Shown: positions 1 through 64,000 of the stretch, piece after piece | Position numbering within the stretch: position 1 is the first letter of the stretch | Layout of the letters: each line of letters opens with the position of its first letter | NCBI GenBank assembly: GCA_019637115.1 | Contig: JAHBWH010000025.1 | Location: 1 to 64,000 of the forward strand | Direction of reading: 5' to 3' | DNA length: 64,000 bases | Source of the DNA: Myxococcales bacterium | GTDB taxonomy: Bacteria > Myxococcota_A > Polyangia > Polyangiales > Houyiibacteriaceae | The notes under the pieces: model-generated | What the model saw: the letters and a program-made list of their open reading frames with translations, nothing else | Databases searched by the model: none | Told to the model about the DNA's origin: nothing | Translations under genes and position numbers: made by a program

Positions 1-1733
<1,733 letters not shown>

Positions 1734-1877
1734 CCCTGCCGCTGCGCCCGCCCATCCGCTGACGCGCTCCCTCCGCTCTCGGCGGCGAGCGGTCCCGCTC
1801 CGCCTCGCCGAGCGGAGGCATCCACCGCCGAGCATACGGAGGAAGCGCGACCGGTCTCGCGCCGCCGAGCGGCGGGA

Positions 1878-2768
1878 TCAGCCGCCGAGCGTTCGGTGGA
1901 CGAGCGCGACGAGCTCGGCCTGCCGGCCGGTGCTCGTCTTGCGGAAGATGTTGCGCAGGTGAGTGCGGACGGTCGCGTCCGCGATGTTGAGCTCGGCGGC
2001 GATGGCAGCCAGCGCGTGACCGTCCGCAAGCCGCGTCGCCACGCGCGCCTCGGTGCGGGTGAGGCCGAGGCGCTCCTGGAGCAGGAGCGTGGCAGAGCGG
2101 CGATCGGGCTCCTCGAGCAGGTCGAGGATCTGGGCGAGGATCGCACCGCGTGCTTCGCGGTCGAACGCCGAGAGCGCCTCGAGCAGGCTCGTCGCCGCGT
2201 GCCGCGCCGCGACGCCTTCGCGGCGCGGCGGCTCGGTGTCGCCGAAGTGGACCTCGTAGATGCCCCCGTCCTCGCGCACCTCCGAAGAGACCAGCGCGTC
2301 GGGGCGCCCGTAGAGGCGCGGGAGGCCGCGGAGGGCCCCCGTGATCATGTGGAAGGTACCGAGCGAGGGGGCAGCCCCCGGGGTGAGGCCCACGATCCAC
2401 GAGAGGGACGAGCCGCTCACCTCGAAGCGCTCGAAGCGGAGCGGGCAGACGAGGCCCCAAAGCGAGATGATCACGCGATAGGCCGTCGCGGGCTTCGAGA
2501 GTGTCTCGGTGAGCGTCCGGTGGAGCGGCGTCGACTCGGCGATGTGGGCGCCGACGTCTTCCGCGCCGCCGTCCCCGAGGTGAGCGTGGATCCGGGACGC
2601 GACCTGTACGACCTCCCGCCAGCGCAGCCGGTAACCGGGGCAGGCGAGGTCGTCATGATCGAAAGGGAGCCCGTGGAGGAGGCGGTGTCCGTCCAGGCCG
2701 TGCGCCTGCGCGGAGGTGACCGCCTGATGGACGAAGAAACCCCAGACGAGGTGCTCCGGCTCATGCAT
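1878..2768 (-). CDS. LuxR-type transcriptional regulator
   Basis: A 296-residue protein with a C-terminal LuxR/GerE helix-turn-helix (LTRTEARVATRLADG through ATVRTHLRNIFRKTSTGRQAEL over the last 65 residues), the usual position for this family. The N-terminal 220 residues match no named sensor domain I can assign. They contain Trp and His residues and a central hydrophobic segment, as in the ligand-sensing halves of many myxobacterial LuxR/AraC-like regulators. I chose the ATG at 2768 (MHEPEH) over an upstream in-frame start at 2822, because the extra 18 residues are low-complexity and the upstream start falls at a palindrome. The upstream region holds several palindromes (separate entries) that are natural candidates for its own operators; this is inference. 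The target pathway is unknown. Confidence 0.85.
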   Translation of the reverse strand: MHEPEHLVWGFFVHQAVTSAQAHGLDGHRLLHGLPFDHDDLACPGYRLRWREVVQVASRIHAHLGDGGAEDVGAHIAESTPLHRTLTETLSKPATAYRVIISLWGLVCPLRFERFEVSGSSLSWIVGLTPGAAPSLGTFHMITGALRGLPRLYGRPDALVSSEVREDGGIYEVHFGDTEPPRREGVAARHAATSLLEALSAFDREARGAILAQILDLLEEPDRRSATLLLQERLGLTRTEARVATRLADGHALAAIAAELNIADATVRTHLRNIFRKTSTGRQAELVALVHRTLGG

Positions 2769-2821
2769 CGCGCACCCCCATCGGGAGCGAGGGATCGAGC
2801 CAAAAGACGAACCGCGTGACA

Positions 2822-2841
2822 TCTACCTCGAACGAGGTAGA
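2822..2841. repeat. Palindrome 1 of the upstream family
   Basis: Inverted repeat TCTACCTCG-AA-CGAGGTAGA with 9-base perfect arms. It lies about 55 bases upstream of the chosen start of the LuxR-type gene and overlaps an alternative start. This is compatible with an operator for a dimeric regulator, but no binding is shown. Confidence 0.6.
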
Positions 2842-2874
2842 CGCGGACCCTTCGGACGCGTCCCGAGCCCCAGC

Positions 2875-2896
2875 ATCTACTCCATTTGGAGTAGAT
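2875..2896. repeat. Palindrome 2 (CCATTTGG core)
   Basis: Perfect 10-base arms ATCTACTCCA / TGGAGTAGAT around TT. It shares its outer TCTAC/GTAGA with palindrome 1 and its core with palindrome 3. It lies upstream of the LuxR-type gene. Confidence 0.7.
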
Positions 2897-3234
2897 CGGC
2901 GCCGAGCGAGCGACGAGCGAGGGAGCTTCGAGTCGGTGGGGAGGGGGAGGGGCGGACTCACCAGGTGGGTGACGAGGTCGGGTTGGCAGGTCTGACGGCG
3001 TAGACTGCAGGAGTGACCTCGACGCCCCCGCGCTCGCCCAAGCGCAGCCGGCGTCAACTCCAGCGGTTCACGAAGTCAGTGGGTTAGTCGGGGGAGGCTC
3101 GGACGCTCGGAACCGATCGCTCGGTCTCACGGCCGCGGTCACGACCCCACGTTCCATATCATACACTCAGTGCCGAGATCATGCGGAGAGAAAGTTTGGC
3201 GATCTCGATGACTTGGCCGCAACCGAGACTCCAT

Positions 3235-3256
3235 GTCTCACCCATTTGGGTGAGAC
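3235..3256. repeat. Palindrome 3 (CCATTTGG core)
   Basis: Perfect 10-base arms GTCTCACCCA / TGGGTGAGAC around TT. The core is that of palindrome 2; the flanks differ but are changed symmetrically so that pairing is kept. A looser relative with core CCATTTGA and partly paired flanks (TCCC/GGGA) follows at about 3293-3312. Confidence 0.7.
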
Positions 3257-3517
3257 GCATCGACTGCAATATTGGACAAGTCGGCAACAGCATCCCCCAT
3301 TTGAGGGAGACTCGACGCACCTGCGACAGGGCTGCCCTGACAGAAAAAGGCAGTGAGAGCCCCGCTCACCAACCCGCGGGCCCAGATCCGTCACCAAGTC
3401 GTGAAGGATGGCGCACGTCACCCTGGCGGCCGTGGAGTGCCTTGCTCAGTGGGACAGCGGCGTGCGCTCAGGCTGTCACACCAGCGAGCGCCGATGACGA
3501 GCTCGAGCGCGTCCGGC

Positions 3518-3958
3518 TCAAGGCGGCGCTCCGCGCATCTCGAGGACGGCGGCGCAGCTCACCTGGCTGGGCTGGACTTCGCTGCGCATGGAGGGACGCC
3601 CCCACGCTCCTGCCTGCTCGGCCTGGTAGAGCAGGACGGCCAGTCCGTAACAATTCCCGGACTGTCCGCCCCGATAGTAGATGACGGCCGGCACGAAACG
3701 GTGGCTCACGACGCCGAGGTCGGTTCGGTCCATGAGCCAATCACCATCCAGGAGATAGGCGCGCAGCACCGTGGGCGGAGGAGTGGCGTAGCCCCGCGCC
3801 CATTCGAGCGCCGCCTCGTCGAGGAGGGCTTCTCCCTCGGGAAAGTCCACCTTCGGCGGCTCCTCGGGCTTCAGGCCGCTCCCGGCTCCTCGGGTGCCTG
3901 CCCCGCACGCCAAGAGCGGAGCCAGCACCCATGCCCAACGCGACGGCCGGTTCCCCAT
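3518..3958 (-). CDS. Small putative lipoprotein, unknown function
   Basis: A 146-residue protein starting at the ATG at 3958. The N-terminus has a basic n-region, a hydrophobic segment and a lipobox (LAPLLAC), so an outer- or inner-membrane lipoprotein is likely. The mature part has three Cys and a YYRGGQSGNCYGLAVLLY stretch; I recognise no family. A strong GAGGAGG lies immediately upstream of the ATG, but its spacing is very short, so a slightly different start is possible. It lies 60 bases downstream of the GMC oxidoreductase on the same strand and could be co-transcribed. The codon bias of the frame is consistent with a real gene, though weaker than in its neighbours. Confidence 0.55.
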   Translation of the reverse strand: MGNRPSRWAWVLAPLLACGAGTRGAGSGLKPEEPPKVDFPEGEALLDEAALEWARGYATPPPTVLRAYLLDGDWLMDRTDLGVVSHRFVPAVIYYRGGQSGNCYGLAVLLYQAEQAGAWGRPSMRSEVQPSQVSCAAVLEMRGAPP

Positions 3959-4018
3959 ACCTCCTCGTACCAGCCGTCCCCGCCTTCGAACAGGGGTGTG
4001 ACCCATCTCGCGCGGTGC

Positions 4019-5608
4019 TCAGCCAGGGCTCGCGATGACCCGCGCCGCGCGGTGCGCGATCATCATCGTCGGCGCGTTCAGGGCTGCGACCGGCGTCCAT
4101 GGCATCACGCTCGCGTCCGCGACGCGGACGTTCTCCAGCCCGCGCACCCGGAGCGACCCAGGATCCACGACCGCGCCCCCGTCGACGCCCATGCGGCAGG
4201 TTCCAGCGTAGTGGTAGGTGGTCATCACGTTCTTGCGGGCCCACGCGGCGAGCCCGCGACGGGTGCGGTTCAGCGGCCCAGGGAGCAGCTCGCGCGCGCC
4301 GAGCTCGGTGAGCGGCGACTGGCGCGCGATGTCACGCGCCCGGAGCACTCCGTCGAGCATCACGTCGAGATCCTCGCGCTCGCGGAAGTAGCCGATGTCG
4401 ATGTCGGCGGGGACCTCGGGGTCGACGCTGCGCACGCGCACCGATCCGCGACTCTTCGGTTTGCCCAAGATCACGACGACGCCCCAGAGGCGCTCGACCA
4501 GGCGCCGGACGACGTCCGCCTCGAAGGCTCGCGCGATCCCGGACCGCATCCACCCGGCGAGGGGCGTGTGGTCATAGAGCGAAGGAGGCAGCGCGATGCC
4601 CGGCAGCAGCCGGATGAGCCCCTCGCGGAACGACGAGCGCGCCGGATAGAAGACGTAGCAGCTGTCGCTCTGTTGCAGGGGAAGATCCGTCGAAGGGCGG
4701 GCGCGGTGGAACCCGTAGAGCTGCGGGTAGACGCAGTCGATCGCCTGGCGGGCGAGGAAGAAGAGCTGGAGGTTCGGGTGGTCGTGGAGGTTGCCCCCGA
4801 CGCTCGGGAGATCGTGCGCGACCTGGACGCCGACCGAGCGGAGGTGGTGGGGGTCGCCCACGCCGGAGCGCTGCAAGATCGTCGGCGTCACGAGGGCACC
4901 AGCGCAGAGGATGACCTCCTCGGTCGGGCGAACGACGTGAGCGCCGTTCCCGCGCCACCGCACCGCGACGCACCGCCCGTGCTCGATGTCGAGCCGGTCG
5001 ACCGAGGCGCCGGTGATCACCGTGAGGTTCGGACAGGACTCCTGGGCCGGCGCGAGGAACGCCGCGAACGACGAGCGGCGCGCGTCGCCCTCGTAGTTCA
5101 TCCACTCGTAGCCGAGCACGCCGGAGAGATCTCCGTCGTTCAGATCCTCGCTCCGCCGAAAGCCCGCCTTCTCGGACGCGGCGATGCAGCGCTCGGTCCA
5201 GTCGGTCGGCGGACGGCGGTGGGGCCGCAGCGTCGCCTCGACGGCCTCGAAGTCGGGCACGACGTCGTCCCAATGCCAGCCCTCGGGCCAGCTCCGGAAG
5301 TCGAGGGCGTCACCGCGCGTGTAGACCATCGCATTGATCGAGCCGCTGCCACCGAGCCCGCGCCCCGACCCCATGAAGAGGCGGCGCGAGCCCCAGCGCC
5401 GGTCGACGACGCTGAAGCGCTCGTGCATCAGCGCGTCGTTGGTGAACGCCTCCTTGTAGCGGTCGGCGGCGAGCGTCTCGGGGTGCGCGCGCGCGTCGTC
5501 GCCCGCCTCGAGCAAGAGCACCTGCGCGTCCGGGAGCCGCCGCGCGAGCTCGCTCGCGACGACGCACCCGGCGGAGCCACCACCGACGATCACGTAGTCG
5601 TATCTCAT
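4019..5608 (-). CDS. GMC-family FAD-dependent oxidoreductase
   Basis: A 529-residue flavoprotein of the glucose-methanol-choline oxidoreductase family. The N-terminal dinucleotide-binding motif is DYVIVGGGSAGCVVASELA, followed by an acidic residue ending beta-2 (LLLEAGDD). GMC signature segments follow: GSGRGLGGSGSINAMVYTRG, and GAGALVTP-like ILCAGALVTPTILQRSGVGD. The C-terminal catalytic His region is present (MTTYHYAGTCRMG) with the closing ADASVMPWTPVAALNAPTM segment. The start ATG at 5608 sits directly before the FAD motif; longer versions add only low-complexity residues. The substrate is an alcohol but cannot be specified; the choline dehydrogenase name often attached to this family is not justified here. 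It is divergent from the DNA methyltransferase, with 103 bases between starts. Confidence 0.93.
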   Translation of the reverse strand: MRYDYVIVGGGSAGCVVASELARRLPDAQVLLLEAGDDARAHPETLAADRYKEAFTNDALMHERFSVVDRRWGSRRLFMGSGRGLGGSGSINAMVYTRGDALDFRSWPEGWHWDDVVPDFEAVEATLRPHRRPPTDWTERCIAASEKAGFRRSEDLNDGDLSGVLGYEWMNYEGDARRSSFAAFLAPAQESCPNLTVITGASVDRLDIEHGRCVAVRWRGNGAHVVRPTEEVILCAGALVTPTILQRSGVGDPHHLRSVGVQVAHDLPSVGGNLHDHPNLQLFFLARQAIDCVYPQLYGFHRARPSTDLPLQQSDSCYVFYPARSSFREGLIRLLPGIALPPSLYDHTPLAGWMRSGIARAFEADVVRRLVERLWGVVVILGKPKSRGSVRVRSVDPEVPADIDIGYFREREDLDVMLDGVLRARDIARQSPLTELGARELLPGPLNRTRRGLAAWARKNVMTTYHYAGTCRMGVDGGAVVDPGSLRVRGLENVRVADASVMPWTPVAALNAPTMMIAHRAARVIASPG

Positions 5609-5711
5609 GGGCGGCGGAGCATAGCGGACGGCGCGAAGAACCCACGCCGAAAGAGCCCCGACCCCGCGCCGACGCGACGCACGGTCCTTCTCGTGCGAGA
5701 CTCGGCGCCCG

Positions 5712-6800
5712 GTGATCAAATACCTCGGCTCGAAGCGCCTCCTGCTGCCGCACATCCTCGCGGCCGTCGGCGCGTTCCCCGACGTTCGGCGCGTCCTGGA
5801 TCCTTTCAGCGGCACCGCGCGGGTCGGGCGCGCGCTCCGCGAGGCCGGCTACGAGGTCGTCGCCTCCGACCTGCTGCGCTACGCGAGCACGCTCGCGCGC
5901 TGCTACGTCGCCGCCGACCCCGAGGTCGTGACCGCGCCCGCGCAGCGCATCTTGGACGAGCTCGCAGCCCTCCCCCCCTCACCGGGCTACGTCACGCAGG
6001 TCTTCTGCGAGGAGGCGCGCTTCTTCCACCCGAAGAACGGCGCTCGCATCGACGCGATGCGCGCGCGAATCCGCGAGCTCGCGCTCGAGCCGACGCTCGA
6101 GGCCGTCGTGCTCACCTCGTTGCTCGAGGCCGCGGATCGGGTCGACTCGACCACGGGCGTGCAGATGGCGTACCTCAAGGCGTACGCGCGCCGCGCTCAC
6201 AACGAGCTCACGCTGCGCATGCCGGCGCTCGTCCCCGGACGCGGCGAGGCGCTCGAGGGCGACGCCCGCGAGGTGGTGGGCGCGGTGGAGGCGGACCTTC
6301 TCTACCTCGACCCGCCCTACAACCAGCACTCTTACCTCGGCAATTACCACGTCTGGGAGACCCTCGCGCGCGGGGACACTCCCGAGACGTACGGGGTCGC
6401 GAAGAAGCGCGTCGACTGTCGGGAGCGACGCAGCGACTTCAACTCGCGCGTGCGCATCGCGGAGGCGCTCGCGGAGGTCATCACGAGCGCGCGCGCGCGC
6501 CACCTCGTCGTGAGCTTCAGCGACGAGGGCTTCCTCGACCGCGCGACGCTGGAGGCGATGCTCGCGCCTCGCGGGCACGTCGGCGTCGCCCGCGTCCGCT
6601 ACGCCCGCTACGTTGGCGCCAAGATCGGCATCCACGACCCGAGCGGACGCCGCGTGGGCAAGGTCTCCCACACGAAGAACCACGAGCTCCTCTTCGTCGT
6701 CTCCCCCGACCGCGCGTCGGTCGAGCGAGCGATCGCGGCCGTCGAGGCGCTCGGCTCCCCCGTCTCAGAGTCGAGCCAGGTCCCGCTCCCCCTCGGGTGA
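5712..6800 (+). CDS. D12-class adenine-specific DNA methyltransferase (orphan)
   Basis: A 362-residue N6-adenine DNA methyltransferase with a GTG start. Its N-terminus (IKYLGSKRLLLPHI) is the opening motif of the D12/Dam-like class. The SAM-binding motif I is LDPFSGTARVGRALREAGY, and the catalytic motif IV is DPPYNQ (about residue 200). The segment after the catalytic motif is typical of modification enzymes of type II/IIS systems. No restriction endonuclease, specificity subunit or other defence gene lies nearby, so it appears to be a solitary methylase. It could act in epigenetic regulation or be the remnant of a restriction-modification system. Its recognition sequence cannot be inferred from sequence alone. 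Confidence 0.9.
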   Translation: MIKYLGSKRLLLPHILAAVGAFPDVRRVLDPFSGTARVGRALREAGYEVVASDLLRYASTLARCYVAADPEVVTAPAQRILDELAALPPSPGYVTQVFCEEARFFHPKNGARIDAMRARIRELALEPTLEAVVLTSLLEAADRVDSTTGVQMAYLKAYARRAHNELTLRMPALVPGRGEALEGDAREVVGAVEADLLYLDPPYNQHSYLGNYHVWETLARGDTPETYGVAKKRVDCRERRSDFNSRVRIAEALAEVITSARARHLVVSFSDEGFLDRATLEAMLAPRGHVGVARVRYARYVGAKIGIHDPSGRRVGKVSHTKNHELLFVVSPDRASVERAIAAVEALGSPVSESSQVPLPLG

Positions 6801-6839
6801 GCGCGCCCTCGCAGCTCTGGCAAGAGGCTGCAGCCAGCC

Positions 6840-8081
6840 TCAGATCGCGCGCGGGGGCACGGGCGGGATCGAGCGCTTCTTCGGCATGAAGGCGAGCCCT
6901 TCGAAGAGCGCCTGGGCCTCGGGCGGGAGCGGCTCGACGAGGTCGATGAGCTCCTGTTTGCGCAGGTAGATCTCCTCGCGGCGCCCGCCGTCGCGCTCGA
7001 ACTTCAGCGAGAGCTCCGTGGGGTTCGGGGAGTGTGCGTTCACCTGCGCCGCGATCGGCGCGAGGCGCGCGGCGATTCGCTCGAGCACCGCGCGCACGAG
7101 CCCGCGCTCGAAGACGTCGTGCTCGTCGAGCTGCGCGAAGACGAGGCGCGTCTTGCGCGCTACGAGCGACTGGCACTCTCGTCGGATCGCGTCGGCCACC
7201 TCCTTCAGCAGGTCGAGGTGCTCGCCCTGTGGCGCGAAGGGCGCGTCGCTCTCCCCGCCCTTGTCGCTCGCGCGGGTGACGCGGCCGAGCGGCTCCCCTT
7301 CGAGCCCGATGTCGAGGTCGAGGATGAACGCATCCCGAGGCGCGTCGGGCTTGCGACGCAGGTGGAGCTCCATCGAGTCGGGCCCGATCTCCAGATCGCT
7401 GATGTAGAGCTCGTCGAGCGTGTGCACGTCGGGGTGCAGGGAGCTGCGCAAGAAGGCCTTCTTGTAGCCGACCTGCAGGGTGACCCCTTGGATGATCTCG
7501 CCGAGCTTCCGCGGGCGGCTCCAGCGTGGGTCCCCCGTGACGTCGACCATGAAGCACGTGGTGAGCGCGCCAGGGTGGGTGAGCATCACCTGCCCGTGCG
7601 GCGTCGTGCCGCCGAGACTGAGCGAGAGCGCCCAGCCGAGCGTCGGGAGCGGATCGGCCAGGAGATACGCCGCGAGCACGTTGCGCAGCTCGGTCCGGCG
7701 CTCACGGATGCGCGTCGTCGCGTCGACCGACTCCGTGTCGAGGTGCTGCGCCCGCGCCTGCTTGGCGCTCGCGGCGACCCGCTCGACGTGCTCGAGGATC
7801 TGTCGCGCGTGCGGGGCGACGAGCTGCGGCGCTCGCGCGCGCGCGGCGCGGTCGGCGACGAGCGCCGTGACCCCGTCGAAGAAGCTCTGCAGCGCGTCGA
7901 TCGCGTGCAGGTGCTCCTGCGCGCGCTCGCCGAGGTTCTGCTCGAGCAGATCGGCCTCGTGCGAGAGCTGGAGCGCCCGGCTCGCCGCCTGGACGAACGA
8001 ACGCAGCTCCGCGAGGAAGTCGTAGCCGTCCGGGAAAGGCGAGGAGTCGCCGAAGAGGTAGGTGGGCACGATGGCTCCCAT
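6840..8081 (-). CDS. Unknown 413-residue protein, last gene of four-gene cassette
   Basis: A full-length gene by codon bias, starting at the ATG at 8081. The protein opens with MGAIVPTYLFGDSSPFP, then has a long helical, coiled-coil-prone region (residues 25-140, rich in Ala, Leu, Glu and Arg). A beta-rich middle follows (LGWALSLSLGG, HPGALTTCFMVDVTG), then a second helical region and a short Pro-rich end. There is no signal peptide, membrane segment or catalytic motif that I recognise. It is the last of four same-strand genes (10911 down to 6840), two of which encode zinc ribbons, so it probably works with them. The leader can form a hairpin that covers its ribosome-binding site (separate entry). 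Function unknown. Confidence 0.8.
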   Translation of the reverse strand: MGAIVPTYLFGDSSPFPDGYDFLAELRSFVQAASRALQLSHEADLLEQNLGERAQEHLHAIDALQSFFDGVTALVADRAARARAPQLVAPHARQILEHVERVAASAKQARAQHLDTESVDATTRIRERRTELRNVLAAYLLADPLPTLGWALSLSLGGTTPHGQVMLTHPGALTTCFMVDVTGDPRWSRPRKLGEIIQGVTLQVGYKKAFLRSSLHPDVHTLDELYISDLEIGPDSMELHLRRKPDAPRDAFILDLDIGLEGEPLGRVTRASDKGGESDAPFAPQGEHLDLLKEVADAIRRECQSLVARKTRLVFAQLDEHDVFERGLVRAVLERIAARLAPIAAQVNAHSPNPTELSLKFERDGGRREEIYLRKQELIDLVEPLPPEAQALFEGLAFMPKKRSIPPVPPRAI

Positions 8082-8086
8082 CGTAT

Positions 8087-8104
8087 CCTTTCGAGGACGA
8101 AAGG
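8087..8104 (-). promoter_or_regulatory. Hairpin overlapping the ribosome-binding site of the 6840-8081 gene
   Basis: Perfect 7-base stem CCTTTCG / CGAAAGG with a 4-base loop, ending five bases before the ATG at 8081. On the transcribed strand the purine-rich AAAGGA that would serve as the Shine-Dalgarno sequence lies in and just after the 3' arm. The hairpin could therefore limit translation initiation. Structural effect inferred from base pairing only. Confidence 0.4.
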
Positions 8105-8199
8105 TGCAGTTCCCCGCCCGAGGCGACCGATGGACTCCCGACGCCAGGGGTATGCGTCAGGCCCCGAACCGTCGAACGAGCACCTTCGGGGAGGTGGCC

Positions 8200-9015
8200 T
8201 CAGGTGTAGCGCTTGCCTTTGGCGCGCACCCAGACCTGGTTGTTCTCGAGCGAGTATTTGTAGAAGAAGATCATCCGGCTCTCGATGAACGCCTCGTCGA
8301 CCGGCTCGTTGCGCAGACGCGCGCGCTCCTCGGCGAGGGTGCGCCAATAGCTGCGCTCCATGCGCTCCCACTCCTCGAGGCTCTCGACGGGCTCGGGCGC
8401 CCAATCACGCGCGCGGCGCCAGCGATCCACCTGCACGCGTTGGCGCTCGATCGCGTGGCGAATCGGGAGGGCCGCAGCCTCCGCGAGGTTCGTCACCCCG
8501 AACCCGAAGTAGGCGTAGACCGCCGGCGGCGGCGCCACCTGGTTGACGACGCCACAGTGGCCGCAGGTCACCGCCTCCACCTCGAGCCGATTCTTCACCG
8601 CGAGCGGCGCGCCGCAGCTCGTGCACGGCGCAGGCTGCTCGATCGCCGCGAGCGCCCGCGGGAAGGCGTCGCGCGCGAGGTCGCTGAGCCACCGCGCCTT
8701 CGCGAGCGTCCACCGCTCGTCGAAGGTGAGCTCGGCGTCCTGCTTCATGTCGAGGCCCCGATCGTGGAGCTTCGAGTCGACCTCGAACTTCTCGCCGACC
8801 TGATCGTCCCAGGTCTTCTCGATGCGATCCTTGAGCTGTTGGACGCGGTGATCGAGGCCCGTGATCGCGTTGCCGAGCGGCAACGAATCATCGGGGTGCT
8901 GCGCACCGATCGCCTTCACGCCGGGCTCGGCCTCGGTGCAGATCTCGTCGAGTCGCTCGAAGATCTTGTCGAGGAACGCCTGCCAACGCTGGACCAACGC
9001 TTCGTGCTCGCTCAT
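8200..9015 (-). CDS. Zinc-ribbon protein of unknown function
   Basis: A 271-residue protein with a GGAG ribosome-binding site just before the ATG at 9015. The first 130 residues are helical and charged. A zinc ribbon follows at about residues 131-160 (CTSCGAPL ... CGHCG, two CxxC knuckles about 18 residues apart). The C-terminal third is again helical, with many Trp and Arg (RWRRARDWAPEP, WERMERSYWRTL), and ends in a basic tail. No transmembrane segment. It lies between two other uncharacterised genes on the same strand; the 9216-9695 gene upstream also has a C-terminal zinc ribbon. This shared feature suggests a common assembly or metal-dependent role, which is inference. Confidence 0.8.
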   Translation of the reverse strand: MSEHEALVQRWQAFLDKIFERLDEICTEAEPGVKAIGAQHPDDSLPLGNAITGLDHRVQQLKDRIEKTWDDQVGEKFEVDSKLHDRGLDMKQDAELTFDERWTLAKARWLSDLARDAFPRALAAIEQPAPCTSCGAPLAVKNRLEVEAVTCGHCGVVNQVAPPPAVYAYFGFGVTNLAEAAALPIRHAIERQRVQVDRWRRARDWAPEPVESLEEWERMERSYWRTLAEERARLRNEPVDEAFIESRMIFFYKYSLENNQVWVRAKGKRYT

Positions 9016-9080
9016 CTCGTCTCCCCATTCGCTCGTCGCGGCGACGCCGCCGCTGATTCACCCGACCTCGTGCGCTCCCC

Positions 9081-9136
9081 CTCGGTCACCCTGCCTCGGT
9101 CGCCGCGCCTCGGTCGTCGCGCCTCCGTCACCGCGC
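9081..9136. repeat. 14-base tandem repeat, four copies
   Basis: Four consecutive copies of CTCGGTCGCCGCGC with a few substitutions, in the 200-base gap between two zinc-ribbon genes. The rest of the gap shows nothing recognisable. Confidence 0.7.
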
Positions 9137-9215
9137 CACGTGCGCTCCGCCTGGCGCTCGCGCCCTCTCTGCGAGCCGCTCGGGCCGCGAAGCGCGGCTC
9201 CGTCCGGAAGGCGGG

Positions 9216-9695
9216 TCAGGTCTGCGCCTTCGGATCACCGTAGAGGAAGCGACCGCAGTGCATGCACTCGAAGACGAGCGCCTGCGTCTGTCGCGCGCCA
9301 CAAGTGCGACAGCGCGCCGCGTCCGTCAGCTTCACCTTGCCATAGCGCTCTTTCCACCAGCCGACGTGGGCGGTCGCGTTGGCGAAGATGGCCGCGAGGC
9401 CAGCTTTGGCGCCGGTGGCCGGCGCCGGCGCCACCTCGCTCATCGTGTCTCGCACGAGCTCGTCGACGCGCGCCGCGAGCGCGGGAGCTTCGGGTCCCCC
9501 GATCTGCTGCGCGGCCCCCTTCCCCCACGCCGCCACGGCCTCGAGGCACGCTCGCAGCTCCGCGTCCCGCGCCCCGAGCGGCGCGACACCGTAGCTCGCG
9601 CGCACGGGCTCCCACGGCTCCTCGTCGCGGTACGCGCCGAGGAGCCGCTCGCGGTGTGCGCCCACCGCGTCCGCCAGGTCGTAGAGGGTCATCAT
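9216..9695 (-). CDS. Small protein with C-terminal zinc ribbon
   Basis: A 159-residue protein. Residues 1-110 are predicted helical with no family match I recognise (MTLYDLADAVGAHRERLL). The C-terminus carries a zinc-ribbon pair CRTCG ... CMHCG. Tandem ATGs at 9695 and 9692 are both preceded by a GAAGAGG ribosome-binding site. It is 58 bases downstream of the 9754-10911 gene on the same strand and precedes another zinc-ribbon gene, consistent with one transcript. Function unknown. Confidence 0.78.
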   Translation of the reverse strand: MMTLYDLADAVGAHRERLLGAYRDEEPWEPVRASYGVAPLGARDAELRACLEAVAAWGKGAAQQIGGPEAPALAARVDELVRDTMSEVAPAPATGAKAGLAAIFANATAHVGWWKERYGKVKLTDAARCRTCGARQTQALVFECMHCGRFLYGDPKAQT

Positions 9696-9753
9696 GGTGC
9701 GCCTCTTCGCCGCCTGCGGATCACGGCCGCGCGGCGTTCCGGATCGGGGGACG

Positions 9754-10911
9754 TCAGAAGCTGAGGTCGGCGTCGGGCGCCGCAGGCGCGCCAGCCGAAT
9801 ACTGCGCCTGGTAGTGGTTGACGAGCCGGTCGTACTCCGCGAAGCGCGTCATGTCGGCGGTGAGCTGCGAGAGCCACCAGCTGTGCACGCCCGCGAACTC
9901 GGCCGCGTTCATCTTGAAGATCTGCGCGAGCATCGCGTTCACGTCCTGGCCGGTGTTCGACCACGCCTGGATCGCGCCCTGGATCTCACAGCAACGCTCG
10001 AAGGGCATGGGCTCGGCGCCGCCCGCCGCGCTGCCGTCGTAGCCCGTCGCGGCGTGCGCCTGCGCGGCCGCGCCGAACTGACCGGTGCCCGCGCTCTGGA
10101 ACGCCTGGCCGTAGATCGTGACCAGCGTGTGCGTCGTGTCCTTCGACATCCGATCGTTCCACTCGTTCGAGACACGCTGCCACTTGGCCTGGTCCATTCC
10201 GTGCTGCGCGAGGAGCGCCGCGAACTGGTCCGGCGAGGCGCTGGTCGCCTGCGCCTGGATCTGCGCGTAGGTCTCCATCGTCACGCCCTCGACGGGCGCG
10301 ATCAGCGCAGGGTCTGCCTGCGTCGTCTGCTGCATGTTGGCCCGATGGGCCATCTGGCTCGCCTTCATCGACGCGCTCATGAAGCGCTGGCTCTGGAAGG
10401 TGCCGTCGTCGACGTTCGGCCCGTGCGGGTCGGCGAAGTGCTTCATCACCGTGCCGTAGACCTGATAGTAGTGGCCCGCGTCGCGGTAACCGAAGCCCGT
10501 GAGCTTCTGCTCGGCCTCGAGCGGATCGCCCTGGCAGGCCATCTCGAAGACCTGCTTGTGCATCAGGAAGTTCGCGAGCGTCTCGTCGTCCGGGCCACGC
10601 CCGGCCGGGCCCCACTCGTCGACCCATTGCTCACGAGGGACCTCGAGGTTGTGGTCGTTGCGCCAGATGCGCTCGCCGTCGTCGGGATCTTCGATGAGCG
10701 CCGCGCCGTGGCGCTGAACGATCACCTTGTAATCCGAGCTCGACGAGTCGTCGTCGTCGTCGTCCGAGCTCGACGCGAACGAGGAGGCGCTGGGGGCGTG
10801 ACCGCCGTAGCTCGCCTCGTGCGAGGTCGTCGAGGCCGGCAGCGCCTCATCCTTCTTCATGCCGAAGAGCCCCATGAAGAAGTCGATGATCTTCTGAATC
10901 AAGTCGCCCAC
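9754..10911 (-). CDS. Helical-repeat protein of unknown function (DUF6620-like, tentative)
   Basis: A 385-residue protein. I chose the GTG at 10911 because GGGAGG sits six bases upstream; longer frames add low-complexity residues. The N-terminus is amphipathic (VGDLIQKIIDFFMGLFGMK), then comes a Ser/Asp-rich linker with a run of six Asp. The rest is helical and seems to hold three related modules: a small-residue helix, a conserved Gly/aromatic turn and a Trp-rich helix (QHGMDQAKWQRVSNEWNDRM is the clearest). The central module resembles uncharacterised DUF6620-type proteins, but I cannot confirm that. It is the first gene of a four-gene minus-strand set. Function unknown. Confidence 0.78.
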   Translation of the reverse strand: MGDLIQKIIDFFMGLFGMKKDEALPASTTSHEASYGGHAPSASSFASSSDDDDDDSSSSDYKVIVQRHGAALIEDPDDGERIWRNDHNLEVPREQWVDEWGPAGRGPDDETLANFLMHKQVFEMACQGDPLEAEQKLTGFGYRDAGHYYQVYGTVMKHFADPHGPNVDDGTFQSQRFMSASMKASQMAHRANMQQTTQADPALIAPVEGVTMETYAQIQAQATSASPDQFAALLAQHGMDQAKWQRVSNEWNDRMSKDTTHTLVTIYGQAFQSAGTGQFGAAAQAHAATGYDGSAAGGAEPMPFERCCEIQGAIQAWSNTGQDVNAMLAQIFKMNAAEFAGVHSWWLSQLTADMTRFAEYDRLVNHYQAQYSAGAPAAPDADLSF

Positions 10912-11014
10912 GTGTTCCTCCCGCGAGCTGCCACACGCAGCAGCCCCTCTCTGGACGGGAACCCTGCCAGAAGCGCGCGTGGAGTGAAAGCCCCTCGGTC
11001 CGAGGGGCGAAGCC

Positions 11015-12148
11015 TCAGCGCCCCACGAGCTCGAGCGCGGGTGCGTGCGCGACGCTGACGAATCGATCGCCCGAGCGCAGCCCGACCGCAGCAACGACCC
11101 GCGCGCGACCGTCGATCTGGAGCACTCGCTCGCCCGCCCGCTCGATCGGCTCCTCGCGCGCCTGTCGCCGCACGAGCCCGCTCTCGGCGAGGTCGAGCAC
11201 GATCGCCCGCAACACGAGCTCACCAGCCCCCCCGGCCACCTGCTCGGCGCGGCGGACTCCCTCGGCGGAGACGTGCCATGCGACGAGCGCCTCCCCCGCC
11301 CGGGCCTTCACGGCGACACACTCGTCTCGGTCGACGTCGTCGTCGTCGCCCTCGTCCTCGGCGCTCGGGGGCTTGCCCACGCCGTCCGCCTCCGCCCGCA
11401 GTGAAGCGTCGTCCGGGCTCTCCCGGAGCAGCTTGCGATAGATCGCCTGCGCACGCCGGACGTGACCTTGCTGCGCGAGGATGCGCGCCATCCGCCGCGT
11501 CGGGATCGGCTCGCGCCGAACCAACGCCTCCAGCTCGTCGTCGGCGGCCTCGGACGACGCGGCCTCCGCGGCGACGATCGCAGCGGACTCGATCTCGGAC
11601 GCGGACTCCGTCTCGGAGGCGGCCACGGTCTCGGACGCGGACTCCGTCTCAGAGGCGGCCACGCTCTCGGACGCGGACTCCGTCGCAGAGGCGGCCACGC
11701 TCTCGGACGCCGACTCGGACGCGGACGCGGTCTCGGTCTCGGTCTCGGACGCGGGCTCGAACACGGACACGGTCTCGGACGCGGTCTCGGTCTCCATCTC
11801 GGACGCAGACACCGTCTCGGACGCAGACACCGTCTCGGACGCAGACACCGTCTCGGACGCAGACACCGTCTCGGACGTGACGTCCGCCGCACGCCCCCAA
11901 TCCGGCTTCGGCGGCGGCGACCACGAAGGCGCCGACGAAGGCAGGCTCGTCACGCTCGCGAGCGATCGCGCGATGCCCATCACCTTCGCGAAGGCACGCC
12001 GCGCTCGCCCGACCGGGGAACGATGGTGCTCGCGGACCCGCCGCTCGAGCTCCGGACGCGAGAGCGCCTCGGGACGCGCGATTCCAATCCGCCGCGCCTC
12101 GTCGTCGAGCCGAGCGCGGGTCCAGCGGTCGATGCGGCTTACATCCAT
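11015..12148 (-). CDS. Low-complexity Ser/Glu/Thr/Val repeat protein
   Basis: A 377-residue protein. The N-terminus resembles a short helical nucleic-acid-binding or SAP/Rho-N-like element (LDDEARRIGIARPEALSRPELERRV), but this is tentative. Residues 90-190 are a minisatellite-encoded repeat of SETVSA-type hexapeptides. A TPR-like helix pair follows (RMARILAQQGHVRRAQAIYRKLL). The C-terminal 110 residues look globular (VAVKARAGEALVAWHVS ... VVAAVGLRSGDRFVSV). Its start codon overlaps the end of ribF by 10 bases, so the two are probably translationally coupled. No signal peptide. The repeat length is likely to vary between strains. Confidence 0.72.
   Translation of the reverse strand: MDVSRIDRWTRARLDDEARRIGIARPEALSRPELERRVREHHRSPVGRARRAFAKVMGIARSLASVTSLPSSAPSWSPPPKPDWGRAADVTSETVSASETVSASETVSASETVSASEMETETASETVSVFEPASETETETASASESASESVAASATESASESVAASETESASETVAASETESASEIESAAIVAAEAASSEAADDELEALVRREPIPTRRMARILAQQGHVRRAQAIYRKLLRESPDDASLRAEADGVGKPPSAEDEGDDDDVDRDECVAVKARAGEALVAWHVSAEGVRRAEQVAGGAGELVLRAIVLDLAESGLVRRQAREEPIERAGERVLQIDGRARVVAAVGLRSGDRFVSVAHAPALELVGR
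11580..11878. repeat. In-frame minisatellite encoding SETVSA/SESA units
   Basis: Direct repeats of hexamer- to 18-mer-based units (GGACGCGGACTC / GTCTCGGACGCAGACACC). The last four copies of an 18-base unit at the right end are identical, which indicates recent expansion. It lies wholly within the 11015-12148 gene and keeps frame. A related repeat lies between genes at 55694-55990. Confidence 0.85.
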
Positions 12149-13062
12149 GCGAGCAGCTCCGGGTCGGCTCGAGTGAGGGATTCACGCCCAGCCGCGACGT
12201 CGCGACCGAGCTGCGCCACGAGCGCGTCGATCCCGTCGAAGCGTACCTCGCCTCGGAGGCGCGCGACGAAGGCAACGCGGAGCGCGCGACCGTAGAGGTC
12301 CCCGTCGAAGTCGAGCAAGTGCACCTCCACGCTGCGACCCGCGCCGAAGGTCGGGCGCACGCCGAGGTTGGCCACCCCGAGCAGCTTCTCGTGTCCACCG
12401 ACGTCGCCGTCCGCCACGACGCGGCATGCCACCGCGTAGACGCCGTCGGCGGGCAGGGCCGTCTCGACCTGGAGGTTCGCGGTCGGAAAGCCGATCGTCC
12501 GCCCGCGGCGATCGCCAGGGCTCACGACCCCGTCGACGTCGTGGAAACGTCCGAGGAGCGCCGCGGCGAGCGCGACGTCCCCCTCCGCGAGGGCCGCGCG
12601 GACGCGCGTCGACGAGACGACACCTCCCTCTGCGACGACGGGATCGACCACCGTGACGTCGAAGCCGTGCTCACGACCGAGCGCTCGGAGGGTCGCGAGG
12701 TCTCCAGCCCGCTCGCGACCGAAGCGAAAGTCGGGTCCGACGACGACCTCACGCACCCCGTGGTCGCGGACCAGCACGTCCTGGACGAAGTCGATGGGGG
12801 ACTGCGCGGCGAAGGCCTCGTCGAAGCGGCGCACGTCGACCGTGTCGATCCCGACGCGGCGGAGGAGGTCGCTTCGGCGCGCGACGCTCGTGAGCTGGAG
12901 TGGCGCGTCCTCGGGTCGGAAGTGGGCGGCCGGGTGTGGGTCGAAGAACATCGCCCGCCCCTCGACCCCGCGCGCGCGGGCGCCTTCGCAGACCGCGCGC
13001 ACCAAGGCCCGATGGCCGAGGTGCACGCCGTCGAAGTTCCCGGGGGTCAGGACCGAAGGCAT
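12139..13062 (-). CDS. ribF: Bifunctional riboflavin kinase / FMN adenylyltransferase
   Basis: A 307-residue RibF that makes FMN and FAD from riboflavin and ATP in the cytoplasm. The N-terminal adenylyltransferase half has the nucleotidyltransferase motifs GNFDGVHLGH (residues 7-16), DPHP and VVGPDFRFG, and the late SSTRVR. The C-terminal flavokinase half has RRGRTIGFPTANL, the ligand-binding GVANLGVRPTF and the EVHLLDFDGDLYG segment. Length is normal for the family (about 310). The ATG at 13062 gives the canonical start; the longer frame is spurious. The downstream gene overlaps by 10 bases. It lies below a flavin-unrelated TonB receptor/lipoprotein group, 61 bases away. Confidence 0.96.
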   Translation of the reverse strand: MPSVLTPGNFDGVHLGHRALVRAVCEGARARGVEGRAMFFDPHPAAHFRPEDAPLQLTSVARRSDLLRRVGIDTVDVRRFDEAFAAQSPIDFVQDVLVRDHGVREVVVGPDFRFGRERAGDLATLRALGREHGFDVTVVDPVVAEGGVVSSTRVRAALAEGDVALAAALLGRFHDVDGVVSPGDRRGRTIGFPTANLQVETALPADGVYAVACRVVADGDVGGHEKLLGVANLGVRPTFGAGRSVEVHLLDFDGDLYGRALRVAFVARLRGEVRFDGIDALVAQLGRDVAAGRESLTRADPELLAWM

Positions 13063-13123
13063 TCGACGTGCTCGATATCCCGAGCGCGCGCTGGGGTCAA
13101 AAACCTTCGGCGCGTGGCGGCGC

Positions 13124-14908
13124 TCACTCCGGCTGGCAGCAGAAGAGCGGCATCTCGAAGGGGACGCAGTTCGGCACGCCGTCCACGACCTCGGTCGGGG
13201 AGAGGCGCAGCTGCAGGCCCCCCGGATCCCCGGGATCCACGGGGCCCGCGCCGCAGAGCGGCAACCCGCAGAGGTGTCGGATGGGCGCGCAGCAGAGGTC
13301 GCGGACCTCATCGGCGTCCTCCCCGAAGTTCCGGAAGTCCGTGTAGTCGACCGCGCGGTTGCCCTCGGCCGACGGCGCCGTCGCGCACCCATCGCGGCCA
13401 CCCTGCCGACCGGTCGGGCCCTCGGGGTTCGGATCGTGGACGATGAAGAGCGCCGCGTTGCCCTGCTCGGTCACGGGGTTGTCGACCTGGGCGGGATCGC
13501 CGAGCGGGTTTGGCAGCGTCCACGCCTGGCTCGAGAACTGCCCCTCCCGAATGTTGAAGCCGCTCTCCGAACGAGTGTCGGAGCAACGCCCCATGATGCA
13601 CGCCACGCCCATCCCGCCGCATTCCGCGGCCATCTCGCAAGGCTCGCCCCCGATCGGGCGGCCACCAGCCAGGCCGTGGAGCACGTTCACCGCGTAGTAG
13701 CCCGTCGGGATCTCGGAGCATTCCGCCGTCACCTCGCCGCCCGCTTCGAGCGTCTCGGCCGGGTTTCCGGGCGGAATGAGCGGGAAGCGGCAGCGCAGGT
13801 CGAGCGCCGTCTGCAGGACACCGACCGAGGGGACGGCGATGTCGATCGACGGGTAGAAGACGTCCCTGCTGAGGATCTGCGTCGGGCGCACGGTGGGGAT
13901 GAGGATCACCGCCGGGATCCCCGCCGCCAGCTCCTGTGGCGACCGGACACGCTGCATGATCGTCGCCGGGAAGAACCACGGAATCATCGCCGAGCGCCCC
14001 AGGATGGGGTGCAGGTCCTGCACGCCGTCGCCGTTTGCGTCGACCGGCCGCACGTACCAAGCGTAGGCCGACGCGTTCGCCGGATCGAACGAGAGCAAGC
14101 CCTCGGACATCGCGCCGAGGAGGGCGGCCGTCTGCGCGTTCTCGACGTTCCGGTCGTACATCACGAGCCGCGTGCGCGTCGCTCCCCAGAGCATCTCCTC
14201 ACGCATCACGGCGTCCGGCGTCGTCGGCAGGAGCTGCTCGCTCGAGAGCGGCAACGTCTCCATGCGGAAGATCGGCCGCTCGGTGTTCACCACCGCGCCG
14301 AGCGACACCGAGACGCCGGTCACGACCTGGCCGTTCGGGTTCTGCCGCGCGGTGCCGAAGCGGATGCGGCGGAAGCCGAGCGAGGGGTCCGAGGGATTGA
14401 CGAGCGCGCCGCCCGCGATGTCCCCGGCGGTGGGGAGGTTCGAGACCGAGAAGAACGGGTTGAAGTCCTCGTCGTAGTCGAAGAAGCCGCGGATCTGGTA
14501 GTCGCGACCGAGCGGGATCTCGGGCCATTGGAACTCCGCCGACCGAATGAGCGGCGTGCGGCGCTGCGCGGCGGTCGGCATCTGCGGCATGCAGTCGTCG
14601 AGGCTCGGGAAGAACGCGCTGGCCGGCATCACGAGGAGGTTCTCGGCCGTCGAGGCGCTGCCCGTCGGCGGCGGCGGGTTGTCGAAGACGAAGAGCGTCA
14701 AGACGACGCGCCCGCGGATGCGCACGGCCCGCTCGCCCTCCCACTCGCACTCCGGGCGGGGGCCCGCGTAGAGCACCGCGCCTTCGATGACGCCGGTCGG
14801 GTCCGGCGCGGTGCCCCCCTCGCTTCGGAAGTCGTCGACCGGAGGATCGCCGCAAGCCTGTGCGCCCATCACGACCAGGAGAGAGAGGAGGCGAGTGTGG
14901 TGTCGCAT
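13124..14908 (-). CDS. Large exported lipoprotein, unknown function
   Basis: A 594-residue protein with AGGATCTC before the ATG. The signal peptide ends at a weak lipobox (MGAQAC-GD), so lipidation is probable but not certain. The N-terminal part of the mature protein has an EGAVLYAGPRPECEWEGE opening and a domain with FFDYDEDFNPFFSVS, resembling carbohydrate-binding or carboxypeptidase-regulatory-like beta modules. The remainder is Pro-, Gly- and Cys-rich, with paired Cys late in the protein (CMGRC-like, CCAPIRHLCGLPLCG), and it ends FCCQPE. It lies 16 bases downstream of a TonB-dependent receptor, so it may be the surface lipoprotein partner of one or both receptors, as SusD-like lipoproteins are for SusC. 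It does not look like SusD itself. Confidence 0.85.
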   Translation of the reverse strand: MRHHTRLLSLLVVMGAQACGDPPVDDFRSEGGTAPDPTGVIEGAVLYAGPRPECEWEGERAVRIRGRVVLTLFVFDNPPPPTGSASTAENLLVMPASAFFPSLDDCMPQMPTAAQRRTPLIRSAEFQWPEIPLGRDYQIRGFFDYDEDFNPFFSVSNLPTAGDIAGGALVNPSDPSLGFRRIRFGTARQNPNGQVVTGVSVSLGAVVNTERPIFRMETLPLSSEQLLPTTPDAVMREEMLWGATRTRLVMYDRNVENAQTAALLGAMSEGLLSFDPANASAYAWYVRPVDANGDGVQDLHPILGRSAMIPWFFPATIMQRVRSPQELAAGIPAVILIPTVRPTQILSRDVFYPSIDIAVPSVGVLQTALDLRCRFPLIPPGNPAETLEAGGEVTAECSEIPTGYYAVNVLHGLAGGRPIGGEPCEMAAECGGMGVACIMGRCSDTRSESGFNIREGQFSSQAWTLPNPLGDPAQVDNPVTEQGNAALFIVHDPNPEGPTGRQGGRDGCATAPSAEGNRAVDYTDFRNFGEDADEVRDLCCAPIRHLCGLPLCGAGPVDPGDPGGLQLRLSPTEVVDGVPNCVPFEMPLFCCQPE

Positions 14909-14924
14909 GAGATCCTCGGTGGCT

Positions 14925-17552
14925 TCAGAAAGTATAGGACACGGAGCCCAGCACCCGCGTCTCGAGACGTTGGCCGAAGGGGTGCTGGCGGATTCGGTTG
15001 TTCGTGATGTTGAAAGCGGACACGCCGAGCTCGAGCGCGTCGTTCAGCAGGCGATAGCCGACGCGCGCGTTGAGCAGGTAGTAGCCGCTCACGGGGAGCT
15101 CGACGAAGATGACGCCGCGCTCGGCGTCCACGTCCTGCTCGAGCCAGATCTGGCGGCTCACCCAGTGGAAGTCCGCCGAGAGGTCGAGCCCGAAGGACGT
15201 CCGGTACTGGGCCCCGAAGTTGATCTTGTGGCGGCTCGTGCGGTCCTCGGTCTCTTGGAGTTGGCTCTCCGAGACGAAGATGCGGTTGTAGGCGTAGTTC
15301 GCGTACACATCGAGGCCGCGTACGGGGTAGATGCGGGTCTCGAGCTCGCCGCCGACCACGTCGTAGACCGTGGGGTCGTTCTGGAAGCCGATCGTGCCGA
15401 GCGTGAAGCGCCCCGTACCCTCGTCGAAGCCTGCGGGGAAGCGCCCCTGCTCGCGGAGCGAGAGCGGACGGACCTGCCCGATGAGCACGAGGTCGGTGAC
15501 CCGGTTGTAGTAGGCGGAGATGCCGAAATCGAAGAGGTCGCTGTCGGCGTTTCGGTAACCGAGCTCGGCCGAGACGATGCGCTCCGGCGTCAGCCGGGGG
15601 CTGCCGAGCAGGTCGGCGGCGGGCTCGGAGCCGAGGCTCACGACCTGCGCACCAGCGACGGGGGTTGAGAGCGGGAGCTGGAGGTAGCTCTCGAGGAAGG
15701 TCTGCGTGCGGAAGGCGGTGCCGACGCTCGCTCGGATCGCAGAGCCCGCCGTGGGCCGGACGACGATCGCGCCGCGGGGCGAGAAGACCGGCGACGAGAG
15801 CAGCGGGTGGAAGTCGATCCGGCCGCTCGCGACGAGGATGAGCCGGTCGAGGATCGTCATCGTGTCTTGGAAGAACACGTTGAAGTGGTTCTCGAACTGC
15901 TCGTCCGAGAGGTAGGTCCACTCGATCTGCTTGCGGCGATAGCCCGCGCCGATGTGGAGGTTGTGGTCGACGAGGAAGTGGAACTCGCGCGCGAACTCCG
16001 CCTCGACGTCGTAGGTATTCCACGTGAAGCGGCTGAAGACGGGGTCGCCACCCACCGGCGCCGCTGGCACGCCCGTGAACACGCCGATTCGGTTCCAGAA
16101 CGCCCGGATGGAGCCCCAGCTCGTGTTGAGCCCGCCGATGATGTGCGTCGCGGGACCCTGGGCGAAGACCTCGCGCAGCCGGCTCGTGCCCTGGAAGCGC
16201 TGCCGGTTCTGGTTGAGGCCAGCCTGGAAGGTGAGCTCCGCCGCAGGGGCGAGCCGGTAGCTCGCGCCCGTGTTGACGTGCACGGTCTCGTACCCGAGGT
16301 TCTCCTGATCCCAGACGAGGTCCTGGTCGACGCGGTCGCGCGTCACCTCGCGGGAGAAGCTGTTCTGTCGCTTGTACCCGCCGGCCGTGCGGTAGGCGAA
16401 GCGGCCCACGCGGCCCGAGGTCGACGTGTGCGTGTGGACCCGGCCGGCGTTGCCACCCGCGAGCGTCACGTTGGAGCGCTCGCCCTGCGCGCCGGGGGTC
16501 CGTGTGATGATGTTGACGATGCCGCTGAAGGCGTCGGCGCCGTAGAGCGCCGAGGCGGGGCCGCGGATGACCTCGATGCGCTCGATGTCTTGGACGCTGA
16601 AGGGGAGGATCTCCCAGAACGTCGCGCCGAGCGGATCGACGTAGACCGAGCGGCCGTCGACGAGGACGAGCGTACGCGGCGAGAGGCGCTGGTTGAAGCC
16701 GCGGAAGCTGACGGAGGTGTCCGCCGGCGTCATCGTCATCACGTCGGCGCCCGGGACGCGGCGCAGGAGCTCGCCGATGTTGGTGGTGCCCGAGAGGCGG
16801 ATGTCCTGCCGCGTGATGATGTAGGTCGCGTTCGGCGCGTCGAGCGGCGACTGGGCGAAGCGCGAGGCCGACACCACGCGCTCGCCGTAGATGTCTTCGT
16901 CTCCGCCGGTTCGAGAGCCCAGGGCGAGCGCGGGCTCCTCGCCCGACGGCGTCGTGCCGCCGGCCGCCCCCTCCCCAGTCGAGGGTCGTGACGCGCCGCG
17001 GAGCTGCGCGGCGAGCGCGCGCAACCGCATCGCCCGGTCGCGCAGGGAGTCGCTCTGGGTGGCCTCCGCAAGCGCGGCGATCTGCGTCGCCGACTCCTCG
17101 AGCGCCGTGATCTCGTCCGCCGTCGCGGAGAAGCCCTCGGGCTCCGCGGCGTCCTCGTCGGGGACCACCTCCGCGGCCTGCGGCGTCGCGCCGCCGCGCC
17201 GCGCCGCGATGCGCGCCTGCAGCGCGCTGAGGAAGGTCTGCACCTCGGCGCGGTCGGGCGGATCGCTCTCGACGTAGCGCTCGAAGTACTCGATCGCGTC
17301 CTCGTACCGCCCCGCCTCGGCGTACGCGCGGCCGATGTTGTAGAGGACGTTCGGGTGGGGGAGCGTCTCGTAGGCCAGCTCGAGCTCCGCGATGCCCTCC
17401 TCGAGCTGCCCCGCCGCCACGAGGTCCATGCCCCGCCTGAAGTGCCGGCGGGCCTCCGTCCGGACGTCGCCGAGCGCAGGCGTCGCGGCCAGCATCACGA
17501 GCATGGCCGCGGTGGCGGCCGACGTGCTGCGTCCGGGTCGGAGGGTCGTCAT
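14925..17552 (-). CDS. TonB-dependent outer-membrane receptor with N-terminal TPR (copy 1)
   Basis: An 875-residue outer-membrane receptor. A Sec signal peptide (residues 1-28, cleavage near ALG-D) is followed by about 110 residues of TPR-like helices (FRRGMDLVAAGQLEEG, YNIGRAYAEAGRYEDA) and a helical linker. A candidate TonB box lies near ERVVSAS. The plug domain then has RQDIRLSGTTNIGELLRRVPG, FRGFNQR, LVDGRSVY, IERIEVIRGPASALYGADAF and IVNIITR. The C-terminal barrel ends with the expected aromatic residue (GSVSYTF). Soluble TPRs ahead of a plug are unusual: they would sit in the periplasm and could bind a partner protein. It is a close paralogue of the next receptor upstream, 22 bases away. 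The substrate is not predictable. Confidence 0.92.
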   Translation of the reverse strand: MTTLRPGRSTSAATAAMLVMLAATPALGDVRTEARRHFRRGMDLVAAGQLEEGIAELELAYETLPHPNVLYNIGRAYAEAGRYEDAIEYFERYVESDPPDRAEVQTFLSALQARIAARRGGATPQAAEVVPDEDAAEPEGFSATADEITALEESATQIAALAEATQSDSLRDRAMRLRALAAQLRGASRPSTGEGAAGGTTPSGEEPALALGSRTGGDEDIYGERVVSASRFAQSPLDAPNATYIITRQDIRLSGTTNIGELLRRVPGADVMTMTPADTSVSFRGFNQRLSPRTLVLVDGRSVYVDPLGATFWEILPFSVQDIERIEVIRGPASALYGADAFSGIVNIITRTPGAQGERSNVTLAGGNAGRVHTHTSTSGRVGRFAYRTAGGYKRQNSFSREVTRDRVDQDLVWDQENLGYETVHVNTGASYRLAPAAELTFQAGLNQNRQRFQGTSRLREVFAQGPATHIIGGLNTSWGSIRAFWNRIGVFTGVPAAPVGGDPVFSRFTWNTYDVEAEFAREFHFLVDHNLHIGAGYRRKQIEWTYLSDEQFENHFNVFFQDTMTILDRLILVASGRIDFHPLLSSPVFSPRGAIVVRPTAGSAIRASVGTAFRTQTFLESYLQLPLSTPVAGAQVVSLGSEPAADLLGSPRLTPERIVSAELGYRNADSDLFDFGISAYYNRVTDLVLIGQVRPLSLREQGRFPAGFDEGTGRFTLGTIGFQNDPTVYDVVGGELETRIYPVRGLDVYANYAYNRIFVSESQLQETEDRTSRHKINFGAQYRTSFGLDLSADFHWVSRQIWLEQDVDAERGVIFVELPVSGYYLLNARVGYRLLNDALELGVSAFNITNNRIRQHPFGQRLETRVLGSVSYTF

Positions 17553-17574
17553 GGGCGCTTTTGCTCTCGTCGGG

Positions 17575-20274
17575 TCAGAAGCGGAGCGCGACGTCACCGA
17601 TGATGCGCGTGTCCATCGGTTGGCTCAGCGGGTGTTGGCGGATGCGCTGGAAGGTGAGGTTCGTGCCGGTCACGCCGAGCTCGAGGCGGTCGTTGAAGAG
17701 GCGGTAGCCCACGCGCGCGTTGAGCAAGACGTAGCCATCGAGTGGGAAGTCCTGGAAGCGGACGCCGGTGAGCGTGTCCGTGACCTGCTCGACCCAGACC
17801 TGGTTCGACACCCAGTGGAAGTCGACGTTGAAGTCGAGGCCGAAGGTGGTGCGGTACTGGACGCCGAGGTTGATCTTGTGGGCCGACGTCCGCCGGTCCC
17901 GGCCGCGCACCGGGTTGTCCTGGAAGGCCGAGCTGTCGGTGGGGGACGTGTCGTGATAGGCGTAGTTTGCGTAGACGTCGAGACCGCGGACCGGATACGC
18001 GCGGACACCGAGCTCACCGCCGACCTGGCGGAAGACCGCGTCCTCGTTGTTGAACTGCAGCTCCCCGAGCGGGAAGGCATCGCGCCCCGCGTCGTAGCCC
18101 GCGCGCCCCGCGCCCCAATCGCGGAGTCGGTACGGGTTCACGGAGGCGAGCACGATCTGATTGAAGATCAGGTTGTAATAGAGGTTGGCTTCGAGCGAGA
18201 AGTAGTCGGTCGCCTGGTTCATGTAGCCGAGCTCGAGGCTGACGATGCGCTCGGGGGAGAGGTTCTCGTTGCCGGTCGCGAGCGCCGTGGCGGCTCGCAG
18301 GGGCGTGCGGTTGGAGAAATTCAGGTAGCTCTCGAGGAAGGCCGGCGACCGGAACGCCGTGCCGCCCGTGAAGCGGAGCGAGTTCCCGTCGAGGAAGCGC
18401 CAGACGAGTGAGCCGCGAGGCGAGAACTGGATGCCCTCGAGGAGCGGGTGACGATCGAGGCGGAGGCTCACGGTCAGGCGGAGCCGCTCGTGCAGCTGGA
18501 GTGCATCCTGGATGTACGCGAAGAGGTGCTGCTCGGTCCGCGGCTCGAGCATCCAGTCCCAGTCGACCCCCTTGAAGCGATGACCCACACCCATCGCGAA
18601 GGTGTGCGGGACGCCGAGCTGGAAGGTCCGGTTGAAATTGAGCTCCGTGTCGATGACGTCCTGCTCGATGCGGCCGAAGGTCGAGAGCGCGTTCGGGGGC
18701 ATCTCGAAGGTCCCGTCCGCGTTCGCGAACATTCGGTTCCAATAGACGCGGAGGCCGACGCCGATGGGCGTCGTGAGGGTGAAGTGGGTCTGGCCGAGGA
18801 AGAAGTCGTTGACCGGCACCTCGCGCAGACGGCTGATGCCCTGGATCGAGCCCGCCCCGAAGTTGTACGCGCCACCCGCGCGGGCTACGAAACCGCGGCC
18901 GAAGTCGAAGCGCGCGTCCGCGCTGATGTACGTCCGCTCATAGCTGGCGCGGGTGTTGTCGAAGACGTCCGAGACGCGGTAGTCGACCCGCTCCGACCCC
19001 ACGGGCCGCACGAAGGCGTCGGCGCGCTCGTAGCCGCCCGAGACACGAACGGAGATCGGTCCCGTCCGCCCGCTGACACCCGCCGAGCCGCGGGCGGTGT
19101 TGCGGCTGCCGCCGCCGAGCCGGACGTAGGACTGCGACTCGTTCGGGCTGCGGGTGATGATGTTGATGATGCCGCTGAAAGCGTCGGCGCCGTAGACGGC
19201 GGCGGCCGGGCCGCGGATGACCTCGATGCGCTCGATGTCCTCGACGCCGATCGGGAGCTGCTGCGTCCACGGGGAGCCGAGGAAGTCGAGGCGCACGGTG
19301 CGCCCGTCGATGAGCCAGAGCACCTTGTTCGACTGCCGCTGGTTGGCGCCGCGGATGCCGACATCGGTCATGCTCGCGTAGTGCGTCATCACCTCGGTGC
19401 CCGCGACGCGGCGCATCAGCTGTCCGAGGTCCGTGAGGCCCGAGAGGCGGATGTCCTGCCGCGTGATGATGTGCGTCGAGTTCGGCGCGTCGAGCGGCGA
19501 CTCCGCGAAGCGCGAGGCGGAGACGACCTCCTCCTCGAAGAGGTCCGTGCGCTGCTCACCGAGGCCGAGCGCGGGCTCCTCCGTAGTGGGGGTCTCGGTC
19601 GGCGTGGTCGTCGCGACCTCGGTCGGCTCGGTGGTCGTCGTCGGACGCTCGTCGGCGGCCGCTTGGCGGCGCCGGAGGCTCTCGGCGAGCGCCCGCAAGC
19701 GCTCGGCGCGGTCGCGCAGCGAGTCGCTCTGCGTCGCCTCGGCGAGCGCGGCGATCTGCGTCGCGGACTCCTCGAGCGCGAGGATCTCCTCGCTGCTCAC
19801 GTCGATCTGCTCGACCGGTGGCGCCTCGGGGGTTGGGGCCGTCGTCGGCGTCGTCGTCGCTGCGGCCGCCTGTTGACGCGCCGCGATGCGGTTCTGCAGG
19901 GCCGACAGGAACGACTGCACCTCGGCCCGGTCCGGCGGGTCGCTCTCGATATAGCGCTCGAAATACTCGACCGCGTCCTCGTAGCGTCCGGCCTCGGCGT
20001 ACGCGCGGCCGATGTTGTAGAGGACGTTCGGGTGCGGGAGCGTGTCGTAGGCTATCTCGAGCTCGGCGATGCCCTCCTCGAGCTGGCCTTGGGCGACGAG
20101 GTCCATGCCTCGCCGAAAGTGTCGACGAGCCTCCGTTCGAACGTCCGCGAGCGCCGAGACGGTGACGAGCGCCAACGCGAGCACGAGCCACGGTGTGGCC
20201 CTCGAGCCGCGCGCGCGCAGTTCTCTGCTGTCAACGGAATCGCGAGGCGGGCGAGAGGCGTCGTGTGTGGTCAC
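17575..20274 (-). CDS. TonB-dependent outer-membrane receptor with N-terminal TPR (copy 2)
   Basis: An 899-residue paralogue of the 14925-17552 receptor with the same order: signal peptide (cleavage near ALA-D), TPR segment, Thr/Pro-rich linker, candidate TonB box (EEVVSAS), plug and 22-strand-type barrel. The TPR segment is nearly identical between the two (FRRGMDLVA-GQLEEGIAELE, PHPNVLYNIGRAYAEAGRYEDA), while the plug loop (IRGANQRQSNKVLWLIDG) and barrel are diverged, so the ligands probably differ. GTG start at 20274 with GAGG upstream. It lies 41 bases downstream of a Ser/Thr kinase gene on the same strand. The pair arose by tandem duplication. Confidence 0.92.
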   Translation of the reverse strand: MTTHDASRPPRDSVDSRELRARGSRATPWLVLALALVTVSALADVRTEARRHFRRGMDLVAQGQLEEGIAELEIAYDTLPHPNVLYNIGRAYAEAGRYEDAVEYFERYIESDPPDRAEVQSFLSALQNRIAARQQAAAATTTPTTAPTPEAPPVEQIDVSSEEILALEESATQIAALAEATQSDSLRDRAERLRALAESLRRRQAAADERPTTTTEPTEVATTTPTETPTTEEPALGLGEQRTDLFEEEVVSASRFAESPLDAPNSTHIITRQDIRLSGLTDLGQLMRRVAGTEVMTHYASMTDVGIRGANQRQSNKVLWLIDGRTVRLDFLGSPWTQQLPIGVEDIERIEVIRGPAAAVYGADAFSGIINIITRSPNESQSYVRLGGGSRNTARGSAGVSGRTGPISVRVSGGYERADAFVRPVGSERVDYRVSDVFDNTRASYERTYISADARFDFGRGFVARAGGAYNFGAGSIQGISRLREVPVNDFFLGQTHFTLTTPIGVGLRVYWNRMFANADGTFEMPPNALSTFGRIEQDVIDTELNFNRTFQLGVPHTFAMGVGHRFKGVDWDWMLEPRTEQHLFAYIQDALQLHERLRLTVSLRLDRHPLLEGIQFSPRGSLVWRFLDGNSLRFTGGTAFRSPAFLESYLNFSNRTPLRAATALATGNENLSPERIVSLELGYMNQATDYFSLEANLYYNLIFNQIVLASVNPYRLRDWGAGRAGYDAGRDAFPLGELQFNNEDAVFRQVGGELGVRAYPVRGLDVYANYAYHDTSPTDSSAFQDNPVRGRDRRTSAHKINLGVQYRTTFGLDFNVDFHWVSNQVWVEQVTDTLTGVRFQDFPLDGYVLLNARVGYRLFNDRLELGVTGTNLTFQRIRQHPLSQPMDTRIIGDVALRF

Positions 20275-20315
20275 AGTGTCCTCGTTCTAGGAGTTCGCGA
20301 GCAGCGCTGGGGCGT

Positions 20316-21959
<1,644 letters not shown>

Positions 21960-22325
21960 ACCCCACTACCCCCGGCGACGCCCTGTCGCCGTGAACGCCA
22001 CACCACCCTCGAATTCACGCACCGTCGGGCCACTCGTGTCAACGATTGCGTTGCCCGACGACGAGGATATCCAAGTGCGCGTCGAAACGTCGAGCTTTCC
22101 GCCGGGCGCCCGGCGACCACCGGACGTGGGCCTCGTCGGCACGCGCCGAGCGCCTCGCGCTCGACGTCCGCTAGACAGGCTCGCCCAGCCGGAAACGAAT
22201 CGGCGAACGACCCCGCCAGTTCGCTCGGGGCGCGGCGCGCGCCGTCCCGTGCGTCCGCGAAGGGCCGCCTCAGCGCGCCCTTGCGAGTTCGCTCGTGGCG
22301 TGTCGTGGGTCCGCGAAGGGCCGCC
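21960..22325. other. Intergenic region with duplicated gene tail
   Basis: 366 bases without a gene. A unit of about 55 bases containing GTCCGCGAAGGGCCGCCTCAG occurs twice, near 22251-22281 and 22307-22337. The second copy spans the stop codon of the HEAT-repeat gene, so the first is a degenerate copy of that gene's 3' end. No terminator hairpin with a T-tract was seen. Confidence 0.55.
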
Positions 22326-24284
22326 TCAGCGCGCGCCCGCGCGGATCTGCACGTCCGCGACCTGCGAGGGCAGGTCGGCGAGCACCAGCTCGCCCGACTC
22401 GGGGACGGGGAGCCGCAGCGTTCGACCGTCGCCCAGCGCGATCTCGGCCCGCAGCCCGGCGACGCTCGAGGAGACGACGCGAGCGCGGAGCACCTCGCGG
22501 CCGCGCGGCGCCGCGTAGGGGAGGCCCGAGGCGGCGCGCTCGAAGAGCCGGCGCAAGGGCAGCTCGGTCGTCCTTCGGGCGTGCCTCGCGACCGCCCCCC
22601 TCGCCGAGGGGGAGAGCGGGAGCGTCGCGAGCGCGCTGGCCGCGGCGCGCCGCACCGTGGGCGTCGGATCGGTGGCGACGTCGAGGATCGCGCGCCAGGC
22701 GCCGCCTTGGCCGAGTCGACCGAGGGCCAGCGCCGCGTGGGCACGGGCACGCGGATCGGTGCTGCGTAGCAATCGGCGGAGCTGCCGGTCGCGCCGGCTC
22801 GCGTGGCGAGCGGACATGGGCGCACCGGAGACCAACAGCGCCGCCTCCGGCGCGCGGGCCTCGTCCGCGAGCGCCGCGAGCAAGGGGGCTGGCTCGAGTG
22901 TGCCTCCGAGCATCGCGAGCGCGACGGCCGCGGTGCGCCAGACGTCCACGTCGGTCTCTGCCTCGAGGGCATCGACGAGCGCGGGCCGAGCGTCCCGGTC
23001 GTCGAGGAGCGCGAGCGCGTACGCCGCGAGGGCGCGCCGATCCGGCGCGACGTCTCCGAGCCTGTCCCGCCAGGCTGGCGCGACGGTCGGGTCCTGCGCC
23101 ACCGCGCGGAGCCACAGACCCCGCTCACCGGACAGACCCCTGAGCGCCTCGAGCCCCCGAACTCGCTCGACGCGCGGCAACGGCCAACGACGCATGGTGA
23201 GCGCGATCGCCAGCGTCACGGCCTCATGGGTGTCCGCGGCGCCGTGCTCGAGCTCGCTCGCCAACACACCGAGGCCTGCTCCTGCGTCGACCTCCACGAG
23301 CGCGTCCGCGGCCTCCTCGGCGCGGCTGCCCTCACGGATCAGGCCATGCAAGATGGGGAGAAGCGCCGCGTGCGGGCTCGACAGCACGAGGTCGGCCGCC
23401 GCGCGGACGCGGTCGGGGTCGTCGGACGTGACCTCCGCACGCAGCAGCGGCTCGGCGACGCCGACGTCGAGCGCCATCACCTGCCGGAGGAGCTTCGTCC
23501 GCAGCGCGCCCTCGGCGCCTTCGAGCCGAGCCGCGAGGAGGCCCACGTCGCCTGGCCGTCCCACGCGGGCGAGCGCGTCCCACGCGAGCGCCGCGACGTT
23601 CTCGTCGGGGTCCTCGGTCGCCCGAAGGACGGCGGGCCGCGCGCGTGCGTCCCCAGCGCGGGCGAGCGCGACGAGGGCGGCGCGCCGGACGGGCGGCGGG
23701 AAACCCGTGCCCGCGCCATCGGCGAGCCGCGCGAGCATCGGGGTCGCCTCGACGTCGCCCGCCAGGAGCTCGATGGCGGGAAGGAACGTCGGCTCGTCGC
23801 GCAACCGCGCTGTGAGCGCTGGGGTCGCGATGATCCCCATCGAGCGCAGGGCCGCCGCGATCGGTGCGCGCAGGTCGTCACGCGCCACCAGGGCGTCCAC
23901 GAGCGCCTGCGCCGCCTCGGCCGTCCCGACGGCAGCGAGCGCACTCGACAGAGCGGTCGCGTCCACCGGGCTCGCCGTCCGCAGCGCCTCGCCGAGCCCC
24001 TCCACGTTCGACGCGTGAGCGCGCGCCTCGAGCGCCTCGCCGAGCGCACGGCGCACGCTCGCGTCCCGCTCGCTCACGGGCGCTTCGAGCAGCACGACGC
24101 GGGCGGTCTCTTCGTCACCTCGCGTCGCGAGCGCGGCCGCCGCTTCGCGCCGCGCCCGCGACTCGCTGCTCTGCAGCGCGCGCGCGGCCTCGAGGGCGGG
24201 CAGGTGCTCGGACCAGGCTCGCCTCTGGGCGCCCGCGGTCGAAGCGCACGCGAAGAGGAGGAGGCAAAGCCACGCCCGCGTCAT
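22326..24284 (-). CDS. Exported HEAT-repeat protein
   Basis: A 652-residue protein. A short signal peptide with a possible lipobox (LLLFACAST) or cleavage after AGA opens it. The rest is an alpha-alpha solenoid of HEAT/PBS-lyase-like repeats, seen as recurring units such as ARVVLLEAPVSERDASVRRA, AALVALARAGDARARPAVL and AAVALAMLGG-type helices spaced about 30 residues apart. The C-terminal 70 residues are beta-rich. HEAT repeats make protein-protein scaffolds; no catalytic motif is visible. It lies upstream of, and in the same direction as, the kinase/receptor set, but 366 bases away, so probably a separate transcript. Its repeat content is clear; its partner is unknown. Confidence 0.85.
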   Translation of the reverse strand: MTRAWLCLLLFACASTAGAQRRAWSEHLPALEAARALQSSESRARREAAAALATRGDEETARVVLLEAPVSERDASVRRALGEALEARAHASNVEGLGEALRTASPVDATALSSALAAVGTAEAAQALVDALVARDDLRAPIAAALRSMGIIATPALTARLRDEPTFLPAIELLAGDVEATPMLARLADGAGTGFPPPVRRAALVALARAGDARARPAVLRATEDPDENVAALAWDALARVGRPGDVGLLAARLEGAEGALRTKLLRQVMALDVGVAEPLLRAEVTSDDPDRVRAAADLVLSSPHAALLPILHGLIREGSRAEEAADALVEVDAGAGLGVLASELEHGAADTHEAVTLAIALTMRRWPLPRVERVRGLEALRGLSGERGLWLRAVAQDPTVAPAWRDRLGDVAPDRRALAAYALALLDDRDARPALVDALEAETDVDVWRTAAVALAMLGGTLEPAPLLAALADEARAPEAALLVSGAPMSARHASRRDRQLRRLLRSTDPRARAHAALALGRLGQGGAWRAILDVATDPTPTVRRAAASALATLPLSPSARGAVARHARRTTELPLRRLFERAASGLPYAAPRGREVLRARVVSSSVAGLRAEIALGDGRTLRLPVPESGELVLADLPSQVADVQIRAGAR

Positions 24285-24354
24285 CCGCCGTGTCTACCAC
24301 GACCATGGCCCGTGTGGCTCCAAGAGCGCCGGCTGTCGGGCGTCGGGCTCCTCC

Positions 24355-24870
24355 TCAGCCCTCGTCGGCGGCGCAAGCCAACGTGACCACGTGGGTGTGG
24401 TTGCCAGCGCCGTTACCGCTCGACGTGACCATCACCGTCGCGCCGGACGCGAGCATCGCGAAGTCCTCCGCCGAGACCATGATCGTGTGCGTATGGTTGC
24501 CGCCAGAGAGCGTGTAGGTTCGGGGCTCGCCCGCTGCCACGTCGGCCGCCGGGACGGTCACCGCGTGTGCTTGGCCGCCGGCGTGGTTGGTCCCGATGGT
24601 CGTGGTGACCGAATCGCAGGCGACGGGTGGATCGCCCGCGTCCATCGGACCAGCGTCGGGGTCCTCTCCTGCGTCGGTCGGATCCTCGCCCGCGTCCGTC
24701 CGGCCCGCGTCCATGGGATCCTCTCCCGCGTCCATGGGATCGTCGCCGGCGTCCATCGGGTCCTCGCCCGCGTCCATCGTCGGATCGTCGTCGTCGTCCC
24801 CGCAGGCGAGGAGGCTGGTTCCGGCGATCAAGGCGAGGGTACGGACGAAGTCTCTGCGAGTCGTAGTCAT
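24355..24870 (-). CDS. Tat-type lipoprotein with Asp-Ala-Gly repeat and His-rich domain
   Basis: A 171-residue protein starting at the ATG at 24870. The N-terminus TTTRRDFVRTLALIAG carries a twin-arginine motif, followed by a lipobox (TSLLAC), so a folded lipoprotein exported by Tat is likely. An acidic linker of DAGEDPM-like repeats follows (residues 24-75). The C-terminal domain repeats His motifs (GGQAHAVTVPAADV, GGNHTHTIMVSAEDF, GNGAGNHTHVVTLAC) spaced about 30 residues apart. Clusters of His and HTH triplets in an extracytoplasmic domain suggest metal binding, but this is inference. Confidence 0.8.
   Translation of the reverse strand: MTTTRRDFVRTLALIAGTSLLACGDDDDDPTMDAGEDPMDAGDDPMDAGEDPMDAGRTDAGEDPTDAGEDPDAGPMDAGDPPVACDSVTTTIGTNHAGGQAHAVTVPAADVAAGEPRTYTLSGGNHTHTIMVSAEDFAMLASGATVMVTSSGNGAGNHTHVVTLACAADEG
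24629..24790. repeat. In-frame repeat encoding DAG-EDPM linker
   Basis: Direct repeats of a 15-18-base unit (GCGTCCATGGGATCCTC and variants) inside the Tat lipoprotein gene, encoding an acidic DAGEDPM linker. Such DAG linkers recur in other lipoproteins of this window. Confidence 0.75.
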
Positions 24871-25052
24871 GCGCCGAAAAGTACCGCCTCGGCGACGCGA
24901 AGGGGCGAAGCGATCGTCCGGCAAACGACGGACATCGGAGCGCGCCGATACGCAGCGGCGCCGAGGGCGGGTGCGTCTGGCAGAGTCGCGACCGCTCAGG
25001 ACGGTCGTTCAGCAGGGGTCGCGCTCGGCGTCGCGGGGTTCAGGACGGTCGC

Positions 25053-26366
25053 TCAGCGGTCATCTTCCGGGAGCTCGACCGCGTGCTGCGTCTCGGCCTC
25101 CAGATCGTCGAAGGTGCCGCCCTCGAGCTCGTACGCGTCGGGCGCGTCCGAGTTGATGTCGTACGTGTCGTTCGGGTCGGCCGCGTCGTCGTTCCCGCCC
25201 GCGTCGAGGAAGGCGTCGACGTCGTCCGACGCCTCTACGTCGTCGCCGAGCGCGTCGTCGCCGAGCGCGTCGTCGAGGGCCACCGCCTCGGTGGCGGGCG
25301 CCATCGCGGCGCCCGTCGGCGGCAACGAAGGTGGCGCGGGCGGCTGGAGCCGGTCACCGGGTCGCGGCGCCGGGCTCACGCGCAGGGAAGGATCGAGCGT
25401 CGGGCGCGGAGGCGCGGCCGGGATTGGCAACGTGTCGCCGTATTGGAAGTGGCCGGTCGATGGCCGCGCCTGCACGGGGGTCGCCTCGGGCCACCACGTC
25501 GCCGGCGCCATCGGACGGGTGAGCACGCCGCCAGGCGGGGCTTGCAAGCGGAAGCCCGCTGGTGCGCTCGGAAGCGCCGGAGGAGGAGCGCCGGACGGGG
25601 CGGCGAGCGACGACGGGCGCAACGACTCGACGCTCCCGACGACCGTCGCGCCTTCGACGGGTTCGTCGAAGCCCGCGTCGTCGAACGCTTCACTCGCTGC
25701 GTCCTCCCACCCGCCGGGCTCCTCGGCGCCGAGCTCGTCGGCCGAGGGTGTGAACGACGCGAAGACCTCCGCTTCCGCCGCATCGGCGGCAGGCTCCGCG
25801 GGCACCTCGTACGCTTCGTCGGCTGAGGCGTATGCCTCCTCGGCGCCGTACCCCTCGGGCTCCGCGCCATACCCGGCCTCGGCCGAGGGCTCCTCGCCCA
25901 ACGCGTCATCACCGCCCGCAGCATAGGGGTCGAGGGCGGCCTCGCCGTCCACGTCGTCTCCAACGCCGTACGCGGCGTCGGTGCCCGACACCTCGGCCTC
26001 GAGATCCTCGAGCGAGACCTCTCCGGTCGCCGGATCGGCGCCATAGAGCGACTGGCGCGCGAGGACGATGCGCTCGTAGACGACCTCCGATCGTCCATCG
26101 AGCTGGAGGCTGTCGAAGACGATGTCGAAGCGCGTCTCGGGGGCGCGCTCCTCACCACCGTCGACCGCCGCGGCGACCCGCCCGACGCCGGTCAGCGCCT
26201 CGGTGCCGTCCATCAGGAGCACGGCGAACCCGACGGTCTCCCCTTCGCTGAAGGGTGAGGGGCCGTAGAGGATGATGCGCTCCTCGTCGACGCGATCCGC
26301 GAGCCCCTCCGAGAGCTCGGAGAGGTCACCGAAGGCGGTCGGTACGGTCAGGACTTCGCTCGTCAT
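25053..26366 (-). CDS. Protein with N-terminal PilZ-like domain and acidic low-complexity region
   Basis: A 437-residue cytoplasmic protein. The N-terminal 110 residues (FGDLSELSEGLADRV, EGETVGFAVLLMDGTEALTG, FDIVFDSLQLDGRSEVV) resemble the PilZ-like domain found in many myxobacterial proteins. The classical RxxxR c-di-GMP motif is not evident, so binding is uncertain. The remaining 300 residues are Asp/Glu/Ala/Pro-rich and probably disordered. The ATG at 26366 was chosen, though two upstream GTGs are in frame near the same GAGGAG. It starts about 20 bases after the end of xseB and may be co-transcribed with it. A copy of its 3' end lies downstream (24999-25015). Confidence 0.75.
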   Translation of the reverse strand: MTSEVLTVPTAFGDLSELSEGLADRVDEERIILYGPSPFSEGETVGFAVLLMDGTEALTGVGRVAAAVDGGEERAPETRFDIVFDSLQLDGRSEVVYERIVLARQSLYGADPATGEVSLEDLEAEVSGTDAAYGVGDDVDGEAALDPYAAGGDDALGEEPSAEAGYGAEPEGYGAEEAYASADEAYEVPAEPAADAAEAEVFASFTPSADELGAEEPGGWEDAASEAFDDAGFDEPVEGATVVGSVESLRPSSLAAPSGAPPPALPSAPAGFRLQAPPGGVLTRPMAPATWWPEATPVQARPSTGHFQYGDTLPIPAAPPRPTLDPSLRVSPAPRPGDRLQPPAPPSLPPTGAAMAPATEAVALDDALGDDALGDDVEASDDVDAFLDAGGNDDAADPNDTYDINSDAPDAYELEGGTFDDLEAETQHAVELPEDDR

Positions 26367-26384
26367 CGACACCACGACTCCTCG

Positions 26385-26648
26385 TCAACCGTCCTGCAGG
26401 GGTCGGACGCTGGGCGCGCCCTCTCCCGCCAGCAGGAGCTCCACTCGGCGCTCGGCCTCGTCCAGGCGCAGCGCCCCGGCCCGCGCCAACTTCACGCCGT
26501 CTTCGAAGACCCTCAACGACTCGTCCAGCGGGAGCGTGCCCGCTTCGAGGCGCTCGACGGCCTCCTCGAGGCGACGGACGAGCTCTTCGAACGACGGCTC
26601 GTCGCCGTCGCCGGGCTCTTGGGTCGTTTTCGTGCGCTTGGTCATCAC
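26385..26648 (-). CDS. xseB: Exodeoxyribonuclease VII small subunit
   Basis: An 87-residue protein with the characteristic XseB segment SFEELVRRLEEAVERLEAG, then LPLDESLRVFEDGVKLAR and the closing LDEAERRVELLL. It forms the helical small subunits that assemble with XseA to degrade single-stranded DNA in both directions. Length is normal for the family (about 80). The start is ATG at 26648 or the next ATG at 26645. The xseA partner is not in the window; in many bacteria the two genes are adjacent, so this is a separated arrangement. The downstream gene starts close by on the same strand. Confidence 0.95.
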   Translation of the reverse strand: MMTKRTKTTQEPGDGDEPSFEELVRRLEEAVERLEAGTLPLDESLRVFEDGVKLARAGALRLDEAERRVELLLAGEGAPSVRPLQDG

Positions 26649-26857
26649 GGGCTACAGATCGCACCGGACGATGCCGCAGGCGGGGGTCCAAGGTCAACAG
26701 CAGCGTGGGGTTTCCCACGACGACGCCCGCCGGATTGGGCGGCAGAAACGCGTCGCTCGCCCTTGCCGGCAAGGACGAGTGCCGACAGCCTGTAGAGGGC
26801 CGCTCACAGCCCGTCGAGACCCCCTTCGACGGACGGTCAGGCCCCGAGGTCCATGCC

Positions 26858-27502
26858 GTGAATTGGTCGCTCTTCGCCGTCACTTCGCTCGGAGCCGCGT
26901 TCTGTTGGGGCGTCGCCGCGCTCCGCGCCCGCAAGCGAGCCCGGAGGCCCGAGGACACGCCCCTCTGCGTCGTCGCGTCCCTCACCGAGGGGCGGTTCCG
27001 GGTGGTCGGACGGATCGCCCCGATCCGAACGATCCCGAGCGCGGTCGACGGCACCCCTTGCGTGTACCGAGACGTCGCCGAGTATCGAGCGATGCCGGGA
27101 GCGCGCGGAGCGCTTCGCAGCGAGATCGCGCACGAGGTGAGCGCCCACCCGTTCTTCGTCGACGATGGGACCGGCCATCTCTTGGTCGATCCGCGGTACG
27201 CCGAGATCGAGGCGGTCTCGGTCTCCGAGGACGACGGCCTCACGACCGAGCGGCGGCTACGCGCCGGCGAAGAGATCGAGGTCGTCGGGACGATGTGTCG
27301 CCTCGAGGTCGAGCGAGAGGGCGGCCCGTACCGGGGCGCGACGGCGTGCTGGGGTGTCGACGCGAGCGACGCCCCACCCAAGATCAGCTATCGCACCGCG
27401 CCGGAGATGCTCGAGCCGAGTGATGACGTGAACGCCTTCTTCCGGGGGGCGGGCTTCCTCCTCGTCTTCGCGGGGGCGCTGATTGGCGCGCTGGCGGGGT
27501 AA
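26858..27502 (+). CDS. GIDE-domain-like membrane protein
   Basis: A 214-residue protein with a GTG start at 26858 and GAGG upstream. The preceding in-frame residues are not typical coding sequence. One transmembrane helix lies near the N-terminus (WSLFAVTSLGAAFCWGVAAL) and another at the very C-terminus (FLLVFAGALIGALAG). Between them is a beta-rich domain with VVGRIAPI, GTPCVYRDVAEYRA, HPFFVDDGTGHLLVDP and EIEVVGTMCRL. These match the GIDE/MUL1-type domain pattern, in which a small residue-rich core flanks a short loop. Such domains sit in the membrane-facing portion of the human ligase MUL1; this protein has no RING domain. Function in bacteria is unknown. Confidence 0.72.
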   Translation: MNWSLFAVTSLGAAFCWGVAALRARKRARRPEDTPLCVVASLTEGRFRVVGRIAPIRTIPSAVDGTPCVYRDVAEYRAMPGARGALRSEIAHEVSAHPFFVDDGTGHLLVDPRYAEIEAVSVSEDDGLTTERRLRAGEEIEVVGTMCRLEVEREGGPYRGATACWGVDASDAPPKISYRTAPEMLEPSDDVNAFFRGAGFLLVFAGALIGALAG

Positions 27503-28031
27503 AAGAAGCAGAGCAGAGCAGTCCCCTGCCCTTGCCCTTGCCCTTGCCCCCCAGTTCCCAGTGAAAGCAGAGAGCAGCCCCCCAACTGCCCCTGCCCTGA
27601 GTCGTCCCCCCCCCCGACCCTAATCAGTGCAGTCGAGGGAGACGAGTCCGCTACCCCTGCCGAAAGCCGTTTCGCGGCTCATGTGCCGCTCGTCCAGAGC
27701 AAGGCAAGCAGGCAGGGTAGCGCGGGCAGGGGCAAGTCCGGGCAGGGGCAAGTCCGGGCAGGGGCAAGTCCGGGCAGGGGCAAGTCCGGGCAGGGGCAAG
27801 CCTGGGAAAGGGCGAGCCTGGGAAAGGGCGAGCCTGGGAAAGGGCGAGCCTGGGAAAGGGCGAGCTGGGAAAGGGCGAGCCTGGGAAAGGGCGAGCCTGG
27901 GAAAGGGCGAGCCTGGGAAAGGGCGAGCCTGGGAAAGGGCGAGCCTGGGAAAGGGCGAGCCTGGGAAAGGGCAAGGGCGGGGCAGGGGCAGGGGCAGGGG
28001 CAGGGGCAGGGGCAGGGGACGTCTTGACCTC
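27503..28031. repeat. G-rich minisatellite between convergent genes
   Basis: Fills the gap between the GIDE-like gene and the esterase. The first part (about 27511-27600) has a C-rich repeat with CCCTTGCC units and an approximate duplication. From 27723 to 28019 it is built from a 16-base GGGCAAGTCCGGGCAG unit (about five copies), a 16-base AGCCTGGGAAAGGGCG unit (about eleven copies, one with a single-base loss) and a run of GGGGCA. The two parts have opposite orientation and could pair. The same GGGGCA run occurs at 60167-60186. Reading frames in it are artefacts. Confidence 0.85.
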
Positions 28032-28952
28032 TCAACCTCGCTCGATCTCCACCCGCCGACGCTCTCGGATCATCGCGAGCAAGAACGACTTGTGGCGCTG
28101 GTGCATCGCCTCGGTCGTCGCATGGGTCCGCGCATGGTGCGTCTCCAAGCTCGCGTCGAGGCCGAGCTCGACCAGACGCGCGACGAGCTCTCGCGCCTCC
28201 CGCATCGGCACGATCGGATCCCTGTCGCCATGCAGCGCGCGAATCTGTGGGTAGGTGCGATCGGGATCGATCAGCCCGTCCAGCCACTGGACGGGGAACC
28301 ACCCGGCGATCGGATAGGCCCCGTCGAAGAGGTCCGGGTGCGTGAGCGCGAGCCCGAAGGTCAGCATCCCGCCCTGAGAGAAGCCCGTGACCAACGCCCG
28401 CCCCTCGGTCGGACGCATGACCATCAGGCGCTTGATCACGTGCGCGAGCTGATCCGCGCGCTGCTCGATGTGGAACCCGAGGACCTTGGGATCGAGGCGC
28501 TCGGTGATACTGACCGGGAACCACGTGAAGCCATCTCCCAGCGCGTCGGGGGCCCAAGGGAGCATCATGCGCATCGGCGGCGTGTCCGTGTGGTCGCCGT
28601 CGGGGACCTCTGGCGCGCTCGCGCGCCCATGGAGGTGGACGATCATCGGCAGCTCGTCGTCGAGGCTCGCCCGGCCGAGCACGACCTCGGTCACCCGCAG
28701 GCCCTCGACGCGGTGCTCGCGGACCTGCACCCACTTCGACCCGCTCGGCGCCTCCGAGGGCTTGCCGCGGGTGTCCTTGCGGATCTCTCGCCTCGCCTCG
28801 CGCTCGGGCGTGACGCCGCTGACGACGGGGGTCCACACCGCGAGCGCGATCGTCAACCGCGCGAGGAGCGGGTGAAGCGAGGGAAAGCACGCGAGGAGCC
28901 GGAACATCGAGAGCGCTCGCCACAGTGTGCGCGAGCGCAACGAGGACGCCAA
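28032..28952 (-). CDS. Alpha/beta-hydrolase, phospholipase/carboxylesterase type
   Basis: A 306-residue serine hydrolase. After a hydrophobic N-terminus (signal or anchor, residues 25-45) the core shows LPMIVHLHGRAS (oxyanion), the nucleophile elbow GFSQGGM and a late RALHGDRDPIVP with the acid, followed by a C-terminal His (LETHHARTH). The layout fits the family of phospholipase/carboxylesterase-like enzymes (Abhydrolase_2). Possible starts are ATG at 28952 and one at 28907. The substrate is not predictable. The C-terminus abuts the G-rich minisatellite, with the stop just outside it. Confidence 0.8.
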   Translation of the reverse strand: MASSLRSRTLWRALSMFRLLACFPSLHPLLARLTIALAVWTPVVSGVTPEREARREIRKDTRGKPSEAPSGSKWVQVREHRVEGLRVTEVVLGRASLDDELPMIVHLHGRASAPEVPDGDHTDTPPMRMMLPWAPDALGDGFTWFPVSITERLDPKVLGFHIEQRADQLAHVIKRLMVMRPTEGRALVTGFSQGGMLTFGLALTHPDLFDGAYPIAGWFPVQWLDGLIDPDRTYPQIRALHGDRDPIVPMREARELVARLVELGLDASLETHHARTHATTEAMHQRHKSFLLAMIRERRRVEIERG

Positions 28953-29112
28953 GTACCGCGCGAGCGGCGACCGGGCCCGAGTCGTCGCGAGCCCTGCCCC
29001 ATCGCCCAGCGTGTGCCGTCACGGCGGAGACGTCTGATCGGCCGCCCTCGACTCGGGCCCGTCCGCTCGACCTCCGCCGAACCGCTCAGGAGAACGGGCC
29101 CTGAACGACGAA

Positions 29113-29130
29113 AGCCGCCCGAAGGCGGCT
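29113..29130 (-). terminator. Rho-independent terminator after rpmA
   Basis: Perfect 7-base stem AGCCGCC / GGCGGCT with a four-base CGAA loop, followed on the minus strand by TTTCGTCGTT. It lies 25 bases beyond the rpmA stop and ends the rplU-rpmA operon. Confidence 0.75.
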
Positions 29131-29154
29131 CTCGTGCTCAAGCGCTCGACGAGC

Positions 29155-29433
29155 TCACTCGGCCGCGTCGGCCTCGGCCTCGATCGGCTGGACGCTGACG
29201 CGCTTGCGGCTCTTGCCGACGCGCTCGAAGACGACGACGCCGTCGACCTTGGACCACAGGGTGTAGTCCTTGCCCATGCCAACGTTCGCCCCGGGCTTGA
29301 AGGTCATGCCGACCTGCCGCACGAGGATGTTCCCGGGCTTGACCGTCTCGCCACCGAAGGCCTTGACCCCGCGGTGCTGGGCGTTCGAGTCGCGACCGTT
29401 GCGAGTGGAACCCTGTCCCTTTTTATGTGCCAT
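29155..29433 (-). CDS. rpmA: 50S ribosomal protein L27
   Basis: A 92-residue ribosomal protein at the peptidyl-transferase centre of the large subunit. The N-terminus [19 protein letters not shown] is canonical, followed by [19 protein letters not shown] and a basic SKRKRVSV-like end. It lacks the cleavable N-extension of Firmicutes L27. The C-terminus has an acidic extra (EAEADAAE). It lies 15 bases after rplU in the usual order and is followed by a terminator. Confidence 0.98.
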
Positions 29434-29448
29434 GGTCCTCTCCTCGCC

Positions 29449-29757
29449 TCAGGCGGTGACGCCCGTGATGCGCAGCTCCGTGTAGGGCTGGCGGTGGCCG
29501 TTCTTGCGGCGGTAGTTCTTCCGGCGGCGCTTCTTGAAGACGATGATCTTCTTCGCGCGATCCTGAGCGACGATGGTCGCGGTGACCTTCGCGCCCTCGA
29601 CTCGGGGCTTGCCGATGGCGACCGTCTCGCCGCCCAGCATCAGGACCTCGTCGAGCGCGATGGACTCGCCGACGTCTCCGGGGAGCTTCTCGACGCGGAG
29701 CAGGTCGCCTTCGCTGACGCGGTACTGCTTGCCGCCCGTCTTGATGACTGCGTACAT
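29449..29757 (-). CDS. rplU: 50S ribosomal protein L21
   Basis: A 102-residue L21. It starts at the ATG at 29757 with [18 protein letters not shown]. The middle KVTATIVAQ and the signature [21 protein letters not shown] are canonical. It binds 23S rRNA and is encoded just before rpmA, as in nearly all bacteria. The frame continues upstream without a start in the reported codon bias, so the longer frame is an artefact. obgE, often the next gene, is not present here. Confidence 0.97.
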
Positions 29758-29873
29758 GATTTCTTCCGAAGTTTCGCGGGGCCCGGGCGAGCCTGGGCGA
29801 TAGGGGAGCGGGAGTGTATCGATGACGGTGCCGGGGGCAAGCGGTTTTTCGTTCCGCCCGTCGGATCCGGCCC

Positions 29874-30503
29874 TCAGCGACCTCGTGATTGCCGGTCGAG
29901 CACCAAGGGCGCCATACGGCGGCCGATCGCCTCGAGCGCGATGGGCGCCGGAGCGACCTTCACCCGGACGGTCAGGGTCTCGGTGTCGGCGGCCGTGATC
30001 TCGCCGGGCACCTCCGCCTCGAGCAGGGCGGCCTCGGCGCGGTACCAGACGGCGAGCAGCTCCTCGGTCAGCGTCTCGGCCGGCATGGAGGCCCCAGCGC
30101 AGGCGAGCTCGGCGAGGCGCCGCGCCTCGTCTCCGGGGAGATCGAGGACCTCCTCGGCGAGCGCGTCGAAGCTCGTCACGCTGCGACCGCGCCACAGCCC
30201 CATCCACAGGGCCTCGGCCAGGAGGCGCGAGAGCGGCCCCTCCTCGTCGCGGTAGGCGATCATCGCCTCCACGCGCGCCTCGAAGACCGCCCGCGCGTCG
30301 CGGTTGGCGACCCCGGGGACGAGCGCCAGGGCGCGCGGATCCTGCAAACGAGGCCGACGGGGCTTGCCGCGGATGAACTCCGCCTCGCCTCGCGCCAAGG
30401 GCTCGAGATCGGGAGCGAGCCGCTTGGAGCGCGACCCCTCCCCTCGCCGGACGACGGTGGGGACCTCTTTCTTTCGGCGCTGAGCCATCGGGTCGGTTGT
30501 CAT
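29874..30503 (-). CDS. Hypothetical protein
   Basis: A 209-residue protein that I do not recognise. The N-terminal 50 residues are basic ([21 protein letters not shown]) and the remainder is helical, with a [27 protein letters not shown] segment and an Ala/Leu/Glu-rich middle. No signal peptide or metal motif. ATG at 30503; a second ATG at 30488 is possible. It lies upstream of rplU by about 115 bases on the same strand. A much longer frame that reaches base 33008 is a shadow of the plus-strand TPR gene. Confidence 0.7.
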
Positions 30504-30662
30504 GTCAGGCGCGCGGCCCGCCGGCAACCGCGAACGACCGCCGCCGCATCGCGACGAACGCCATTCTCGTTCCTCGCCTGTCCCCAATGGACAAAACACG
30601 CCCGTCCGCGAGGCTGGACACCGCGAGGGGCGCGGTGGAAAGCTCGCCGCGACGGAGGGGTG

Positions 30663-33600
30663 ATGATCGAATCGACGAGCGAGGACGGCGTCCTCGAGCT
30701 GGCGGAAGCGCATCGTTGGGAGGAGCTCGACCGCGCGCTGGATGGCCGCGACGACGACGACGCGCGGATCCTCCGCGCGCGACAGAGCGTCGCCCGCGGC
30801 GGTCCGCTCGACGAGGCCGTCCTCGGCGCGCGCACTGCGCTGAGGCGCGATCCTGCGCATCCACTCGCGCGCGACGTCGCCGAGCTCCTCGTGAGGCACG
30901 GCGCGACGCGCGCCGCGCGCGCTCTCGGCCCCGTGGTCGACGCGCCTCACGCGGTCGACGCGCCTCACGCGGTCGACGCGCCGGACGCGGTCGACGCGCC
31001 GGACGCGGTCGACGCGCCGGTGGATCGCGCGCGCGCCATCGACGCCGCGCTGCGCGGACGCCGCTTCGGCGAGGTCGCGGCCCACCATCGGGAGGCTGCC
31101 GACCGTCACCCGCGCGGGGACGAGGCGCCGCGCCGCCGCTTCGACGCGCTCCTCGCCGCTTGGTCGGCGGGTGAAGCGGGCGCCGTCGAGGCGCTGCGGG
31201 CGCTCCGTGACGCGACGGCCGATGCGACACACCACGCCCACCGCGATGTCCACCAGGCGGCGAGCGAGGTCCTGCGCGCCCTCGAGCGCGAGGAGGAGAG
31301 CGTGACGCAAGGCCCCGCGTGGCGCTTCGCCAGCGTGACCGACGAGACACCGCCCACGGGCGAGATCACCGCGTGGCTGCTCGCGCTGGTGGGGCTCGCG
31401 CCGCCCACGTCGACGCCACCGCCCGTCATGGCGCACGTCCGCATCGCCCTCGAGCGCGCTGGCGTGCGGACACGCCGCGTGCGCGCCGACGACGACGCGA
31501 TCGCGCACGCGCTCTCGGTCGGCGCCTTCGTCGTGCTCGAGGAAGAGCGACCGACCGACACCGGCTTCCCGCTCGTCCTCGGCGTCGAGCCGCACGCTGG
31601 GCTGACGCTCCTGGCCGACGCAGAGGGCGGCGCTCGCTTGCTCCACCGCGAGGCCCTGCGCGCCCGCACGCGGCTCTTCGACGACGCGGGCCTCATCATC
31701 GCCGGGACGGGCGAGGCCGCGCAGGAGCGCCTCGCCCAGCTCGACGCGCTCGGCGTGCTCGAGCACGCGCCCGCCGTCGCGGTCGATCGCTGCCTCGTCG
31801 ACGAGGACGGCGACGTCCCACCACGCGCGCGCGTCGCCGCGCTGGCCGACGAGGCGCTCGAACGCGCGCCGGACGTCGCGATCCTCTGGCGCGTCCGCGG
31901 CGAGGCGCTCCTCGACGACGCGAAGGTCGGCCGGCTCCGGCTCCCCGACGGCCCCTTCGAGCCGTGGTACGCGGAGGTGCGGCGCCGCTTCCCGGACGCC
32001 GAGTGGCCGCTCCAGATCTACGCGCAGATCCTCGAGCTCCTGCAGCGCTGGGAGGAGGCCGCGATCGCGTGGACCGATGCGGCGAACCGCGACTGGTTGG
32101 ACGATCGCAACACGCTCGGCGCCGCTCGCGCGCGGCTCGGCCTCGGCGATCTCGGCGGCGCCGAGCGCGCCCTGCGCGCGACGTTGCGGCTCGCCCCGAC
32201 GAACGTCGAGGCGCTCGCGCGCGGCGCGATGCTCGCTTCGTGGCGCGGGGACGCCGCGCTCGCGCGCGTGCGCGCCGAGCTCGCGACGGAGCTCGGCCCG
32301 CGCGACGCGCTCGCGCAGAGCGCGCTCGTGACCGTGCTCGAGCGCGCCGGCGAGCTCGACGAGGCGACGGCGCTCCTGCGCCGCGCGCACGCCGACGAGC
32401 CCGAAGGCCCCGTCGCGGTGCGGCTCGCTCGACGCCTCCTGCACGAGGGCGCGTGGGACGAGGCGGTGGCGATCGCCGACGCGCGCTGCGCCGTGAGCCC
32501 GGGTGACCCCGAGGCGTGGGCCGTCGCGTCCACGGCGGCTTGGGCCGTGGCCGACGTCGACGGCGCGATGGGCCGCGCGATCTCGGGCCTTCGGTCCACG
32601 GGCCCCGACGACCTCTTGGTCGCGCAGCTCACCGACGTGGTGGCCATGCTCACGGACGACGACGCGGCGCTCGGGATCTGCCGCGACCTCACCTCGATGC
32701 TGCTCGGCGGCGGGCTGGGCGCGGTCGGCGACCTCGCGAGTCGCCTCTTGCGTCGTGGCCGGGTGGACGCCGCGGAGGCGATCTACGAGGCCGCGGAGGC
32801 GGCCGCCGGCCCGCATCCGCAGCTTCGCTGGCAGCAGGCGCAGCTCCTCCTCGCCGCCGCGCCGCACCGCCCAGCGCTCCTCGCTGCGGGCGTCGCCACG
32901 CTCGAAGAGACGATCCGGATGGTCGACGGCTTCGGTCCGGCGCGCGTACTCCTCGGCTGGGCCCGGCTCGACGCCGACGCTGACCAGGCGATCGCGCTGG
33001 CGACGCATCCCAGCGTCGCGCCCACGCCGAGCCTCGCCTGGCCGCTGCTTTGGGCGGCGCTCGATGCGCGCGAGGCGCGCGACGACGCCGCGGCCATCCT
33101 CGGGCGCCTCCGAGGGCTCGAGCGCGGCGCGCTACAGGGCACCCTCACGCTGCTGCACGGGGCGCGGCTCCTCGGGCGCGCGAGGGGGCTCCTCGAGGCG
33201 CTCGCGCCCGGCGACGACGCCCGCGCGCTCTACGCCTGGCTCGCGATGGCTCGTCACGAGGCCGGCGACACCGCCGCAGCGTGGGAGGGCCTGGCCGCGC
33301 TCGAGGAGCGCGAGGGGGACGAGGTCTCGCGGGCGACGCGGCTGCTGCTCGCAGAAGCGGCGGGCGAGTGGGAGGCGGTCGCGCGGCTCGCCGCCGCGAG
33401 CTCGGACGAGGGCAAGCGCGCCTCGGGCAGCAGCTTCGCGGACGTCTGGCACTTCGCCGCGCAGCACGCCGGCGCACGCCAAGCCCTCGGCGATGAAGAG
33501 CCTCGGCGCGTGTTGCTCGAGCGCGCGCCACGGCACCCCGCGGCGCGGTGGGCGCTCGCACGGATCGGGGCGCGCGTCGGCGCGGCGAGCGCAGACGAGG

Positions 33601-33668
33601 ACGCGCGGACGCTGCGCGAGATCGCGCCAGGGGCGTACGCGGCGATGCGAGAGGGGGTGGCGCCATGA
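30663..33668 (+). CDS. Giant TPR protein with degenerate C39-like domain
   Basis: A 1001-residue protein with an ideal GGAGGGG site before the ATG at 30663. Domain order: a helical N-terminus; a repeated VDAPHA/VDAPDA linker (residues 92-120); a domain of about 130 residues (from 225) that follows the layout of the papain-like C39 fold in the next gene; then TPR-like helices to the end (ALERAPDVAILWRVRGEALL, AILELLQRWEEAAIAWTDA and others). In that domain the position of the catalytic Cys is Thr232 and that of the His is Phe302, so it should be inactive. It ends in a four-base ATGA overlap with the next gene. Likely a scaffold or regulator for the active partner; this is inference. Confidence 0.88.
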   Translation: MIESTSEDGVLELAEAHRWEELDRALDGRDDDDARILRARQSVARGGPLDEAVLGARTALRRDPAHPLARDVAELLVRHGATRAARALGPVVDAPHAVDAPHAVDAPDAVDAPDAVDAPVDRARAIDAALRGRRFGEVAAHHREAADRHPRGDEAPRRRFDALLAAWSAGEAGAVEALRALRDATADATHHAHRDVHQAASEVLRALEREEESVTQGPAWRFASVTDETPPTGEITAWLLALVGLAPPTSTPPPVMAHVRIALERAGVRTRRVRADDDAIAHALSVGAFVVLEEERPTDTGFPLVLGVEPHAGLTLLADAEGGARLLHREALRARTRLFDDAGLIIAGTGEAAQERLAQLDALGVLEHAPAVAVDRCLVDEDGDVPPRARVAALADEALERAPDVAILWRVRGEALLDDAKVGRLRLPDGPFEPWYAEVRRRFPDAEWPLQIYAQILELLQRWEEAAIAWTDAANRDWLDDRNTLGAARARLGLGDLGGAERALRATLRLAPTNVEALARGAMLASWRGDAALARVRAELATELGPRDALAQSALVTVLERAGELDEATALLRRAHADEPEGPVAVRLARRLLHEGAWDEAVAIADARCAVSPGDPEAWAVASTAAWAVADVDGAMGRAISGLRSTGPDDLLVAQLTDVVAMLTDDDAALGICRDLTSMLLGGGLGAVGDLASRLLRRGRVDAAEAIYEAAEAAAGPHPQLRWQQAQLLLAAAPHRPALLAAGVATLEETIRMVDGFGPARVLLGWARLDADADQAIALATHPSVAPTPSLAWPLLWAALDAREARDDAAAILGRLRGLERGALQGTLTLLHGARLLGRARGLLEALAPGDDARALYAWLAMARHEAGDTAAAWEGLAALEEREGDEVSRATRLLLAEAAGEWEAVARLAAASSDEGKRASGSSFADVWHFAAQHAGARQALGDEEPRRVLLERAPRHPAARWALARIGARVGAASADEDARTLREIAPGAYAAMREGVAP
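30936..31022. repeat. 18-base in-frame repeat (VDAPHA/VDAPDA)
   Basis: Four full copies and a partial copy of an 18-base unit GTCGACGCGCCTCACGCG / GTCGACGCGCCGGACGCG within the first TPR gene. The two pairs of identical neighbours indicate recent duplication. Confidence 0.85.
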
Positions 33669-36600
33669 GCGAGACCACACGAGACGGGGGTGGCGCCATG
33701 ACCGAGACGGCGACGCACGAGACGGCGACCCACGAGACGGCGACCCACGAGACGGCGACCCACGAGACGGCGACCCACGAGACGGCGACGCACGAGACGA
33801 CGACGCGCGAGGCGACGACGCGCGAGACGACGACGCGCGAGACGACGACGCGCGAGACGACGACGCGCGAGACGACGACGCGCGAGACGGCGACACACGA
33901 GACGACGAGGACGAGCGCGGTGGAGGGTGAGGTGAGCGTGACGACGGCAGCGACGAAGGCGACGATCCCGACGCTCGAAGCCATCGACGCGCTCGTACGC
34001 GAAGAGCGTTGGGCGGAGGCGCGCGCCGCGCTCCCCCTCGCCGCGCGCGCCCTCGCGCCCCAGCTCGACGACCACGCGCTTCGACACGTGGCGCCGGACG
34101 AGATCCCGACGAAGTCGTGGGCGGTGTCGACCCCGAGGGCCTCGGGCGAGGGGGAGCAGGAGGGCTCCTCGAGCTCGACCCCTTGGGGCTCATCGAAGCC
34201 CTGGGGCGCGACCGCTCCGGCCGACGCTGGTTCGGGCGTCCCACCGGACGGCACCTCGAGCCCGGACGCCGCAGGGGACGACACCTCGGTCGACGGCGCG
34301 CCGAGCGGACGCGCGAGCGACGACGCAGCGCGGCTCGCGCTGGAGGTCCGTCGGGCCGAGCTCGAGCTCGACGATCGCGCCACGCCGGTCGACGAGGTCC
34401 TCCTCGCGCTCGAGCCGGCCCTCGCGGCGGCGCGCGGGGCCACGCCGCACGACCTCTTGGCGCGCGCGCACGCGGCGCGCGTCGCGGCCTACGTAAAGCG
34501 GCGCTGTCGCCCGCTCGCCGAGGCGGCGCTCGCCGAGGCGCGCGGGCTCGCGTCGCACCCGGCGATCGAGCTCGCCGCGGGTGACCTCGCGCTCGCCTTC
34601 GACGATCGCGACGAGGCGCGAGCCTGCTACGAGCGCGCGCACGCGCTCGACGCCGACGCCGCGCCGGCTCGGCTCGCGCTCGCGAACCTCCACTACGTCC
34701 TCGGCGACTTCGCGGCGTGCGCGCGCTGGCTCGAGCCACTGACGCACGTCAGCGGCGCCGACGGCGCGCGCGCGTGGCGGCTCCTCGCGGCCAGCCACGC
34801 CGCGCGAGACGCGCACGAGGCAGAGGCCGAGGCCTGGCACCGCGTGATCGTGTGCGCCCCGTCGAGCGACGCTCGCCTGCACGATCGCCTCTCGCTCGCG
34901 CTCGCGCACGCGAAGGGCGGCGAGCGCGCCGCGGCGCTGGAGGCGCTGCGTGCGGTCTGGCGCGACGACCCCGAGAGCCCCGCGGGACGCTACGCCCGCG
35001 CGCGCGTCGAGCACCTGGAGCGGAGCCCCGACGCGCCCTCGCGTCGCCTCCCGGCCTTCCCCACCACCGCGCAGCGATGGAACTACTGCGGGCCCGCGGT
35101 GCTCGAGCTCTGCTTCCGCTATCTGGCGATCGAGATGCGGCAGGAGGAGATCGCCGACGCGGTCAAGCGCGAGCACGGCACCCCGATGTTCGAGATCGCC
35201 GCGTTCCTGCGGCGCCACGGGCTCGTCGCGCGCCGCATCGCGGCGACCCCCGAGCGCCTGCGCGCCGCGATCGATCTCGGCGTGCCGGTGATCGTGCAGG
35301 AGGAGTACTCGACGACCTCGCACGTCGCCGTGATCACGGGTTACGACTCGGCCCTCGGCGTCTTCTTCGCGGCCGACCCCGCCACCCACCGCCCCACGAT
35401 CAAGCCCTTCGAGTGGACCGAGCGCGCCGGCGATCTCTTCGGCAACGGCGGCCTCGTCGTGCTCGGGCGCGACGACGACGCAGAGACTCAGGCGCGCTGC
35501 GCGGCCGCGGACGCCGCGGGCCTCGTCGACGAACCCCACCTCGAGCTCCTCGATCGGGCCAGCGAGCTCCGGCCGCGGGTCTCCGGCGGCGATGGGCACG
35601 AAGAGGCCGCCGCCGAGGAGGTCATCCAGCTCTGCGACGAGGCGCTCGCGATCGACGCCTCGTTCAAGCTCGCGTGGCACCACCGCACGTGGGCCCGGCT
35701 CGACCTCTACGCCCGCCACCGGAGCCCGGCGAGCCAGGGGGCGCTGCTGACGGATCTCTACCTCGTCCGCTCGCGCTTCCCGCAGGACGAGTGGCCGCAC
35801 CAACTCCACGGGCGATTCCTCCACGAAGAGCGCCGCTACTACGAGGCCTTCGTCGCCTACTTCGAGGCGTGGCGACGCGACCCCGACGACGCCCGCGATC
35901 TGGAGGGCATGGGGGAGGCGATGTGGCTCGCGGGCAACCTCGAGGCCGCGGAGAAGTACCTGCTCGACGCCATCGCGGCCGAGCCACATCACCCTCGCGC
36001 GATCGAGACGCTCGCGGGGGTGTACACGCGGCAGCTCCTCGATGTCGACGGCAGTGGCGACGACGCGGACGCGGACGGCGACGAGGCCGCGCTCGACGAC
36101 ATCGGCGCGATCTTGCCGCCGCGCGCGATCGACGAGCCGGTGCGACGTTCGGCGGCGGAGCTGGCGCGACGCGCGCGCCACGCGAGCCGCGTCGCGCTCG
36201 CGACGAGCCCCGACAACCCCTACGTCCTCGAGATCGCGGGGCTGCTCGACGCCTACGAGGGAGATCACGACGCCGCCGAGCGCGCCTTCCGGCGATCGCT
36301 GGAGCGCGACGCGGGACGGCCATGGGCGCCCGTCCTCCTGGCGCGCTCCCTCGGCGCGCTCGGGCGCGGCCCCGAGGCCGAGGCCGTGCTCCGCGCCGCG
36401 CTCGAGCGGCACCCCGGGTCGACCGACATCGCGCTCGCGCTGGCGAAGCGCTTGCAGGCGGACGAACGCCACGCAGAGGCCGCGGAGCTGCTCGCCGAGC
36501 TCCTCCACGGACCCACGCGCGATCCCGCTGCGTTGGTCGAGCCCTTCTTCCGCGCGTGCGCCCGCGCGGACACACGCGAGGCCGCCGCGGCCCGCGTGCG

Positions 36601-37999
36601 CGAGGTCGCCGAGGCCCGCGCCGGCGACACGGAGCTCGTTCGCCACGCCGCGTCGCTCTTGCAGCGCATGAACCAGCGAGGCCACGCCATCGCGCTCTAT
36701 CGCGTGCTCTTGGACGTCGCGCCCGGAGACCTCGTCTCGCAGTACCAGCTCGGCAAGCTGCTCTCCGAAGATCACCTCACCCGCGACGAGGCGCACGCCC
36801 TGCTGCGGCGCGTAATCGAGCTGGCGCCCGACTTCCCGCACCCGCGCGTGGCGCTCGCGTGGGGGCTCGTCGGGGTAGATGACGCTGCGGGACTCGCGCT
36901 GCTCGAGCCCGTCCGCCACGTGCAGGACGCAGGCGTGTACGACGTCGAGGCGGCGCTCCTCGAGTCGCTCGGCAAACACGAGGACGCCGAGCGCTCGCTC
37001 CGCCACGCCGTCGCGGCCTACGGGGACCTCGGCGTCGGCCTCATCCAGCTCTGCTGGAAGCACATCGACGAGTCGCGCTACGAGCGAGCGGCGCTCCTCG
37101 CCGAGAAGCTCGACGCCGCGGGCGTGCGCGGAGACCTCCGCACGCACGCGGAGTCCGCGTGGCTCACCGCCCACCGCTTCGCGGGGCGCGCGCGCCTGAT
37201 CTTGCCGCGAGTGCGCGAGATGTGCCGCGATCGGGTGCCCAAGCACCTCGCGTGGGAGATCTACTGGGCGATGCGCTCGCTCGACGACGCGCTGGCGGCG
37301 CAAGCAGCCCTCGTGCAGGCCGAGAGCGAGGACGACCCCCGCGAACGCCTCGAGTGGCGCATCAACGCCGCGGGCGGGCTCGCGCGGATCGGGCAACCGA
37401 CCCTGCTGGAGGAGCTCGCGACCGAGCTCGGTCCCGACGCGGGCGCGTGGGCGAACCTCTCTTGGGCCTACGCGAAGGCGTCACGCTACGGCGAGGCCAA
37501 CGCCGCGGCCGAGCGGGCGTACCAGCTCGACCCGCGCAACCGGGAGGCGCTGACGGCGATGGGCGAGGTGCACGTCCGCCGCGGTGACGTCGACGCCGCG
37601 ATCGCCGTCGCGCAGACCCTGCTCGACCTGCACCCCTACGAGCACCAGGGCGCCGAGCGCCTCGGCATCCTCCACGGGATGCGCTTCGACGTCGGGCCCG
37701 CGCTCGACTTCTCGCTGCGCGCGATCGACGCGGCGCCCTTCTGCCACATCTCGCAGCGCAGCCGCGCGGTCGCGCTGGTCGCGGCGGGAGATCTCGACGG
37801 CGCGCTGCGCCACGCCGAGCGGGCGGTCGGGCTCGAGGCGCCAGACCCCGACGACCCCGGTGATGACGAGGCGATCCGGCTCGCGCTCACGGGTGACGCG
37901 ACGGGGCTCGAGGCCTGCTTCACAGCCCAAGCGCGCCACGGGCACGCCGACGCGTTCCCCGAGTGGCGGGCGCGGCTGCGGGAGCTCGCGACGCGCTGA
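33665..37999 (+). CDS. Giant TPR protein with intact C39-like peptidase domain
   Basis: A 1444-residue protein starting at the ATG at 33665, within a four-base overlap with the previous gene. Residues 14-83 are a minisatellite-encoded ETATH/ETTTR repeat. TPR-like helices follow. At residues 470-600 is a papain-fold (C39-like) domain: RWNYCGPAVLELCFRYL with Cys475, TSHVAVITGYD with His553, and FAADPATHRP with Asp571, which fit the catalytic triad. Long TPR arrays follow (HQLHGRFLHEERRYYEAF, HAASLLQRMNQRGHAIALYR, NLSWAYAKASRYGEANAAA). There is no obvious signal peptide. It is a probable cysteine peptidase or transferase in a TPR scaffold; the substrate is unknown. C39 peptidases of exporters process leader peptides; this one has no ABC transporter. 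Confidence 0.9.
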   Translation: MSETTRDGGGAMTETATHETATHETATHETATHETATHETATHETTTREATTRETTTRETTTRETTTRETTTRETATHETTRTSAVEGEVSVTTAATKATIPTLEAIDALVREERWAEARAALPLAARALAPQLDDHALRHVAPDEIPTKSWAVSTPRASGEGEQEGSSSSTPWGSSKPWGATAPADAGSGVPPDGTSSPDAAGDDTSVDGAPSGRASDDAARLALEVRRAELELDDRATPVDEVLLALEPALAAARGATPHDLLARAHAARVAAYVKRRCRPLAEAALAEARGLASHPAIELAAGDLALAFDDRDEARACYERAHALDADAAPARLALANLHYVLGDFAACARWLEPLTHVSGADGARAWRLLAASHAARDAHEAEAEAWHRVIVCAPSSDARLHDRLSLALAHAKGGERAAALEALRAVWRDDPESPAGRYARARVEHLERSPDAPSRRLPAFPTTAQRWNYCGPAVLELCFRYLAIEMRQEEIADAVKREHGTPMFEIAAFLRRHGLVARRIAATPERLRAAIDLGVPVIVQEEYSTTSHVAVITGYDSALGVFFAADPATHRPTIKPFEWTERAGDLFGNGGLVVLGRDDDAETQARCAAADAAGLVDEPHLELLDRASELRPRVSGGDGHEEAAAEEVIQLCDEALAIDASFKLAWHHRTWARLDLYARHRSPASQGALLTDLYLVRSRFPQDEWPHQLHGRFLHEERRYYEAFVAYFEAWRRDPDDARDLEGMGEAMWLAGNLEAAEKYLLDAIAAEPHHPRAIETLAGVYTRQLLDVDGSGDDADADGDEAALDDIGAILPPRAIDEPVRRSAAELARRARHASRVALATSPDNPYVLEIAGLLDAYEGDHDAAERAFRRSLERDAGRPWAPVLLARSLGALGRGPEAEAVLRAALERHPGSTDIALALAKRLQADERHAEAAELLAELLHGPTRDPAALVEPFFRACARADTREAAAARVREVAEARAGDTELVRHAASLLQRMNQRGHAIALYRVLLDVAPGDLVSQYQLGKLLSEDHLTRDEAHALLRRVIELAPDFPHPRVALAWGLVGVDDAAGLALLEPVRHVQDAGVYDVEAALLESLGKHEDAERSLRHAVAAYGDLGVGLIQLCWKHIDESRYERAALLAEKLDAAGVRGDLRTHAESAWLTAHRFAGRARLILPRVREMCRDRVPKHLAWEIYWAMRSLDDALAAQAALVQAESEDDPRERLEWRINAAGGLARIGQPTLLEELATELGPDAGAWANLSWAYAKASRYGEANAAAERAYQLDPRNREALTAMGEVHVRRGDVDAAIAVAQTLLDLHPYEHQGAERLGILHGMRFDVGPALDFSLRAIDAAPFCHISQRSRAVALVAAGDLDGALRHAERAVGLEAPDPDDPGDDEAIRLALTGDATGLEACFTAQARHGHADAFPEWRARLRELATR
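33704..33913. repeat. 15-base in-frame minisatellite (ETATH/ETTTR)
   Basis: Fourteen copies of a 15-base unit, starting with GAGACGGCGACCCAC and shifting to GAGACGACGACGCGC, near the start of the second TPR gene. Identical neighbours indicate recent expansion. It encodes an alternating acidic/basic, Thr-rich linker. Confidence 0.9.
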
Positions 38000-38054
38000 C
38001 CCCGAGACCTGCGAGCGAGGCCGGTCCGCAGCGCGCCATCGCAACGGTCTTGCT

Positions 38055-38093
38055 CCCCATCGCGGCTCGTGCGTGTGGTGACTCGCGATGGGG
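38055..38093. terminator. Possible hairpin between convergent genes
   Basis: 10-base perfect arms CCCCATCGCG and CGCGATGGGG separated by 19 bases, in the gap between the second TPR gene (plus) and the AgmX/PglI-type gene (minus). No T-tract follows. It could serve as a bidirectional terminator. Confidence 0.35.
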
Positions 38094-38148
38094 CTCCGGG
38101 TGCCGGGGTCTCCGATGGCCGATGGCCGACCGGCCTGAGCGCGACACG

Positions 38149-38847
38149 TCACTCCTCGCGCGGCTCTTCCGCGCTTCGGAACACGAACGGGTAATGGACC
38201 GTCACACGACCGCCCTCCTCGGGGGCGGGCAGCTCGACCGTGTAGAGCGTCTGCGTGAGGCACTCTTCGAGCAACGGGTGCCGCAGCTCGCTCTCGCTCA
38301 TCACCTCCGACTCCTCGACCACGCCGCCGAGGCCGGGCTCTCCACCGATGACGAAGCGCGCGACGAGCCGCCCCTGCGGAGCGGCCTCCCCTGCGCGCGC
38401 GGCGGACTCGCGCGTGAGGTCGTAGCACTCCCGCAAGAGCGGCTGCAGGTCGCGGATCGCGGTGCGAATGTACGTCGGGTCCAGTCGACCGAGGCGCTCC
38501 GTGTCCTCCTCGGGCGGGACGTGCACCGACGGCGGAGTCGCGCCCACGCGCGATCCGGGGGCGCCCGCGAGCTCCGCGCTCGCCTCGCGCACCCGGGCGT
38601 CCCGGGCCGCCTCGATCGCCGCGCGAAGGGCGGCCACCTCTTCGCGCGCCCGCCGCCGCACGCCCGCCAGCGGCTCCGGCTCGGTCGACGCCTCGAGGTT
38701 CGCGTCGCCCAACCCCGCGTCGAGCCATCCGGCGTCGAGCGACCCGCCCACCCCGCGGTCCACACCGACCTCGTCCTCTGGCGTACGCGCGAGCCAGAGC
38801 AAGGCGAGCAGGATCAGACCGATGGGGGCGAAATAGAGGCGGCGCAC
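38149..38847 (-). CDS. AgmX/PglI C-terminal domain protein
   Basis: A 232-residue membrane-anchored protein. GTG start at 38847 gives VRRLYFAPIGLILLALLWLA, an uncleaved anchor or signal. A variable linker is followed by a C-terminal domain with YIRTAIRDLQPLLRECYDLT, GRLVARFVIGGEPGLGGVV and EECLTQTLYTVELPAPEEGG. This matches the TonB-C-like domain seen in the myxobacterial AgmX/PglI group, in which Cys residues are conserved. In Myxococcus the group is linked to gliding motility and energy transduction, but this domain alone does not prove that role. A longer frame that enters the repeat island upstream is an artefact. Confidence 0.82.
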   Translation of the reverse strand: MRRLYFAPIGLILLALLWLARTPEDEVGVDRGVGGSLDAGWLDAGLGDANLEASTEPEPLAGVRRRAREEVAALRAAIEAARDARVREASAELAGAPGSRVGATPPSVHVPPEEDTERLGRLDPTYIRTAIRDLQPLLRECYDLTRESAARAGEAAPQGRLVARFVIGGEPGLGGVVEESEVMSESELRHPLLEECLTQTLYTVELPAPEEGGRVTVHYPFVFRSAEEPREE

Positions 38848-41800
38848 GCCATCAGCGTAGCAGCCACCGCGGGCCGCACCCTGCCCGTGGAGGGGGACGC
38901 GTTCGGGGTCGCGAGCCGGCCGAACCTTCCGGGCGCCCGGGGCCCGCGGCGGAGACCGCGGCCGCGACGGCGACCGCGGTTGGGTTCCGACGCTATCGTA
39001 CCCGCCGACGCTGTCGTACCCGTGGGTGAAGCGTTCACGTGGCGTGTCGTCGTTGGGGTGCCTGTGCGCGCGCACCCGTGGGTGAAGCGTTCGCGTTGCG
39101 TGTCGTGGTTGGGGGTCTGGTGCGGTCGCACCTTCCGGGGCCGGGGCCGCGACGGGGACCGGGACCGCGGCCGCGGTTGGGTTCCGGCGCTGTCGTACCC
39201 GCGGGCGAGGCGTTCGCGTGGCGTGTGGTGGGTGGGGTTGGATGGCGGTCGCACCTTCCGGGGCCGCGACGGGGGCCGGGACCGCGGCCGCGGTTGGGTT
39301 CCGGCGCTGTCGAACCCGCGGGCGAAGCGTTCACGTGGCGTGTCGTCGTAGGGGTGCCTGGCGCGCGTACCCGTGGGTGAAGCGTTCGCGTGGCGTGTCG
39401 TCGTTGGGGTCTGTGGGCGGGTCGCACCTTCCGGGGCCGGGGCCGCGACGGGGACCGGGACCGCGGCCGCGGTGGGGTTCCGGCGCTGTCGAACCCGCGG
39501 GCGAAGGGTTCGCGTGGCGTGTCGTCGTTGGGGTGCCTGGCGCGCGTACCCGTGGGTGAAGCGTTCGCGTGGCGTGACCGCGGCCGCGGCTGGGTTCGGC
39601 GCTGTCGAACCCGCGGGCGAAGCGTTCACGTGGCGTGTCGTCGCAGGGGTGCTTGGCGCGCGTACTCCGGTGAAGCGTCTGCGTGGCGGTCGTCGTTGGC
39701 CCCAGGGCGGTCGCGACCTTCCGGCCGGGCCACAGACGGACTGGACCGGCGGCTGCGGTGGGTTCCCGGCGTTGTCGAACCCGCGGGCGGCTGGTTCATG
39801 GCGCGTCGTCGCAGGGGTGCCTGGCGCGCGTACCCATAGGTGAAGCGTTTCATGGCGTGTCGTCGTTAGGTTCAGGGCGGTCAACCTTCCGGCCGGGCCG
39901 CGACAGGGACCTGACCGCGGCTATGTTGTTCGCGAGCTCGAACCCGCGGCGAAGACGTTCGCGCAGTGGTCGTCGCTGGGGGTCCTTTACGCGGGCGCAC
40001 ACTCCGCGGTCGAGGCGTCATGTTGTTTTGGCGTCGTCTAAGCTCGATCGGTCGCGTTTTCCGGCCGGGGCCAAAGACGGACTGGACCGCGGCTTCGGTG
40101 GGGTTCCCGGCGTTGTCGAACCCGCGGGCGAAGGGGTTCGCGTGGCGTGTCGTCGTTGAGGGTGCCTGGCGCGCGTACTCCGTGGGTGAGCACCGCGGCA
40201 GATGTTCGGCTGGGGTTCGGGGCGGGCGACCTTCTGGGTTGGGGCCGACGGGGACTGACCGCGGCCGCGGTGGGGTTCCCGGTTGTCGAACCCGCGGGCG
40301 AAGGGTTCGCGTGGCGTGTCGTCGTTAGGGCACGACGCGCGCGTAATTCGTGGGTGAAGCGTTCGCGTGGCGTGTCGTCGTTAGGTCTGTGGGCGGGGTC
40401 GCACCTTCTGGTCGGGCCGCGACGGGACTGGGACCGGCGGCTGCGGTGGGGTTCCGGCGTTATCGAACCTGGGCAGATGCAGAGCGCCGAGATGGTGACT
40501 ACGTTTCGTCTTGCTGCGTTCGTGCGCGTGGCGCGAGCAGACATCGAACCGGCCCGATCGCTTCGCGGCGTGCGCGGTGTGCGCTGCATTGCGCCAGCGG
40601 CGGTCGCGAGCTGGTATGCCATCGCGCAGACGCGGTCGGCGAGCGCGAGCGCGGCGTCCGCGCGCGCCGCTGCGTCGACGAAGCGCGGTCCCGCGCGGAC
40701 GCGCAAAGCGCCGCTGCGTTCATTGCTGAGCCGAGCGCGACCGCGAAGTGCGACCGACGCCGACCGTCGTCGCGCGCGCGTACCCGCGCGCCCGCTCAGA
40801 GTTTCGTCTAGGTCCGGGCGGACTCGACGTCTCGCGGAATCATGCACTCCGCGGATCGGCGTCCGTCTGGGTTGTGCGCGCGATTCCGCTTCTGAACCGA
40901 GCACGACGCTCATCGCCGCGCGCCGCAGTTGGTCCGCCAGCGCGCGGTCCCTCGATCGCGAGCCGCGGCAGCAGCGGTCCGAGAAGCGTGATCAGCCTCT
41001 CCGCGGAGACTTCGAGGGCGTGGAGGGTGACGGGCGTGGTCAGCGTTCAACCCACGCATGAAAAGAGGTGATGACAGCCGGAGAGCAGACGAAGTGAGCA
41101 AATCAGCCGGCTGGCGCACTCCTTTCTCCCCGGGGCTGACCACGCCCCGGCACCCCGAGCGCCCGGCGTCTCAATCCCCAGCGACTCCTCTTTCGCCGAG
41201 CGCCAGTTCTGACCTTCGACCCAACCACTGACCAACACCACGGAGATGAGTTCATCCTGCCGAACGAGCCCACCGCGCACCCCACCACCACGATGGTTTT
41301 GTCACCAGGTCGATCGAGACGGGAATCAACCCCCAACGACGACACATATCGCGCGAACGCCGCGCTCATTGCGGTACGACTGGCAATGAACTCTTACTGC
41401 GCCGCGGTCTCCGGCTCCTGTCGCGTTTCGGCCCCGGAAGGTGCGACCGCACCAGACCCCTAACCACGACACGCGGTCTTAAACGTCTTCTACTCCATGG
41501 GCTACACAGACGGAACCCCACCGGCGGCCATGTGTCCAATCCCCATCATTGCCCCACCCCGGAAGCAACCGCACCAGACCCCTAACCACGACATTGACAA
41601 ACATTAACTGCCCCACCCATACTGGTTGACGTCGGAACTCACTGATGCACGCGGTCTCAGCCTCGCTGCGCCCGATCCCCTGGGCGACCGCACCAACCCC
41701 AACTATTAACACGCAACGCTGAACGCCTCTGACGATATTAATCCATGACGGAACCCCAAACAACGACAACATAAAACATTTCACGATCGATGGCACACAC

Positions 41801-42476
41801 ATCGAACCCCTAACGACGATTATCGTCAGACGAACACGCCCGCGCGGGCGATTTGATTGAAGCGGCTTCGGAACCCCACCACGGTCGCGCGATTCCGGCC
41901 TCGCCCGGTCCTGGTCTTCTGGTACTGCAAGACTATCATTCAACTCTACCCACTACACATTGTCGCGTAAAACGTCACCTTATTATTACTTGATACAAAG
42001 CGTCGAAAACCCAAACCACGGCCGCGGTCCCGGCCCCCTGTCGCAGCCCCATCCCCAGCGGCGCAACTGCCATCCAACCCCACCCACCACACATTACGGG
42101 TGGTACGACCGTGATTTGGAACCCAACCATGACGCGGCCCCATCCCCATTCATAATTCCATTCAGTGGCGGCTTTTTCACATGGCTTGCATAATATTATC
42201 CAACTAACCACGACGAGCTATTGATGAACGCCGCCGCCACCGGGTACGACACTGATGGAACCCCGACTGATGACAATACCACGCGAACGCCTCGCCCGCG
42301 GGTACGACAGCGTCGGAACCCCACCGCGGCCGCGGTCCCGGCCCCCGTCGCGGCCCCGGAAGGTGCGGCTGCCGTTCACCCCCAACCACGAAGAGCACGC
42401 GAACGCCTCACCCGCGGATTCGACAGCGTCAGAACCAAACCCCTGCCCCGCAAGGCGCGACCGCCGAGCAGCCCCG
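38848..42476. repeat. Degenerate repeat island with inverted arms
   Basis: About 3.6 kb without a convincing gene. Forward units (about 38905-40475) combine an A segment GAAGCGTTCGCGTGGCGTGT with CGTCGTTGGGG and either a short B segment TGCCTGGCGCGCGTACCC or a longer C segment (TCGCACCTTCCGGGGCC followed by alternating CGACGGGG/CCGCGGCC). About fifteen A copies are visible, decaying rightward. From about 41380 to 42470 the units appear in the opposite orientation, mostly very degenerate and more AT-rich, with two cleaner copies near 42270-42430. The middle (40480-41380) is different and codes for nothing recognised. Noisy consensus or genuine decay are both possible. Confidence 0.85.
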
Positions 42477-43238
42477 CTAACGCCGGTCGCCCCCCGAACA
42501 TCGCACCGCTCCCTCCACCACGAGCTCGTCTCCTCCCGCGTGCACCCGGGCGCGTCCGCCTGGCCCCTGGAACGTGGCCTCGCGGAGCACGCCGTCCACA
42601 TCCATCGACAGGCTCCCGACTTGCAGCGCGAGCAGCCCCTCGGACGTCGCGCGCTCGGCTCGCACTCGCAGCACCCGCCAGGGGTTCTGCATCGCGATCC
42701 ACACCCGCCGCGGGCCGACCTCGAAGCGGATCGCGCGCAGGCCTCCGACCGTGTCGAGCGCGCGCTCCAGCGCGTGGTCGGGCTCGAGGAGTGCGAGCGT
42801 CTCGGCCTCGGCGTCGGCGAGGCCTTCGAGGGTCGCGCCGAGGGGCGCTGGCTCGAGCGCGACGCGGGTGACCGCTCCCTCACGCTCGAAGCGGACCTCG
42901 ACGTTCGCGAGGAGGTCGGCGGGCACCTCGCAGCGCCACGCGCCGAGCCGGATCTCGGCCTTCGCGCCCTCGACGCCGACCGCGCGCTCGTGCGCCTCGA
43001 GCGGCGGCGGGCTCGCGCCACACCCCAAGAGCGCGAGGATCGCGACGGGCGCGAGGATCGCGACGGGCGCGAGGATCGCGACGGGCGCGAGGATCGCGAC
43101 GCGCGCGACCAGCACCACGCGGAGCGCGACGGGCGCGAGGAGCACTGCGAGGAGCGCGGCGGGCGCGAGGAGCACCGCGCGGATCGCGACGGGCGCGAGG
43201 CGCGCCGCGTGGACGCCGCGGCCGTGGCGTGCACGCAT
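42477..43238 (-). CDS. Lipoprotein with minisatellite-extended hydrophobic leader
   Basis: A 253-residue protein with a lipobox (ILALLGC) at about residue 73. The leader is a long hydrophobic run in which VAILAP units repeat four times, encoded by an 18-base minisatellite. The mature part (ERAVGVEGAKAEIRLGAWRCEVPADL, LRAIRFEVGPRRVWIAMQNPWRVL) is beta-rich and of no family I can name. Start codons are ambiguous: GTG at 43241 overlaps the stop of the acyl-CoA synthetase gene, and ATG at 43238 follows immediately; both indicate translational coupling. A 73-residue signal is far above the usual 20-30 and may have arisen through repeat expansion; a later start would shorten it. Confidence 0.75.
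   Translation of the reverse strand: MRARHGRGVHAARLAPVAIRAVLLAPAALLAVLLAPVALRVVLVARVAILAPVAILAPVAILAPVAILALLGCGASPPPLEAHERAVGVEGAKAEIRLGAWRCEVPADLLANVEVRFEREGAVTRVALEPAPLGATLEGLADAEAETLALLEPDHALERALDTVGGLRAIRFEVGPRRVWIAMQNPWRVLRVRAERATSEGLLALQVGSLSMDVDGVLREATFQGPGGRARVHAGGDELVVEGAVRCSGGDRR
43033..43104. repeat. 18-base minisatellite within a signal sequence
   Basis: Four copies of GCGAGGATCGCGACGGGC (last copy with one change) encode VAILAP on the minus strand. Degenerate copies continue to about 43200. It lies in the leader of the 42477-43238 lipoprotein. Confidence 0.85.
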
Positions 43239-45106
43239 CACAGGCGCCGCGTGCCCGCCTCGAGCTCGGCCCAGCGCCCGGCGTCGAGCGGCAGGTAGCC
43301 CTCCGCGTCGCGCACGTAGAGGGGGTCGTCGACGGCGCGCGGGTCGACGCCGTCTCGGCGCAGCCCCGTCTTCTGCACCTTGAAGGTGCCCGTCGTGTCG
43401 AGCGCGGAGAGCAGGCGCACGAAGCGCGGCTGCGCGTAGCTCGGCAGCTCCTGGACCGTCCGCCAGAAGGCCTCGGCGTCGAAGCGCGCGCCCGGCTCGA
43501 GGACGAGCGCCGCGAGCCCCGCTTGGCCCTCGTTCCCAGGGACGTGCACGCCGACGACGGTCGCCTCGGCCACCCCAGGCGCGCTCGTCAGGACGTCCGC
43601 GACCTCCGCCGTCGACACGTTCTCCCCCTTCCAGCGGTACGTGTCGCCGACGCGGTCGACGAAGTAGAAGTAGTCGTCCTCGTCGTAACGCAGCAGGTCA
43701 CCGCTGCGGAAGTACCGGTCGCCCTTCACGAAGACGTCGGTCACGACCTTGCGCTCGCTCGCCTCGGCGTCCGTATAGCCGCGAAACTCCGACGCCGCGG
43801 TGAGCGGCCGCTCGGGCAGGCGCACGAGCAGCTCGCCGACCTCGCCCGGGCCACACTCGACGAAGCTCCCGCGCGCGTCGCGCACGTGCTCGCCGCGCTC
43901 GACGTCGTAGCGCGCGAGCGTCATCCAGCCCGTGCGCCGCAGCGGCACGTGGCCCACCGAGCCCACCTTTCCCGTGAGGTTCACGATGAAGCCGGGCGCC
44001 TCGGTCGCGGCGTAGAACTCGCGCACGTTCGGCAGGCCGAAGCGCTCGACGAACTGCGGCCAGACGTCTGGGCGCAGCCCGTTGCCGACGGCGATCCGCA
44101 GCGGGCTCGTCTTCTCGAGCGGGTCGGGCGGCGCGGCCACGAGGTAGCGGCAGAGCTCGCCGATGTAGATCATCGCGGTCGCGCCGTAGCGGTGGACGTC
44201 GGGCCAGAAGGCGCGCGCCGAGAAGCCGTCGCGGAGCGCCATCGGCGTGCCCGTGACGAGGCAGGCCCCGCCGCCGAGCATCAGCGCGCTCGCGTGATAG
44301 AGGGGCAGCACGCTGTAGAGCAGGTCGCCTCCGCCGAAGCCGAAGACGACGTGGCCGAAGCCCGCGCCCGCGAGGAGCGCTCGGCCGTGCGAGATTCGGC
44401 AGGGCTTGGGCAGGCCCGTCGTGCCGGAGGTGTAGATGTAGACGAAGTCCGCGTCGTCCCCGACCGGCACAGGCGCGAAGGGCTCCTCGGGCGCCGCCGA
44501 GAGCGCCGCGTCCGCGTCGTGCTCGCCGCCGCGGAGATCGCCCGCGCCGCCATAGACGAAGATCGGCGGCAGCTCGTGCCCAGCGTCGCGGAGCGCGCGC
44601 AGCGGCGCGAGCTTGGAGCGGTGCGCGACGAGCAGCCGCGAGCCCGCGCTCGTGATGGCGTGGTGGAGCGGGCGCCCCTCGAGGTGCGTGTTGAGCAAGG
44701 CGGTGGTGACGCCCGCGCGGCTGCCCCCGAGCACCCACCCGAAGTACTCCGGCGCGTTCGGGCCGAGGAGCGCCACGACCTCTCCGCGGCGCGCGCCCGC
44801 CCCGAAGAGCGTCCACGCGACGGCGGAGCAGCGCGCCTCGAGGTCGGCCCAGCTCCAGCGCGTGTCGTCCATTAAGAGCGCGAGGCCTCCCGGGTCGCGC
44901 GCGGCGTGGCGGCGCACCGAGGCCTCGAGGGTGTCGCCGAGCCAGGAGCGCACGAGCGCGGGCGCGGCGCCGCCGACCAGCGGGCCGAGCGCGCCCAACT
45001 CGGCGAGCCAGGCGGCGCGAAAATCCTCGCGCCAGATGCCGCGCGAGAGGTCGACCGCGGTCAACGTGAGCGCGCGGGCGGCGCGCAGCGGAGCCATGAG
45101 ATCCAT
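43238..45106 (-). CDS. Long-chain fatty-acyl-CoA synthetase, FATP type
   Basis: A 622-residue AMP-forming ligase of the ANL superfamily, in the FATP/FadD6-like very-long-chain acyl-CoA synthetase group. The P-loop motif is YIYTSGTTGLPKPCRISH; GNGLRPDVWPQF and EFYAATEAPGFIVN are FATP-type signatures; and the A8 motif is GDLLRYDEDDYFYFVDRVGDTYRWKGENVST, with the late catalytic Lys near GTFKVQK. It converts fatty acid, ATP and CoA to acyl-CoA in the cytoplasm or at the membrane. A hydrophobic or amphipathic N-terminus may associate with membrane. It is coupled to the downstream lipoprotein gene by a one- or four-base overlap. Confidence 0.93.
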   Translation of the reverse strand: MDLMAPLRAARALTLTAVDLSRGIWREDFRAAWLAELGALGPLVGGAAPALVRSWLGDTLEASVRRHAARDPGGLALLMDDTRWSWADLEARCSAVAWTLFGAGARRGEVVALLGPNAPEYFGWVLGGSRAGVTTALLNTHLEGRPLHHAITSAGSRLLVAHRSKLAPLRALRDAGHELPPIFVYGGAGDLRGGEHDADAALSAAPEEPFAPVPVGDDADFVYIYTSGTTGLPKPCRISHGRALLAGAGFGHVVFGFGGGDLLYSVLPLYHASALMLGGGACLVTGTPMALRDGFSARAFWPDVHRYGATAMIYIGELCRYLVAAPPDPLEKTSPLRIAVGNGLRPDVWPQFVERFGLPNVREFYAATEAPGFIVNLTGKVGSVGHVPLRRTGWMTLARYDVERGEHVRDARGSFVECGPGEVGELLVRLPERPLTAASEFRGYTDAEASERKVVTDVFVKGDRYFRSGDLLRYDEDDYFYFVDRVGDTYRWKGENVSTAEVADVLTSAPGVAEATVVGVHVPGNEGQAGLAALVLEPGARFDAEAFWRTVQELPSYAQPRFVRLLSALDTTGTFKVQKTGLRRDGVDPRAVDDPLYVRDAEGYLPLDAGRWAELEAGTRRL

Positions 45107-45141
45107 CGGGCGAAGGCTACCTCAGCCCGACCGGCGGCGCG

Positions 45142-45429
45142 TCAGCGGCCGCAGAAGGGCCGCGTGCCGTCTGCGCAGGTCGGGACGCCCGTCTCGCAGC
45201 TCGGCAGACCCGTCTGGCAAAGCACGGTGCCCTGGCCGCCGCCGAGGCAGGCCACGGGGCTCTCGTCCTCGTCGAGGCAGTCGGTGCTCGTGTCGACCTC
45301 GCTCGACTCGCCATCCACCGCGACCGTCACGCAGGCCGGCTGGCAGCCGTCGCCGTCGAGGCGAGCGGTCGTGTTGTCGCAAGCGAAGAGGGAGAACGCG
45401 AGAAGAAGAAGACCGAGCGAGCCACGCAT
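45142..45429 (-). CDS. Small Cys-rich lipoprotein
   Basis: A 95-residue lipoprotein starting at the ATG at 45429: signal peptide GSLGLLLLAFSLFAC, followed by DNTTARLDGDGCQPACVTVAV. It has about nine Cys after the lipid Cys, probably disulphide-bonded in the periplasm, and ends CADGTRPFCGR. No family is recognised. A much longer frame over it is a shadow of the amidase gene. It lies 35 bases downstream of the acyl-CoA synthetase start region, between it and the amidase. Confidence 0.7.
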   Translation of the reverse strand: MRGSLGLLLLAFSLFACDNTTARLDGDGCQPACVTVAVDGESSEVDTSTDCLDEDESPVACLGGGQGTVLCQTGLPSCETGVPTCADGTRPFCGR

Positions 45430-45476
45430 GAGGCGGCGGTCTAGCAGAATGTCGAAAACGTCAACAGGGGCCCGTG

Positions 45477-47003
45477 TCACTTTCGGGGGCGGCTGTGCGC
45501 ATCCTCCCGACGCGCCCCCGCATGCACGGGCGGGCGCCGGTCCTTCCACGGGCGCGCGGCCTCGAGCTGCGCGGCGAGGCGAAAGAGTGTCGCTTCGTCG
45601 CCGAAACGCCCGGTGAACATGGTCCCAATCGGCAGACCCGCGGCGTTCCAGAAGAGCGGGACGCTCATCGACGGCTGCCCCGTGAAGTTCGCGACTGGGG
45701 TGAAGGGGATGAACGCGAAGACCTCTCGCAGGGTGCGCTCGAGCAGCCCTGGCAGGCGCAGCGGCGCCCGCAGGTTCGCGGCCTTCACCAGGTCCTGAAG
45801 CTTGCCTTCGAGGCCCGCCGGGCGGAGCGCGCCGACCTTCAGCGGAGGCTGCCCGAGGGTTGGCGTGAGGATGACGTCGTAGCTCCCGAGCCGGTGCACG
45901 AGGCGGCGGCTCTCGGTCTGTAGGTCGCGCTGCGCGACGATGACGTCCTCGCCCGTGAAGAGCCGCCCCATCTGCGCGCCGAGCCACGTGGTGGTCTCGA
46001 AGTCCTTCGGGCGCGCCTTCTTCTTCAGCGCGCGCTCGCCCTCGACGATCTCGGCCGCCGTGTTCGCGGCGATCACGGTGAAGTAGGCCTTCGTGAGGTG
46101 CTCGGGGTCCGCGGCGGGGCGCACCTCTTCGACGTGGTGCCCGAGCTCGGAGAGGAGCTTCGCGGCGTCCTCGACCGCCGCGACGCAGTCGGCGTGCACC
46201 GAGCCGAGCATCGAGGGCTCCCAGTGGAAGCCGATCCGCAGACGCCCGGCGTCGCGGCCCACTTCGTCGAGGAACGGGCGCGCCACCGCGGGCGCGTGGT
46301 AGGGCGCGTAGGCCTCGGCGCCGAGGGTCGCGTCGAGGGCCGCCGCGCTGTCGCGCACGCTCCGGCTCAGGACGTGCTCGATCGCGTAGCCGCTCCAGCC
46401 TTCGCTCGAGCTCGGCCCGGTCGGCGTGCGCCCCCGCGTCGGCTTGAGCCCAAAGAGGCCGCAGCAGGACGCGGGGATTCGGATCGAGCCGCCCCCGTCG
46501 CCGCCATGCGCCATCGGCACGATCCCCGCGGCCACGGCGGAGCCGCTGCCGCCGCTCGAGCCTCCCGGCGTGTGCTCGGGGTTCCATGGGTTGCGCGCCG
46601 GGCCGTGCAGCTCGGGCTCGGTGACGGGCATGAGCCCCAGCTCGGGCGTCGCCGTCTTCGCGACGGCGACGAGGCCGGCGTCGACGTAGCGGCGGTAGAG
46701 CTCGGAGTCGCGCTCGGCGGGCGGCCCGTCGAAGAAGCGCGAACCGCTGCGCGTCGGCTGCCCCTTCACCGTCTGCAGGAGGTCCTTCAGCAAGAAGGGC
46801 ACGCCACCGAAGGGGCCGCGCGGCTCGCGCTCGCACGCCTGGCGGGCGTGGTCGTCCATGCGGTGGACGATGCAGCCGAGCTGCGGCGCGACGCGCTCGA
46901 TGCGGGCGATGCACTCCTCGACGAGCTCGCGGGGGCGGACGTCACCGCGGGCCACGAGCTCCGCGAGGCCGAGCGCGTCGTACTGGTCGTAGGCGTCGAA
47001 CAT
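45477..47003 (-). CDS. Amidase signature enzyme
   Basis: A 508-residue amidase-signature hydrolase. The catalytic Lys is in PFLLKDLLQT, and the Gly/Ser-rich signature TPGGSSGGSGSAVAAGIVP leads to HGGDGGGSIRIPASCCGLFG with the second and third triad Ser residues. The C-terminal region (FIPFTPVANFTGQPSMSVPLFW) is conserved in the family. It hydrolyses amide bonds. The true substrate (a nylon-oligomer-like, aryl or fatty amide) cannot be told from sequence, and GatA is unlikely since gatB/C are absent. ATG at 47003; a 26-residue basic, low-complexity C-terminal tail extends past the usual end. Confidence 0.92.
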   Translation of the reverse strand: MFDAYDQYDALGLAELVARGDVRPRELVEECIARIERVAPQLGCIVHRMDDHARQACEREPRGPFGGVPFLLKDLLQTVKGQPTRSGSRFFDGPPAERDSELYRRYVDAGLVAVAKTATPELGLMPVTEPELHGPARNPWNPEHTPGGSSGGSGSAVAAGIVPMAHGGDGGGSIRIPASCCGLFGLKPTRGRTPTGPSSSEGWSGYAIEHVLSRSVRDSAAALDATLGAEAYAPYHAPAVARPFLDEVGRDAGRLRIGFHWEPSMLGSVHADCVAAVEDAAKLLSELGHHVEEVRPAADPEHLTKAYFTVIAANTAAEIVEGERALKKKARPKDFETTTWLGAQMGRLFTGEDVIVAQRDLQTESRRLVHRLGSYDVILTPTLGQPPLKVGALRPAGLEGKLQDLVKAANLRAPLRLPGLLERTLREVFAFIPFTPVANFTGQPSMSVPLFWNAAGLPIGTMFTGRFGDEATLFRLAAQLEAARPWKDRRPPVHAGARREDAHSRPRK

Positions 47004-47039
47004 GGCGCGCGATGCTACACCAAGCGGCGACGCCGTCCT

Positions 47040-47456
47040 TCAGATCCGCGCGCAGGCCGCCCAGCCGAGCAGGTTGATGCCGATCAGCCCGAGGCCGATC
47101 AAGCCCCCGACGATCCCAGACACGATGAGCCCCACCTGCACACCTTGCGTGACGCCATCGGACGGCGTGCCCGTCACGCCGAGGCGGAGCGCGTGGAACG
47201 CCGCGAGCATCGAGACGACGCCGAGGATGAAGGGCACGACCAGGTTCACGTAAGGCACGCAGACGGTGACCAGCCCGAGGACGGCGACGAGCGGCGGGAC
47301 CGCGATCGCCTGCGTCACGCTCCGGCTGTGCACCTCGCGCAGCTCGACCGCGGCCTCGCACGACGCGCAGATGAGGCCGTTGCCCCCGTGGACCATCGTC
47401 CGAGCCGGGACCACGCGCCCGCACTGGGCGCACGCCTGCGTCTCGACCTCTCCCAT
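47040..47456 (-). CDS. Zinc-ribbon membrane protein
   Basis: A 138-residue protein with an N-terminal zinc ribbon (CAQCGRVVP ... CASCE) and two or three hydrophobic helices (VPPLVAVLGLVTVCVPYVN, LVVPFILGVVSMLAAF, LIVSGIVGGLIGLGLIG). The ATG at 47456 puts the ribbon at the N-terminus; upstream starts at 47474 and 47657 add basic, low-complexity residues. The combination of an N-terminal ribbon with a membrane region is common in uncharacterised bacterial proteins. Function unknown. Confidence 0.72.
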   Translation of the reverse strand: MGEVETQACAQCGRVVPARTMVHGGNGLICASCEAAVELREVHSRSVTQAIAVPPLVAVLGLVTVCVPYVNLVVPFILGVVSMLAAFHALRLGVTGTPSDGVTQGVQVGLIVSGIVGGLIGLGLIGINLLGWAACARI

Positions 47457-47653
47457 GGCGTCAGCATACGCCATCTCGGAGCGGATCTCCCCCAGCGGCC
47501 CGTTCGCTTCGAGTCCGTCGACGAACCGAGCCTCCGCGGTCTCTCGGAGCGCCTCCCATCCGCCCCCGACGAACCGCGCCTTCGCCTCTAAGCGCGTCCC
47601 ATCCGCCCTGCCACCTCCTACTTCCGCCCCACCGCGACGACTCCGCCGAACAC

Positions 47654-48739
47654 TCATCGAGGCGAGGTGTCCGCGCGCTCGCGCAGCCACCGCCCGAGGT
47701 GCGTCTCGAGCTGGCGGTGGTGCGAGAGCAAGAGCCAATGGCCAGCGTCCGGCAGCTCGACGTACTGCGCGCGCGCGCCGAGCGCCTGCGCGTAGCGGCG
47801 CGCGGGCGCCGGCGGCGTCATCCGATCGCGCGCGCCTTGCAGGACCAACGTCGGCACGCGACGCGGACGCGGGACGTCGGCGGCGCCGCTGATGAGCACC
47901 ACCCCCGCGAGCTCGAGCCCCTCACCGCCGCGGACCCGCGACGTGACGCTCGGGGGACCGAGGCGTGGCGCGAGCCGTGCGAGCCCGATGGCCCCCGCGC
48001 TGAGCCCGACGAGCACGACGCGGCGGTACCCGCGCGCGCGCAGATCGCGGAGCGTCCCCTCGAGGATCGCGCGCCCGTTCGGTCGATCCCAGCGGCCGCT
48101 GAGATCCGTCGAAGGGCAGAGCGTGGCGAGGCCCGCCGCTCGCGCGACGTGGGCCACCTGCCAACACTCGAGGGTCACGTTGCCCATCGATCCGTGCAGG
48201 AAGACGACGACGAGGTCCTCGCTCGCCGCCGCCGGCCGCAGCTCGAGGGTGACGTAGTCCTCTGGCGTCTGACCGAGGACGAGCGTCGAGAGCACCGGCG
48301 ACGGCACCCAGCCCTGGTCCGCGCGCATGCGCGCGTACCCTCCGCGGAGCGCCTCGAGGAGCCCGGGCTCGTCGACCACGCCCGCCCAGAGCAAGAGCCG
48401 CGAGGCGCCGAGCGCGACGTCCCGCTCGGGGAGGACGCGATCGAGGAGCCTGCCCGAGGTCGCGCGCAGCTCGCGCCCCTCGCCCGCGAAGGTGAGCCGC
48501 GCGACGACGAGCGTCACCATCACGACCAGCGCCCCGCGCGTCACCCCGCGCTGACGCGCGACGAAGCCGCACGCGGCGACGACGAGCGCGACGGCGAAGA
48601 GCCCCCCCTCCAGGCTCGGCGGTCCGAGGAGCGCGAGGCCCGCGAGCAGCAGGAGCGGCGAGACGAGCGCCGCCCGCGCCACCGTCGCCCATCGAGAACG
48701 CTTCACCGTCTCCGCCACGCGCCTACAACGCCGAAGCAT
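47654..48739 (-). CDS. Membrane-anchored alpha/beta-hydrolase
   Basis: A 361-residue protein. The N-terminus has hydrophobic segments (ALVSPLLLLAGLALLG, GGLFAVALVVAACGFV, ALVVMVTLVVARLTF), suggesting two or three membrane helices. The hydrolase core begins near LVVVFLHGSMGN and has the nucleophile elbow VGLSAGAIG, then RVPTLVLQGARDRMTPP with the acid and AGHWLLLSH with the His. It is probably a serine hydrolase facing the periplasm; substrate unknown. ATG at 48739; the divergent phosphotransferase starts only 37 bases away, so their promoters overlap. Confidence 0.82.
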   Translation of the reverse strand: MLRRCRRVAETVKRSRWATVARAALVSPLLLLAGLALLGPPSLEGGLFAVALVVAACGFVARQRGVTRGALVVMVTLVVARLTFAGEGRELRATSGRLLDRVLPERDVALGASRLLLWAGVVDEPGLLEALRGGYARMRADQGWVPSPVLSTLVLGQTPEDYVTLELRPAAASEDLVVVFLHGSMGNVTLECWQVAHVARAAGLATLCPSTDLSGRWDRPNGRAILEGTLRDLRARGYRRVVLVGLSAGAIGLARLAPRLGPPSVTSRVRGGEGLELAGVVLISGAADVPRPRRVPTLVLQGARDRMTPPAPARRYAQALGARAQYVELPDAGHWLLLSHHRQLETHLGRWLRERADTSPR

Positions 48740-48776
48740 CCCCGGAGCCTTCCCGCTCGTATTACCCTCGCGCGCG

Positions 48777-49832
48777 ATGAGCGCGCCCGAGCCCCCGCCG
48801 AGCACCCGCGAGGTGCGAGAGAACCACCGCTTCGACGAGGCCGCGTTGGCCGCCTGGTGGCAGCGCACGATCGGCCCCGCCGCGTCGCTCGCGGTGCGAC
48901 AGTTCAAGGGCGGCCAGTCCAACCCGACCTTCTGGGTGAGCGACGGCGAGCGGGCCTACGTCCTGCGCAAGAAGCCGCCGGGCAAGCTCCTCGCGAAGGC
49001 CCACCAGGTCGAGCGCGAGCACCAAGTGATGAAGGCGCTGGCGAGCACCGACGTGCCCGTGCCCGAGGTCGTCGCGCTCTGCGAGGACGAGGCGGTGATC
49101 GGCACACCCTTCTTCGTGATGGCGCACCTCGAGGGCCGCATCTTCTGGAACGTGCAGCTCCCCGACGTCGAGCCCCCGCGCGAGCGGGCGGCGATCTACG
49201 AAGAGCTCGCGCGCGTGCTCGCCGCGATCCACGCCGTCGACGTCGACGCGGTCGGGCTCGGCGACTTCGGCCCGCGCGGCGGCTACGTGAAGCGCCAAGT
49301 GGACCGCTGGAGCCGGCAATACGTCGCGGCGCGCACGGGCGAGGTCGCGCCGATGGAGCGCCTCTTGGCGTGGTTGCCCGAGCACGTCCCGGCCGACGAC
49401 GCGACGACCCTGACGCATGGCGACTACCGCCTCGACAACCTCATCTTCCACCCCACCGAGCCCCGCTGCCTCGGCGTGCTCGATTGGGAGCTCTCGACCC
49501 TCGGACACCCGCTCGCGGACCTCGCCTACACCTGCATGCTCTACGAGGTCGCGCTGCCGAACGTCGGTGGGCTCCTCGGCGTCGACTTCGAGGCGACCGG
49601 CATCCCGACCGAGGAGGCCTTCGTCGCGCGTTACCTCGCGCTCGGTGGTCGCCCCTTCGAGCGCGCCGACTGGGCCTATATGAAAGCCTTCGGGCTCTTC
49701 CGGCTGGCCTCGATCGCGCAGGGCGTCTACGCGCGCAGCCTGCAGGGCAACGCGTCGAACGCGAACGCGGGCATGTTCGGCGCCGCGGTGGGCCACCTGG
49801 CGGGCATCGCGTGCCGCCTCGTCGATTGTTGA
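48777..49832 (+). CDS. Aminoglycoside-phosphotransferase-fold kinase (ACAD10/11-like)
   Basis: A 351-residue APH-family protein. The ATP-binding lobe has FKGGQSNPTFWVSDG and YVLRKKPPGKLL with the conserved Lys. The catalytic loop is THGDYRLDNLIFHPTEP and the metal-binding region is LDWELSTLGHPLADLAY. This motif set matches the branch fused to or adjacent to acyl-CoA dehydrogenases (ACAD10/11 type) rather than antibiotic resistance enzymes, though no ACAD lies nearby. Likely phosphorylates a hydroxy-acyl or similar substrate. No resistance should be inferred. Confidence 0.88.
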   Translation: MSAPEPPPSTREVRENHRFDEAALAAWWQRTIGPAASLAVRQFKGGQSNPTFWVSDGERAYVLRKKPPGKLLAKAHQVEREHQVMKALASTDVPVPEVVALCEDEAVIGTPFFVMAHLEGRIFWNVQLPDVEPPRERAAIYEELARVLAAIHAVDVDAVGLGDFGPRGGYVKRQVDRWSRQYVAARTGEVAPMERLLAWLPEHVPADDATTLTHGDYRLDNLIFHPTEPRCLGVLDWELSTLGHPLADLAYTCMLYEVALPNVGGLLGVDFEATGIPTEEAFVARYLALGGRPFERADWAYMKAFGLFRLASIAQGVYARSLQGNASNANAGMFGAAVGHLAGIACRLVDC

Positions 49833-50044
49833 GCCCTCTCGTCGGCTGCCGAGCGCGCTGCCGCCGAGCGCGACCCGACGCCCGACGCAAGGGCGACGTG
49901 AGGGTCACCCAGCAGGTGCGTTCCGCGGAGATGGCGGTGTCCTGCAGGCGGCCGTGTGACACGTTCGTGTCTTCGCGTCGTCCGTGTCGTGGCTCGAACG
50001 TCCGTGGTCGAAGTTCCCGCACGAGCTCGTGTAGCCTCTGCATC

Positions 50045-51565
50045 ATGCCGCCGATCCAGGTCGTCATCTTCGGAGCGAGCGGAGACCTCACCGCGCGCAA
50101 GCTGATCCCGGCGCTCGCGAGCCTCGTCCACAAGGGGCAGCCGGCGGAGGGGTTGCGGGTGATCGGCGTGTCGCGCCGCGAGAAGAGCGACGAGGCGTGG
50201 CGGCAGGAGCTGCGCGAGGCGATCCCGCCTGAGCTGAAGGACGCCTTCGAGGCGCTCGCGCCGCACCTCGGCTACGAGGCGGCGGACGTCGAACGCGAGG
50301 GCGATCTCGCACGCCTGAAGGCTCGGCTCGACACGCTGCCCGGAGGCGACGCGACGGGACGTCTCTTCTACCTCTCGCTCAAGCCCGAGCTCTTCGCGGT
50401 CTCCGTCGCGCGTCTGTGCACCGCGAGCCTCTTGCCGCGGCAACGCGAGGACGAGGCGACCGCGTGGCGCCGCGTGGTGGTGGAGAAGCCCTTCGGCCAC
50501 GACCTCGCGAGCGCCCAGAAGCTCAACGCGGAGCTGCACGCGCACCTGCGCGAGTTCCAGATCTTTCGCATCGACCACTACCTCGGGAAGGAGACCGTGC
50601 AGAACCTGCTCGGCTTCCGTTTCCACAACGCGATCTTCGAGCCGGTGTGGAACCGCCAGCACGTCGAGCTGGTACAGATTACGGTCGCGGAAGAGCTTGG
50701 CATGGAGGGCGGCCGGGGCGGCTACTACGACGCCACCGGCGCGCTCCGCGACATGGTGCAGAACCACATGCTCCAGGTGCTCGCGCTCGTCGCGATGGAG
50801 CCGCCCTCGTCACTCGACGCCGAAGCGGTGCGCGCGCAGAAGGTCGCGTTGTTGCGCAGCCTGCGGGTGCCGACGCGGCGCGAGGTCGCGGAGACGAGCG
50901 TGCGCGCGCGCTACGCGGCGGGCGAGCTTCGAGGTGAACGCGTGCGCGGGTACCTCGACGAAGAGGGCGTGCCGCGCGACTCGGACACGGAGGCGTTCGT
51001 CGCGATCCGCGCGGAGATCGACTCGTGGCGCTGGGCGGGCGTCCCGATCCTGCTGCGGCACGGCAAGCGCCTGAAGAAGCGCTTCACGGCGGTGCAGGTC
51101 CAGTTCCGCACGCCTCCGCTGCAACTCTTCAACCGCCCCGACGGTATGGACGACGACGAGTACCGACGCGCGCTGCGCGAAGGGTTGCTGTGTCAGCGGC
51201 GACCCAACGTGCTCACGTTGAGCCTCCAGCCGCGTGAGGCGATCACGCTCTCGTTCGGGGTGAAACGCCCCGGCAGCGCGATGAACATGACGCCGGCCGC
51301 GCTGCGCTTCGACTACCGCGACACCTTCGGAGAGACGACCGCGCCGGCCTACGAGCGCCTGCTCCTCGACGCCCTCCGCGGCGATGCGACGCTCTTCATC
51401 CGAAGCGACGAGATCGAGGCGAGCTGGCGCTTCGCGGACGCTTACACCAGCGCGTGGCGGAGCGGTGAGGTGCCGATGCGCGAGTACCCCGCGGGGTCCT
51501 GGGGCCCGATGGAGAGCGACTCGCTCTTCTCCGGCTGCGAAGGCCGTTGGTCGGAGGGCGTGTGA
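50045..51565 (+). CDS. zwf: Glucose-6-phosphate 1-dehydrogenase
   Basis: A 506-residue enzyme that oxidises glucose-6-phosphate to 6-phosphogluconolactone and reduces NADP+, the first step of the oxidative pentose phosphate pathway. The ATG at 50045 begins PPIQVVIFGASGDLTARKLIPAL, the dinucleotide-binding motif. The catalytic region is RIDHYLGKETVQN with the active-site His, and EKPFGHDLASA precedes it. Length is normal. It is followed 49 bases later by pgl, then by gnd, all plus strand, so the three form one operon that supplies NADPH and pentoses. The 210 bases upstream contain no recognised gene. Confidence 0.96.
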   Translation: MPPIQVVIFGASGDLTARKLIPALASLVHKGQPAEGLRVIGVSRREKSDEAWRQELREAIPPELKDAFEALAPHLGYEAADVEREGDLARLKARLDTLPGGDATGRLFYLSLKPELFAVSVARLCTASLLPRQREDEATAWRRVVVEKPFGHDLASAQKLNAELHAHLREFQIFRIDHYLGKETVQNLLGFRFHNAIFEPVWNRQHVELVQITVAEELGMEGGRGGYYDATGALRDMVQNHMLQVLALVAMEPPSSLDAEAVRAQKVALLRSLRVPTRREVAETSVRARYAAGELRGERVRGYLDEEGVPRDSDTEAFVAIRAEIDSWRWAGVPILLRHGKRLKKRFTAVQVQFRTPPLQLFNRPDGMDDDEYRRALREGLLCQRRPNVLTLSLQPREAITLSFGVKRPGSAMNMTPAALRFDYRDTFGETTAPAYERLLLDALRGDATLFIRSDEIEASWRFADAYTSAWRSGEVPMREYPAGSWGPMESDSLFSGCEGRWSEGV

Positions 51566-51587
51566 TGCCGAACGCGTGGCTCGCGGG

Positions 51588-51599
51588 TCGAACGTTCGA
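51588..51599. repeat. 12-base palindrome between zwf and pgl
   Basis: Perfect palindrome TCGAACGTTCGA in the 49-base gap. A partly similar CTCGAACGT lies in the region upstream of zwf. Short palindromes of this length occur by chance in high-GC DNA, so weight is low. Confidence 0.35.
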
Positions 51600-51614
51600 G
51601 ACCACGGAGCGCGC

Positions 51615-52310
51615 GTGAGCGCACCGACGATCGTGGTCTCCGACGACCCCGTTCGCGAGGCCGTGGTGCGTCTGCGGGCGGCGCTCGTGACGCATGGTTC
51701 GCGCTTCGCGATCTCGGGCGGGAGCGCGCTGCGGGTGCTCGCGGCCCTCCTCGAGCCCCCTTCGACGGAAGGCGCCGTCGCGTTCGCTCCGCCCGACCTC
51801 GTCCTCACGTGGGTCGATGAGCGCGTAGTGCCGCGTGCGTCGCTCGAGTCGAACGCGGGAGAGGCCGAGCGGCTCGTCGCGCTGCCGCGGCATTTGCCAT
51901 TGCTGAACGACGACGAACTCGATGCTCCGAGCCGCGCGATCGCCCGCGTGGAGCGCGCGATCGACGATGAGCTCCATGGCGCGCTCGACGTGACGCTGCT
52001 CGGGCTCGGCGAGGATGGGCACGTCGCGTCCTTGTTCCCTCGAGCTCCGGACGGAGACGCTGCGTCGGAGCACCCGTGGGACTCTCCGAGCGCACGCGTG
52101 ATCCGGGTCGAGCGCTCGCCGAAGCCACCTCCACGTCGGCTCACCCTCACGCGTTCGTTCCTCGCGACCGCCAAGACCCATGTCGTGTTCGCGGTCGGCG
52201 CGGGCAAGCGCGACGCGATCGCGCGCCTGCGCGCCGGGGATCCAGCGCTGCCTGCGACGGGACTCGAGGGCGTCGTCGTGATCACCGACGCCGCCGGAGC
52301 AACCGAGTGA
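51615..52310 (+). CDS. pgl: 6-phosphogluconolactonase
   Basis: A 231-residue enzyme of the DevB/SOL type that hydrolyses 6-phosphogluconolactone. It shows ISGGSALRVLAAL, WVDERVVPRASLESNAGEA and LLGLGEDGHVASLFP, all characteristic. Length fits (about 230). GTG start at 51615. A perfect 12-base palindrome TCGAACGTTCGA lies 16 bases before the start (51588-51599), between zwf and pgl; it could be an operator or chance. The product feeds gnd next. Confidence 0.93.
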   Translation: MSAPTIVVSDDPVREAVVRLRAALVTHGSRFAISGGSALRVLAALLEPPSTEGAVAFAPPDLVLTWVDERVVPRASLESNAGEAERLVALPRHLPLLNDDELDAPSRAIARVERAIDDELHGALDVTLLGLGEDGHVASLFPRAPDGDAASEHPWDSPSARVIRVERSPKPPPRRLTLTRSFLATAKTHVVFAVGAGKRDAIARLRAGDPALPATGLEGVVVITDAAGATE

Positions 52311-52446
52311 GTGGGACGCGCCGACGAGCACGTGCCTGTGCGAGCGGCCGTGACGAGCGGAGCAAACACACGAGACGTGATGAGCGACGAGAGCTCACGC
52401 GATGGTAGCGAGCGACGCGAAAGACGAGAGTTCGAGGAGAACGACG

Positions 52447-53883
52447 ATGCAGGCGGGACGAAACGACGTCGGGGTGATCGGGCTCGGGGTGATGGGCGCG
52501 AGCCTCGCGCGCAACTTCGCGAGCCGCGGGTTCTCGGTGGCGGGCTTCGACCGCCGTGTCGACGAAGCCCGGGAGCTCGCCGCGCGTCATCCGGAGGCGA
52601 AGCTCGCGATCGCCGACGATCTGCCGAGCTTCGTGGCTAGCCTCGAGCGACCGCGACGCATCGTGCTCCTGGTCGTTGCGGGGCAGGCAGTGGACGACGT
52701 GCTCGACGCGCTCGATCCGCTCCTCGAAGAGGACGACATCGTCGTGGACGGTGGCAACAGTCTCTTCCTCGACACCGATCGGCGCGCGACACGCGCGGAG
52801 CAACGTCCGTGGCGCTTCGTCGGCATGGGCGTCTCGGGCGGCGAAGAGGGGGCGCTCCTCGGGCCGTCGATGATGCCGGGCGGCGACCTCGAAGCATGGG
52901 AGCGGCTCGCTCCCGTGCTCAGGAAGATCGCCGCAATCGGCTCCGGCGGCCCCTGCGTCACGCACTGCGGCGCGGGCAGCGCGGGCCACTTCGTCAAGAT
53001 GGTGCACAACGGCATCGAGTACGGCGACATGCAGCTCATCGCCGAGAGCGCGATCCTGTTGCGCGACGGGCTCGGGCTCTCGCCGGACGCGGTCGCGGAC
53101 GTATTCTCCACCTGGAACGCGGGTGAGCTGGAGAGCTTCCTCGTCGAGATCACGGCGGACATCTTCCGCGTGAAAGATCCCGAAGCGCCGAGCGCGATCC
53201 TACTCGACGCCGTGCTCGATCGTGCGGGTCAGAAGGGTACCGGGCGCTGGACCGTGATCGCTGCCGCCGAGCTCGCGGTGGCGATCCCGACCATCGCGGC
53301 CGCGGTCGACGCGCGCATCGTCAGCGGCGACAAGTCGTTACGGGAGCGAATCGCGCCGGCGCTTGGACGAGACGCGATCGCACGCGACGGCGGCGCGCGT
53401 GTGGAGGGCGTCAGCGTCGACGACGTCCGCGATGCCCTCTACGCGGCGAAGATCACGAGCTACGCACAGGGCTTCTCGCTCCTCGCGCGCGCGAGCGATC
53501 AGAAGGGCTACGGCACGAACCTCGGCGAGGTGGCGCGCATCTGGACTGCCGGCTGCATCATCCGCGCGCGTTTCCTCGACCGCGTCACGGCGGCGTTCGC
53601 CCGTGGGGGCCTCGTTTCGCTCATCCTGGCACCCGACTTCGCGGACGAGCTGCGGCGTCGGCTGCCGGCGTGGCGTCGCGTGGTGGCCGCGTGCGCGCGA
53701 GCCGGCGTCGCGGCGCCAGGGCTCTGCACGAGCCTTGCGTGGCTCGACGGGATGGCGACCGCCCGTGGCAGCGCTTCCGTGATCCAAGCGCAGCGCGATT
53801 ACTTCGGCGCGCACGGCTACGAGCGCCTCGACCGCCCAGGTGTCCCTCAACACACGGCGTGGAAGAAGCTCGCGCGGGGATGA
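52447..53883 (+). CDS. gnd: 6-phosphogluconate dehydrogenase (decarboxylating)
   Basis: A 478-residue enzyme that converts 6-phosphogluconate to ribulose-5-phosphate and CO2 while forming NADPH. N-terminal Rossmann motif GVIGLGVMGASLARNFASRGF; substrate-binding VVDGGNSLFLDTDRR, GMGVSGGEEGALLGPSMMPGG, and the catalytic KMVHNGIEYGDMQL with Lys and Asn. The C-terminus HTAWKK corresponds to the conserved His region that contacts substrate across the dimer. ATG at 52447 with GAGGAG nine bases upstream. Third gene of the zwf-pgl-gnd operon; a 136-base gap precedes it. Confidence 0.96.
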   Translation: MQAGRNDVGVIGLGVMGASLARNFASRGFSVAGFDRRVDEARELAARHPEAKLAIADDLPSFVASLERPRRIVLLVVAGQAVDDVLDALDPLLEEDDIVVDGGNSLFLDTDRRATRAEQRPWRFVGMGVSGGEEGALLGPSMMPGGDLEAWERLAPVLRKIAAIGSGGPCVTHCGAGSAGHFVKMVHNGIEYGDMQLIAESAILLRDGLGLSPDAVADVFSTWNAGELESFLVEITADIFRVKDPEAPSAILLDAVLDRAGQKGTGRWTVIAAAELAVAIPTIAAAVDARIVSGDKSLRERIAPALGRDAIARDGGARVEGVSVDDVRDALYAAKITSYAQGFSLLARASDQKGYGTNLGEVARIWTAGCIIRARFLDRVTAAFARGGLVSLILAPDFADELRRRLPAWRRVVAACARAGVAAPGLCTSLAWLDGMATARGSASVIQAQRDYFGAHGYERLDRPGVPQHTAWKKLARG

Positions 53884-53954
53884 CCTCCGCGCCGCCGAGC
53901 CTCGCTGCCTCACGGGCGTTGGTACACGAGAGGCGCGGGTGCTAGTCCCGCATC

Positions 53955-54743
53955 GTGTTCATCACGTCTCCGCTTCGCCCTTCCCTCTGGACCTCGCTCC
54001 TCGTCTGCCTCGCCTGTGGTGGCACGACGCCCTCCCCCGCCGAAGACACCGCACCGTCCATCGCGCAGCCTGCCGGCGTGGGGGGCGAGAGCACGGTCAT
54101 CGAGGTCCGCGTCCTCACCATCGCGTGGGCCGGCGCCGAGGGCGCGAGCGAGGCGATGACGCGGACCGAGGAGGACGCGCGCACGCGCGCCGAGAACGTC
54201 GCCGGCCTGCTCCGCACGCCAGGCATCAACGTGGCCGAGACGGCGCGGAGCTACGGAGACCGGCCGCCCTCGCAGATGCGCATCTCGCGCGAGGACAGCG
54301 TCCTGCCGCCCGAGGTCGTCCGGGAGGCCTTCCGGACGCCCGTCGGCCAGACCTCCCGCGCCGTCCGCACCGACCGTGGGTTCATGATCGTCGAGCGCCT
54401 GCCCGACCCGGAGCGCGGGCCGAGCGAGATCCGAGCGCGACACATCCTCGTCTCGCACGCCGAGGCGCGCATGGCGCCTGAGAACGTCACGCGCAGCCGC
54501 GACGAGGCGCGCGCGCTCGCCGAGGGCATCGCGCGCCGAGCGCGGGCGGGCGAGGATTGGGACGAGATGCACGGCCGACACAGCGACGAGACGAACGGGC
54601 CGCCCGGCGGGGACCTCGGGCGCTTCGGGCGCGGGCAGATGGTGCCCTCGTTCGAGCGCGCGGCCTTCCGCCTCGAGGTCCGAGAGATCAGCGACGCGGT
54701 CGAGTCTCCCTTCGGCTTCCATGTGATCCAGCGGCTCGAATGA
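53955..54743 (+). CDS. Lipoprotein peptidylprolyl isomerase, two parvulin-type modules
   Basis: A 262-residue exported protein with a GTG start and lipobox-like LVCLACGG, probably in the periplasm. Two modules follow. The second is a good parvulin ([54 protein letters not shown]). The first (EVRVLTIAWAGAEGASEAM, VREAFRTPVGQTSRAVRTDRGFMIVERL) has the same outline but lacks the GGDLG core, so is probably inactive and used for binding. This matches the SurA/PpiD/PrsA folding-factor class. It ends in a four-base ATGA overlap with the thioesterase gene. Confidence 0.88.
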   Translation: MFITSPLRPSLWTSLLVCLACGGTTPSPAEDTAPSIAQPAGVGGESTVIEVRVLTIAWAGAEGASEAMTRTEEDARTRAENVAGLLRTPGINVAETARSYGDRPPSQMRISREDSVLPPEVVREAFRTPVGQTSRAVRTDRGFMIVERLPDPERGPSEIRARHILVSHAEARMAPENVTRSRDEARALAEGIARRARAGEDWDEMHGRHSDETNGPPGGDLGRFGRGQMVPSFERAAFRLEVREISDAVESPFGFHVIQRLE

Positions 54744-55243
54744 CCGACGAGGACGAGCTCCGACAGGCGCGGCTGCGCCGCATCGACGACGCCTTCTGCC
54801 GCGCGATCCCTTACAACGCGTGGCTGGGGCTGCGCGCCGAGGACGTCGGACCGCCCGGCGAAGGTCGCATCGTCCTGCGCCTCCCCTTCCGCGCCGAGCT
54901 CGTCGGCAACCCCGTCACCGGCGTGCTCCACGGCGGCCCGATCTCGGCCGCGATGGACGCCGCGTGCGGCGCCGCGGTCTTCCTCTCGCTCCACGCGCCG
55001 CGGCGCATCGCGACGCTCGACCTGCGCCTCGACTACCTGCGCGGCGCGCCGCCGGGCGCCGACATCTTCTTCCGCGCCGAGTGCTACCGCCTCACCCACC
55101 AGATCGCGTTCACGCGCGGCGTCGCCGACCTCGGTGACGAGACGACGCCCCTCGCGACCTCGGCTGGGACCTTCATGATCTTCTCGGAGGGCTCGGCGCT
55201 CGCGGATGGCCTCGCGAAGACCGAGCCGGAGGCGGGAGGATGA
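54740..55243 (+). CDS. PaaI-type hotdog thioesterase (first of pair)
   Basis: A 167-residue hotdog-fold acyl-CoA thioesterase of the PaaI/YdiI group: [21 protein letters not shown], then [25 protein letters not shown] with the HGG motif and an Asp in the catalytic region. [18 protein letters not shown] matches the dimer core. ATG at 54740 overlaps the previous stop; its own end overlaps the next thioesterase by four bases (ATGA). The two adjacent hotdog genes may form a heteromer; that is inference. Substrate unknown. Confidence 0.9.
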
Positions 55244-55674
55244 CCGACTTCTTCTCCCTGCTCGCGGAAGCGCGCGAGCGCCGCGATCTCTCCGCCGTGG
55301 TCGCCGCCGTGCCCTACATGGCGGCGATGGGCATGGAGTGCCACGTCGACGACGAGGGCGTGCTCGGCGTGATGCGCTTCTCGGAGCCGCTCGTTGGCAA
55401 CTTCTCGATCCGCGCGCTCCACGGCGGCACGCTCGGCGCGTTGCTCGAGAGCACGGCGGCGCTGGCGCTGCTCTGGCGGGAGGACGTGAGCGTCGTACCT
55501 CGCATCGTGAACCTGACGATCGAGTACCTGCGCAACACGGGCCCCGTCGACACCTTCGCCCGCGCGGAGATCACGACCGCGGGACGCCGCGTCGCCCGCG
55601 TCCGTGCGGTCGCGTGGCAGGACGACCCGAGCCGCCCGGTCGCCGCCGCGCAGACGTGCTTTTTGCTCGGGTGA
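55240..55674 (+). CDS. PaaI-type hotdog thioesterase (second of pair)
   Basis: A 144-residue hotdog thioesterase with [37 protein letters not shown] and [18 protein letters not shown]. The acidic residue after HGG is Glu where the first enzyme has Asp. It starts in an ATGA overlap with the first thioesterase. Together with the parvulin gene they form a tight three-gene transcription unit. A long GA-rich minisatellite follows. Confidence 0.9.
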
Positions 55675-56204
55675 CCGAGACAGGCCGCATCGCAGTCGCG
55701 AACACGGACATGGTCTCGGACATGGTCTCGGACATGGTCTCAAGAGCGGACTCGGAGGCGGACTCGGACGCGGACTCGGAGGCGGACTCGGACGCGAACT
55801 CGGACACGGACTCGGACACGGACTCGGACACGGACTTGGACGCGGACTTGGACGCGGACTTGGACGCGGACTTGGACGCGGACTTGGACGCGGACTTGGA
55901 CGCGGACTTGGACGCGGACTTGGACGCGGACTTGGACGCGGACTTGGACGCGGACGCGGACTTGGACGCGGACTCGGACGCGGACTCGGATGCGGTCTCC
56001 GGACGCAGTCTCGATCTGGGCTCGAGCTCAGCCGCGCCCAGCCCACCTCGGTCCCAGCGCAGACGAAGCCGGCTCGAGGCCCTGTCGTCAGAGGGCCGAA
56101 GGTGCTTCCATCCCGATCGAGCGCACCGCGATGACCCGAACCCACGACCTCGGGCCACCCCCACTTCGCGGTCTCGCCACCCTCGCGCCCCAAGGAGCTC
56201 TCCC
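55675..56204. repeat. Intergenic minisatellite of GACGCGGACTTG type
   Basis: A 530-base gap between genes. From about 55694 to 55990 it is made of GACTCGGAC and GACTTGGACGCG units; the 12-base GACTTGGACGCG unit is repeated about a dozen times almost exactly. It shares GGACGCGGACTC with the in-frame repeat at 11580-11878. The open frames through it (Asp/Ser or Ser/Lys repeats) have no start signal or domain. The last 200 bases hold nothing recognised other than the next gene's AGGAG site. Confidence 0.8.
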
Positions 56205-56897
56205 ATGCGACTCATCCTCGGTCTCGGTCTCCTCACGAGCCTCGCCCTCGGCTGCAACGACGACTACGCCGACCCAACGGACGCCGACGGCGGAGGCGCC
56301 GATGCAGGCGGGCGGGATTCAGGCGGCATCGACGCCGGCGGCATCGACGCTGGTGCCGACGACGCGGCTTCGTCCGACGACGGCGGGACGACGGACGCGG
56401 GCGGCGACGACTGCCCTGACCTCGCCCCGACCGAGCCCGCCGCTGTCGTGATCTCCCAGATCGATCTCGCCACGCGCCGCGTCGAGCTCTTCAATCCGCG
56501 CAGCGAGGCCGTGACCTTCACGACGCACCAGTGGTGCCAGCGCCCCGCGTATGCTCGTATCGCCACCACCGGACCGGAGACGATCGGGCCGGGGAGCTAC
56601 GCCGTCTACACGCTACCTGAAGCATTCCCTATCGCCGCCAGCGCGGCCTCCGGCGAGCTCGCCGTCTACGCAGACGCCTCGTACTCTTCGACCGGCTCGA
56701 TTATTGACTTCGTCTGCTGGGGAGCCCCTCCCGCGTTGTCTCGGGTTGAGACGGCAGAGTTGGCAGGCATTTGGAGTCCTGATGGCTGCACACCAGCACC
56801 CTCGTTCGGCGCGGTCGTTCGCCGCCCCAGGACTGCTGGGGACGACGCATCGAGCTACGACACAACGGCCGCGTTCGCCGCGACGATCTGCAATTGA
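56205..56897 (+). CDS. Lipoprotein with lamin-tail-like domain
   Basis: A 230-residue lipoprotein. ATG at 56205 with AGGAG eight bases upstream; the signal peptide ends [13 protein letters not shown]-rich linker (residues 20-65) leads to a domain with [28 protein letters not shown] and [11 protein letters not shown]. This outline fits lamin-tail (LTD)-type domains, often found on exported proteins. No catalytic motif. Codon bias near the 3' end is weaker than in the core genes. Confidence 0.78.
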
Positions 56898-57369
56898 GTT
56901 GACGGCCGCAAGGCCATCACCCGTGCGCGTTTACCCAGTCGCGAGGGATGACACGCAGCCAAGATGTGGCGCTGGCCGGGGGGCCCCCCACGCCATGAAG
57001 CGGCAACGCGAAGCGGTCACCTCCGACCGCGCGAAGCGCGCTGCCGACCTGGTGAGAGGGTCTTGTGCTGTCTCCCGCTTTGCGGCGCACCCCACCCACG
57101 CCTTCAGGTGCTGAGATCGAAAGTGCCGCACGGCGCGCAAGCAGCGAGGGCGGCTTGGGGCACCGCGTAGGGGCGCCGCCGAGAGTGTCTCCACACCGCC
57201 CTCTGGATCGCGCGCTACGCGGCCTAAAAGGTCGCTGCCCGCCCACGCACCGCAACGCCAACCCTTGCCGTCAGGACCGGCTACCTCTCCTGACTCGTGC
57301 GGGTGACGCTATGAACTCGTACCGTGACGCGGCAACCATGATCGACCGCCGCTGCCACTTGGCGGCCCG
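56898..57369. other. Intergenic stretch, nothing recognised
   Basis: 472 bases between convergent lipoprotein genes. Several short frames cross it but none shows ribosome-binding sites, domains or codon bias of the neighbouring genes. A short CGCGCGAAGCGCGC palindrome-like element is present near 57025; no terminator with a T-tract was seen. Confidence 0.4.
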
Positions 57370-59253
57370 TCAATACCCTGAACCAGTCCCAACGTGACCG
57401 AACTGGTCACCCTCGGTCTGGCCCTCGAGGACCCTCGCAGGGGCGACGGAGAGCCCTGCCGGTGCGCCAAGAAAGATGCTCGCGGTTCCTGCATTCGTAC
57501 GCCCGCGCGGGCTTGCGTTTGGCGCGCCAACGACGAGATCCGCGACCCCATCGCCGTTGACGTCGCCCACATCCACAAGTGACATACCGAAGTGATCCGA
57601 TACTGCACGGCCCCCGAGCACCATGGCTGGTGTCGCTGAGGGACCGACTGCCGATCCAAGGAAGATGCTAGTCGTGCCTACGAAGGTGCGCTCACCGCCG
57701 CCAGGATCGGCGTACGGGGACCCCACAATGACATCGCCGAAGCCATCTCCGTTGACATCTACGCTGGCGAGCGAGAGCCCGAAAAAGTCGTGCGGTACAA
57801 CCCCGGCGAGTACGCGAACCGGCGCAGAGTGGGTGCCTGCGGCCGATCCGAGAAAGATGCTGGCCGTTCCGCCATCCGGGGCACCCACCACGACATCGGC
57901 AAAGCCATCTCCGTTGACGTCGCCTGCACTCGAGACCGAGCCGCCAAATCCTCCAACAGAGTTACCCGCGAGCACTTGGCTCGGGATGGCGGATGGTCCT
58001 GTAGCCGAACCGAGGAAGACACTGGCCGTCCCAAACGAACCGGTTGCCCCGACGACGAGATCGGAGAAGCCATCGCCGTTGACGTCGCCCGCGCTCGCGA
58101 CCGAAACGCCGAAGCGGTCGAACTCAAGAGTCCCCGTTAGGACCCGAACGGGCGTGCTGGAGAGGCCGAGAGCCGAGCCAAGAAAGATGCTCGCCGTACC
58201 TGTGCGGCGACGCCCGCTGCGGTGGGAGTTCGGGGCCCCTACTGCGACGTCGGCAAAACCATCCCCGTTCACATCGCCCACGCCAGCTACGCTCCTCCCA
58301 AAACTGTCGCCCGCGTCACCCTCGCCGCTGCCCGTGAGCACGAGCACAGGAGTCGACGAGAGTCCCGACGACGAACCGAGGAAGATGCTCGCAGTACCCG
58401 CACCGCCGTTGGCCCGCGAGGCACCAACAACGAGGTCGGCGAAGCCGTCACCGTTGACATCTCCCGCGCTTGCCACTGCCTCGCCAAAACGGTCGCCTTC
58501 GGTGACCCCCTCGAGGACCAAGGTCGGGGTCCCCGCAAGGCCATCTGCCGAACCGAGGAAGACACTCACCGCGCCGGCACGTCGGGCGCTTGGAGCGCCA
58601 ACCACGAGGTCGGCAAAGCCATCACCGTTCACGTCGAGCGTGGTGCCCCATCTAGTGTCGACGTCGCCGTCGGCACTCCGGTGACCAACCCAGAACGCCC
58701 ACGTCGGGCTAGCGTCGGGCCCGACCCGGTCTGCGTTTCGGGCACGCACCCTCCAAAACCAGACGCCAGGCATCAAGGGGACTTCAGGGCGGAGGCGGTC
58801 GGTGGTCGCGATCAGGGTTGGGATGCAGCCGGTCACCATCGCGCGGTCCCGACACAACTCGACCTCGCCACCAGTGGCTCCAGCGGCAAGTGACCAAAGC
58901 AACGTGGGCCGCTGGCTGGTGACCGTGCTCGTACTCAAGGGGGCGATCGGCCGAGGTGCTCGGAGGGAAGAGTCGACGACCGGGCCAGCATCGACGGAGG
59001 TACCGCCATCGTCGCCAGCAGCGCGGGCATCGACATCGGAAGCATCGGAAAGGGACGAGTCCGGGCGTCCAGGAGCGAAGATCCGAGAGCCATCTTCTCG
59101 TTCGCAAGTCCAATCGTCGATGAGCACGGTGTCGGGAGGACAAACGCAGCTGCCCCCTCTGCGGATCAACTCTCCGCATGGGTTGTCAGGGAGCCCGCCG
59201 CAAGCCGCGAGATTGAACGACAGGAGACCGATGTACATTAGCCGCGCTCGCAT
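57370..59253 (-). CDS. FG-GAP (integrin alpha-like) repeat lipoprotein
   Basis: A 627-residue exported lipoprotein. ATG at 59253 gives a signal with perfect lipobox (NLAAC-GG). After a Cys-rich segment and a fibronectin-like segment (LRPEVPLMPGVWFWRVRA) come at least seven FG-GAP repeats, seen as DVNGDGFADLVVGAP followed by VFLGSA and a spacer of about 50 residues, each repeat with a Ca2+-binding DxNxDG. These fold as a beta-propeller and usually bind proteins or sugars at the surface. The last repeat stops at FGHVGTGSGY, about half a repeat before the expected end, so the C-terminus may be truncated. A longer frame upstream is probably not translated. Confidence 0.9.
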   Translation of the reverse strand: MRARLMYIGLLSFNLAACGGLPDNPCGELIRRGGSCVCPPDTVLIDDWTCEREDGSRIFAPGRPDSSLSDASDVDARAAGDDGGTSVDAGPVVDSSLRAPRPIAPLSTSTVTSQRPTLLWSLAAGATGGEVELCRDRAMVTGCIPTLIATTDRLRPEVPLMPGVWFWRVRARNADRVGPDASPTWAFWVGHRSADGDVDTRWGTTLDVNGDGFADLVVGAPSARRAGAVSVFLGSADGLAGTPTLVLEGVTEGDRFGEAVASAGDVNGDGFADLVVGASRANGGAGTASIFLGSSSGLSSTPVLVLTGSGEGDAGDSFGRSVAGVGDVNGDGFADVAVGAPNSHRSGRRRTGTASIFLGSALGLSSTPVRVLTGTLEFDRFGVSVASAGDVNGDGFSDLVVGATGSFGTASVFLGSATGPSAIPSQVLAGNSVGGFGGSVSSAGDVNGDGFADVVVGAPDGGTASIFLGSAAGTHSAPVRVLAGVVPHDFFGLSLASVDVNGDGFGDVIVGSPYADPGGGERTFVGTTSIFLGSAVGPSATPAMVLGGRAVSDHFGMSLVDVGDVNGDGVADLVVGAPNASPRGRTNAGTASIFLGAPAGLSVAPARVLEGQTEGDQFGHVGTGSGY

Positions 59254-59541
59254 TGGGAGCCTCGTTCTAGGTTGAGGAGAGGAGATGACTTGTACTCGAC
59301 CGCCTGGCTGCGCAGTTGCGCCCAGTTGAAGGACATCACCGAATCCGGGACAGCCACACGGTGCCACCTGTAAGGGGATGAGCCGATCGCCGGAGTAGAG
59401 TGGTCTTCGCGACCAGCTTCGTCGAGTACTCGTTCTGCTGGACTCTGCATCGCAACTAGGAAACGAGGAGGTGCGGGTCGCGGAGCTGGGTTCATCGGAA
59501 CTCTGGCAAACGCGCGGATGCAGCTCGCTTCTGGAAAAGCT
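59254..59541. other. Intergenic stretch, nothing recognised
   Basis: 288 bases between the FG-GAP lipoprotein start and the thioredoxin-like gene end, both minus strand. It likely holds the FG-GAP gene promoter, but no clear -35/-10 pair, palindrome or terminator is visible. Confidence 0.35.
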
Positions 59542-60066
59542 TCACTCCGCGAGCGACAGCCGCGCCCGCAACCCGAGCTCCGTGGTGTAGCCCACCTCGA
59601 CGCTCCGGATCGTGCCGCGAGCGTCGACGATGAAGCTCGTGGGGAAAGCGCCCACGCCCCAGGTCGCGGCGAGCCGGCCGTCGGGGTCGGCGATCACGGC
59701 GAACGCGAGGCGCTCCCCCTCGACGAGACCCTGCTCTGCCATTGCCGCGCGGATCTGCTCTGCGGCGCCAGAGCTCGCGGCGACGGTGATGACGCGCGCG
59801 TCCTTCGAGACCGCCGCGACGTTGCCATCCATCGCCTTGCAGACGCCGCACCACGTCGCCCAGAAGTGCACCAGGGTCGGTCCTTCGGCCCCGGCGAGCT
59901 CGAAGCGCTGGCCCTCGATCGTGACGCCGTCGAGCGGAGGCGCGTCGCCCGCCGCGACGTCGCGGCGCTGCCACGCGCGGATGGCGAAGAAGGCCGCCAA
60001 GAAGACCGTCAGCTCGATCGCGCGGCGGCGCCACTTGGACTTGGAGGACGGGGCTTCATCGGGCAC
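59542..60066 (-). CDS. TlpA/ScsD-like thioredoxin-fold protein
   Basis: A 174-residue membrane-anchored thioredoxin. An N-terminal hydrophobic anchor (AIELTVFLAAFFAIRAW) is followed by a periplasmic domain with the redox motif HFWATWCGVCKAM and the cis-Pro loop GAFPTSFIVD. The WCGVC motif is a TlpA/ResA-type variant, used for reducing disulphides in the envelope or cytochrome c assembly. The closest class I can suggest is ScsD-like oxidoreductase. No other disulphide or cytochrome gene is adjacent. The leader contains the GGGGCA repeat about 100 bases upstream. Confidence 0.87.
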   Translation of the reverse strand: MPDEAPSSKSKWRRRAIELTVFLAAFFAIRAWQRRDVAAGDAPPLDGVTIEGQRFELAGAEGPTLVHFWATWCGVCKAMDGNVAAVSKDARVITVAASSGAAEQIRAAMAEQGLVEGERLAFAVIADPDGRLAATWGVGAFPTSFIVDARGTIRSVEVGYTTELGLRARLSLAE

Positions 60067-60166
60067 GAGGTCTTCGACGCGCGGTCGTGGGGAGCGTTTC
60101 GTGCAGCGCCGTTCCGTCGATCAGGAAGGAATGTGGGCCCGGGGCTACGGGTGCCGTGGGCCTCAG

Positions 60167-60186
60167 GGGCAGGGGCAGGGGCAGGG
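60167..60186. repeat. Short GGGGCA run, relative of the 27.5 kb minisatellite
   Basis: Several tandem GGGGCA units followed by GGGGACTCTTGCCCTGC, in the 136-base gap between the PEGA lipoprotein gene and the thioredoxin-like gene. It is the same unit as the run at 27980-28019, so this is a dispersed repeat family. Confidence 0.6.
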
Positions 60187-60202
60187 GACTCTTGCCCTGC
60201 TT

Positions 60203-60502
60203 TCACGGCGGGATCTCGCGGAGCGAGATCCGGACGTGGGTCTCGCCCGAGGGCAGGTCGAGATCGAGGTCGTGCGGGAAGTAGCCGGGAGCCTCGACCG
60301 TCAGGCGGTAGCGCCCCGGCGCGAGCTCCTTGGGGCGCACCGAGAGGCGCCGCGCGGGGCCGATGAAGGTCTCGTCGAGGAGCACGCGGGCGGTCGGCGG
60401 GTCGACGGTGACGCGGAGCTCGGCGGGCGTCGGGCGCACGCCGCCGTAACAGGCGGACGCGCAGAGCGCGAGCGTGAGCGCGACGAAGGGTCGAAGCGTC
60501 AC
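60203..60502 (-). CDS. Small PEGA-domain lipoprotein
   Basis: A 99-residue protein. GTG at 60502 overlaps the previous stop (GTGA). Signal peptide ends in LCASAC, followed by one PEGA-like domain (ELRVTVDPPTARVLLDETFIG, LAPGRYRLTVEAPGYFPHD). PEGA domains bind surface or S-layer-like partners. It is the last gene of a guaA-60499-60203 string. A start at 60523 is possible but would overlap the previous gene by 25 bases. Confidence 0.8.
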   Translation of the reverse strand: MTLRPFVALTLALCASACYGGVRPTPAELRVTVDPPTARVLLDETFIGPARRLSVRPKELAPGRYRLTVEAPGYFPHDLDLDLPSGETHVRISLREIPP

Positions 60503-61008
60503 CACGGCGCGCCCTCCCCCCACGCGGCGCGGAGCCGCGCGAGCTCGACCCGCGCCACGACGACGGCGGCGCCGTCGGCGAGCGCTCGGACGGCGTGCGC
60601 CTGCACCGCATCTCGCAGCGCGGCGTGGACGTCGGCCGCGACGCGCGGGCTCGCAGGGGCGAGCTGCTCATCGAGCCACGCCACGAGGTGCGCGCGGGCG
60701 CGCTCGAGCCCGCGTCGACGGGCGCTCTGCCGGCGGGCCGGCCAGCTCCCGATGCGCTCGTCCGGCATGCCGAGGGCGGCCACTTCGATCGCGTCGCCGA
60801 CGACGCGCGGGGCGACGTCGCCCCAAGGGAGCGCCGCGAGCGCCTCCCCCTGAGCGGCCTGAGCGGCCTGCGCGGCCTGCGCTTCGCCCGCGGGCGTTGG
60901 CGCTTCGCCACGCGCCGCAGGTGCCTGTGCTTCGCCAGGCCCCGCGAAGAGCGCGAGCGCCACCGACACGGACGAGCTCAGCGCTCGCGAGCGCACCGGC
61001 ACCCTCAC
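60499..61008 (-). CDS. Exported protein of unknown function
   Basis: A 169-residue protein coupled to guaA by a GTGA overlap (GTG at 61008). A hydrophobic signal-like stretch ([17 protein letters not shown]) is followed by an Ala/Gln-rich repeat ([10 protein letters not shown]) and a helical domain ([34 protein letters not shown]). The MPDERIGSW region has the outline of LPP20-like lipoprotein domains but is not convincing. Frame, overlap and codon bias support a real gene; function unknown. Confidence 0.72.
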
Positions 61009-62546
61009 TCCCACTCGATCGTGGCCGGAGGCTTGGACGAGATGTCGTACACGACGCGATTGCAGCCACGGACCTCGTTGATGATCCGCGAGCTCACCTT
61101 CGCCAGCAGCTCGTGCGGCAGGCGCGCCCAATCGGCGGTCATCCCGTCGCGCGACTCGACCGCGCGGACGGCGATGACCCACTCGTAGGTGCGGCCGTCG
61201 CCCATCACGCCGACCGTCTTCACGGGCACGAGCACGCAGAAGCTCTGCCAGAGCTTCTCGTAGTACCCAGCCGCGCGGACCTCCTCGTCGAGGATCGCGT
61301 CCGCCTCTCGGAGCACGTCGAGCTTCTCCTCGTCGATGGCGCCCGGGCAGCGCACCGCGAGGCCCGGGCCCGGGAAGGGCTGCCGCCAGAGCACGTCGTG
61401 CGGCATGTCCATCGCGGCGCCGACCTCGCGGACCTCGTCCTTGAAGAGGAGGCGCAGCGGCTCGACGAGCTCGAGGTTCATCCGCTCGGGCAGGCCGCCC
61501 ACGTTGTGGTGGCTCTTGATGACCACGCTCGGCCCCTTGAACGACACGCTCTCGATGACGTCCGGGTAGAGCGTGCCCTGCACGAGGTACTTCACGCCGT
61601 CGATGCGCTTGGCCTCGCGGTCGAAGACGTCGATGAAGACCTTGCCGATGATCTTTCGCTTCTGCTCGGGGTCGTCGACGCCCGCGAGCGCGTCGAGGAA
61701 CTCCTTGCGCGCGTCCACGTGGACGATCTCGAGGTCGAGGCGCCCACGGAACATGTCCATCACGCGCTTCGCCTCGTCCTTGCGGAGCAGCCCGTTGTCG
61801 ACGAAGACGCACGTCAGCCGCTTGCCGATCGCCTTGGCGACGAGCACCGCCGCGACGCTGGAGTCGACGCCGCCCGAGAGCCCACAGACCGCCTTGCCGT
61901 CGCCGACCTGGGCGCGGATCGCCGCGACCGACTGCTCGACGAACGAGCCGGGCGTCCAATCCGCCGCGACGCCCGCCACGTCGAAGAGGAACGCGCGCAG
62001 CATCTCGTCGCCGCGCGGCGTGTGCACGACCTCGGGGTGGAACTGCACGCCGAAGATCCGGCGCGAGAGGTCGCCGACCGCCGCGAAGGGGCTGTTCTTG
62101 GTGTGCCCGAGCACCTCGAAGCCCTCGGGGAGCCGCTTGACCCGGTCACCGTGGCTCATCCACACGTGCACGGCCTCGCCCGGCTCGAAGCTCCCGAGCA
62201 GGCCCTCCGGCCGCCCGACGCTCAGCTCCGCCGGCCCGTACTCGCGCTCGTTCGCGGCCTCGACCTCACCCCCGAGCAGGTGCGAGGTGAGCTGCATCCC
62301 GTAGCAGATCCCGAGCACCGGCACGCCGAGCTCGAAGACCCCGCGGTCGACGCTGGGCGCGCCCTCTGCGAAGACGCTCGCGGGGCCACCGCTCAAGATC
62401 ACCGCGGGCGGCTCCAGCGCGCGGATCTCCTCGATCGGCATCGTGCAGGGGTGGATCTCGCAGTAGACGTGCTGCTCACGGACGCGGCGCGCGATGAGCT
62501 GCGTGTACTGGCTTCCGAAGTCGAGGACGAGGACGGGACGCGGCAT
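61005..62546 (-). CDS. guaA: GMP synthase (glutamine-hydrolysing)
   Basis: A 513-residue bifunctional enzyme converting XMP, ATP and glutamine to GMP. The N-terminal class I amidotransferase has [27 protein letters not shown] with the nucleophile Cys, and the His/Glu at [10 protein letters not shown]. The ATP pyrophosphatase domain has [15 protein letters not shown], and the C-terminal dimerisation part ends TIEWE. All canonical. ATG at 62546. It is followed directly by two exported proteins with GTGA junctions and lies 48 bases from the stop of the deiminase-like gene. guaB is not in the window. Confidence 0.98.
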
Positions 62547-62594
62547 GCGCGCGCTCTATCACGCGCCGCCGCGTCGGGCGAGAGCGCGCCGCGC

Positions 62595-64000
62595 CTACTC
62601 GCACATCCTCGCGCTCCGGAGATCACCGCACGCTTCGGGAATCGTGGCACACCACGCACCGTTCACGCAGCTCCCCGTGCCTTCGCACCAAGCGCACTCC
62701 GCCGCTGTCCGGCGACATTGCGTCGGGCTCGTCGCCGCCTCGCAGTCGATGCACTGCGCCAGGCGTGTCCAGAGCGCAGTCTCGCACTCGGTCGCGACCC
62801 CGGCCGTGACCGCGACGCAGCCCGTCCCGGGGCACCAGCCGCACCCTTCGAAGCCGACGCCATTGCACTCGCTGCAGCTGGTCGCACGATCGCAACCAGA
62901 CGTCTCGCACCCGCGCTCAGGGTCGCCCCCCGCGAGGCAAACGCACTCCAGGGCGTCGTGGTCGAAGATGAGCTCTCCTCGCTTGGCGACGGGCTCACAT
63001 GGCGGACGCCGCGAGACCTGAGTCATGCAGTGCACCCCGCCGTCGAGGTACCAAGTCATCGTGCCGTTGGTCCACGCGACGCGGCGTCCGACGGCTGCCT
63101 CGAAGGCTCGTCGGAAGGGCGCGAACCCCGGATCTGCGGTTACGACGACGTCATCCAGCCAGACGGCATTGATCATCGAAGGCAGCGCCGACCCACGACC
63201 GAATTGGAGCTCTGGCGCTGGCTGCGTCCGTACACCAGCGTTCGAGAGCGTCACGAGTCCAGGGAGGATGTGCTCATCGAACACGCGGACGTTTCCTCGC
63301 ACGATGAAGTCCGCGAAGCGCGTTCGAAACTCGCCCATATCCGCGATCCCACCACGCGAATTTCGCTTCCACCCGACGCGAGGCAGCGTGCCCGGCAAAC
63401 GGTCCGCACGCGTCAGGTCGAAATCGGCGACTCGATAGGGCGGTCGCTTCGCGGGATCACGAAGGAAATGCGTAATCGAATCGACGATGTCCGACCGTCG
63501 GACGTGGAGCAGCGCGTAGTTCGCGAAGTCGCGTTCCACGGCCAAGACATCCGCCTCTTCGGCCATACGGAGGAGGGCTCGCTGCATCTCCTCCCATTCT
63601 GCGTCCGAGGCCCGCACGATGACCTCGAGCGCCTGAAGAGGATGGGCATAGACGGCCACACCGTCAGCCCGCACGGAGATCCACTCGTCGACGTGCCCTA
63701 CGTGGAGGAAGTCGCTCGGGACGATGAGGCCTCCGCGGCTCAACACCCAGGCCTGCAGCGGCCCCGGCGCCGTGTCGCCAACCAAGAAGCGTCCATTCGG
63801 AAAGCTCTCGATGTTTCCGCCCGCGCCCCCCTGGTCTCCCTGCGGCCCCTCGGCCGCGCCGAGCAACCCGAGGAACGGATAGCGCTCTTCCATCGCCAAC
63901 GCATCCACGCTCAGTGTCCTTCGCTGAGGCGTGTCCCACACCGCGGTCGTCCTTGCGCGGGTCCCGTCGTCTCGCTCGAGCTCGACCTCGACGAACTCCA
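62595..64000 (-). CDS. Protein-arginine deiminase (PAD)-like protein with Cys-rich tail, 5' partial
   Basis: A secreted-looking protein whose 5' end lies beyond the window (frame open through base 64000). The visible part shows the C-terminal catalytic domain of vertebrate-type PADs: GGNIESFPNGRFLVGD, HVGHVDEWISV (His and Asp of the active site, near 63693 and 63687), LPSMINAVWLDD, and TWYLDGGVHCMTQVSRRPP with the catalytic Cys (codon 63027-63029). These align in order and spacing with PAD sequences I recall (VGHVDE, GEVHCGTN). A further catalytic Asp and the N/M domains would lie upstream. A tail of about 110 residues with roughly twenty Cys (SCSECNGVGFEGCGWCPGTGC) follows, reminiscent of PSI-type domains. 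PADs convert peptidyl-arginine to citrulline, Ca2+-dependently. Confidence 0.85.
   Translation of the reverse strand, partial: EFVEVELERDDGTRARTTAVWDTPQRRTLSVDALAMEERYPFLGLLGAAEGPQGDQGGAGGNIESFPNGRFLVGDTAPGPLQAWVLSRGGLIVPSDFLHVGHVDEWISVRADGVAVYAHPLQALEVIVRASDAEWEEMQRALLRMAEEADVLAVERDFANYALLHVRRSDIVDSITHFLRDPAKRPPYRVADFDLTRADRLPGTLPRVGWKRNSRGGIADMGEFRTRFADFIVRGNVRVFDEHILPGLVTLSNAGVRTQPAPELQFGRGSALPSMINAVWLDDVVVTADPGFAPFRRAFEAAVGRRVAWTNGTMTWYLDGGVHCMTQVSRRPPCEPVAKRGELIFDHDALECVCLAGGDPERGCETSGCDRATSCSECNGVGFEGCGWCPGTGCVAVTAGVATECETALWTRLAQCIDCEAATSPTQCRRTAAECAWCEGTGSCVNGAWCATIPEACGDLRSARMCE

Follow-up and report, generated by a model that had tools for sequence, protein, structure and literature searches.

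Discussions of protein citrullination usually treat it as an animal modification that was brought in from cyanobacteria. For protein-arginine deiminases (PADs), the reported frequencies are 11% in cyanobacteria and 0.43% in 'Proteobacteria', and the catalytic and substrate-binding residues, together with calcium sites 1 and 3, are conserved in all the PADIs examined (PMC8826395). Another bacterial PAD, from Streptomyces (WP_064069847.1), citrullinates a peptide and works in RiPP biosynthesis, acting on the citrulassin lasso peptides (PMC12971885). A search of the open-access literature returned no description of a PAD with a PSI-like tail or of myxobacterial PADs.

Here we analysed a stretch of 64,000 nucleotides (the window) from a myxobacterium, a host that a first-pass annotation of the same DNA had named rightly, focusing on a reading frame annotated there as a vertebrate-type PAD with a Cys-rich, PSI-like tail. 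Frame, motifs and tail were all confirmed, on the minus strand. The in-window portion (62595..63998, minus strand) has an open 5' end, as the annotation had pointed out, and the 1,002 bases that lie between the window edge and the end of the contig at 65,002 complete it to an intact frame of 663 amino acids (G000:C168:62595-64586, minus strand), whose 3' 70% (residues 197-663) occupies 62595..64000. The predicted protein, a single divergent sequence from a draft MAG, begins with MRALRWGLAWLVLGCSS and consists of a lipoprotein signal, a linker rich in Asp, Glu and Pro, a PAD catalytic domain (PAD_C) running to RRPP at residue 529 (in-window part 63000..64000, minus strand, recognised by HMM and hhalign matches to PADs) and the Cys-rich tail.

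Scanning of the 663-residue protein with the Pfam and NCBIfam models gave no PAD match, PF03068 being silent even at E<=10, so that a routine Pfam check would miss the PAD relationship. The Pfam search proposed in the first-pass annotation failed in this respect, while the assignment itself was recovered by profile comparisons. An HMM of 46 other Myxococcota PADs scored the protein at 18.7 bits (E 2.6e-8), against a best value of 2.6 bits when its catalytic part was shuffled 1,000 times. In hhalign the protein alone matched ten canonical myxobacterial PADs with 94.8% probability (E 4.8e-8), and a two-row profile, in which it was paired with its best relative across 379 genomes of the phylum, matched the same ten at 98.6%. 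This relative, a 409-residue lipoprotein from another MAG (L015, included among the 46 PADs and left out of the ten), matches PF03068 at 4e-17 and, among PDB sequences, human PAD1 at 7e-8 and serves as a bridging homologue. The two-row profile retrieved 24 PDB sequences, all human PAD1-4 and nothing else (best E 2e-7), and within the phylum mainly PAD loci that PF03068 also finds, with a few weak PPAD-type matches. On the basis of the phylum-specific HMM, the profile-profile scores and the bridging homologue, the predicted protein is classed as PAD-like, on a divergent branch, and not as a canonical PF03068 member.

A collection of genome contigs yielded no match to the single sequence; the two-row alignment recovered from it L074 (MAG G321) and L075 (Bacteriovoracaceae), both of which were retained as divergent relatives. 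No PAD relative was found in a collection of viral contigs, and no full-length orthologue in any collection searched. A phmmer search of the PDB with the single sequence matched the Cys-rich tail to scorpion toxins, a chance result that was rejected as an effect of composition. AlphaFold modelling of the in-window fragment from a three-row alignment gave a pLDDT of 32, and the five-bladed alpha/beta propeller of PADs is a putative fold here. L015 and L074 (409-416 residues, JAFDDA010000174.1) are the closest relatives found, with 35-37% identity in the best segments; both share with the 663-residue protein a lipoprotein built on PAD_C only, without PAD_M, and the Cys motif GG[VI]HC, but they have no Cys-rich tail, a shorter stretch after GHVDE and a PF03068 match of 62.7 bits. 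L075 (2775-4424, plus strand), from a family of predatory bacteria, matches PF03068 at 44.7 bits, has a signal peptide as well as a long insertion behind GHVDE, and is cut by the contig end.

The family requires Asp-His-Asp-Cys in the order W-x-QD, GHVDE and [VI]HC, and these four catalytic residues are present, in this order, as D194, H298, D300 and C520. The upstream Asp, which had been proposed as a check on the assignment, was found in QQIWTQDVMEF, five bases past the window edge (codon read from the contig at 64005-64007, minus strand). VGHVDEW and GGVHCMTQVSRRPP read as annotated earlier: the former contains GHVDE (residues 297-301, 63684..63698, minus strand) with H298 and D300, and the latter carries C520 in G516-G517-V518-H519-C520 (63027..63041, minus strand). 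The H, D and E columns of GHVDE, all kept here, and the H and C columns of the Cys motif are 100% conserved in the 46 PADs. When columns at least 85% identical across the aligned PADs were counted as highly conserved, 32 of 64 proved to be kept, every catalytic one included; the kept positions comprise W191, Q193, D194, E197, G257, N258, E260, G265, R266, L294, V296, H298, D300, E301, N473, G516, H519, C520 and R526. The conserved His of the Y-H-x-x-GEVHC segment is replaced by Tyr513 and the Glu of GEVHC by Gly517.

By alignment to PAD4 we take Q193, E197 and E260 to be the side-chain ligands of calcium 1, E260, in the GN-x-E motif G257-N258-I259-E260 (63807..63818, minus strand), being aligned with PAD4 E411. 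The protein likewise retains the equivalents of D350, H471, D473 and C645, as do vertebrate PAD1-4 (PADI) and the clade-Ai cyanobacterial PADs; it differs from them in having neither PAD_N nor PAD_M, in not keeping the calcium 2 ligands E351 and N373 (PAD4 numbering) and in being an exported lipoprotein. PAD4 R372 aligns with Gln221 and R374 probably with Arg223, in a region where the alignment is uncertain. The RRPP ending of PAD_C is a further shared feature, with RRKP in PAD4. PAD_M (PF08527) was not found in the 663-residue protein at E<=10. Several canonical relatives escape this Pfam model too, which makes the motif columns a stronger criterion for PAD_M, and at most of the D/N columns that precede PAD_C, conserved at 96-98% in the relatives, the protein has gaps. 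These columns are likely the calcium loops of PAD_M, and with such ligands absent calcium activation may differ or be lost. The locus departs in this way from the PADIs described in PMC8826395, keeping calcium site 1 without a recognisable PAD_M. The description as a vertebrate-type PAD holds for the catalytic domain, which is not of the PPAD/agmatine-deiminase type, but the protein is not a copy of the three-domain vertebrate enzyme.

The first-pass annotation had described bacterial homologues of vertebrate PADs as chiefly cyanobacterial, a view contradicted by the sampled Myxococcota. PF03068 PADs (loci L017-L046 and L056-L073) occur in 94 of the 379 genomes, and in 65 of the 237 better ones, a prevalence above the 11% reported for cyanobacteria (PMC8826395), and most of them have a lipoprotein-like start. 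Lipoprotein PADs thus seem to be widespread in the phylum, at a quarter of the sampled genomes. The canonical myxobacterial PADs inspected end 14-30 residues after the catalytic Cys and all lack a tail, which is missing also from mammalian PADs, as had been correctly noted. Canonical myxobacterial and actinobacterial PADs share with the 663-residue protein the catalytic motifs, the calcium 1 ligands and, in most of the myxobacterial ones, a lipobox N-terminus; they match PF03068 strongly and have a domain with conserved D/N calcium-loop residues before PAD_C, whereas our protein escapes PF03068, has no such loops and bears the tail in addition. The PAD class and its export are ordinary in Myxococcota, and divergence, domain loss and tail are what is unusual here.

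A phylogenetic tree, which took in no cyanobacterial or animal PADs, had as outgroup PPAD/agmatine-deiminase-type proteins from three Myxococcota genomes (G224, G306 and G342), which were profile matches that proved to be of that type. The 663-residue protein fell on the PAD side of a branch with 100/100 support, although the deep alignment is rough, with a terminal branch of 2.58 changes per site and no supported position among the PADs. PPAD/agmatine-deiminase-type proteins with signal-like starts were seen in other Myxococcota (L096:709-1929, plus strand; L097:425-1756, plus strand, with a clear lipobox; L098:313-1353, minus strand), so that Myxococcota may have exported members of both guanidine-modifying types. 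A full-length PAD relative in G268 (L056:478-2385, plus strand) scores 224 bits against the PAD profile; the W-x-QD, GHVDE and HC motifs were not found in it, and it is likely a dead PAD.

The search for a signal peptide, also suggested earlier, returned a lipoprotein signal. The N-terminus, MRALRWGLAWLVLG followed by C15 and SS, has the pattern of a positively charged start, a hydrophobic stretch, the lipobox LVLG-C15 and Ser at +2. The lipobox Cys column is common to 96% of the aligned PADs, and the lipobox pattern is found at the aligned position in 34 of 48, our protein included, indicating that anchored PADs are common in Myxococcota. Export, implied by the annotation as a secreted deiminase, is borne out by the signal, and the predicted protein is better read as lipid-anchored than as secreted, with putative lipidation and membrane location.

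The Cys-rich tail (residues 546-663, 62598..62951, minus strand) comprises 118 residues with 19 Cys, arranged in two PSI-like units, the first of which (residues 565-608, 62763..62894, minus strand) is the best stretch for Pfam PF01437. Its PSI-like nature is supported: the tail alone scored 24.2 bits against a cut-off of 23.1 (the full protein reached 16.4 bits, below cut-off), and all eight homologous tails matched PSI at E<=1, with 14 Cys invariant across them. The Cys spacing and the CGWC core are those of the PSI domain; the tail differs in being a tandem pair with the closing signature C-x-x-IP-x-x-C-x-x-x-x-x-x-R-x-C, strong only in this genus. In the same genome, homologous tails with 39-59% identity were found in at least six other exported proteins. 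Four large trypsin-like proteins (L048-L051) end in such a tail, a lipoprotein with a C-terminal HNH-like domain (L047) has it internally, and in an M12B-like metalloprotease (L052) it precedes a MYXO-CTERM-like end. Across the order, strong tail matches were confined to this genus, and 12 of 184 genomes had a match when weaker PSI-like ones were counted. The tail had been annotated as a feature of the PAD; it is indeed present, but it is not PAD-specific, being shared with proteases and an HNH-type protein. It is a module traded among exported enzymes, with the PAD-like protein as one carrier. A role as sorting signal was rejected as first choice, given the mid-protein position in L047 and the MYXO-CTERM-like end that follows the tail in L052.

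The gene lies between guaB and guaA. The latter (GMP synthase, 61005..62546, minus strand) is the downstream neighbour and starts 48 bp after the stop of the PAD-like gene, and the 3' end of guaB is about 260 bp upstream (contig 64846-65002, outside the window). In relatives (L112, L114, L117, L119, L122) guaB and guaA are direct neighbours, roughly 50-100 bp apart and without a PAD gene; in a genome of the same genus (G001) guaB is divergent from guaA, no such gene lies between them, and no PAD of this kind was found. We interpret the PAD-like gene as having been inserted between two housekeeping genes in this lineage, since the relatives and G001 lack it there, and we draw no functional link to purine metabolism from this setting. 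Its GC3 is 0.785 compared with 0.965 for guaA; since another lipoprotein gene in the window stands at 0.673, composition does not decide the question of horizontal transfer. The guaB of G001 (L111, G001:C671) is inverted relative to guaA; in most relatives the two genes run head to tail.

Taken together, the product is likely an exported, lipid-anchored guanidine-modifying enzyme of the PAD (PF03068-type) branch, which would convert arginine to citrulline with the help of calcium 1 and carry its double-PSI-like tail as a stalk or binding module. The sequence, its domain homology, the conserved motifs, the signal pattern and the shared tail are direct observations; lipidation, membrane location, catalysis, calcium need, substrate and tail function are inferred. 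Signal peptidase II would cleave before Cys15, leaving a lipoprotein that, with Ser at +2, probably resides in the outer membrane. In the folded PAD_C, Cys520 would act as nucleophile and His298 as acid/base, with Asp194 and Asp300 holding the guanidinium; arginine side chains in peptides or proteins would be hydrolysed to citrulline and ammonia along the thiouronium route that is usual for PADs, and calcium bound at the conserved site formed by Q193, E197 and E260 may help to order the active site. The most likely substrate would be protein or peptide arginine outside the cell, on the bacterium's own surface or on prey; with regard to the action on prey or host proteins that the first-pass annotation had proposed, we likewise infer it as a candidate role. 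The tail, probably disulfide-bonded, would form an extracellular stalk or binding module of a kind reused on other exported enzymes.

Among the other explanations, a PAD-descended enzyme that has ceased to act on proteins, and would instead deiminate one dedicated peptide or some small guanidino compound, is suggested by the loss of the R372 equivalent, the strong divergence and the missing PAD_M, and the Streptomyces citrulassin enzyme gives a reported case in which a PAD of bacteria has one small peptide as its target (PMC12971885). We consider it unlikely, as PADs of the phylum are mostly lipoproteins outside the cytosol, where RiPP tailoring is less natural, the tail resembles a module for extracellular contacts, and the gene is flanked by guaB and guaA instead of a biosynthetic cluster. 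The fast evolution of the protein, with conservation relaxed outside the active site, is also consistent with a catalytically dead or binding-only surface protein whose working part is the tail, and a PAD-like protein without catalytic motifs (L056) exists in the same phylum. This explanation appears rather improbable to us: the four catalytic residues and the calcium 1 ligands have been kept in a fast-evolving protein in which half of the conserved columns have otherwise changed, a pattern that speaks for selection on catalysis.

An agmatine deiminase or Porphyromonas PPAD-type protein (PF04371), with PAD likeness arising by convergence on common guanidine-modifying motifs, is very improbable, although GGVHC resembles the GGGxHC of that family and hhalign gave a weak match (37%, confined to the last 60 residues) to three PPAD/agmatine-deiminase-type proteins. 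The PAD match at 94.8% contrasts with this value; PF04371 matches two other genes of the genome (C99 and C3) but not the 663-residue protein at E<=1; and W-x-QD and VGHVDE are of PAD type, whereas the PPAD type has W-x-RDNGP and GH-x-DG, as in L096-L098. The tree points the same way, within the accuracy of its rough deep alignment. Grouping with these deiminases, which the first-pass annotation had named as evidence against its assignment, was not observed.

The lipid-anchored citrullinating enzyme that we favour may be extended, as a speculative possibility, to a PAD_C-only, surface-tethered form that the reusable double-PSI module would aim at extracellular proteins of prey or of the bacterium's own surface, as part of a modular extracellular protein-processing kit; the same module sits on trypsin-like and metalloprotease-like exported enzymes of the organism, and the shared tail ties the PAD-like protein to this set. 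The PAD fold may be able to function as a lone catalytic domain, with no calcium-sensing PAD_M module, and the 663-residue protein lends itself naturally to testing which elements of calcium regulation PADs require.

Some further observations concern the tail-bearing proteins and their surroundings. The four trypsin-like proteins of this genome (L048:2045-4804, L049:2895-5729, L050:160-3123 and L051:2-2608) are each encoded by one uninterrupted ORF, a layout repeated in relatives (L053:3899-6646 and L054:1935-4466). All six begin with a trypsin-like protease and have in mid-protein a hydrophobic, Arg-rich, MYXO-CTERM-like segment; a second lipobox comes immediately after it, then a DLDGDG/EF-hand-like domain and lastly the Cys-rich tail. 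They look like two surface proteins fused via a membrane hairpin; the NCBIfam models 'invert_tail' (lipo-invert) and MYXO-CTERM match them weakly, below cut-off. The HNH-like nuclease domain of L047 (1502-4207, minus strand) corresponds to PF14279 at 23.7 bits, also below cut-off. Within the window, the protein encoded at 57370-59367 (minus strand) has a signal-like start; several DVNGDGFADLVVGA (FG-GAP, integrin-like) repeats and a Cys-rich stretch were also seen in it.
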